A stretch of 34,851 nt of DNA from an uncultured Erysipelotrichaceae bacterium (GTDB lineage Bacteria > Bacillota_I > Bacilli_A > RFN20 > CAG-826). The notes under the pieces were generated by a model. The model was not told the origin of the DNA and did no database searches. It saw only the letters and a list, made by a program, of their open reading frames with translations. Positions 1 through 34,851 of the stretch are shown here, piece by piece. The DNA lies in NCBI GenBank assembly GCA_902798595.1, contig CADBXE010000013.1, positions 1-34,851 of the forward strand. Direction: 5' to 3'. Numbering within the stretch: the stretch's first letter is position 1; each line of letters begins with the position of its first letter. A program made the position numbers and the translations under genes.

Positions 1-51
1 CTTTTTATACTCAAGCACCATCTTGAGTTTTTCTTCTTTTGTCCATCTCAT
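1..51 (-). CDS. IS3-family transposase OrfA (N-terminal fragment)
   Basis: Reading from 51 leftward gives ATG and then MRWTKEEKLKMVLEYKK, cut by the window edge. The charged start leading into a helix resembles the first helix-turn-helix of IS3-family OrfA proteins, which bind the element's ends. A GGAGGGG ribosome binding site precedes the ATG at good spacing. Only 17 residues are visible, so the assignment depends mainly on the inverted-repeat-like sequence just upstream (up to position 93). Confidence 0.55.
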   Translation of the reverse strand, partial: MRWTKEEKLKMVLEYKK

Positions 52-93
52 GATAAAAACCCCTCCAGTTGGTTGTCCAACTTTTGGGGTTCA
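1..93 (-). mobile_element. IS3-family (IS150-like) insertion sequence, left part only
   Basis: The minus strand begins at 93 with TGAACCCCAAAAGTTGGACA, which resembles the terminal inverted repeat of IS3-family, IS150-group elements. After it comes a strong ribosome binding site (GGAGGGG) and the start of an OrfA-like reading frame that runs off the window edge. The element lies about 40 bp beyond the stop codon of the GPH transporter gene and does not interrupt it. The other end is outside the window, so target duplication and family cannot be confirmed. Confidence 0.65.
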
Positions 94-132
94 TATCAAA
101 GCGATATCGTCTTTTTAATTTAATAATTAGGA

Positions 133-2202
133 TTAGGCAACGATAGGATTTCTACCCTTTGCTTCTCTAATCTTGTTGAGTTCCACTAAAGCGGCAGCAT
201 CTTTTTCTTCTTGCTTTGCTTTCATAGCCTTGGCTTTTTCTTCCATGGCTTGCTTTTGCTCAGCAGTCATAGCGTCAAGTTTAGCTTGTTTCTTGGCTTC
301 AGCATCCGCTTTCTTTTGTGCGGCTTTTTGCTCAGCTTCAGCCTTCTTGGCTAAGAACTTAGCGTTTTCTTCTTCAAAGTTGAGACCTTTCTTTTCGCAT
401 TTTTCTTTTAATTCTGCGACTCTAGCTTCTTCGACTAAACGGTTATTTTCTTCTTCTTCGAGTCTTAATCTTTCATCTGGTTCGATCCAGTTACCTTTAG
501 CGGCTAAAACTTCAGCCTTTTGGTCAGCAACGATAGCTTTATTATCGACATTAGTAAATTTCTCAACATTCATGAATAAGAACATGACAGCAATAATGAC
601 GTAGCAAATACCTTCAACACCGAATGATAAGAAGGTGTGTAAGAAACGTTTACCAGCATCGGAAGTGACAACGTTATCTAAACCGACGATGATACCATTA
701 CAAATACCACTCATAGCCACCATGATGGAACCATAGACGGCCATTGAGAAACCATCAGTACGAATACCATGGACCGCTTCTTGGTGGTCTAAGATGTTCG
801 CCATTAACGCTAAAGAAATATACATAGCTGGAGCAGTACCTAAAGCTTTAATACAGAATGAGGCAACGGATACGCCTGTGATAGCATCTGTGTTGCCAAC
901 TAAGCCTAAGCAAGAGAAGGCAGCAGCAGCACCTAACGCTGCAACGATACCACCTAATGAAATGGCTTTAGATTTGGTGAATTTGGCGGCTAGTGGCCAG
1001 ACAAACACCATACCAACAGCGGTTGGAACAGCACCAACGGTGTTAATCATTGAGGAGAGGGAATATTTACCGGTATAAGCTTGAGAGAAGAATGACATAC
1101 CATTATTCTTCATCATGCCACCGAATTGATATAAGAACCAGAATGCCATGAGCATCCACCAATATTTGTCTTTTAAACAAACTTTGGCTTGTTCGCCCAT
1201 TGTGGCTTTTTTTGCTTCTTTAACTTCGCCGCCACTTTCTGAATTCTTGAGGCTTTCTTCTGTAATACGTTCACGTGTGAAGAAGTATTCTAATAAGCAA
1301 CCAATGATTAAGGCAACAATCATGACAATCATTAACACGAACCATCTTTGGTTGGCAGCTTCACGAGTAACATCGATGAAGTATTCATTATCTTTCGCTA
1401 ATTCTTGAACTTGTGTGAAATCACTTGTTGTGACAGGAGCGACATCGGCTAAAGCAATTTTACCTTCTTGGAGCTTTTTCATGATAGCATCATCGAAGAG
1501 GCTATTTGCTTGAGCATATTCGTTAGAATAACGATAAACAGGCATTAAGTGCAACATGTCAACGAAGAAGCCGCCAAACATGCCAGAGACACCAGCAGCA
1601 CCTAATTGTGCAGCCATAACAGCGGTACCTAATAAGCCACGCTTGCCACCATCACGAGTGGATAAGTTAACTAATGCGCTGTGAGATGTGTAATACATTG
1701 GCCATGCGAACGCATAGAACAAGTTGTAACCAACAGCAGCGAAGATAGATGCTAGTAATCCACCTTCCATAGATGCTTGACCAGAAATAAGTCCTTGAAG
1801 GATTGTTTCTTCGTTAGCAGCACCTGGAACTGGGAAGACAAACAATAACACTAATGCAACTGCAATAGCAGGCATACCTAATAAGATGAGCGGTCTTGCT
1901 TTGCCAGCGAGTGATGGTTTTCTTTCCATTAATCTACCGACAAGCAAGTTACCAATAATAATAATGATAGAAGACGCTAATGGAATAACGGTTTCAAGCC
2001 ATTTACCCCATGATCCCATACCAATAACGTTATGCCAGTATTGGACTAACCAGATATTGACGACACCGTTACAGAATAAAGCTAGAATAGGTCCTAGTAA
2101 ATAACCTAATCCGGCTTCAGGAAAGAGAGAAACGCTTCTGCTTTTAATTTTCGAACGCATCAAACGCGTCTCGAAAAAACTCTTTTTTGTTTTTTCAGCC
2201 AT
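133..2202 (-). CDS. GPH-family (MFS_2) sugar:cation symporter with C-terminal coiled coil
   Basis: Polytopic inner-membrane transporter of the glycoside-pentoside-hexuronide type, expected to import a sugar or glycoside with a cation. About twelve hydrophobic segments are visible, with a central hydrophilic loop before the second half. The protein is 689 residues, against about 450-500 for MelB-like members. The excess is an extended central loop and a Lys/Ala/Glu-rich coiled-coil tail of about 128 residues (about 562-689). Start chosen at 2202 (MAEKTKKSFF), because an AGGAGGT site sits just upstream; the open frame to 2274 lacks such a site. It stands alone, transcribed away from the surface-protein gene at 2370. 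Substrate cannot be told from sequence. Confidence 0.82.
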   Translation of the reverse strand: MAEKTKKSFFETRLMRSKIKSRSVSLFPEAGLGYLLGPILALFCNGVVNIWLVQYWHNVIGMGSWGKWLETVIPLASSIIIIIGNLLVGRLMERKPSLAGKARPLILLGMPAIAVALVLLFVFPVPGAANEETILQGLISGQASMEGGLLASIFAAVGYNLFYAFAWPMYYTSHSALVNLSTRDGGKRGLLGTAVMAAQLGAAGVSGMFGGFFVDMLHLMPVYRYSNEYAQANSLFDDAIMKKLQEGKIALADVAPVTTSDFTQVQELAKDNEYFIDVTREAANQRWFVLMIVMIVALIIGCLLEYFFTRERITEESLKNSESGGEVKEAKKATMGEQAKVCLKDKYWWMLMAFWFLYQFGGMMKNNGMSFFSQAYTGKYSLSSMINTVGAVPTAVGMVFVWPLAAKFTKSKAISLGGIVAALGAAAAFSCLGLVGNTDAITGVSVASFCIKALGTAPAMYISLALMANILDHQEAVHGIRTDGFSMAVYGSIMVAMSGICNGIIVGLDNVVTSDAGKRFLHTFLSFGVEGICYVIIAVMFLFMNVEKFTNVDNKAIVADQKAEVLAAKGNWIEPDERLRLEEEENNRLVEEARVAELKEKCEKKGLNFEEENAKFLAKKAEAEQKAAQKKADAEAKKQAKLDAMTAEQKQAMEEKAKAMKAKQEEKDAAALVELNKIREAKGRNPIVA

Positions 2203-2369
2203 AAATGACCTCCTAATGATATGTATCAAAAACAAATACTCTTTAATCATAAATGATTGGTATCGCTTATACAAAGATTTTTATGTGTAAATTCATGGCA
2301 ATTTTGCGATTTATTTATCTTTCCTAGTGAAAAGTAAGAAGAAAACTACTATATTTTTCATGTAGAACT

Positions 2370-4874
2370 ATGCGAAACAATGAGTTTAATAATGTTGAAA
2401 TAACCAACGAAAAGCAGATACGTGGTCTGGAATTTGGTAAAACTCAAGAATCTGAAACTGTATCGCAAAAGGAAAATAAGCTACCTGAAGGTGAGCTTAA
2501 CGAAAAATATGTTGGTAAGACTATCCGCAAACAAACGGAAGTCAATGTTCAGTATGCTAATAAAGCGACCGCTCCTGCTCACGGCTCAACAACTGTTACA
2601 AGTGCGACTACTGCCACTAGTGTAGCGGCAACATCTGCTTCAGTGGTAACTGCAGCCTCTGTCGTCGCGGTCACTGCTATTTCAGTAGCAGCGGGTATTT
2701 CTGTCGCGCTTCATGATTACGAATATAAATTCGAATCTTTCTTAGTAACTAGTAACTCTTTGAGTTATGAGTTATATATCGTAGACCACAAGAATGAAAG
2801 ACCTGATGGTGAACCATATGAAGAATATGATAACTCCCAGGAAGAAGAGCCAATTCAAGAAGAACCTGTTTCTGAAGATCAGGATGAAACTATAGAAGAT
2901 GAAGAAAAAGAGGAAGAGAAAAAGCCATTTACTCTTCATGTATATAACAGTACTTACGATTATTCGATTCCAACAGCTTTATACACCAACTATGGCGAAT
3001 TTACTAATTTAAAACCAAATGAACAATATCATATAGTCTTAACGGAAAACCGTTTTGGTGGTGAAACTATTTTTGACAAAACATTTACCACTAAGCCGGT
3101 GTCAGAGTTTAGAGGCATTACTTGGGATAAGAAATGCAATTTCTTGACCAACACAATGACTGTTCAATTGGATTATCAGGATGACAACGATATCTTCTCT
3201 GACTTTAAGTTTACTCTCAAATCAGAAATGGTGACCGCGACCGGTCCTCTAACTCTTACTTATGATTTAAAGAAAACAACAGAAGAACAAGAGATTAAAT
3301 TAGACCAATATCCAGAGTTTAATCTCGCTTTAATATACAATTATTCCTTTACCTATATGAATAATGGTGAGGAAGTGATTGCTGATTCTGGTACATTCCA
3401 ATTCGAAGATAACTCAGGCGCGGAATCTAAATTCAATAGATTTAAATTTGAAAAGACTGCGAACTTTAAGAATAGAACATTCGAAGTACAATTAGATTTC
3501 GTAGATGACTTTAATGTCTATTCTGATTTCGTTTTAACTTTTATCTATACATTTGATGAACCAGTCACCTCTGACCATCCAGAAGAAAATGAATTTACTG
3601 TTGATATACCATTACAAAAAACAACCGAAATTCAAACAATTGATTTAGATGGTATCGAAATATCCTTATCTGAATCTTATAAATATCGTCTCACTTGTAT
3701 GTATTATGGCGAGAAGAAAATCTTAGAAGAAGGTAATGTCACATTCATTGATAACAGTGGGGCTATTATCAGATTTAACGAGCTCATTTTCGATGAATCA
3801 ATTAACTATGATACTAGAGAAATCACTCTCCAACTCGATTATATCGACGAACTTGGCTATCTCTATGGTTTTGAATTCATTCTCACTGACTTAGAAACGA
3901 ATGAAGAAAGATCATATTATTTAATGGAAACCACTGAACCACAAACAATCGAAGTGAACGAAGTTAAAGAATACGACGAGGATGAAAACCCTGTCTATTA
4001 CATCGATCCTGTGAGACATCAAGTTAAATATTCATTTAGATATATGAGATTAGATGAACAAGTCGATGTTATCAAAGATAAAGAATGCAAATTTAAAAAC
4101 TCACTAGTGTCAACATTCCTTGGCCTTGATACTCCATATGATTTCGCTCTAGAAGATGCATATGAGACATATATTTTACCAATCAGATTCCTCTTTGATG
4201 ACGCTGCGCGTGAATATTCAGAATTTGAAGTATCTTTCTATAAGAATGATGAATTATATGGTCGTTTAGCGTTTGAAGGCGAAACTCATCATAGCAGATG
4301 GATGAATGGTGTATTCACTGAAATGGAAGGCCACACCATTGAAGAAATCATTAATACTCAAATCAAAGTTTCTGTGTCTACCTATGTGGTTAGTATTGAT
4401 AATCCAGGCGGTGTGGAAACTGAGATTTATACTGAATTGGCGACATTCACATTAGACCAAAAGAAAGAATTGTTTGGCCTTGATTTAATGGATGACCCAG
4501 AAGAGCCGGCGAGCATCTCATATGGCAATTACGAAATCATGTTTATTCCAATCTTCTCAGGTAATCCATATTACTTTGAAACATTCTTAAAAGTCGAATG
4601 TCAAACAGGTAATACCTATATGATTCCATTCTATATGGGCACGAAGAATCAAATTGTGCGCGCTAACTTGCGATATTGCAATAACTTCTTTGAAGACAAC
4701 TTCGAAGCAGACTTCTCCAGTCCGGTCAAATTAACAGTTGTTTACTACACCTATCACACGGAAATGCTTCCTGGTGATAGTACAACTGATCCACACGAAG
4801 GGCTTGTGGAGGACGCTGATGGTGAAAAGACCGTCCTCATCTCTGAAAGTTATCAATTCATGCTACAAGCATAA
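2370..4874 (+). CDS. Large membrane-anchored protein with Fn3/Ig-like tandem repeats
   Basis: No family recognised with certainty. The 834 residues divide as follows. An N-terminal polar part of about 75 residues is followed by a low-complexity hydrophobic stretch of Ala, Thr, Val and Ser (about 76-113), probably a membrane anchor. Next is a Fn3-like unit (about 118-245) interrupted by a very acidic insert (about 150-190). Then about five beta-rich units of 107-118 residues start near 247, 354, 468, 582 and 700. The first three share the pattern F..L.FD....Y.....V.LDY.DD...Y..F.F. No cleavable signal peptide or LPXTG motif is seen. The likely topology is N-in with the repeats outside. No Shine-Dalgarno sequence precedes the ATG; a TATATT hexamer at 2350-2355 would give a very short leader. 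Followed after 33 nt by an MscS gene. Confidence 0.75.
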   Translation: MRNNEFNNVEITNEKQIRGLEFGKTQESETVSQKENKLPEGELNEKYVGKTIRKQTEVNVQYANKATAPAHGSTTVTSATTATSVAATSASVVTAASVVAVTAISVAAGISVALHDYEYKFESFLVTSNSLSYELYIVDHKNERPDGEPYEEYDNSQEEEPIQEEPVSEDQDETIEDEEKEEEKKPFTLHVYNSTYDYSIPTALYTNYGEFTNLKPNEQYHIVLTENRFGGETIFDKTFTTKPVSEFRGITWDKKCNFLTNTMTVQLDYQDDNDIFSDFKFTLKSEMVTATGPLTLTYDLKKTTEEQEIKLDQYPEFNLALIYNYSFTYMNNGEEVIADSGTFQFEDNSGAESKFNRFKFEKTANFKNRTFEVQLDFVDDFNVYSDFVLTFIYTFDEPVTSDHPEENEFTVDIPLQKTTEIQTIDLDGIEISLSESYKYRLTCMYYGEKKILEEGNVTFIDNSGAIIRFNELIFDESINYDTREITLQLDYIDELGYLYGFEFILTDLETNEERSYYLMETTEPQTIEVNEVKEYDEDENPVYYIDPVRHQVKYSFRYMRLDEQVDVIKDKECKFKNSLVSTFLGLDTPYDFALEDAYETYILPIRFLFDDAAREYSEFEVSFYKNDELYGRLAFEGETHHSRWMNGVFTEMEGHTIEEIINTQIKVSVSTYVVSIDNPGGVETEIYTELATFTLDQKKELFGLDLMDDPEEPASISYGNYEIMFIPIFSGNPYYFETFLKVECQTGNTYMIPFYMGTKNQIVRANLRYCNNFFEDNFEADFSSPVKLTVVYYTYHTEMLPGDSTTDPHEGLVEDADGEKTVLISESYQFMLQA

Positions 4875-4907
4875 AATAATAAAAATGTTTTTCTGGAGGT
4901 AATCATT

Positions 4908-5975
4908 ATGAAAAAAGAAATGAGAAACAGAATTATTAAGTGGTCGCTATACGTCATATTGCTAGCGGCAACAATTGCTATCTTTGCTCTTGGAAAGTAT
5001 ATCTTTGGTCAAGGCAAAGACATTGCTAAAGATGGTACGGTCTCATGGACAGATCAAGATCCATTGTTCTGGAATTCCAACACTGGTAATGCCTTTGTGG
5101 ATTATTTCTTAGAACACGCTATTCCAAATACCTTAGCGACAATTCGTATCGTTGGTGTGGCGGTGACATTCGCGATTGTCTTACATTACTTAGCAAAAAT
5201 TGTCTTTAGAAGTCAAAAAGGCAAAACCATCTCCCGCTTATTAGTGTCTTTCGCTAAATGGGCCATTGGCTTATGCGCTGTCTTCTTCATCTTAGATGCT
5301 TGGGGTGCTCCTGCTACTGCAACATTAACTGGTGCTGGCGTGTTAGCTCTTATCATAGGTCTTGGTTCCCAATCCTTAGTGGCCGATATCTTAGCCGGTA
5401 TCTTCATCGTTTTCGAAGGCGAATTCCAAGTTGGTGATATCGTCATCGTTGATGGTTGGAGAGGTGAAGTGAGAGAAATTGGTATTAGAACTACAAAACT
5501 CTTGGACGTCGGTGGCAACGTTAAAATCGTTAACAATAGCGAAATCAAAACTATCATTAACCAAACTCAAGAACTTTCCTTAGCGAAATCTTCTGTCTAT
5601 GTTTCCTATAACGCTAGAATTGAAAAAGTTGAAGCGGTTATCTCAGATAACATCGATAAGATTAAAGAAAAGATTCCAGCGATCGTCAAAGGTCCTATTT
5701 ACATGGGCGTCAGTGAATTAGGCGAATCTGGTGTCGAATTATTATTCGTCGCTTATTGTAAAGAAGACGATATTTATCAAGTGCAAAGAGATATCAACCG
5801 TGAAATCAAAATCATGTTTGATGACAATGATATTGAAATTCCATTCAATCAACTCGTTGTTCATATGGGTCAAGATGCTGACCAACCAAAAGTCACCAAA
5901 CAAGATATTAAGAAAGCGGAAAAGTTCAACGAAGAACAAAAAGAACTTTCTCAAGATCTCTCTGTTGATAAATAA
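4908..5975 (+). CDS. MscS-family mechanosensitive ion channel
   Basis: Membrane channel that opens under membrane tension and releases solutes on hypo-osmotic shock. Hydrophobic segments are seen at about 12-32, 60-85 and 108-135. The pore-lining helix and the start of the beta domain fall at about 142-195, with GVLALIIGLGSQSLVADILA followed by EFQVGDIVIVDGWRGEV, the MscS signature. The 355 residues fit a small MscS/YkuT-like channel. The C-terminal tail is charged. A GGAGGT site 8 nt before the ATG supports the start. It lies 33 nt after the repeat surface protein and is probably co-transcribed with it; a strong terminator follows. Confidence 0.93.
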   Translation: MKKEMRNRIIKWSLYVILLAATIAIFALGKYIFGQGKDIAKDGTVSWTDQDPLFWNSNTGNAFVDYFLEHAIPNTLATIRIVGVAVTFAIVLHYLAKIVFRSQKGKTISRLLVSFAKWAIGLCAVFFILDAWGAPATATLTGAGVLALIIGLGSQSLVADILAGIFIVFEGEFQVGDIVIVDGWRGEVREIGIRTTKLLDVGGNVKIVNNSEIKTIINQTQELSLAKSSVYVSYNARIEKVEAVISDNIDKIKEKIPAIVKGPIYMGVSELGESGVELLFVAYCKEDDIYQVQRDINREIKIMFDDNDIEIPFNQLVVHMGQDADQPKVTKQDIKKAEKFNEEQKELSQDLSVDK

Positions 5976-5998
5976 TTACCTCTAATAATAAATACACG

Positions 5999-6030
5999 GG
6001 ATTAGCTCAACTTGGGCTAATCCTTTTTTG
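5999..6030 (+). terminator. Intrinsic terminator after the MscS gene
   Basis: Stem GGATTAGC / GCTAATCC with a 10-nt loop, followed by six T. It closes the surface-protein/MscS unit. Confidence 0.9.
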
Positions 6031-6096
6031 TGCTTTTAAACTGCTTATGCTTAATGGTAAACTATTATAAGAAAAGCACGATTATATCAAAACAAT

Positions 6097-6681
6097 ATGA
6101 AAAGATACTTCTTGTCGTTATTTAGTTGTCTAGTGGTTTGTTCATACGTTAGTGCGTGCTCAGCAAATCTTCCTAAAAAGACATTTGTTGTTTCATTTGA
6201 TTATGGAAACGTTGTAAAAGAAAAAGCGTCTGTACTTTTACCAGGTAACTTAAATTTAGATGGAGTAGAGATAAGAGACTCGCAAGAAAAAAATAGAATT
6301 GTTAACAGACTATACTTGGGTGACAAAGTCGATGTCTATTATAAAGATAAAAAATGTGAGAAAATCGATAGTGTGTTTGTCACTAGAATTAGTAAGAATA
6401 CGCTCGAAATAAACTATTACGTTACACCTGGCTCTGATGGAGAAATAAGTTTCTTCATAGACGCAGAGGCAGGCAAAGATATTCGTTTAAATCATTCGAA
6501 TGTTAAATATATCGTTAATGATGACTATTCTTTCATAAAAAAAGAAGAGGCTGATTTATCTACAAATAAACTTTATGCAACCTATGAAGACGGTGATTAT
6601 GTTGATTACAATGAACCATACGAATATACAACCGTGAAGGTGAATGCCTTCTATTCATTTGATCCAAGAAAAGTTAATTAA
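6097..6681 (+). CDS. Small lipoprotein of unknown function
   Basis: The 194-residue protein starts with a short basic N-terminus, a hydrophobic segment and a lipobox-like YVSAC (Cys21), so it should be lipid-anchored on the outer face of the membrane. The rest is predicted mostly beta, with many Lys/Asp and no recognised domain. There is no Shine-Dalgarno sequence. A possible -10 hexamer TTATAT at 6082-6087 ends 9 nt before the ATG, matching the near-leaderless arrangement of other genes here. It converges on tarJ with no gap (stop codons abut at 6681/6682), and no terminator is visible between them. Confidence 0.7.
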   Translation: MKRYFLSLFSCLVVCSYVSACSANLPKKTFVVSFDYGNVVKEKASVLLPGNLNLDGVEIRDSQEKNRIVNRLYLGDKVDVYYKDKKCEKIDSVFVTRISKNTLEINYYVTPGSDGEISFFIDAEAGKDIRLNHSNVKYIVNDDYSFIKKEEADLSTNKLYATYEDGDYVDYNEPYEYTTVKVNAFYSFDPRKVN

Positions 6682-7722
6682 TTACCAATGCATTAAGTTT
6701 TTACCGATTTCAGTTTTGTTATTAATATCGGCTTCAAAGCATTTATAAATATCACCAACGTTATTAATCTTGTTCTGTGATAAGACCATGATAGATAAGG
6801 CTTCTTGCACTTTCTTATCATTAAGCGCTTTAGCGACATGTTCAAAGTCTTGCTTTGTACTTCTTGTTACACCTTTAAGGGATAAACCTTTTTCTAACAC
6901 CAATCTAGTGTTAATAGGGGATTTCTCTTCGTTAACGCCCATTAAGATCAAATCAGCACCTGGAATCGCTAAATCAATCATATTGTTGATCGCGTCCGCG
7001 GAGAACTTACCACCGACAGCTTCAATGAGGGTGTCGAACTTCTCACCTTTATATTCCGCAAACTTCGCTATTTTAGCGTTCTTGAACGCCTCTAGTTTAT
7101 GGTTATCAATACCAAACACTGTTAAGTCTAATTCTGGATGGTCATGTAAAAGCATAATGTAAACGATATACGCCATAATGCCATCACCAAAGAGGGCTAA
7201 CTTCTCAACTTCATTAAAATCAATTCTTCTTAATGCCGCAGTGGCGACACTTAATAATTCAGAGAAAACAGCGATACTTGGAGCGATAGAATCATCATAC
7301 TTCACAAGTAAATCCGGGCTACACGTGTAGTAGTTTCTTAAAAAACCATCCGCAGTGGAGCTTCTGAAAATAGCTTTAGGATAATAGTTATCACCTAAGT
7401 CTTTTCTATGACATCTACGGTTGGAATTATCACTATAGAACTTATCATCAAATGAGTTAGGCACTAAGATGACTTTATCACCTTTCTTATATGTTCCAGT
7501 TGGATCTTTAACAACTTCCCCAACAGCTTCATGGATTGGGGCTAACGGATATTTATGATTTAAAACATTGATATCACGGTTACCAGAAAAATAACGGATA
7601 TCCGCTTTACAGATAGCCATGGTGTCGACTTTAACAAGGACTTTATTGTCCATGTCTTCGACAGTATCAATGAACTTTTCAATGACACCTGGAGAAGTAA
7701 CCCTAAAGATATTGTTAAACAT
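6682..7722 (-). CDS. tarJ: Ribulose-5-phosphate reductase (ribitol-5-phosphate dehydrogenase) TarJ
   Basis: Medium-chain dehydrogenase/reductase of 346 residues. It is expected to reduce D-ribulose 5-phosphate to D-ribitol 5-phosphate with NADPH, the step before CDP-ribitol formation. The N-terminal part has ICKADIRYFSG and IHEAVGEVV (catalytic Zn-ligand region), then YFRSSTADGF. The Rossmann half carries FGDGIMAYIVY and INTRLVLEKGLSLKG. These segments parallel those of Staphylococcus TarJ, as far as I can recall that sequence. Its start codon overlaps the tarI stop by one base (TAATG), which implies translational coupling. It is the last gene of licD-tarI-tarJ. Confidence 0.88.
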   Translation of the reverse strand: MFNNIFRVTSPGVIEKFIDTVEDMDNKVLVKVDTMAICKADIRYFSGNRDINVLNHKYPLAPIHEAVGEVVKDPTGTYKKGDKVILVPNSFDDKFYSDNSNRRCHRKDLGDNYYPKAIFRSSTADGFLRNYYTCSPDLLVKYDDSIAPSIAVFSELLSVATAALRRIDFNEVEKLALFGDGIMAYIVYIMLLHDHPELDLTVFGIDNHKLEAFKNAKIAKFAEYKGEKFDTLIEAVGGKFSADAINNMIDLAIPGADLILMGVNEEKSPINTRLVLEKGLSLKGVTRSTKQDFEHVAKALNDKKVQEALSIMVLSQNKINNVGDIYKCFEADINNKTEIGKNLMHW

Positions 7723-8438
7723 TAGAAGGTAACCTCAGTCTTTCCAATCTTTAATAAAGCCTTAAGCATCATCAAATCATCAAAAGTGGTGATCTTAAAG
7801 TTTTGAGCACTGCCTTCCACTAAGTGGACGTCGATACCGAATGATAAGACTAACTTAGCGTCATCAGTGACGTTAGGAATGTCTTCTTTAAGCGCTTTTT
7901 CATGAGCGTCTTTAATAATATTAAATTTAAATGTTTGAGGAGTTTGTCCTTGATATAATTCGTTTCTATTTGGAATATCAGAGATAATTTCATTATCTTT
8001 ACTTCTGATAATTGTGTCGCTAGCTTTAATGACGGTATCAACCGCACCAAATTGTTTGCAGACTGCAATGTTATCATTGATAATCTTTTGACTAATTAAT
8101 GGTCTAGCAGCGTCGTGGATGACGATGATATCGTCAGGAGAAGAGACCAATTCTTCAACCGCTTTTAAACCGTTATAAACAGAGATTTGTCTAGAGTTAC
8201 CACCGGCAACAACATCTTTCACTTTGCTTAAATCATATTGCTTACACCAAACTTTAACTTGATCGATATATTGTTCATTAGTGACGATAACAATCTTATC
8301 GACATCATCATTAATTTCAAAAGCTTCAATGGTGTGAATCATTAAAGGCTTTCCATAGATTGGAAGGAATTGTTTTGGCTTATCCGCATTACCCATGCGC
8401 GTACCGCTTCCAGCGGCAAGAATTAAAGCAATATTCAT
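7722..8438 (-). CDS. tarI: Ribitol-5-phosphate cytidylyltransferase TarI (IspD family)
   Basis: IspD-like nucleotidyltransferase of 238 residues that should transfer CMP from CTP to ribitol 5-phosphate, giving CDP-ribitol. Visible motifs are LILAAGSGTRMG (CTP binding, residues about 5-16), KPKQFLPIYGKPL, VIHDAARPL and the C-terminal VEGSAQNFKITTFDDL. Sequence alone cannot fully separate TarI from the isoprenoid enzyme IspD. The adjoining tarJ and licD genes and the TarI-like QGQTPQTFK make TarI more likely. AAGGAG lies 9 nt before the ATG. The licD gene ends 17 nt upstream. Confidence 0.87.
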   Translation of the reverse strand: MNIALILAAGSGTRMGNADKPKQFLPIYGKPLMIHTIEAFEINDDVDKIVIVTNEQYIDQVKVWCKQYDLSKVKDVVAGGNSRQISVYNGLKAVEELVSSPDDIIVIHDAARPLISQKIINDNIAVCKQFGAVDTVIKASDTIIRSKDNEIISDIPNRNELYQGQTPQTFKFNIIKDAHEKALKEDIPNVTDDAKLVLSFGIDVHLVEGSAQNFKITTFDDLMMLKALLKIGKTEVTF

Positions 8439-8455
8439 AGTGGATGACTCCTTTA

Positions 8456-9304
8456 CTATATTTTATGTTCTTTTAAGTATTCTTCATATCCCTGTTCTAA
8501 AGAAAAACCAGAGTTATAGTGGTGACCAACTTGTTTGTCTTTAGGTGGAAACTTCATATAGTCACCATAAAGATTTCTTAAATATGTGTCATAGTCTTTA
8601 GGGACATACGCTTCAATATCTTCGAAAGGCACTTTGATGAATTCTTTGAAGATATTAGTGTCCATTGCTTCTCTTTTCATATTAAAGCCGAAGAAATTAC
8701 CTGCCATAACGGATTCTTCTAATGGGATTTTTCTCACGAATTTTTCGACGTGCTTATTGCGCCAGTGAGCGATATCAAACACATAGAATAGACCCGCAAC
8801 GATGTTAAGTAAGATATCTTTGAAGAACGTTCTGGCGTGAACTTTTCTTCTAAGTGCTGGTAAGTAACTTAAATATACTTGCCACCAAATATGGTTAATC
8901 TTCTTCTTGAATATCTCTCTAGGTTTCATCTCTTTAGAGAAACCATCGATTGGGAAGATATCAATCCAAACACCGTGATTAATGCGATGTTGTTTATATG
9001 TATTTTCAATAAAGGTGGTGGATGAGTCTCTTAACTTACCATAGTTATAGATGTAGCAAGGATCGGTCTTAAATGTTTGAATGAAATATGGTGTTCCTTT
9101 GAATTCTTCTTGGAGTTCGACGAACTTATCGTAGTCTTTTCTAGGCATACCAACATCAATATCATCATCCCAAGGGATGAAGCCTTTATGTCTAATGGCC
9201 CCTAATGTGGAACCACCCACAAGAAAATATTGAAGATTGTGTTTTTCACAAACTTTGATGAAACATTTCAAAATGTTCAATTGTTTTTCTTGTAAAGCGT
9301 TCAT
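8456..9304 (-). CDS. licD: LicD-family phosphotransferase
   Basis: Nucleotidyltransferase-fold protein of 282 residues. The LicD signature is near the N-terminus: FLVGGSTLGAIRHKGFIPWD, continuing into DDIDVGMPR (residues about 28-54, metal-binding aspartates in WDDDID). Known members move phosphocholine (LicD) or, in animals, ribitol phosphate from CDP-ribitol (fukutin, FKRP) onto glycans. Because it is transcribed with tarI and tarJ, ribitol-5-phosphate transfer to a surface glycan is a reasonable inference, but phosphocholine cannot be excluded. It has no signal peptide or clear membrane helix. The ATG has no Shine-Dalgarno sequence and lies just after a promoter. Confidence 0.88.
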   Translation of the reverse strand: MNALQEKQLNILKCFIKVCEKHNLQYFLVGGSTLGAIRHKGFIPWDDDIDVGMPRKDYDKFVELQEEFKGTPYFIQTFKTDPCYIYNYGKLRDSSTTFIENTYKQHRINHGVWIDIFPIDGFSKEMKPREIFKKKINHIWWQVYLSYLPALRRKVHARTFFKDILLNIVAGLFYVFDIAHWRNKHVEKFVRKIPLEESVMAGNFFGFNMKREAMDTNIFKEFIKVPFEDIEAYVPKDYDTYLRNLYGDYMKFPPKDKQVGHHYNSGFSLEQGYEEYLKEHKI

Positions 9305-9316
9305 AGCGATATAGAT

Positions 9317-9345
9317 AATTTAAACTTTAATTGGTTTATTTGCAA
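9317..9345 (-). promoter_or_regulatory. Promoter of licD-tarI-tarJ
   Basis: On the minus strand, TTGCAA, 17 nt, TAAATT. The -10 ends 12 nt before the licD ATG; a second possible -10, TTATCT, ends 8 nt before it. No ribosome binding site lies between, so the transcript would have almost no leader. Confidence 0.6.
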
Positions 9346-9359
9346 CGCAAAGAGAATTA

Positions 9360-9974
9360 TTACTTCATTAAATACGGAAGTTTCTCAACTTTTTGTAAAT
9401 CGATAGTGAATTCTTCTTTTCCCTCTCTAGTAATAGAAACAATATGTTTATCTAAGATAAATGACTGGCATTGATAGTCTTTACCTTTAAATGTCTTTAA
9501 ACCATTAAGTGGTAAGCTTGGTATTTCCCTAACTTTAGAAACACTTAAACCCATACACTTGATTAAGCTTTCTTTAGCGCACCACAAGTAATAGAAATCA
9601 CTATGCTCTTTAATCATCTTAGCTTCCGCTTCGTTAAAGATTCTCACTAATGAGGACATATCTCTATTCTTAATCTCTTCAATATCCACACCAACTTCAG
9701 AAGTGGAGACCGCCATTAAAACATATCTTCCCGAATGGGAAATATTAAAGAATGGTCCATTTTCAAAGTATGGTTTACCATTTTCATTTTTAAGCAGTTC
9801 TTCTTCAGATAATAGATTCTTCAAATATGAAGAAAGTAATGATCTCACTTGATCAATCTCATTAGCGAATTTTAATGCTTTTTCTTTTTGCGCAGCATTC
9901 ACGTTTTCTAGTAAGAAACGAAAATGTTTTTGTCCTAAATCCGTACTAGCGACATATAGTTTAACTATTTGCAT
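9360..9974 (-). CDS. Sfp-type 4'-phosphopantetheinyl transferase
   Basis: Enzyme of 204 residues that moves the 4'-phosphopantetheine arm from CoA to a serine of a carrier protein. Motifs are KPYFENGPFFNISHSG (residues about 67-82), EVGVDIEEIK (Mg-binding Asp97 and Glu99) and LWCAKESLIKCMG (about 130-142, with the family's W..KES...K..G pattern). The length matches the Sfp group rather than the ~120-residue AcpS. No carrier protein, NRPS or PKS gene is in the window, so the substrate is unknown; it might serve the fatty-acid ACP. It lies 55 nt upstream of licD in the same direction, but licD has its own promoter. Confidence 0.85.
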   Translation of the reverse strand: MQIVKLYVASTDLGQKHFRFLLENVNAAQKEKALKFANEIDQVRSLLSSYLKNLLSEEELLKNENGKPYFENGPFFNISHSGRYVLMAVSTSEVGVDIEEIKNRDMSSLVRIFNEAEAKMIKEHSDFYYLWCAKESLIKCMGLSVSKVREIPSLPLNGLKTFKGKDYQCQSFILDKHIVSITREGKEEFTIDLQKVEKLPYLMK

Positions 9975-9980
9975 ACCTCT

Positions 9981-10008
9981 ATTATATAGCCCAAAAGATG
10001 AAGAGCAA
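9981..10008 (-). promoter_or_regulatory. Leaderless promoter of the phosphopantetheinyl transferase gene
   Basis: On the minus strand, TTGCTC, 16 nt, TATAAT, then exactly 6 nt (AGAGGT) and the ATG. The expected transcription start is the A of the start codon, so AGAGGT would not be in the mRNA even though it looks like a weak ribosome binding site. Confidence 0.75.
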
Positions 10009-10042
10009 GAAGTTGCCCCTTTTTTCTTTAGAGTGAAAAGGG

Positions 10043-10048
10043 TAGACT
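10043..10048 (+). promoter_or_regulatory. Possible -10 element of malQ
   Basis: TAGACT ends 7 nt before the malQ ATG, and no Shine-Dalgarno sequence is present. No good -35 is seen at the right distance, so this is a weaker example of the near-leaderless arrangement. Confidence 0.35.
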
Positions 10049-10055
10049 ATTTTCT

Positions 10056-11426
10056 ATGAAAAAGGAAAAGATTGGCGTTTTACTTCCAGTATTCTCTTTA
10101 CCAGGAGACCATGGTATTGGCGATTTCTCACATTATGCCTACCAATTTATCTCGTGGCTTAAAGAGCATCACTATAGATACTGGCAAATACTACCTTTAA
10201 ATCCAGTTGGACCCGCAAACTCACCATACATTACTGTGTGTAGTGAAGCGATTGATATCCGTTATATCTCATTAGAAGATTTAGTGGAAAAAGGACTCTT
10301 AGATAAAGTCCCAAACCATAAGGCAAATGCTGGTAGAGTGGACTATGGTTCCACATTAGCGTTTAAGGAAAAATACTTAAGACGTGCATTTAAAAACTCC
10401 AAATTATCCCTTAATAGTTTTAAGAAAAATAACCCATGGGTGGAAGCCTATGCGAAATACTTAGTCTTAAAGACGATTAATGAAAACAAACCATGGAATA
10501 AATGGGAAGTCACTAAAGTCCCAAACTTCGCTAAAGATGAAATCAATTTCCATATTTGGTGTCAGTTTATTGCGTTATCTCAGTGGAACGATATCAAGAA
10601 GTTCGCTAATAAGAACAAAGTAAAGATTATTGCGGACTGCCCATTCTATGTTGGTCTCGATAGTGTGGACTGCTACATGAATAAAGAGGAGTTCATGTTA
10701 GATGAACACTATAACCCAACGGTGGTCTCTGGTTGTCCACCAGATGCTTTCTCTGATGATGGTCAATTATGGGGTACACCAATCTATAACTTCGAAAAGA
10801 TGAAAGAGAACAATTATAAGTTCTTAATCGATAGAATTACTTGCCTTGCTCATAGAGCGGATATCCTCCGTTTAGACCACTTTAGAGCGTTCGACACATA
10901 TTGTGTTATCCCTGCGGGAGATGAAAACGCGAGACGCGGTGAATGGCGAGTGGGTCCAAGAAATGAATTCTTTGACGCTCTATATAGTAGAGAACCAAAT
11001 ATCAAGATTATCGCTGAAGACTTAGGTATCCTCTTCGATAGTGTGCATGAATTAAGAGATTACTATCACCTTCCAGGTATGAGAGTCATCCAATTCTGTG
11101 CCTTTGAAACATTAGAGGAAAACGATAACATCATCCTTTATCCAGGCACCCACGACAATCAAACCTTATATGGTTGGTTAAAGTCCTTATCTAAAGAGCA
11201 AAAGGATATCTTAAGAAAAGAACTCCATCGTCCAAGCGATTTATATGGAGCCTTGTTTAAAGAAATCTGGAACATGACCAGTTTAATTACCATTTTCCCA
11301 ATGCAGGACTTGTTAAAATTAGACGATAAGGCCAGGATAAATCATCCAGGAACAGTGGGTGAACACAACTGGACATTCAAGTTTAAAAATATGAATTTCT
11401 TAGAAACTGTCAAATACGGTCACTAG
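10056..11426 (+). CDS. malQ: 4-alpha-glucanotransferase (GH77, amylomaltase)
   Basis: Cytoplasmic enzyme of 456 residues that transfers alpha-1,4-glucan segments between maltodextrins and releases glucose, as in maltodextrin or glycogen use. The N-terminus has GVLLPVFSLPGDHGIGDF and YWQILPLNPVG. The catalytic set is visible: nucleophile Asp274 in ILRLDHFRAFD, acid/base Glu321 in IIAEDLGIL and Asp367 in PGTHDNQT. It is slightly shorter than the usual ~500 residues but has all key motifs. It is preceded only by a short leader without a ribosome binding site, and the terminator stem begins inside its last codons. No other maltose gene lies nearby. Confidence 0.95.
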   Translation: MKKEKIGVLLPVFSLPGDHGIGDFSHYAYQFISWLKEHHYRYWQILPLNPVGPANSPYITVCSEAIDIRYISLEDLVEKGLLDKVPNHKANAGRVDYGSTLAFKEKYLRRAFKNSKLSLNSFKKNNPWVEAYAKYLVLKTINENKPWNKWEVTKVPNFAKDEINFHIWCQFIALSQWNDIKKFANKNKVKIIADCPFYVGLDSVDCYMNKEEFMLDEHYNPTVVSGCPPDAFSDDGQLWGTPIYNFEKMKENNYKFLIDRITCLAHRADILRLDHFRAFDTYCVIPAGDENARRGEWRVGPRNEFFDALYSREPNIKIIAEDLGILFDSVHELRDYYHLPGMRVIQFCAFETLEENDNIILYPGTHDNQTLYGWLKSLSKEQKDILRKELHRPSDLYGALFKEIWNMTSLITIFPMQDLLKLDDKARINHPGTVGEHNWTFKFKNMNFLETVKYGH

Positions 11427-11441
11427 TTTGACAGTTTTTTT
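11404..11441 (+). terminator. Terminator overlapping the end of malQ
   Basis: AAACTGTCAAA pairs with TTTGACAGTTT across a 12-nt loop, followed by a T run. The left arm and the loop lie inside the malQ reading frame, so the stop codon sits in the loop. Confidence 0.85.
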
Positions 11442-11488
11442 GTTTTGTATCTTTTGGCCTGGCGATTGGTTCTTTCCATTTTTTGGTA

Positions 11489-11497
11489 TGTTATAAT
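11489..11497 (+). promoter_or_regulatory. Extended -10 promoter of the metallophosphoesterase gene
   Basis: TGTTATAAT, an extended -10 element, ends 9 nt before the ATG at 11507. No Shine-Dalgarno sequence is present, so the mRNA should be leaderless or carry only 2-3 leader bases. No clear -35 is visible, as expected for an extended -10 promoter. Confidence 0.7.
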
Positions 11498-11506
11498 TTG
11501 AGCACT

Positions 11507-12487
11507 ATGAAAAACAAAATTACTGCATTGGCGTTTATTTCTTTGTTGGCTTTAAGTGCCTGCGGGACAAAGGATTATAAGCCTCAAGATTACATTCTTG
11601 AAATGAACTACAAGGATGATTTCCGCATTTTACAACTAACAGACATCCATCTCTCTGATAAGGATGATCAAAAAACACAATTCAAGTTCATGGATTTGCT
11701 TTATAAGGACGCGAATAATCCTGATCTTGTCGTGGTCACCGGTGACCTATTCACCTTCGCGAGCAAGAACACTGCGAAGAGCTTATTAAAATATTTTGAT
11801 GACAAAGGTGTCCCATGGAGTGTTTGCTTTGGTAACCATGATGAGCAATGTTATTTCTCAGTGGATTGGTTAACCAAAACCCTTTCTGAATATGGCTCAA
11901 ACTGCTTATTCAAAGACTTACAAGACGATAAAGTTAATGGTAATTGCAACTTTGCGATTAACTTAATGAAAGATGGTAAGGTTCATGATCAATTGTTTAT
12001 CATGGATAGTAACCGTTATGACTTTAATTTCTCACAATTTGGTTATGACTGCTTCAAGCAAGATCAAATTGAATGGTATGAAAGCGTTGTTAATTACACT
12101 AAAGAACAAAATGGTGGTGAAACCGTTAATTCCTTAATGTTCTATCACATTCCATTACCAGAAGTTAATGCCGCTTGGGATGAAGCGAAACAAAATAACA
12201 AAGTCATTTATGGTGAAAAAAGAGAAGCTTCTTGCTCCCCAGACCATGACTACGGTTTCTTTAATAAAATTAAAGAATTAGGCTCCACAAAAGCGATGTT
12301 TTTTGGTCACGACCACATCAACAACTTCGAAGTTGACTATCAAGAAGTGAAGTTCTGCTACGGCATTAAATCCACTGACCGTATTTATCACGATAATGAT
12401 ATGCTTGGTTGCCAAACCATCACTATCCATAATGACCATTCATTAACTATTGATAGATACTATCATACATACGCGGAGGTGAAATAA
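11507..12487 (+). CDS. Calcineurin-like metallophosphoesterase lipoprotein
   Basis: Exported lipid-anchored phosphoesterase of 326 residues. The N-terminus has a signal peptide with lipobox ALSAC (Cys19). The dimetal motifs are in order: QLTDIHLSD (Asp46, His48), VVVTGDLF, CFGNHDEQ, FYHIPLP and MFFGHDHINNF, all five blocks of the family. The substrate is unknown; related proteins hydrolyse nucleotides, phospholipid headgroups or phosphoproteins. Start chosen at 11507 because the signal peptide and the promoter fit it; the open frame runs back to 11483 but crosses the -10. The membrane-protein gene follows after a single base and is probably co-transcribed. Confidence 0.9.
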   Translation: MKNKITALAFISLLALSACGTKDYKPQDYILEMNYKDDFRILQLTDIHLSDKDDQKTQFKFMDLLYKDANNPDLVVVTGDLFTFASKNTAKSLLKYFDDKGVPWSVCFGNHDEQCYFSVDWLTKTLSEYGSNCLFKDLQDDKVNGNCNFAINLMKDGKVHDQLFIMDSNRYDFNFSQFGYDCFKQDQIEWYESVVNYTKEQNGGETVNSLMFYHIPLPEVNAAWDEAKQNNKVIYGEKREASCSPDHDYGFFNKIKELGSTKAMFFGHDHINNFEVDYQEVKFCYGIKSTDRIYHDNDMLGCQTITIHNDHSLTIDRYYHTYAEVK

Positions 12488-12488
12488 T

Positions 12489-13370
12489 ATGAGTAAGAAA
12501 TTCTCTTTGATTGCTTTAGCAATTATTGCCGTTCTCGGCTCATTAATGACCTTTGTCGCGTCTAACTTATTCTTTACAGACGTTCCATATTTTGGTCCAC
12601 ATATTATGGATACTGCAATCTTCTTAAGTTTCACCGCTTTATTATTCGGTGCTTACTTTGTAATAGGCGCGATGTATATTGTGCGTTCATATTTAAAGCC
12701 AAACATTCGTAAGAAAATGTCTAAGACATACTTAAAGACCACAATGGTTTTAGCGGGTTTAGGCTTTGTTTTTGCTATTCTTGCTGCTGTTATTAACTAT
12801 AATGGTAATTTCCTTGCATCCGCTCCATTCCCAGGATTCATTATCCTTATGATGGCGATGCACTTATTAGTGTTAGGCGGTTCAGTATTCGCTCTCTTAA
12901 AACCTGTTAAGGCTTTACCAGAAGATACAGAGGAGTTTAAAGTTGGCGCCAAACACGTCTTCTTCACCATGGGTTGGTTCTTATTTACCGCTCTATCGTT
13001 TAACCGTTTCGGTGCATTCTTAACCATGCCAATCTATGTGGAATTAAGAAACTTCTACCAAACAGTCTTCTTCTATTTATTCTTATTAGTGCCAATGGCG
13101 ATCTTAGTAAAAAAAGTCTTCGACGTCTTTGAACTAAAATTAGATAGATTTATCTATGTGATTATTTTATTCGCTATTAACTTAGTTTTATTCATAGTGG
13201 TGGCGATTATTGGTTTAAACGATACAACATTTGTTTCTTCCTTATCACCAGCTATGCCACTTGAAAGATTAGCGGCAAAACCAGTGGAAATCATTATCCA
13301 CTTTGCGTCACAATTCGGCATTTTACTCGCTTGGTTAATTAGAGAAATTAAAGCGAAGAAGAACGCTTAG
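12489..13370 (+). CDS. Polytopic membrane protein of unknown function
   Basis: No family recognised. The 293 residues contain about eight hydrophobic helices separated by short loops, with basic residues mostly in loops that would be cytoplasmic. The C-terminus is Lys-rich (REIKAKKNA). A GGAGGTG site inside the end of the preceding gene supports the ATG at 12489. It is tightly coupled to the metallophosphoesterase lipoprotein (one base between stop and start), which suggests a shared envelope role. Its last 23 bases overlap the 3' end of bioY on the other strand. Confidence 0.75.
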   Translation: MSKKFSLIALAIIAVLGSLMTFVASNLFFTDVPYFGPHIMDTAIFLSFTALLFGAYFVIGAMYIVRSYLKPNIRKKMSKTYLKTTMVLAGLGFVFAILAAVINYNGNFLASAPFPGFIILMMAMHLLVLGGSVFALLKPVKALPEDTEEFKVGAKHVFFTMGWFLFTALSFNRFGAFLTMPIYVELRNFYQTVFFYLFLLVPMAILVKKVFDVFELKLDRFIYVIILFAINLVLFIVVAIIGLNDTTFVSSLSPAMPLERLAAKPVEIIIHFASQFGILLAWLIREIKAKKNA

Positions 13371-13875
13371 GTAAAAGCGAAACTACGAGTACCGCGATAA
13401 TAATCTTCGCGATATCAAAAGGTATATAAGGCACTACTGCAATAAGTAGTGCTTTTTGTATATTGAGTTTTAAATACAACGCTAAGAATGTTGCGCCTAT
13501 TGCATAACAAACAAGCAAAGAAACTGTGCATGCAATTGCCATACGAACGAATTGATTTTTGATTGGAAGTTTATTTAAAAAATAAAGTGGAATCACTAAA
13601 ACCACAAAAGAAATAACGAAACCAAATGTTGGAGTAACCCCCGCAGTAAATCCTGCATAAACAGGAATTAATAAACCAATGACAAGATATAAACCAGTCA
13701 CGATGACTGCGTCAATTACTGAAGCAGAAGTAAGACCAATGATAAAGACCATTAGTAATTGTAAAGAGACTTTGATGTTATCCCCTAATGGGAGAGAGAA
13801 CATACCAATGACGCATAATAATGCAAGCATTACAGCGTTTCTTGTGATACGAATAATCTGTTTCTTTGAATTCAT
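13348..13875 (-). CDS. bioY: BioY-type biotin transporter, ECF S-component
   Basis: Substrate-binding membrane subunit of an energy-coupling-factor importer, expected to bind biotin. The 175 residues have about six hydrophobic helices and BioY hallmarks: LQLLMVFIIGLTSAS near the N-terminus, then the Gly-rich segment VYAGFTAGVTPTFGFVISF. The energizing module (EcfA/EcfA'/EcfT) is not in the window and would be shared from elsewhere. Start chosen at 13875 (MNSKKQ), which gives the usual length; upstream in-frame ATGs at 13887 and 13905 lack better support. No ribosome binding site is evident. It is divergent from the SWIM gene and tail-to-tail with the membrane-protein gene. Confidence 0.8.
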   Translation of the reverse strand: MNSKKQIIRITRNAVMLALLCVIGMFSLPLGDNIKVSLQLLMVFIIGLTSASVIDAVIVTGLYLVIGLLIPVYAGFTAGVTPTFGFVISFVVLVIPLYFLNKLPIKNQFVRMAIACTVSLLVCYAIGATFLALYLKLNIQKALLIAVVPYIPFDIAKIIIAVLVVSLLPKRSSSL

Positions 13876-13941
13876 AACCCGATACATTTTACACCTTTTC
13901 GTCAAACAAAGGAGAAATAAGTGTATTGTTTTTTGATGTTT

Positions 13942-13950
13942 TGGTATAAT
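13942..13950 (+). promoter_or_regulatory. Extended -10 promoter of the SWIM/Snf2 operon
   Basis: TGGTATAAT (extended -10) ends 10 nt before the ATG at 13961. No Shine-Dalgarno sequence lies between, so the mRNA leader would be at most about four bases. Confidence 0.72.
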
Positions 13951-13960
13951 TAACTTTGCT

Positions 13961-15331
13961 ATGGCAGTTCGTTATCTAATCCTTAAGCATCTCTCGCTCG
14001 GATATGGTGTGTTACTTAAAAGGGAAGCAAGTGACGTTGGTCATGTGTTTTTTGCGGATACTAAATCCACGAAACAAGTATTATTGTCACATCCTAATCT
14101 TGCAGTAGCGGAGAATATCACCTTATCTAAGTTTGTATCATTAGGCCTTTATGAAGGCTTATTTGACAGCGCTACCAAAGGTAAAGCCATGGAATACCTT
14201 AATGGGGCTATTAAAGATATGCACCTAAGCGAGAATGAATGCTATGGCACTATTGTCGGTACTAAAGAGTATTCTTTTAGAATCGTCGTAGATTCCAATT
14301 CCTTTATCACCTTATCTTGTACATGCCCAGTTGGTGGTGCATGTAAACACTTATATGCTGTTTTAGTGACGATGAAAAAGCTTCTTGATCCTAAGAGCGA
14401 AAAAGTGATAGCAAGCCTCGCCTCTAATGAAAAGACGTTTAAGGATATTTTAGAAAGATATCTCTATTTAAGAGGAGGAGATAATCTCCCACTTTTAGGC
14501 AAGTTATCTTATCAAATTAGAAGCTTTGAACAATGCCAAAAGTTTATTGAAGAAATATTACCTTATTACCAAAGAGGACAATATAAAGCGAGAGTCGTTA
14601 ATGACATTCTTTCGCCATTATTCTTTAACAAACAAAATGTTATTAACTTTCAAAAGATATTAGAAACCGCGAATGAATCCACGAAAGCCATGCTCACAGA
14701 AGCGGATTCAATCTATCAAACATTAAGTGAAGAATTAGAAAAGAGAAGGGGTGTGACTAGAAAAGCCAATCTTTATGATATTCTTTTAGCCCCTAACTGT
14801 GATTCCTTAATCGAGTTACTCAAACACGCTGAAGATAACTATTCAGAAGAAAGAATCGCAAGCCAAGTGATGATGGAATATCTCAAGTATCAAGATTTAA
14901 CCATCGAACAAATCGCTGCCTTAAAAGGTTCGTATTTATTCCAAATGAATCATCGTTATTACATGCAAGATTTATTTTCTTCTCCGGCGAAGAATAGATT
15001 GAGTATCTACTTATTACTTTTTGATGAATTACCGCTTGATGAGAATAAGGTCAAACAAATTCCTTTGGAATATTTCTTAAAGGTTTCTTCATATAGCAAC
15101 GACAAGACAAGATATGTCCAAATCGTTCATGCGAACTTTGAAAGTGTAAAAAAAGAAGACTATCCATTAGTCGCGGAGCTTTTAATCGGGGCTGCACTTC
15201 AACACGATTACTTAGATGAAAGAACCATTAGATTAGGTATTGAACTTAGTAAGAAGATTCCTCAAGGTTCATTTATTACTGAACTAGTGGATAACAATAT
15301 TAGGAGACCTAAGAAGTCTAGGGTGAGATAA
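13961..15331 (+). CDS. SWIM zinc-finger protein (YwqB-like)
   Basis: A 456-residue protein with a SWIM zinc finger at residues 120-130: SCTCPVGGACKH, giving C-x-C-x5-C-x-H. SWIM domains bind zinc and mediate DNA or protein contacts. The rest is predicted mostly helical and matches no domain I can name. It lies one base upstream of a Snf2-family helicase, an arrangement also known from Bacillus (ywqB next to ywqA), so the two probably act together on DNA or nucleoprotein. The molecular role in bacteria is not established. Confidence 0.82.
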   Translation: MAVRYLILKHLSLGYGVLLKREASDVGHVFFADTKSTKQVLLSHPNLAVAENITLSKFVSLGLYEGLFDSATKGKAMEYLNGAIKDMHLSENECYGTIVGTKEYSFRIVVDSNSFITLSCTCPVGGACKHLYAVLVTMKKLLDPKSEKVIASLASNEKTFKDILERYLYLRGGDNLPLLGKLSYQIRSFEQCQKFIEEILPYYQRGQYKARVVNDILSPLFFNKQNVINFQKILETANESTKAMLTEADSIYQTLSEELEKRRGVTRKANLYDILLAPNCDSLIELLKHAEDNYSEERIASQVMMEYLKYQDLTIEQIAALKGSYLFQMNHRYYMQDLFSSPAKNRLSIYLLLFDELPLDENKVKQIPLEYFLKVSSYSNDKTRYVQIVHANFESVKKEDYPLVAELLIGAALQHDYLDERTIRLGIELSKKIPQGSFITELVDNNIRRPKKSRVR

Positions 15332-15332
15332 G

Positions 15333-18300
15333 ATGGACGTCATAGAACTATTAAATCATTATCGCTTAGAACAACTATCACCAAGTGATCAGGAACTTTT
15401 CGTCTACTTTGATTATAAATATGGTGTGGACTATGACGAGAATAATCATCCACTTTTCTATATTAGATTATTCACTAAAGTGAATAGGATTGATATTTTA
15501 GAGTTCACATTAGACTATAAAGGTAGACTTAACTATAGTTGTCAAATATGTCGAGAAAAAGAACCTTGCCGTCATTTCTCCATCTTAGTTTCTAAGTTAT
15601 TGAATACTGAATTAGAACAATTAAAAGCGTTAGCCACAAAGTTCACTTTTGAAATCTCTGATGTTGATAGAAGAGAACAACAAAATGCCTTTGATTTAGA
15701 AATGGGCGAAGTCTTTAAAGAAATCAGAAAAGAAGAGATCGCTAATGCGTCCACAAAAGCGAGATTAAAAGTTTATTTGGAAGATACAAGATTCTCATAC
15801 AGTGTGAACTTAACTATCGCTAAGGGTAAAGAATACAAAATCGCCTCTATCGATCGTTTCTTAGCGAGATTCAATAACGAAGAAGAATTTAGATACGGAA
15901 AAGACCTTACATTAATGCACGTCCTCACTTCTTTTGATGAAACAAGCCAAAAGATCATCAAGATTTTAGAGAAATATAATCCTGATTTCTTTATCGATTT
16001 ATCTAATGACAAATCATTACAATTCTTTGATGAATTATTAGACGCTTTAAAAGATGACTATCTCTATATTAATAACGAAGTCTATCATGTTTCTAAAGAG
16101 CCAATGGATGTCCGTATCAAAGTTAATGATAATTATTCCTTAACTCCAGAAGGCATCGTTAAAGGCTATATTCCATTAACTAGAAATTATTATTACTGCA
16201 AATCCGCGAATGAAATTAAGCCATTAACGGACAATCGTTATATTAACTACTTAATTGAATCAGCGAGAACTTATCCATTAAGCACAGTCCAAAATAATTT
16301 TGATAACTTTAAATATTCCTTCTTTGAAAAGTATCCTAACTTCTTCGAAGTTTCCGATAAGATTAAGAAAGAATTAGAAGGTAGTGCTTTAATCATTAAA
16401 GCGTACTTTGATTATGAAAAAGATAATGTCTATGAAAAGACTAAATGCTATAAAAATGATGAAGAGATTGATGTTAGAAGCATCACTAATTTCTACGAAC
16501 TTTCTCAAATCAAACACTATCAAGAAATCTTATTATCTTATGGATTCTTTGATCATGTCTTAAGCGATGGTGGTCAAGTCTGGGATTTCTTAAATAGTAC
16601 CTTAGAAAACTTACAAAAAGTCGCAGAAGTCTATTTCTCCAAAGATTTAGATTCTAGAAAGACATCCTCATTTACCTCTCCTAATATCACCATTAAGAAA
16701 GATGGTTCAATGTTAGAAGTACTCGTTGATGGTTCTGTCTATAGTGAAGATGAACTCAAAGCCATCTTAATTGGCTTAAAGAGAAAGAAGAAGTTCGTCA
16801 AGATTGGTGACAATTTCATTAACTTAATGAGTGAAGAAACTAAAGAATTCTATAGCCTCGCTAAAGATTTAGACTTAATCAGTGAGAACTCTTTAAGAAG
16901 TAAAAAAGACTTACCACTTTACTATGCATTTAAAGCGTATGGTAAGGATCATAATTTCTTATCAATGGACAGTTACTTAGATGACGTGTTCAATGAATTA
17001 AAGAATTTCTCTGATTCTAATTTAGAGATTGCTAAGATCAATGGCGACCTTAGACCATATCAAATCGATGGTGTGAAATGGCTATCTGTTTTGTATAAAT
17101 ATTCATTAGGTGGTATCCTCGCTGATGACATGGGCTTGGGTAAGACCATTGAAACAATTGCGTTTATTAACACAATCAAACAAGATAAACCAATTCTTAT
17201 CGTTTCCCCTAAATCCTTAGTGTTTAACTGGGTCAGCGAATTTAATAAGTTCGCTAAAGATATTCCAGTCGCCGCGATTATCGGCACTGTCGAAGAACGT
17301 AAAAAGATTATTAAAAAGATTAGGAACGATAAATTTGGTGTCTATTTCATCTCTTATGATTCCTTAAGGAATGAATTTGAAAACTTAACCGATATTACTT
17401 TTGATATGTGTATCCTTGATGAAGCTCAATTCATTAAAAATATGCACGCGAAGAAAACAGGTGCGGTTAAACAAATTAATGCCTTGCACACAATCGCCTT
17501 AACTGGCACCCCAATTGAAAACAATATTTATGACTTATGGAGCATCTTTGATTTCTTGATGCCTCATTATCTTTTGGATTATGAGGACTTCAAAGATTCT
17601 TATGAACATAATGAAGAATATTATGAAATTGTTAGAGACAAAGTCGCTCCATTCATCTTAAGAAGAAGAAAAGAAGATGTCTTAAAAGACTTACCAGAAA
17701 AATTCGAAGTCATTATTACCACTGAAATGAGCCAAGAACAAAGAAAGCTTTACGATGCTTTCCGTTTACAAGCCAAAGAACAACTCAAGGCTAAAGATGG
17801 TGGTTCTAAGATTATGGAAGTCTTATCCATTATTACTCGTTTAAGACAAATCTGTGTTGACCCATCAACATTTGTTGATAACTTTGTTGGTGAATCTGGC
17901 AAGATTACCGCTTTAAAAGATATTATCAGGGATAAACTCGCTGATGGTCATAGATTCTTAATCTTCTCTCAATTCGTTAGTGCGCTTAATATCGTCAAAG
18001 ACGAAATTGAAAAGATGGGTATTAAGTACTTCATGATTACTGGTGACACTAACGCGAAGGAAAGACTCAGAATCTGCAATGATTTTAACCAAGACGAAGA
18101 TTATAAGATTGTCCTTATTTCTTTAAAAGCAGGCGGCACGGGTCTCAATTTAGTTGGTGCTGATGTAGTTGTTCACCTTGATCCATGGTGGAACTATTCC
18201 GCGGAAAGTCAGGCTAGTGATAGAGCCCACCGTATCGGTCAAACTAGAACTGTTGAAGTTATTAAGCTCATCGCAGAAAACTCTATCGAAGAAAAAGTCG

Positions 18301-18410
18301 TTAATTTACAAAACGAAAAGAAGGAACTTGTTGATAAAGTTATTAGCGATAATGACTCATCCATCAAATCTCTATCTATCAAAGATTTGAAGTCAATTCT
18401 TAGCATGTAA
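15333..18410 (+). CDS. Snf2/Rad54-family DNA helicase-like ATPase (YwqA-like)
   Basis: Double-stranded-DNA translocase of 1025 residues. An N-terminal SWIM-like zinc site (Cys70, Cys73, Cys79, His81; C-x2-C-x5-C-x-H) precedes a long helical region of about 480 residues, the bacterial Snf2-associated domain. The ATPase core follows: motif I DDMGLGKTIE (Lys604), motif II DEAQ (about 696), motif III ALTGTPIEN, then the C-terminal lobe with motif V GGTGLNL and motif VI RAHRIGQTR. All motifs are intact. The ATG follows the SWIM gene after one base, with GGTGAG as ribosome binding site. A terminator closes the unit. Confidence 0.95.
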   Translation: MDVIELLNHYRLEQLSPSDQELFVYFDYKYGVDYDENNHPLFYIRLFTKVNRIDILEFTLDYKGRLNYSCQICREKEPCRHFSILVSKLLNTELEQLKALATKFTFEISDVDRREQQNAFDLEMGEVFKEIRKEEIANASTKARLKVYLEDTRFSYSVNLTIAKGKEYKIASIDRFLARFNNEEEFRYGKDLTLMHVLTSFDETSQKIIKILEKYNPDFFIDLSNDKSLQFFDELLDALKDDYLYINNEVYHVSKEPMDVRIKVNDNYSLTPEGIVKGYIPLTRNYYYCKSANEIKPLTDNRYINYLIESARTYPLSTVQNNFDNFKYSFFEKYPNFFEVSDKIKKELEGSALIIKAYFDYEKDNVYEKTKCYKNDEEIDVRSITNFYELSQIKHYQEILLSYGFFDHVLSDGGQVWDFLNSTLENLQKVAEVYFSKDLDSRKTSSFTSPNITIKKDGSMLEVLVDGSVYSEDELKAILIGLKRKKKFVKIGDNFINLMSEETKEFYSLAKDLDLISENSLRSKKDLPLYYAFKAYGKDHNFLSMDSYLDDVFNELKNFSDSNLEIAKINGDLRPYQIDGVKWLSVLYKYSLGGILADDMGLGKTIETIAFINTIKQDKPILIVSPKSLVFNWVSEFNKFAKDIPVAAIIGTVEERKKIIKKIRNDKFGVYFISYDSLRNEFENLTDITFDMCILDEAQFIKNMHAKKTGAVKQINALHTIALTGTPIENNIYDLWSIFDFLMPHYLLDYEDFKDSYEHNEEYYEIVRDKVAPFILRRRKEDVLKDLPEKFEVIITTEMSQEQRKLYDAFRLQAKEQLKAKDGGSKIMEVLSIITRLRQICVDPSTFVDNFVGESGKITALKDIIRDKLADGHRFLIFSQFVSALNIVKDEIEKMGIKYFMITGDTNAKERLRICNDFNQDEDYKIVLISLKAGGTGLNLVGADVVVHLDPWWNYSAESQASDRAHRIGQTRTVEVIKLIAENSIEEKVVNLQNEKKELVDKVISDNDSSIKSLSIKDLKSILSM

Positions 18411-18411
18411 A

Positions 18412-18443
18412 AGAGAAACCGCAAAAATGGCGGTCTCTTTTTT
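18412..18443 (+). terminator. Intrinsic terminator after the Snf2 gene
   Basis: Left arm AGAGAAACCGC pairs with GCGGTCTCT (one bulged A), then six T. Confidence 0.88.
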
Positions 18444-18520
18444 GTATATTGTCATATTATAAATGGTCATCTTCTTGTATAAAGAAAGTGAATCATTTCA
18501 TATTATCATGGAGGCTTATT

Positions 18521-20101
18521 ATGATTTTAGAAAAATGTGTCATTGGTATTGAATTCGGTTCCACAAACATTAAAGCGGTCATGCTCGATGAAAATCACGA
18601 GATTATCGCTTCTAACGATTATGCTTGGGAATCAACATTAAAAAACGGTATTTGGATTTATACCTTAGAACAAGCCAAGATTGGTTTAGCGGATTGCTAT
18701 GCTGGCTTAAAACAAAAATTTGAAGCTAAGTATCGTAAACCATTAAGTAAAGTTGGTGCAATTGGTATTTCTGGTATGATGCACGGCTATCTTGTTTTTA
18801 ACAAGAAAGGCGAACAATTAGCGGAATTCCGTACATGGAAGAACACCATCTGCCCAGATGCTCAAGATCAATTATCAAAGTTATTTAACTTCAATGTTCC
18901 ACAACGTTGGAGTGTCTCCCACATTTATCAAGCTATGTTGAATGGTGAGAAAGAAGTGAAGGACATTGCTTTTGCCACTACATTAGCAGGCTACTTCCAT
19001 TATTTATTAACCGGTCAAAAAGTACTCGGCGCTAATGATGCCAGTGGTATGTTCCCATTAGATAAGAACACTAAAGATTACGATGCTAATATGGTCGCTA
19101 AATTCAACGAAGTTATTAAAGACAAAGTTGATTGGAGAATTTTAGACATCTTGCCAAGATGTATGTTAGCGGGTCAAAACGCTGGTTACTTAACAAAAGA
19201 AGGTGCCTTATTAATTGACCCATCAGGTGTTTTACAAGCCGGTATTCCATTCTGCCCACCAGAAGGCGATATGGGTACAGGTATGATTGCCACTAACTCA
19301 GTTAGAGTGGGCTATGGTAACTCCTCATTGGGTACCTCTGGCAATATTACTCTTGTTACCGACAAGAACATTGCCATGAATAAAGAAATTGACGTTATTG
19401 CTTCCCCAAGTGGTTATCCAGCAGTTCTCGTTCACGCGAATAACTGCACAACCGACATCAATGCTTGGGTTGAATTATTGCATCAAGCTATCGTTTTAGC
19501 GGGTGGTTCCATCCAACGTGGTGAATTATTCGTGAGATTATTCAATAAGTCTCTTGAAGGTGAGCCAGACGCTGGTGGTCTTGTTTCCTTTAACTACTTC
19601 TCTGGTGAAGCCGCGGTTGGCGTCCAAGAGGGCAGACCATTATTCGTTAGAGAACCAGACGCTAAGATGTCATTAGCAAACTTCATGAAATCCCACATTT
19701 TAGCAGTTCTTGCTGTCTTAAGAATTGGTGTTGATATCTTAAAGAAACAAGGCGTTGAAGTTAATAAAATCTACGGCCACGGTGGTTTCTTCAAAACCCC
19801 AGTCGTTGGTGCTAAAGCTTTAAGCGCTGCTTTAGATGCTCCAGTTGCTACTTTAAGCAGTGCTGGTGAAGGTGGCCCATATGGTGAAGCCTTACTAGCC
19901 GCTTATATGCTTGAAAAAGAAAAAGGCGAAAGCTTAGAAGACTATTTACAAAATAAGATCTTCGCTAACGCTAAAGAAGATGTTGCTGTTGCTTCTAAAG
20001 AAGAAGTCATTGGCTTCAATAAGTTCTTAGAAAGATATAAAGCCGCTGTCCCAGTGGAAGCTAAAGCGGTTGAATGTGTCGAAGGTCAACACTGCAAGTA
20101 A
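18521..20101 (+). CDS. FGGY-family carbohydrate kinase (xylulokinase/ribulokinase-like)
   Basis: ATP-dependent sugar kinase of 526 residues. The N-terminal lobe starts with VIGIEFGSTNIKA (phosphate-binding loop, about 7-19). Then come GAIGISGMMHGYLVF, PQRWSVSHIYQAML and GANDASGMFPLD. The C-terminal lobe has CPPEGDMGTGM, GNSSLGTSGN, HANNCTTD and the ATP-binding GHGGFFK...AGEGGPYGEALL. The pattern fits a FGGY subgroup common in Firmicutes that is often labelled only as a carbohydrate kinase, so the sugar (pentulose most likely) is uncertain. Start chosen at 18521, where GGAGG lies 8 nt upstream; the open frame back to 18449 lacks support. A Gfo/Idh/MocA oxidoreductase follows after 3 nt. Confidence 0.88.
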   Translation: MILEKCVIGIEFGSTNIKAVMLDENHEIIASNDYAWESTLKNGIWIYTLEQAKIGLADCYAGLKQKFEAKYRKPLSKVGAIGISGMMHGYLVFNKKGEQLAEFRTWKNTICPDAQDQLSKLFNFNVPQRWSVSHIYQAMLNGEKEVKDIAFATTLAGYFHYLLTGQKVLGANDASGMFPLDKNTKDYDANMVAKFNEVIKDKVDWRILDILPRCMLAGQNAGYLTKEGALLIDPSGVLQAGIPFCPPEGDMGTGMIATNSVRVGYGNSSLGTSGNITLVTDKNIAMNKEIDVIASPSGYPAVLVHANNCTTDINAWVELLHQAIVLAGGSIQRGELFVRLFNKSLEGEPDAGGLVSFNYFSGEAAVGVQEGRPLFVREPDAKMSLANFMKSHILAVLAVLRIGVDILKKQGVEVNKIYGHGGFFKTPVVGAKALSAALDAPVATLSSAGEGGPYGEALLAAYMLEKEKGESLEDYLQNKIFANAKEDVAVASKEEVIGFNKFLERYKAAVPVEAKAVECVEGQHCK

Positions 20102-20104
20102 TAT

Positions 20105-21064
20105 ATGAGTTTTAATTGGTGTTTTATTGGAACAGGCCAAATTGCTAAAAAGGTTGCTAAGGAATTAGTCACCAATCCTGGCCACACAATTGTGTCTGTT
20201 TTCAACCGCACCAAAGCCAAAGCGGAAGCTTTTGCTAAACGCTACAATTCTACAGTTTATGAAAGTGCGTTAGAGGCGATTAATGACCCTCGCGTTGATG
20301 GTGTCTATATCGCCACCACAAATGAAACGCACTTTTCATTTTGTAAGCTTTGCTTAGAAAACCATAAGCCTGTTCTTTGTGAAAAGCCAATTACGGGTAA
20401 TTCTAAAGAATTAGAGGAACTCATCAAACTAAGCAAAGAAACAAATACTTACTTAAAAGAAGCAATGTGGACTTGGTTTAATCCTGTTGCGAACAAAGTC
20501 AAAGAATGGATTAAAGAAGAAAGAATCGGTAAGATCCTTTCTGTTGACTGCATTTTTAACATGCCAATATTTGGCTATAACAAAGCCAAAGGTAGATATA
20601 TTTCTCCGTCTAGATATGGAGGCGCTCTTCTAGATTTAGGTGTTTACCCAGTGAGATATGTCTATGAATTATTTGGTAAGCCAAAATCCATTAAATCAAA
20701 GGGCAAACTATATAACGGTATTGATCTTTTTAATGATTCGATATTTGAATATGATGGTTTTAACGCCCATGTTAGCAGTCAAATCAACGCCCTTGTCGGC
20801 GAGCACTGCATTATTAAAGGAGAAAAAGGAATCATCAAAGTTCCTTTATTCCATATGACAAGTAAAGCAGTCTTAAAAACAAAAGGTCATAAAGAAATTT
20901 TTAAAGATAAGGAAAAGAAATTTGCCCGTCAGTTTAGGGTTAATGCTGAATTTATCAAAGGGGAACAACCTAACACCTTAGTGTCCTTGGATTCTTCGCT
21001 AGATGTGATGAAGATTATGGATGAAATAAGAAAACAAATCGGTGTTATTTTCCCGTGTGATTGA
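20105..21064 (+). CDS. Gfo/Idh/MocA-family NAD(P)-dependent oxidoreductase
   Basis: A 319-residue dehydrogenase that probably oxidises or reduces a sugar or polyol. The Rossmann motif is at the N-terminus (CFIGTGQIAKKV, about 6-17). The family's catalytic lysine motif is CEKP in VLCEKPITGNS (about 95-105), followed by KEAMWTWFNP. The central GGALLDLGVYPVRY also fits the trans-dihydrodiol dehydrogenase-like branch. It starts 3 nt after the kinase stop, with no ribosome binding site of its own, so translation is probably coupled. Its stop is TGA, evidence that UGA is not recoded here. The substrate is unknown. Confidence 0.88.
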   Translation: MSFNWCFIGTGQIAKKVAKELVTNPGHTIVSVFNRTKAKAEAFAKRYNSTVYESALEAINDPRVDGVYIATTNETHFSFCKLCLENHKPVLCEKPITGNSKELEELIKLSKETNTYLKEAMWTWFNPVANKVKEWIKEERIGKILSVDCIFNMPIFGYNKAKGRYISPSRYGGALLDLGVYPVRYVYELFGKPKSIKSKGKLYNGIDLFNDSIFEYDGFNAHVSSQINALVGEHCIIKGEKGIIKVPLFHMTSKAVLKTKGHKEIFKDKEKKFARQFRVNAEFIKGEQPNTLVSLDSSLDVMKIMDEIRKQIGVIFPCD

Positions 21065-21091
21065 TACTTTTTTGAAAATATATTCTATAAT
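21061..21091 (+). promoter_or_regulatory. Possible promoter of the H1-like gene
   Basis: TTGATA, 19 nt, TATAAT, overlapping the stop codon of the oxidoreductase. The spacer is longer than ideal. Unlike the leaderless genes, a proper leader with AAGGGG 10 nt before the ATG follows. Confidence 0.5.
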
Positions 21092-21117
21092 TATAGTAAA
21101 TAAGGGGATATATAATC

Positions 21118-21477
21118 ATGCCAGCTAAAAAACCTGCTGCTAAACCAGCACCTGCTAAGAAAGCCGCTCCAGCAAAGAAACCTGCTGCTAAACCAGCACC
21201 AGCCAAGAAGGCCGAACCAAAGAAAGCCGCTCCTGCTAAAAAGTCAGCTCCTAAGAAAGAGGAAAAGAAGACTGTTGATTTCCGTAACTATCACGTTGCG
21301 AAACGTCCAGATGGTAAATGGCAAGTCAAATATGCCGGTGGTGAAAAAGCCATTAAGTTATTTGATACCCAAAAAGAAGCTTTGGAATTTACCAAAAAGA
21401 TGGCCGAAAACCAAGGTGGTTCTGTCTTAGTCCATGCCTCCAAAGGTGCACAAAAAGGCAAAATTAAAAAGAAATAG
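21118..21477 (+). CDS. Histone H1-like Lys/Ala/Pro-rich protein with DUF2188 domain
   Basis: Small, strongly basic protein of 119 residues. Residues 2-55 are Ala/Lys/Pro repeats resembling the tail of histone H1 and of bacterial nucleoid proteins, including two nearly identical 16-residue units. Residues about 58-119 form a DUF2188-type domain (YHVAKRPDGKWQVKYAGGEK, then FDTQKEALEFTKKMAENQGG), a small alpha/beta fold. A nucleic-acid-binding or nucleoid role is inferred from charge only. A ribosome binding site AAGGGG precedes the ATG. The NagD-like gene follows after 6 nt. Confidence 0.82.
   Translation: MPAKKPAAKPAPAKKAAPAKKPAAKPAPAKKAEPKKAAPAKKSAPKKEEKKTVDFRNYHVAKRPDGKWQVKYAGGEKAIKLFDTQKEALEFTKKMAENQGGSVLVHASKGAQKGKIKKK
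21121..21216 (+). repeat. Two 48-bp in-frame direct repeats
   Basis: 21121-21168 and 21169-21216 encode PAKKPAAKPAPAKKAA and PAKKPAAKPAPAKKAE. The DNA is near-identical, a sign of recent tandem duplication, and the copy number may vary between strains. Confidence 0.8.
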
Positions 21478-21483
21478 TTATTA

Positions 21484-22266
21484 ATGAACAAAAAGTTAAT
21501 ATGCTTTGACATGGATGGCACCGTTTATCTCGGTGAACATCTATTTAAAGGCGCGAAAGAAACATTCGAATATCTTAGACAAAACGATATATCGTTTGTT
21601 TTTTTGACGAACAATTCTTCCCATTCACTAGACTTCTATGTGAAGAAGATTAAAAGAATGGGTATCGAGTGTAATGAAGATAATTTCTATTCTTCCATTG
21701 ATACCACGATCAAGTATTTAAAAGATCAAAACGTCAAAACTCTTTTTGTCTTAGGCGTGAAATCATTCAAAGAAGAATTAAGAAAACATTTCATACTTAT
21801 TGAAGATTATCAAGAACAAATCCCAGACGTTGTGTTAGCCTCATTTGATACAGAACTAGTTTATGATGAGCTAAAGAATGCTTGCCTTTATATTCAAAGA
21901 GGAAGTAAATTCATCGCTACAAACATGGATTATCGTTGCCCAATTGAGGATGGCTTCTACATCCCAGATTGTGGTGGACTTTGTAAATGGATTGAGATGT
22001 GTACGGATATAGCCCCAATATTCTTAGGTAAACCAGAACCCACGATGATTTATCAAGTCATGGAGAAGTTTGGTGTCACTAAAGAAGAAACAATGATGGT
22101 GGGTGATCGTTATTATACCGATATTGTCGCGGGATTGAACGCTAACGTTGATACCGTTGCGGTCTTAAGCGGGGAAACCACTTTAGAAGAATTTAAAAAG
22201 GCTGATCGTCAGCCAACCTATATTCTTGATTCAATCGCAGATCTTGTTTCTTTGCTAAAGAAATAA
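21484..22266 (+). CDS. HAD-superfamily phosphatase, NagD-like (HAD-IIA)
   Basis: A 260-residue phosphatase of the NagD/AraL/p-nitrophenyl phosphatase group. Motif I is CFDMDGTVYLG (Asp9 nucleophile, Asp11). Motif II is FLTNNSS. Motif III lies around GKPEPTM, and motif IV is MVGDRYYTDIVAG. The long C2B cap lies between motifs II and III. Members remove phosphate from sugar phosphates or nucleotides; the actual substrate is not visible. It starts 6 nt after the H1-like gene without a clear ribosome binding site and converges on a lipoprotein gene with no spacing. Confidence 0.88.
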   Translation: MNKKLICFDMDGTVYLGEHLFKGAKETFEYLRQNDISFVFLTNNSSHSLDFYVKKIKRMGIECNEDNFYSSIDTTIKYLKDQNVKTLFVLGVKSFKEELRKHFILIEDYQEQIPDVVLASFDTELVYDELKNACLYIQRGSKFIATNMDYRCPIEDGFYIPDCGGLCKWIEMCTDIAPIFLGKPEPTMIYQVMEKFGVTKEETMMVGDRYYTDIVAGLNANVDTVAVLSGETTLEEFKKADRQPTYILDSIADLVSLLKK

Positions 22267-22797
22267 CTACATTGAATAAGTATACAATTTAGTTTCTTGA
22301 TGGATGGCGTTGCCATCCTTATCTTTTTCTACGAAAAAACTATATGTAGCGAGGCCGTCTTTATTAAATTTGATTTCGCCTTCACTAGTTGTCTCTTTGA
22401 TAGTTATTTTATTAACAATACGATACTCTTCTTTTGAAGCGTAAAACTTATAGATATCATCGACATCCTTATTTAGATATTCGGCATTTCCATAAAGAGT
22501 GCTTACATATGGAATGATATTTAATGCTTTATAGATGGTTGTTTCAATTTCTTCTTCGTCATTTTTTTCGACAACCGTTCCTATCCATCTTCCTTCTTTT
22601 ACGCTATAGGTCAGTTCCTCAGTAGTTTTTTCTCCGTTTATATCAATATCAACATGAACTTTTGTTTCTTTTGGAGAGAACTCTTTTTTGGCGAGCATGT
22701 TTTGATATCTTTCATACTTAAATGTTCTTTCTTTAGAACACGCTGAAAGAGAAAAAAGACCAACTGCGATTAAACAAACAAAAGTGGTTTTCTTCAT
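22267..22797 (-). CDS. Small lipoprotein of unknown function
   Basis: The 176-residue protein has a signal peptide and lipobox SLSAC (Cys20), so it should be anchored to the outer face of the membrane. The body is Lys/Glu-rich with beta-type segments and no recognised domain. Start is the ATG at 22797; the in-frame TTG at 22806 lies inside the probable -10 (GATAAT, ending 8 nt before the ATG). No Shine-Dalgarno sequence is present. It abuts the NagD-like gene tail to tail. Confidence 0.72.
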   Translation of the reverse strand: MKKTTFVCLIAVGLFSLSACSKERTFKYERYQNMLAKKEFSPKETKVHVDIDINGEKTTEELTYSVKEGRWIGTVVEKNDEEEIETTIYKALNIIPYVSTLYGNAEYLNKDVDDIYKFYASKEEYRIVNKITIKETTSEGEIKFNKDGLATYSFFVEKDKDGNAIHQETKLYTYSM

Positions 22798-22805
22798 ATG
22801 TATCA

Positions 22806-22811
22806 ATTATC
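22806..22811 (-). promoter_or_regulatory. Probable -10 of the lipoprotein gene
   Basis: GATAAT on the minus strand, 8 nt before the ATG, with no ribosome binding site. It lies directly after the GDPD terminator, so this gene has its own near-leaderless transcript. The -35 is poor. Confidence 0.5.
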
Positions 22812-22821
22812 TAATATTTTG

Positions 22822-22854
22822 AAAAAATAAAAAAGACTGATACGAGTCAGCCTT
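22822..22854 (-). terminator. Intrinsic terminator after the GDPD gene
   Basis: On the minus strand, AAGGCTGA, loop CTCGTA, TCAGTCTT (8 bp with one G-U pair), then a T-rich run. Confidence 0.85.
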
Positions 22855-22859
22855 AATTA

Positions 22860-23561
22860 TTAGTCGTTTTGTTGAAAGACGTTAGTGGTGATATAATCAA
22901 CACCCATCTCTTCTAGTTTTTTAAGAGTTTCAGGAGTATCAACTGTCCAGCAGTTAATCTTGAGATGCTTTTTATGGAAGAGATCAACGAGATCTTGGGT
23001 TAATAATTTATCTTCGATATCGATATCCATCTTGAAGAACTTAGCCCATTTATAAAGCGTCTTGTAATGGCCTTCCTCCAAGAGTTGTTGAAGGTGCACT
23101 CTTTTGTGGAATCTATTTCTTAATTTAATAAGTGGCCAAGGATAGAACGCGATGAAGGTGACATTCTCTAAACCCATTTCTTGATCGATATATTTAACAA
23201 TTTGTTTTAAGTATTTAACTTTTGGATTTTTTGGTTTGAATTCAATGATTGGACGCTTGCCACTTTCCTTACAAATCTTTAAATAGTCCTCAAATAGAGG
23301 AATGTAGGCTTCTTTATCGCCTTGATCATTATCTAATGGTAACTTAATCACTTCGTCTTTTGTGAGCTCACTAATGACGTATTTTTGCCCATTGCTTAAG
23401 AAATCTGGGTCATGATGAATTACCCAATAATTATCTTTGGTTAAATGAATATCGGTTTCGATACCATAGAATTCACCTTTCGCTGCTTCTTTAAAAGCGT
23501 TCAAAGTATTCTCAAAGTATTTATCGTGCTTACCACGATGCGCTATACATAATGGTTTCAT
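22860..23561 (-). CDS. Glycerophosphodiester phosphodiesterase (GDPD/UgpQ type)
   Basis: Hydrolyses glycerophosphodiesters to an alcohol and glycerol 3-phosphate. The 233 residues show the TIM-barrel active site: AHRGKHDKYFENTL (His8, Arg9, Glu17), GIETDIHL (Glu35, Asp37), VIHHDPDF (His50), later IIEFKPK and INCWTVDTPE. No signal peptide is present, so it acts in the cytoplasm, like UgpQ rather than exported GlpQ. It starts 9 nt after the MFS gene and has no ribosome binding site of its own, so it is co-transcribed and probably coupled. A terminator follows. Confidence 0.92.
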   Translation of the reverse strand: MKPLCIAHRGKHDKYFENTLNAFKEAAKGEFYGIETDIHLTKDNYWVIHHDPDFLSNGQKYVISELTKDEVIKLPLDNDQGDKEAYIPLFEDYLKICKESGKRPIIEFKPKNPKVKYLKQIVKYIDQEMGLENVTFIAFYPWPLIKLRNRFHKRVHLQQLLEEGHYKTLYKWAKFFKMDIDIEDKLLTQDLVDLFHKKHLKINCWTVDTPETLKKLEEMGVDYITTNVFQQND

Positions 23562-23570
23562 ATTAATCTA

Positions 23571-24968
23571 TTAGTCTTCTGCTTCCCCTAGAGCTTCTAA
23601 GCCAGATGTGAATTTAGTTTTTGTGTTTCTCACATTCTTCACAAAGAAGAATACTACTAAGGAGAGGGCAATACAACCAGCAGCGTAAATTGGTAATAAG
23701 TACCAGTCAAATGAAGGCACTAAAAGAAGTGCGCCAAAGGCGACTGGAGTAATTGTTTGAGCGGCCATGCTAGATGCATAGTAGTAACCTGTAAATCTAC
23801 CAATTTTCTTGCTGTTACATAATTCAACAACCATTGGGAAGGAGTTAACGTGGACTAAGGACATACCAAAGCCTTTAATAGCAAATAATGGATATAACCA
23901 AATAGGAGCGGCAGCGCCATCACCAACCCCAGCGGTGAAGGTGAGGATAATCCAAGCGGCATAGGACACTAACGTTAAACCTAAACCACCAAATAATGTC
24001 CATTTACGGCCAATCTTACTAGCAATCATACCGCCCAAAGCAAAACCAGCAACGGAGGCAACACCGCCAACGATAGTTAAAACGCTAGTTGCGGCTTGAC
24101 CAGAATCAGTATTGTAAATGATGTAGTTATTTAAGAAAGTACCAACAGCGTTATCCGCCATAAACCAGAAGAACTCTGCGCCTAAGATTAAGAAGAGCAT
24201 AATCTTATTAGCTTTGGATAATGGCTTATCATCATCTACTTTATCAGCGGTTTCACTAACTGCATCGCCTCTGGCCATTTCGTCTTTCACTTCATCATGA
24301 ATTTTGTTTTCTTTAATGAGAAGAAATAAGACAACTGCCGAGATAAGCATTAAGACTGAGGCCACTAAAAATGGGGTTTCAACAATCCAGAAATTCTTAT
24401 CATCAACTTGGAGGTATTTTTTCTTAAAGTCAAAGAAAATACCGAGGACGGTAGCGAATGCGCCACCAATATAACCCATGATATTGATGATACCATTAGC
24501 CTTAGAACGTAGTGGCTTTGGTGTCATATCAGGCATTAAAGCAACAGCCGGGTTACGATACATCATCGCAAATAAAACAACCATCGCCATAATAACGATG
24601 ACACCCACTAAGTTACTTTGCGTAAAGAATAATGGAATAAATGGGAATAATGCACAACACACAATTGTGCCCACAGCGATATATGGCATTCTTTTACCAA
24701 ATCTAGTTTTAGTTTTATCAGAGAGTGCACCAAATATTGGTAAGAGAATTAAAGCGGCTAAATTATCGATCGCCATCATAATACCAACAAGGTATTGAAC
24801 TTTTCTTTCATCAGCGATGCCTAATCTAGTTTTGAATAATTCAGTAAGTATTGGTGTGCACCATGAATCGTATACTTGCCATAAGAGCAAAATACCGAAA
24901 AAGGCGAAACCAATGATAAAAGTACGTTTGTAATTCAACTTAAACGCAGATTGTTTAGTTTGTTCCAT
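23571..24968 (-). CDS. MFS transporter (GPH/SLC45-like)
   Basis: Inner-membrane carrier of 465 residues with about twelve helices. After the first helices it has IFGALSDKTKTRFGKRMPYI, the cytoplasmic loop typical of GPH and SLC45-like sugar carriers, and in the second half GGMIASKIGRKWTLFGG. A charged central loop (about 215-240) splits the halves. Sugar/polyol:cation symport is the usual family role. Coupling to a cytoplasmic GDPD raises the possibility that it imports a glycerophosphodiester or similar headgroup compound; this is inference. The promoter carries an inverted repeat over the -10. The Shine-Dalgarno sequence is weak. Confidence 0.85.
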   Translation of the reverse strand: MEQTKQSAFKLNYKRTFIIGFAFFGILLLWQVYDSWCTPILTELFKTRLGIADERKVQYLVGIMMAIDNLAALILLPIFGALSDKTKTRFGKRMPYIAVGTIVCCALFPFIPLFFTQSNLVGVIVIMAMVVLFAMMYRNPAVALMPDMTPKPLRSKANGIINIMGYIGGAFATVLGIFFDFKKKYLQVDDKNFWIVETPFLVASVLMLISAVVLFLLIKENKIHDEVKDEMARGDAVSETADKVDDDKPLSKANKIMLFLILGAEFFWFMADNAVGTFLNNYIIYNTDSGQAATSVLTIVGGVASVAGFALGGMIASKIGRKWTLFGGLGLTLVSYAAWIILTFTAGVGDGAAAPIWLYPLFAIKGFGMSLVHVNSFPMVVELCNSKKIGRFTGYYYASSMAAQTITPVAFGALLLVPSFDWYLLPIYAAGCIALSLVVFFFVKNVRNTKTKFTSGLEALGEAED

Positions 24969-24984
24969 AATTACCTATCTTTCC

Positions 24985-25016
24985 ATGTGTAATATACACA
25001 TTGTTCACAATAGCAA
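24985..25016 (-). promoter_or_regulatory. Promoter with operator-like palindromes for the MFS/GDPD operon
   Basis: On the minus strand, TTGCTA, 16 nt, TATTAC. The -10 is covered by the palindrome ATGTGT-AATAT-ACACAT (24985-25001), and the spacer contains a second palindrome, TTGTGAACAA (25001-25010). The position suggests repression by a dimeric regulator. No regulator gene is adjacent. Confidence 0.6.
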
Positions 25017-25064
25017 GTTAATAGTTATAAGCCTCTTTGTCAATCTATTATTTTTAAAATGGGT

Positions 25065-25070
25065 TATAAT
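25065..25070 (+). promoter_or_regulatory. Probable -10 of the flavin-reductase-like gene
   Basis: TATAAT at 25065-25070, followed by a short leader with GAGG 8 nt before the ATG at 25089. The TTGTCA upstream is too far (22 nt) to be a normal -35. Confidence 0.5.
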
Positions 25071-25088
25071 AGTGACGAGGTTACATAT

Positions 25089-26024
25089 ATGAATAATAAT
25101 TTTAAGGATATTCGTATCACTGATAATTTTTATCAGTCTTCAAGTTTTTTCCCAATGCCTTTAACTTTAATAGGCATTTTAAACGAAGATGGAACTCTAA
25201 CTTCTTATGGAGCGTATTCTCTAATTTTCCCTTATTACATCGCTGGTAAAAAGTTCTACGCAATGATTTTGGAATGTAGAAATACATCCAATACTGCAAG
25301 GGGATTATTAAGACATAAGAAATGCACAATTAACTTCTTACCATATTCTAAAAAGAATTTTTCTCAACACGTTGACTGTGGCTTCCCTGGCGATACCCCA
25401 AAAGAAAAGATGAAGAACTTTAGATTCACACCTGTTGATGGTTTATCAAAAGAAGAACACCCAGATGAAAAATATCCAAAGATTTTAGATGAAGCTTTGC
25501 AAGTATTTGAATGCACATGGATGAGTGAATTAGATAACGCTCAAGACGATCCAGTTTTAGAGGACTATGATGGTTTTAAATATCACGACTTCAATGGTAT
25601 AACTTCCAAGTTTGGTGCCCATTTTATCTTGAGAATTGATCACATCCTCATTAAAGATAAGTATTACAACTCCATCATTAATGGAGCGACACGTGGTAAT
25701 TATTGCCCATTACCAACAAACTGGGGCTATAGAGATAGTAAGTATTTCTGGTGTTCTGGATTTAAAAAACCAGAGCATATCGCTATTCCAAATAGAGAGG
25801 TTGATATTTCTTCTGTCAGATATGCAGCGGATAGACTGAATACTGATGTTAAATTCACTGATGCTGCACTTAAGATGTTGGTGAAAGTCCCTCGTCCATT
25901 CTTAAAACTAGTGCTCAATGGCTGTGTTGATTGGGCTAACAAAAACGGTAAGAAAGTTATCGATGAACCAGAAATGAAAGAAATCAACGATAAACGTTCA
26001 CAAGAGAAGAAAAATAAGAAATAA
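25089..26024 (+). CDS. Flavin-reductase-like (FMN split-barrel) protein
   Basis: A 311-residue protein. The N-terminal half fits an FMN-binding split barrel of the flavin reductase-like type: SSFFPMPLTLIGILNEDG, then a conserved-looking SYGAYSLIFPYYI, AMILECRNTSNTARGLLRHK and CTINFLPYS. The second half (about 150-311) is not recognised; it has aromatic-rich stretches and a Lys-rich C-terminus. Start chosen at 25089 (MNNNFKDI) because GAGG precedes it; the upstream frame from 25059 crosses the -10. Neither partner nor substrate is visible. A bidirectional terminator follows. Confidence 0.65.
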   Translation: MNNNFKDIRITDNFYQSSSFFPMPLTLIGILNEDGTLTSYGAYSLIFPYYIAGKKFYAMILECRNTSNTARGLLRHKKCTINFLPYSKKNFSQHVDCGFPGDTPKEKMKNFRFTPVDGLSKEEHPDEKYPKILDEALQVFECTWMSELDNAQDDPVLEDYDGFKYHDFNGITSKFGAHFILRIDHILIKDKYYNSIINGATRGNYCPLPTNWGYRDSKYFWCSGFKKPEHIAIPNREVDISSVRYAADRLNTDVKFTDAALKMLVKVPRPFLKLVLNGCVDWANKNGKKVIDEPEMKEINDKRSQEKKNKK

Positions 26025-26052
26025 AAAGAGGACTCAGTCCTCTTTCTTTTTT
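26025..26052. terminator. Bidirectional terminator between convergent genes
   Basis: AAAGAGGAC-TCA-GTCCTCTTT with T runs on the plus side (CTTTTTT) and a T-rich run on the minus side, serving both convergent genes. Confidence 0.88.
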
Positions 26053-26599
26053 ACAACTTTTGGTAACGGTGAATCACAAATTCAATAATGAGGATGACCG
26101 CTTTTATACATAAGGCGATGCCTATGTAGTTAATAAAATTGGTAAGCACTTTTACATTTGCCGAATTGGCGAGTAAGAAGATAGTAAATATCGCTTCAAT
26201 GATGCATAAGATGATAACAATGATGTTGAGAAATGGTTGGTGGAGAATGTTTAGTCCAGCATCAACAACTTTTGCCACCAAAAATACTAGGTTGCATATG
26301 CACCAAACGATACACGTGGTCGGTAAATCGATATCGAGCAGCAATAAAAGGACGCCCAATATCATTGTTAAAACTGATGTCACACAGTTAGGGATATTTC
26401 TTAATTTAACCAAATCCCTCATTGATAAGAAATCAACGAGTTCAGTGACGCCGATTGCTAAAACTAATGAGCCAATATATGACTTGCTAATTTCAAGTTC
26501 ATAGGACATGAAAGTTAACATTGTTACGCCAATAACAATGAAACTAAAAATAGTCACCAATTCTAAGGCTATGTGCAACCTATTTTGTTTTCGTAGCAT
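26051..26599 (-). CDS. Small polytopic membrane protein (possibly HdeD/DUF308-like)
   Basis: The 182 residues have about six hydrophobic helices with short loops. The pattern of paired helices, with SYIGSLVLAIGVTELVDFLS and later TMILGVLLLLLDIDL, resembles the HdeD/DUF308 membrane family, but the match is loose. The C-terminus is basic. It lies downstream of pepT in the same direction (38 nt gap), so it may be read from the pepT transcript. No ribosome binding site is evident. Confidence 0.6.
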   Translation of the reverse strand: MLRKQNRLHIALELVTIFSFIVIGVTMLTFMSYELEISKSYIGSLVLAIGVTELVDFLSMRDLVKLRNIPNCVTSVLTMILGVLLLLLDIDLPTTCIVWCICNLVFLVAKVVDAGLNILHQPFLNIIVIILCIIEAIFTIFLLANSANVKVLTNFINYIGIALCIKAVILIIEFVIHRYQKL

Positions 26600-26637
26600 A
26601 CTTTTATCGTATCTTATTAATCTTTTTGTGGTAAGAC

Positions 26638-27828
26638 TTATCTTTCTATTATCTTAAGGACAATGTTAATCATTTTCTCAAAATCTTGGATACATAAGTA
26701 TTCAAAACGACCGTGGTGGTTACCACTTCCTGTACCTAAGTTTGGAGTGACTAAACCCATCTTAGAGAAAGTTGCGCCATCTGTACCGCCTTTGATTCTG
26801 TCGAACACCGGTTCAATGCCCATGGCTTTTAAAGCGGCTTCCGCTTTCTTAACTGGACGAGGATCTTTATCGACATAAGCTTTCATATTCTCATATTGTT
26901 CAAAGATTTCAATTTCAATCTTGGCCTTTGGATATTTACTTTGTAAAGCATCTCTAATTTCATAGATTCTCATATCTAAGGCTTCTAACTTTTCTCTGGA
27001 GAAGTTTCTAAGAATTGCGGAGAATTCAACTTCTTCACTAGAACCAGAGATATTGTTTAAATGCCAGTAGCCTTCATCTGCATAGAATGGTGTTTCTTCT
27101 TGAGGGAGCATGGAAATGAATTCCGCTTGTAATTGAAGAGCGTTGATTAAAGTATTCTTACCTTCGCCTGGGTGAACGGCTACGCCTGTAATCTTAACTT
27201 TTAAGCCTTGTGCATTAAAGTTTTCACAATCAATACAATTGATATCGCCGCCATCAATAGTGAAGGCGTAATCCGCTTTCATTTTCTCTAAAGAGAAATG
27301 TTTTGGACCTTCGCCGATTTCTTCATCTACTGTAAAAGCAATAGCTAATGGATGGTGTTTGAAATCTGGATGTTCTTTTAAATAATCTAATACCGCCATG
27401 ATGATTGCGATACCCGCTTTATCATCAGCACCTAATAAGGTGTTACCGTCAGTAACGACTAAGTCTTTACCGATGAAGGCTTTCATCTTAGGGAATTGTT
27501 CTAATGTGATTTTATATTTATCGTTGAGTTTGATATCATTGCCATCCCAATTATTAACGATTTGAGGATTAACACCAGTATCAGTAACTTCTAATGCTGT
27601 ATCCATATGGGCGTTTAAGCCAATGACATCGCCTTCTCCATCCGAATGGGCATAGACAATACCATATTCATCCATATAGGCATCTTCTAAACCAAGTTCT
27701 AGTAATTCTTTAACTAATAAACGACCTAGATTCTTTTGTTTTTCTGTAGAAGGAGTGGTACCGGTGGTATCATCCGCTTGAGTATCAATCTTGGCGTATC
27801 TAATAAATCTTTCAATGTTTTTGTTCAT
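26638..27828 (-). CDS. pepT: Peptidase T (tripeptide aminopeptidase)
   Basis: M20-family zinc exopeptidase of 396 residues that releases the N-terminal residue of tripeptides in the cytoplasm. Metal and catalytic motifs are all visible: NAHMDTALEV, TLLGADDKAG, VDEEIGEG, the dimerisation-domain VAVHPGEGKN, KGGTDGATFS and the final GSGNHHGRFEYL. Length and motif order match PepT. AAGGGG lies before the ATG. It has its own promoter, and the small membrane-protein gene follows. Confidence 0.96.
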   Translation of the reverse strand: MNKNIERFIRYAKIDTQADDTTGTTPSTEKQKNLGRLLVKELLELGLEDAYMDEYGIVYAHSDGEGDVIGLNAHMDTALEVTDTGVNPQIVNNWDGNDIKLNDKYKITLEQFPKMKAFIGKDLVVTDGNTLLGADDKAGIAIIMAVLDYLKEHPDFKHHPLAIAFTVDEEIGEGPKHFSLEKMKADYAFTIDGGDINCIDCENFNAQGLKVKITGVAVHPGEGKNTLINALQLQAEFISMLPQEETPFYADEGYWHLNNISGSSEEVEFSAILRNFSREKLEALDMRIYEIRDALQSKYPKAKIEIEIFEQYENMKAYVDKDPRPVKKAEAALKAMGIEPVFDRIKGGTDGATFSKMGLVTPNLGTGSGNHHGRFEYLCIQDFEKMINIVLKIIER

Positions 27829-27852
27829 AGCACATTCCCCTTTATGCTCAAT

Positions 27853-27858
27853 ATTATA
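27853..27858 (-). promoter_or_regulatory. Probable -10 of pepT
   Basis: TATAAT on the minus strand, 24 nt before the pepT ATG, with a weak TTTTGT -35 at 16 nt. A normal leader with AAGGGG follows, in contrast to the neighbouring divergent gene. Confidence 0.55.
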
Positions 27859-27892
27859 TATTGTTAGTAAAAAAACAAAATAGCATTTTTCT

Positions 27893-27920
27893 TTGCTACA
27901 AAAGAAAATACCGATAGAAT
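27893..27920 (+). promoter_or_regulatory. Leaderless promoter of the kinase-like gene
   Basis: TTGCTA, 16 nt, TAGAAT, then exactly 6 nt to the ATG at 27927. The predicted transcription start is the A of the start codon. Confidence 0.7.
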
Positions 27921-27926
27921 GTAGAT

Positions 27927-28511
27927 ATGGTTGAAGAAATTGAAATAAAAAGAAAAGTTTATCAAGTAGTGGAACAAATTGGAGAACGTACCTTTAAAGT
28001 CGAAAGAAAGGGAGAATATTTCTTTTTAAAGAAATTCGACGATGACAAAGCGGGATTCCAAGATTTTGTCGACTGCGAACATCGTTTAAGAGTGTCGGGT
28101 GTTACAAACCCTAAATGCTTCTTATACGATAAAAATTTAAGATGGGCAGTTATTGAATATGTTGAAGGTGATAATTGCTTAGATTTGTTGAAAGAAGGTT
28201 CGTTATCAGAACAGATATTAGAACTCATGTTTAAAACGTTCTGGTATGCCCGAAACGATGACATGGAGTTAGACATGAAACCAGATAATTTTGTCTACAC
28301 GAATGGAAAGCTTTATTACTTGCCGTTTAAATATAAGAGATTCGTAAGTAAGGACAACTTTGTCCAGAAAGATTTACGTCTATGGTTCTTTACAAAAGAG
28401 TTTGTGAAGTACTGCCATGACAAAGGTATTGATGTCGATCAGTCGCTTGTGAAGAGTGATTATGAGACAAATAAGAACATGTTATTAATGGTCGCTAAGC
28501 ACTATAGATAG
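27927..28511 (+). CDS. Small protein-kinase-fold protein lacking the DFG aspartate
   Basis: The 194 residues look like a reduced kinase fold. YFFLKKF (Lys35/36) is at the position of the ATP-binding lysine, AVIEYVEGDNCLDLL (about 74-88) resembles the hinge, and LDMKPDNFVY (Asp116, Lys118, Asn121) resembles the catalytic loop. Where the metal-binding DFG would follow, the sequence reads YYLPFKYK (Leu132-Pro133-Phe134), so the aspartate is missing. There is also no glycine-rich loop. It may therefore be a pseudokinase or use another chemistry. It is leaderless, with a nitroreductase gene 16 nt downstream. Confidence 0.62.
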   Translation: MVEEIEIKRKVYQVVEQIGERTFKVERKGEYFFLKKFDDDKAGFQDFVDCEHRLRVSGVTNPKCFLYDKNLRWAVIEYVEGDNCLDLLKEGSLSEQILELMFKTFWYARNDDMELDMKPDNFVYTNGKLYYLPFKYKRFVSKDNFVQKDLRLWFFTKEFVKYCHDKGIDVDQSLVKSDYETNKNMLLMVAKHYR

Positions 28512-28527
28512 AGGTTAAAAGAAACTT

Positions 28528-29046
28528 ATGGAAAACAAAGTCTTAAAAATTATCAAATCTCGTGTTAGTTGCCGTGCTTATAGCGAAAAGAAAGTATCCA
28601 AAGCTAAAGTTATGGCGGTCGCTGAAGCTGGCAAATTTGCCCCAAGCGGCATGAATAGACAAATCGCTAGCATCTATGTCATTAACAGCAAAAGAAACGT
28701 GGAAAAACTCAGACGTCTATCAAATGAGATCAGAGGGAAAGACTGTATGTATGGCGCTAGCACAATCATTTTGGTCGCTGGTCCAAGAGATGATAGATTC
28801 ACATATCAAGATTGTTCCTGCATCTTAGAAAACATGTTTGTGGCCGCTCACGCTTTAAACCTTGGATCTTGTTGGATTAATCAATTTGATGAATTTTTCC
28901 AAACAAAAAATGGGTTAAAAGTTAAAAAGGCATTAGGTATTCCAGAAGATTTCATGGTTGTCGGCTCTTGTGCTCTTGGCTATCCTGCTCCAAACGCTCC
29001 TCTAGCGGTTAAGGATAGAAAAGAAGACTTCATTAAAGTCCTTTAA
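28528..29046 (+). CDS. Nitroreductase-family protein
   Basis: FMN-dependent oxidoreductase of 172 residues. N-terminal KSRVSCRAYSEKKVS and KFAPSGMNRQ are the usual FMN-phosphate contacts, and the later ALNLGSCWINQF and VVGSCALGYPA are the second half of the fold. Short members like this reduce nitro compounds or quinones with NAD(P)H; the physiological substrate is unknown. It is 16 nt downstream of the kinase-like gene, with a weak ribosome binding site (AGAGG), and is probably co-transcribed. Confidence 0.9.
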   Translation: MENKVLKIIKSRVSCRAYSEKKVSKAKVMAVAEAGKFAPSGMNRQIASIYVINSKRNVEKLRRLSNEIRGKDCMYGASTIILVAGPRDDRFTYQDCSCILENMFVAAHALNLGSCWINQFDEFFQTKNGLKVKKALGIPEDFMVVGSCALGYPAPNAPLAVKDRKEDFIKVL

Positions 29047-29055
29047 ATAATACGC

Positions 29056-29113
29056 GCATTCGTAAGATTGTCATGTGACAAAAGCAACTTAATAATCAAG
29101 CGAATGCTTTTTT
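29056..29113 (+). terminator. Terminator with a structured loop after the nitroreductase gene
   Basis: GCATTCG (29056-29062) pairs with CGAATGC (29101-29107), followed by TTTTTT. The 38-nt loop holds a second small hairpin, TTGTCATGTGACAA (29068-29081). Confidence 0.72.
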
Positions 29114-29115
29114 AT

Positions 29116-29124
29116 TGGTAGAAT
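29116..29124 (+). promoter_or_regulatory. Extended -10 of the GH43 gene
   Basis: TGGTAGAAT, 32 nt before the ATG. A normal leader with AGGAGA follows. Confidence 0.5.
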
Positions 29125-29156
29125 TGAAGGCGTAGTAACACACAGGAGACTTTATC

Positions 29157-31782
<2,626 letters not shown>

Positions 31783-31783
<1 letters not shown>

Positions 31784-32823
31784 TGAATATTAATTTATTT
31801 GATTATTATCTACCTGAAGAATTAATCGCTCAAAGACCAAGTGAAAAGAGAGACCACTCTCGTCTTTTGCTTGTTAATAGAGAAACAAAAACATACGAAG
31901 ACAAACACTTCTATGATATCGTTAGTTATCTTCATGAAGGTGATGTCTTAGTGAGAAATAACACTAAAGTCATTCCTGCTAGATTATTAGGTATTAAGGA
32001 AAAGACCGGTGCACACTGCGAATTGCTTTTATTAAAGCAATTGGAAGGCGATAACTGGGAATGCTTAACTAGACCTGCTAAATCGCTTAAAGTCGGCGCA
32101 AGAGTGGATTTTGGCGAAGGCAAACTTATTGCTGAATGTATTGAAGAAAGAGAAGAAGGTCTTCGTGTTTTTAAATTCATTTATGAAGGCATCTTCCTAG
32201 AAGTTTTAGACCAATTAGGTAAAATGCCTTTACCACCTTATATCGCTCAACAATTATGTAGTAACGATAGATATCAAACTGTCTACGCTAAATACGAAGG
32301 TAGTGCGGCAGCGCCTACCGCTGGTTTCCACTTTACAGAAGAAATCTTTGAACAACTCAAAGCCAAAGGCGTGGAAGTTATTGATGTCACTCTTCATATT
32401 GGTTTAGGTACATTTAGGCCAGTCAAAGTGGAAGACACTAAAGACCATGTTATGCATAGCGAAGTCTACGAGATGAGCGAAGAATCCGCTGAAAGATTAA
32501 ACAAAGCAAAAGCGGAAGGAAAACGCATTATTGCAATCGGAACAACATCAGTAAGAACCTTAGAAGCTAACTATTCCAAATATGGTTGCTTTAAACCTAC
32601 AAGAGAAGCCACAAGTATCTTTATTGAACCTGGCTATAAATATCAAACGGTCGATGCATTAATCACTAATTTCCATCTCCCAAAATCAACGTTGATCATG
32701 CTTGTATCAGCGTTTATGGGTAGGGAATTTACCTTAGAAGTATATAAGCACGCAGTGGAAGAAAAATACCGTTTCTTCTCCTTTGGCGATGCGATGTTTA
32801 TCTATGGAAGAAACAAAGATTAA
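31783..32823 (+). CDS. queA: S-adenosylmethionine:tRNA ribosyltransferase-isomerase
   Basis: Converts preQ1 in tRNA to epoxyqueuosine using the ribosyl part of S-adenosylmethionine. The 346 residues have the family's start ([20 protein letters not shown]), [36 protein letters not shown]-like [22 protein letters not shown] and [13 protein letters not shown]. Complete. The start codon overlaps the tgt stop by one base, with GAAAGAGG just upstream. Confidence 0.97.
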
Positions 32824-33430
32824 CTATCAAAAAGAACAGGAAAAAATTCTTAAAGTTCTGAAAGAAAGCGGTGAAAAACCCACCTTACTTTTGCACGTTT
32901 GCTGTGGTCCTTGTTTTACCTACCCGTTTGAATTAATTAAAGACTATTTTAAGATTACGATCATATATAATAATTCCAATATTTATCCTGAAGAAGAGTA
33001 TCATCGCCGCCTAAATGAGCTTAAAGGTTATCTAAAGGCGATTTCTGCGGATATAGAAGTGATTGAATTTGATTATGATAGTGTAACCTACTATAAAGAT
33101 TTAGAACCATACGCAGATCAGCGCGAAGGTATGGAACGCTGCCGCATCTGTTTTAGAAAGAGATTAGGGCAAGCAATCCAACTAGCTGATGAGCGTGACT
33201 ATGACTATGTAGGCACAGTGATGAGCATCTCCAGATTCAAGAATTCTCAAGATTTAAACAAGATTGGTTTTGAGTTGTCTGAAGGCAAACGCGTGAAGTG
33301 GTTGCCCGCTGATTTCAAGAAGAATGGCGGCTATGAAAAGTCATTAGATATCGTTCGCAAGTATGGTCTCTATTTCCAACACTACTGTGGTTGCAAGTTC
33401 TCAATTAGAGCAAAAAAAGACGAAATTTAA
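32804..33430 (+). CDS. queH: Epoxyqueuosine reductase QueH
   Basis: Reduces epoxyqueuosine in tRNA to queuosine, the last step, and replaces the unrelated QueG. The 208 residues include [15 protein letters not shown] near the N-terminus, [22 protein letters not shown] and the final HYCGCKFS; these cysteines are the metal-binding set of the family. Start chosen at 32804 (MEETKI), overlapping queA by 20 bases; the open frame begins at 32783, but that ATG would add residues of no known counterpart. Either start lies inside queA. Closed by a terminator. Confidence 0.92.
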
Positions 33431-33455
33431 AGTACCTAAAAATCGAAAAATAAGG

Positions 33456-33483
33456 GGTGAAAAATGACTTTTTCGCCTTTTTT
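33456..33483 (+). terminator. Intrinsic terminator of the queuosine operon
   Basis: GGTGAAAAA-TGAC-TTTTTCGCC (one G-U pair) followed by six T. Confidence 0.85.
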
Positions 33484-33542
33484 GTTGCATTTTTTTCGCC
33501 TTGAAAACCGTGTCACGTGTCGCTTATTTTTGCATCTCTCTC

Positions 33543-33602
33543 GCATATATATTTAAATTTATTTAATAATTGGTTGACAGCGCACCTACACTCACGTATG
33601 AT
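33543..33602 (+). promoter_or_regulatory. Strong S10-operon promoter with UP-like element
   Basis: TTGACA (33574-33579), 17 nt, TATGAT (33597-33602). A run of A/T (33543-33570) lies directly upstream, like an UP element. This is the closest match to consensus in the window, as expected for ribosomal-protein genes. Expected transcription start is about 33609. Confidence 0.85.
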
Positions 33603-33608
33603 ATTAAA

Positions 33609-33716
33609 CGTTGACGGCTCGCGTTGACGTGCGAGGTTGCTGATACACCCACAGGCGTTGTCATGAAGGTGTATTCAGGTAATTCGCACTGAGAGAGTTA
33701 AAGTCAAAGCCTGATA
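33609..33716 (+). promoter_or_regulatory. Structured leader of the S10 ribosomal operon
   Basis: About 110 nt of untranslated leader with two visible hairpins: CTCGC (33618-33622) / GCGAG (33631-33635), and CTGATACACC (33640-33649) / GGTGTATTCAG (33668-33678) with one bulge. Ribosomal-protein leaders often bind a product of the operon; which protein, if any, cannot be told here. Together with 33431-33573, this fills the only long non-coding stretch (33431-33716, 286 nt), which otherwise holds only the terminator and promoter. Confidence 0.55.
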
Positions 33717-33920
33717 GTGATAGGAGGAAAAACGCTCCCAACGGAAAAACAAGTGTTCACCATTCTTAGAGCGGTTCACAAATATAAAGATTCCCGTGAA
33801 CAATTCGAAATCAGAACACACAAAAGAATCATCGATATTAAAAACTACCGTAAAGAAACTCTTGATTCCTTAAAGAATTTAGATCTCCCAGCCGGTGTCG
33901 ATATCGAAATCAAACTATAG
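33717..33920 (+). pseudogene. rpsJ: Ribosomal protein S10, N-terminal coding part missing
   Basis: From 33735 on, the frame encodes [20 protein letters not shown] through [11 protein letters not shown], a clear match to S10 from about residue 42 to the end. The first ~41 residues (the usual RIRLKAFDHR region) are absent. The AGGAGG site at 33722-33727 is intact and is followed, where the ATG should be, directly by codon ~42. The only in-frame start is a GTG at 33717, upstream of that site, which is not a believable start. S10 is essential, so this is either an assembly deletion of about 125 nt, a real deletion with another copy elsewhere, or a split gene. The downstream operon is intact. Confidence 0.85.
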
Positions 33921-33933
33921 GAGGTAAATGTTC

Positions 33934-34698
33934 ATGAAAGCTATCGTTGGTAGAAAAATGGGCATGACCGAAGTCTTCACTGAAGATGGCCAAATCTATG
34001 CCGTCACAGTGGTTGAGGTCTTACCTAATGTAGTTACACAAGTCAAAACCGTTGAAAAAGATGGTTACGACGCTATCCAAGTTGGCTATGAAGAATTAAA
34101 AGAATCTAGAGCCAACAAATGTGAGAAAGGTATTGCTAAGAAAGCCAATACAGTTCCACACCAAGTCCTTAAAGAATTAAAGGGCGATGAAATGAAGAAT
34201 TATCAAGTCGGCCAAGAAATCAAAGCTGACATCTTCAAAGCTGGTGACATCGTTGACGTCATCGGTACAAGCAAAGGTCATGGTTATTCCGGTGTTATCA
34301 AACGTTGGAATCAACACATTGGTCCTAAAGGTCATGGTTCAGGTTACCACAGAGGTCAAGGTACCTTCGCAAACAATGGTCGTTATAACCACGGCGTTAT
34401 GCCAGGCAAACACATGTCCGGCCATTACGGTAACGAATCTGCAACAGTGCTCAACCAATTAGTCGTCGCTGTTGATGCAGAAAAGAACTACATCTTAGTG
34501 AGAGGTGGTCTCCCAGGACATCCTGAACAAGTGAAACCACTTATCGATCGCACTCCAGTAGTGGAAGCCGCTCCAGTTGAAGAGGCCCCAGTCGTGGAAG
34601 AAGCTCCAGTCGTCGAGGAAACACCAGTCGTTGAAGCTCCAGCCGCCGAAGAGCCAAAAGCCGAAGAAGCCGCTCCAGCCACTGAAGCAGCTGAATAA
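33934..34698 (+). CDS. rplC: Ribosomal protein L3 with acidic C-terminal repeat tail
   Basis: Large-subunit protein that binds 23S rRNA near the peptidyl-transferase centre. The 254 residues begin MKAIVGRKMGMTEVF and contain the internal loop GPKGHGSGYHRGQGTF and MPGKHMSGHYG, hallmarks of L3. Typical L3 is about 205-215 residues; here 47 extra residues (208-254) are Ala/Pro/Val/Glu repeats such as EAPVVEEAPVVEE. Start chosen at 33934, because AGGAGG (33919-33924) is 9 nt upstream; the ATG at 33928 would leave only 3 nt. Confidence 0.96.
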   Translation: MKAIVGRKMGMTEVFTEDGQIYAVTVVEVLPNVVTQVKTVEKDGYDAIQVGYEELKESRANKCEKGIAKKANTVPHQVLKELKGDEMKNYQVGQEIKADIFKAGDIVDVIGTSKGHGYSGVIKRWNQHIGPKGHGSGYHRGQGTFANNGRYNHGVMPGKHMSGHYGNESATVLNQLVVAVDAEKNYILVRGGLPGHPEQVKPLIDRTPVVEAAPVEEAPVVEEAPVVEETPVVEAPAAEEPKAEEAAPATEAAE

Positions 34699-34721
34699 GA
34701 ACGGAAAGGAGAACAGTTAGT

Positions 34722-34851
34722 ATGGCAGAAAAGAAATCCGTCAGCGTTAAAGTCTATAACATGGCTGGCGAAGAAGTCTCCAAGATGAACCTCAATGCTG
34801 CAATCTTCGGCATTGAACCACATCAACAAGCAATGTTCGACGCCGTTCAAG
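34722..34851 (+). CDS. rplD: Ribosomal protein L4 (N-terminal part, cut by window end)
   Basis: The frame starts MAEKKSVSVKVYNMAGEEV and continues to AAIFGIEPHQQAMFDAVQ, which matches the L4 start (short strand, then the FGIEP....FDAV block). AAGGAG lies about 10 nt before the ATG. The order rpsJ-rplC-rplD is the standard S10-operon order. The gene continues beyond 34851. Confidence 0.93.
   Translation, partial: MAEKKSVSVKVYNMAGEEVSKMNLNAAIFGIEPHQQAMFDAVQ

Follow-up and report, generated by a model that had tools for sequence, protein, structure and literature searches.

The window, by which we mean the whole stretch of DNA analysed here, is the entire contig C13 (34,851 nt) of a metagenome-assembled draft genome, which comprises 25 contigs totalling 1,374,149 nt and has a stated completeness of 77.27% and a stated contamination of 0.32%. 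All of the genes described in the window lie on the forward strand. The left-hand neighbours of the ribosomal genes are tgt, queA and the next gene (30659-33430), which are unbroken; the first two were named by NCBIfam, and the third (32783-33430), which matched no NCBIfam family, is presumably QueH-like. The rpsJ leader and ribosome binding site follow (33546-33732), and then come a remnant of rpsJ (33733-33920; NCBIfam TIGR01049, E 8.4e-26), rplC encoding L3 (33934-34698; NCBIfam TIGR03625, E 6.3e-68) and the first 43 codons of rplD (34722-34851), which is cut by the contig end and was identified by position and by comparison with relatives; no NCBIfam family matched at this length. Like bacterial rpsJ genes of the TIGR01049 family, which head the S10 operon, this gene has a leader, a ribosome binding site and codons for residues 43-103, with rplC and the start of rplD behind it. 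Unlike them, it has on this contig no start codon and none of codons 1-42 except the last two bases.

At the junction, an AGGAGG motif at 33722-33727 is followed by AAAAA up to 33732, and then come the last two bases of rpsJ codon 42, after which the frame encodes S10 residues 43-103 (LPTEKQVFT..., in the numbering of the 103-aa S10 of relative G013) and stops at 33920. A first-pass annotation had described a ribosome binding site running directly into S10 codons, and this was confirmed, with S10 beginning at residue 43 and two bases of codon 42 retained. G013 is the nearest genome at the junction and encodes a normal 103-aa S10. In this genome 132 nt lie between fixed anchors that are 2 nt apart in the window, so that 130 nt are missing at 33732/33733, and relative to G002 the loss is 131 nt. 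Both blastn and an alignment of 12 same-genus loci (row L022, cut in the wrong register, was left out) found the relatives colinear through this point, and in them a normal start codon follows the ribosome binding site. Insertion of a mobile element was rejected, as both flanks are colinear with those of the relatives and the window displays a plain loss. Deletion between short direct repeats was also rejected: G013 has a six-base repeat near both edges, but the junction differs from the product expected. Both edges fall at species-variable sites in the alignment, an observation of little weight since many columns vary. A search of phage records yielded six unannotated entries (60-80% identity) that were of no further use.

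The missing piece was sought elsewhere. The N-terminal 43 residues of the G013 S10 gave no credible match in the six frames of the window (best tblastn E 0.72), which bears out the earlier statement that no frame of the leader holds N-terminal S10 sequence. Across the draft, a 7-kb query from the operon region of G013 did not recover the missing 130 nt; it matched only the window, contig C1 (the part upstream of the leader, at 80%) and contig C14 (32 query bases). The S10 profile had a single match in the draft, namely the remnant itself (profile positions 28-98 of 98).

This result bears on one of three options raised in the first-pass annotation, which had proposed an assembly error, a recent deletion with a second rpsJ elsewhere, or a split or reduced S10. 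A genuine recent 130-nt deletion in the strain, backed by a second complete rpsJ that assembly or binning missed, could draw on the incompleteness of the genome, from which another copy may simply be absent, and for the same reason the failure to find a second rpsJ in the 1.37 Mb available is weak evidence. However, a single S10 match is found not only in this draft but also in 33 of the 35 relatives that have S10 (two matches in G014 and in G038), and a spare copy would leave the further breaks in rplC and tuf, and a contig end at the same base in relative G015, unexplained. We regard a deletion of this kind as very improbable.

The S10 profile matched in 35 of 39 relatives (36 of 40 genomes when the window's own is counted), always from profile position 1 or 2, and was not found in G001, G006, G015 and G022. 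Within the genus, 15 relatives were searched and all 12 with an S10 match encode the full-length protein, the others being G001, G006 and G015. A scan of a contig collection with an L3 query gave at least 74 loci. Among those listed, S10 begins at residue 1 in 63 and at residues 3 to 7 in four distant ones; one has residues 77-103 only, on a contig that begins inside the gene, and six have no S10 hit, namely L132, which starts inside rplC, and five that match the L3 query in part (E 3e-6 to 1e-4). None of the loci listed has an S10 beginning near residue 42.

These data also speak to the possibility of a real reduced or split S10. In that case residues 43-103 would be translated from the GTG at 33717 or from a different start, and the N-terminal part would either be lost or have a gene elsewhere. 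A frame does lie open from this GTG to 33920. Nevertheless, the ribosome binding site overlaps the proposed frame rather than preceding it, the N-terminal part and the missing DNA were not found in the window and in the rest of the draft, respectively, and the absence is not consistent across the lineage, given the full-length S10 of every same-genus relative with a match. The idea is further contradicted by the comparable breaks that this draft has in rplC and tuf, and it is hardly credible. A truncated S10, if real, would come as a great surprise; nothing here supports loss, splitting or reduction of S10, and this part of the earlier proposal was abandoned.

The remainder of the operon is not intact either, contrary to what the first-pass annotation had claimed. 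A second junction lies in rplC at 34517/34518, 785 nt to the right of the first, where 48 nt are absent in frame relative to both G013 and G002. The lost stretch is a conserved C-terminal part of L3, directly after a GG-x-PG motif. By text pattern this motif occurs in 51 of the at least 74 loci listed, and the following stretch is present in 50 of the 51; the exception, L084, is a fetched sequence that stops at the motif. In addition, rplD is cut at 34851, and a Ribosomal_L2 profile that matched 13 of 14 control genomes had no match in the draft. L3 has a Pro-, Val-, Ala- and Glu-rich C-terminal tail (34551-34695) whose length differs between relatives.

The draft also carries a damaged tuf, on contig C16. 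The names of genes on this contig are our reading of open reading frames, except for S12, which was found by Pfam profile. Relative to its G008 counterpart, tuf has lost 35 nt, which shifts the frame, and about 102 nt towards its end (about 6834 and about 7499 of L068). A protein search of the draft recovered EF-Tu in two pieces (94-95% identity) and no other EF-Tu; five further matches at 32-36% were taken as other GTPases. On the same contig the frames that we read as rpsL, rpsG and fusA are unbroken, and elsewhere in the analysis of this draft an RpoC domain gave a match free of stops; the presence of such whole conserved genes counts against reading the breaks as assembly artefacts. No N was counted in the window or in two other stretches of the draft that were checked, and hence none stands at the junctions.

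Across the 16 genomes of the genus, the draft included, the same protein search found tuf whole (1-394) in only seven. In G007 it meets a contig edge and spans 1-389; in the draft and in G005 it is split into two pieces that share a contig; it is partial in G015, G014, G006 and G010, and was not found in G013 and G011. In G015 and G014 the partial match extends to the contig end. In G005 (contig C22; L149 636-668), 33 Ns stand between the two tuf pieces in place of about 221 nt. Sequence masking was rejected as the source of these Ns, because masking would preserve length and here the length is not kept. Given the small number of whole tuf genes and the Ns in G005, conserved genes are frequently broken in drafts of this genus, and in G005 the break is openly marked, by a gap of the wrong size. 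That the short rpsJ, the short rplC and the broken tuf are all real, with the strain making S10 without its first 42 residues or relying on unassembled spare copies, seems to us extremely unlikely.

An independent clue comes from G015: the final base of its contig C10 (23,597 nt) aligns with 33732, immediately to the left of the junction in the window. A second assembly thus stopped exactly where that of the window jumped, which makes the break resemble an assembly branch point rather than a biological boundary. The first-pass annotation had considered the position between ribosome binding site and codon 42 an odd place for random error, and this coincidence explains it.

Sequence affinity also changes at the junction. 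The less conserved block of tgt, queA and the next gene aligns with G015 over 2772 columns without a gap at 86.5% identity. In searches with this block (30659-33430), G014 gave 88% over 2405 nt, G015 87% and five others 85%, whereas G002 gave 81% and G013 80%. To the right of the junction the nearest relatives are different ones: the rpsJ tail is 100% identical to G013 and 99.5% to G002, with other genomes compared at 93.5% or less, and the first 590 nt of rplC are 99.0% identical to G013 and 97.6% to G002, with the others at 92.4% or less. The start of rplD is nearest to G002 (99.2%) and not to G013 (95.4%). G015 has no sequence to the right of the junction. In the rpsL-tuf region of C16, G008 and G001 are closest (92%), G002 gives 90% over a 2.3-kb match and G015 97% over 458 nt; an rpsL-tuf region of G013 was sought as a match to C16 and not found, so the affinity switch has no direct G013 control.

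The switch would be expected if two populations were joined at 33732/33733, although such agreement is not proof, as recombination would look alike. If a G013-like donor had supplied the ribosomal operon by recombination, and assembly errors accounted for the small losses alone, this would agree with the 97.6-100% identity of the rpsJ tail and rplC core to G013 and G002 and with the leader-rpsJ-rplC-rplD order, which is conserved in relatives. Against it, the switch falls exactly on the assembly break and just 1.1 kb before the contig end. We consider such recombination unlikely; it bears solely on where the right-hand piece came from and can hold alongside an artefactual gap, so that its probability is not to be added to those of the other readings. 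Judging from these sequence comparisons, the joined flanks probably stem from different populations, and derivation of the right-hand 1.1 kb from a G013-like population is somewhat favoured. The rplD start, nearest to G002 rather than G013, is a further reservation, and the stated contamination of only 0.32% does not speak for a chimera.

We therefore arrive, with a probability of about 96%, at an assembly artefact as the best explanation for the beheaded rpsJ, in which the flanks would have been joined across a conserved stretch that the assembly could not resolve. This reading is based on the assembled sequence and rests on the near-identical relatives that hold the missing piece in place, the occurrence of more than one loss in the same draft, the clustering of these losses in conserved translation genes and the G015 contig end. 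Near the right end of the contig, the assembly would have met the rpsJ leader, rpsJ and rplC, whose DNA is almost identical in several species of the genus that presumably co-occurred in one sample. The two flanks would then have been joined and the middle 130 nt dropped with no Ns inserted, and the same process would have acted in rplC (48 nt) and, on C16, in tuf (35 and about 102 nt). As for the software step, we infer either that a gap was closed to zero or that Ns were removed later. The lack of Ns at the junctions counts against an artefact in that it leaves the joining step itself invisible. Of the options in the first-pass annotation, the assembly error thus stands, as a join of flanks, and rpsJ is almost certainly complete in the living cell.

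The finding most likely belongs to a known kind, the local assembly errors and chimeric joins of metagenome-assembled genomes, and would then be ordinary rather than new biology. Chen et al. 2020 (PMC7111523) describe uncorrected local assembly errors and gaps as spreading incomplete or incorrect gene sequences, and chimeric joins as recognisable by differing phylogenetic profiles on either side. The window resembles the errors described there in having incomplete genes at joins and phylogenetic profiles that differ across the join. It differs in how the error is recognised: in the paper the test is a lack of read support, whereas the reading given here draws on assembled contigs. A caution follows for users of this draft, as some of its most conserved translation genes have lost internal pieces silently, and no Ns give warning of it. 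A missing or short ribosomal protein in this genome is therefore no evidence of biology.

The rpsJ leader is itself well conserved, at about 94-97% identity to 10 of 13 same-genus genomes and 82-88% to the other three. Positions 33616-33716 resemble the Rfam family S10-Clostridia (RF03136) at 20.9 bits, below the cut-off of 35.1. A scan of 14 loci with this model gave five matches, one of which was above the cut-off (L006, 36.1 bits), and the leader may be a divergent member of the S10-Clostridia family.
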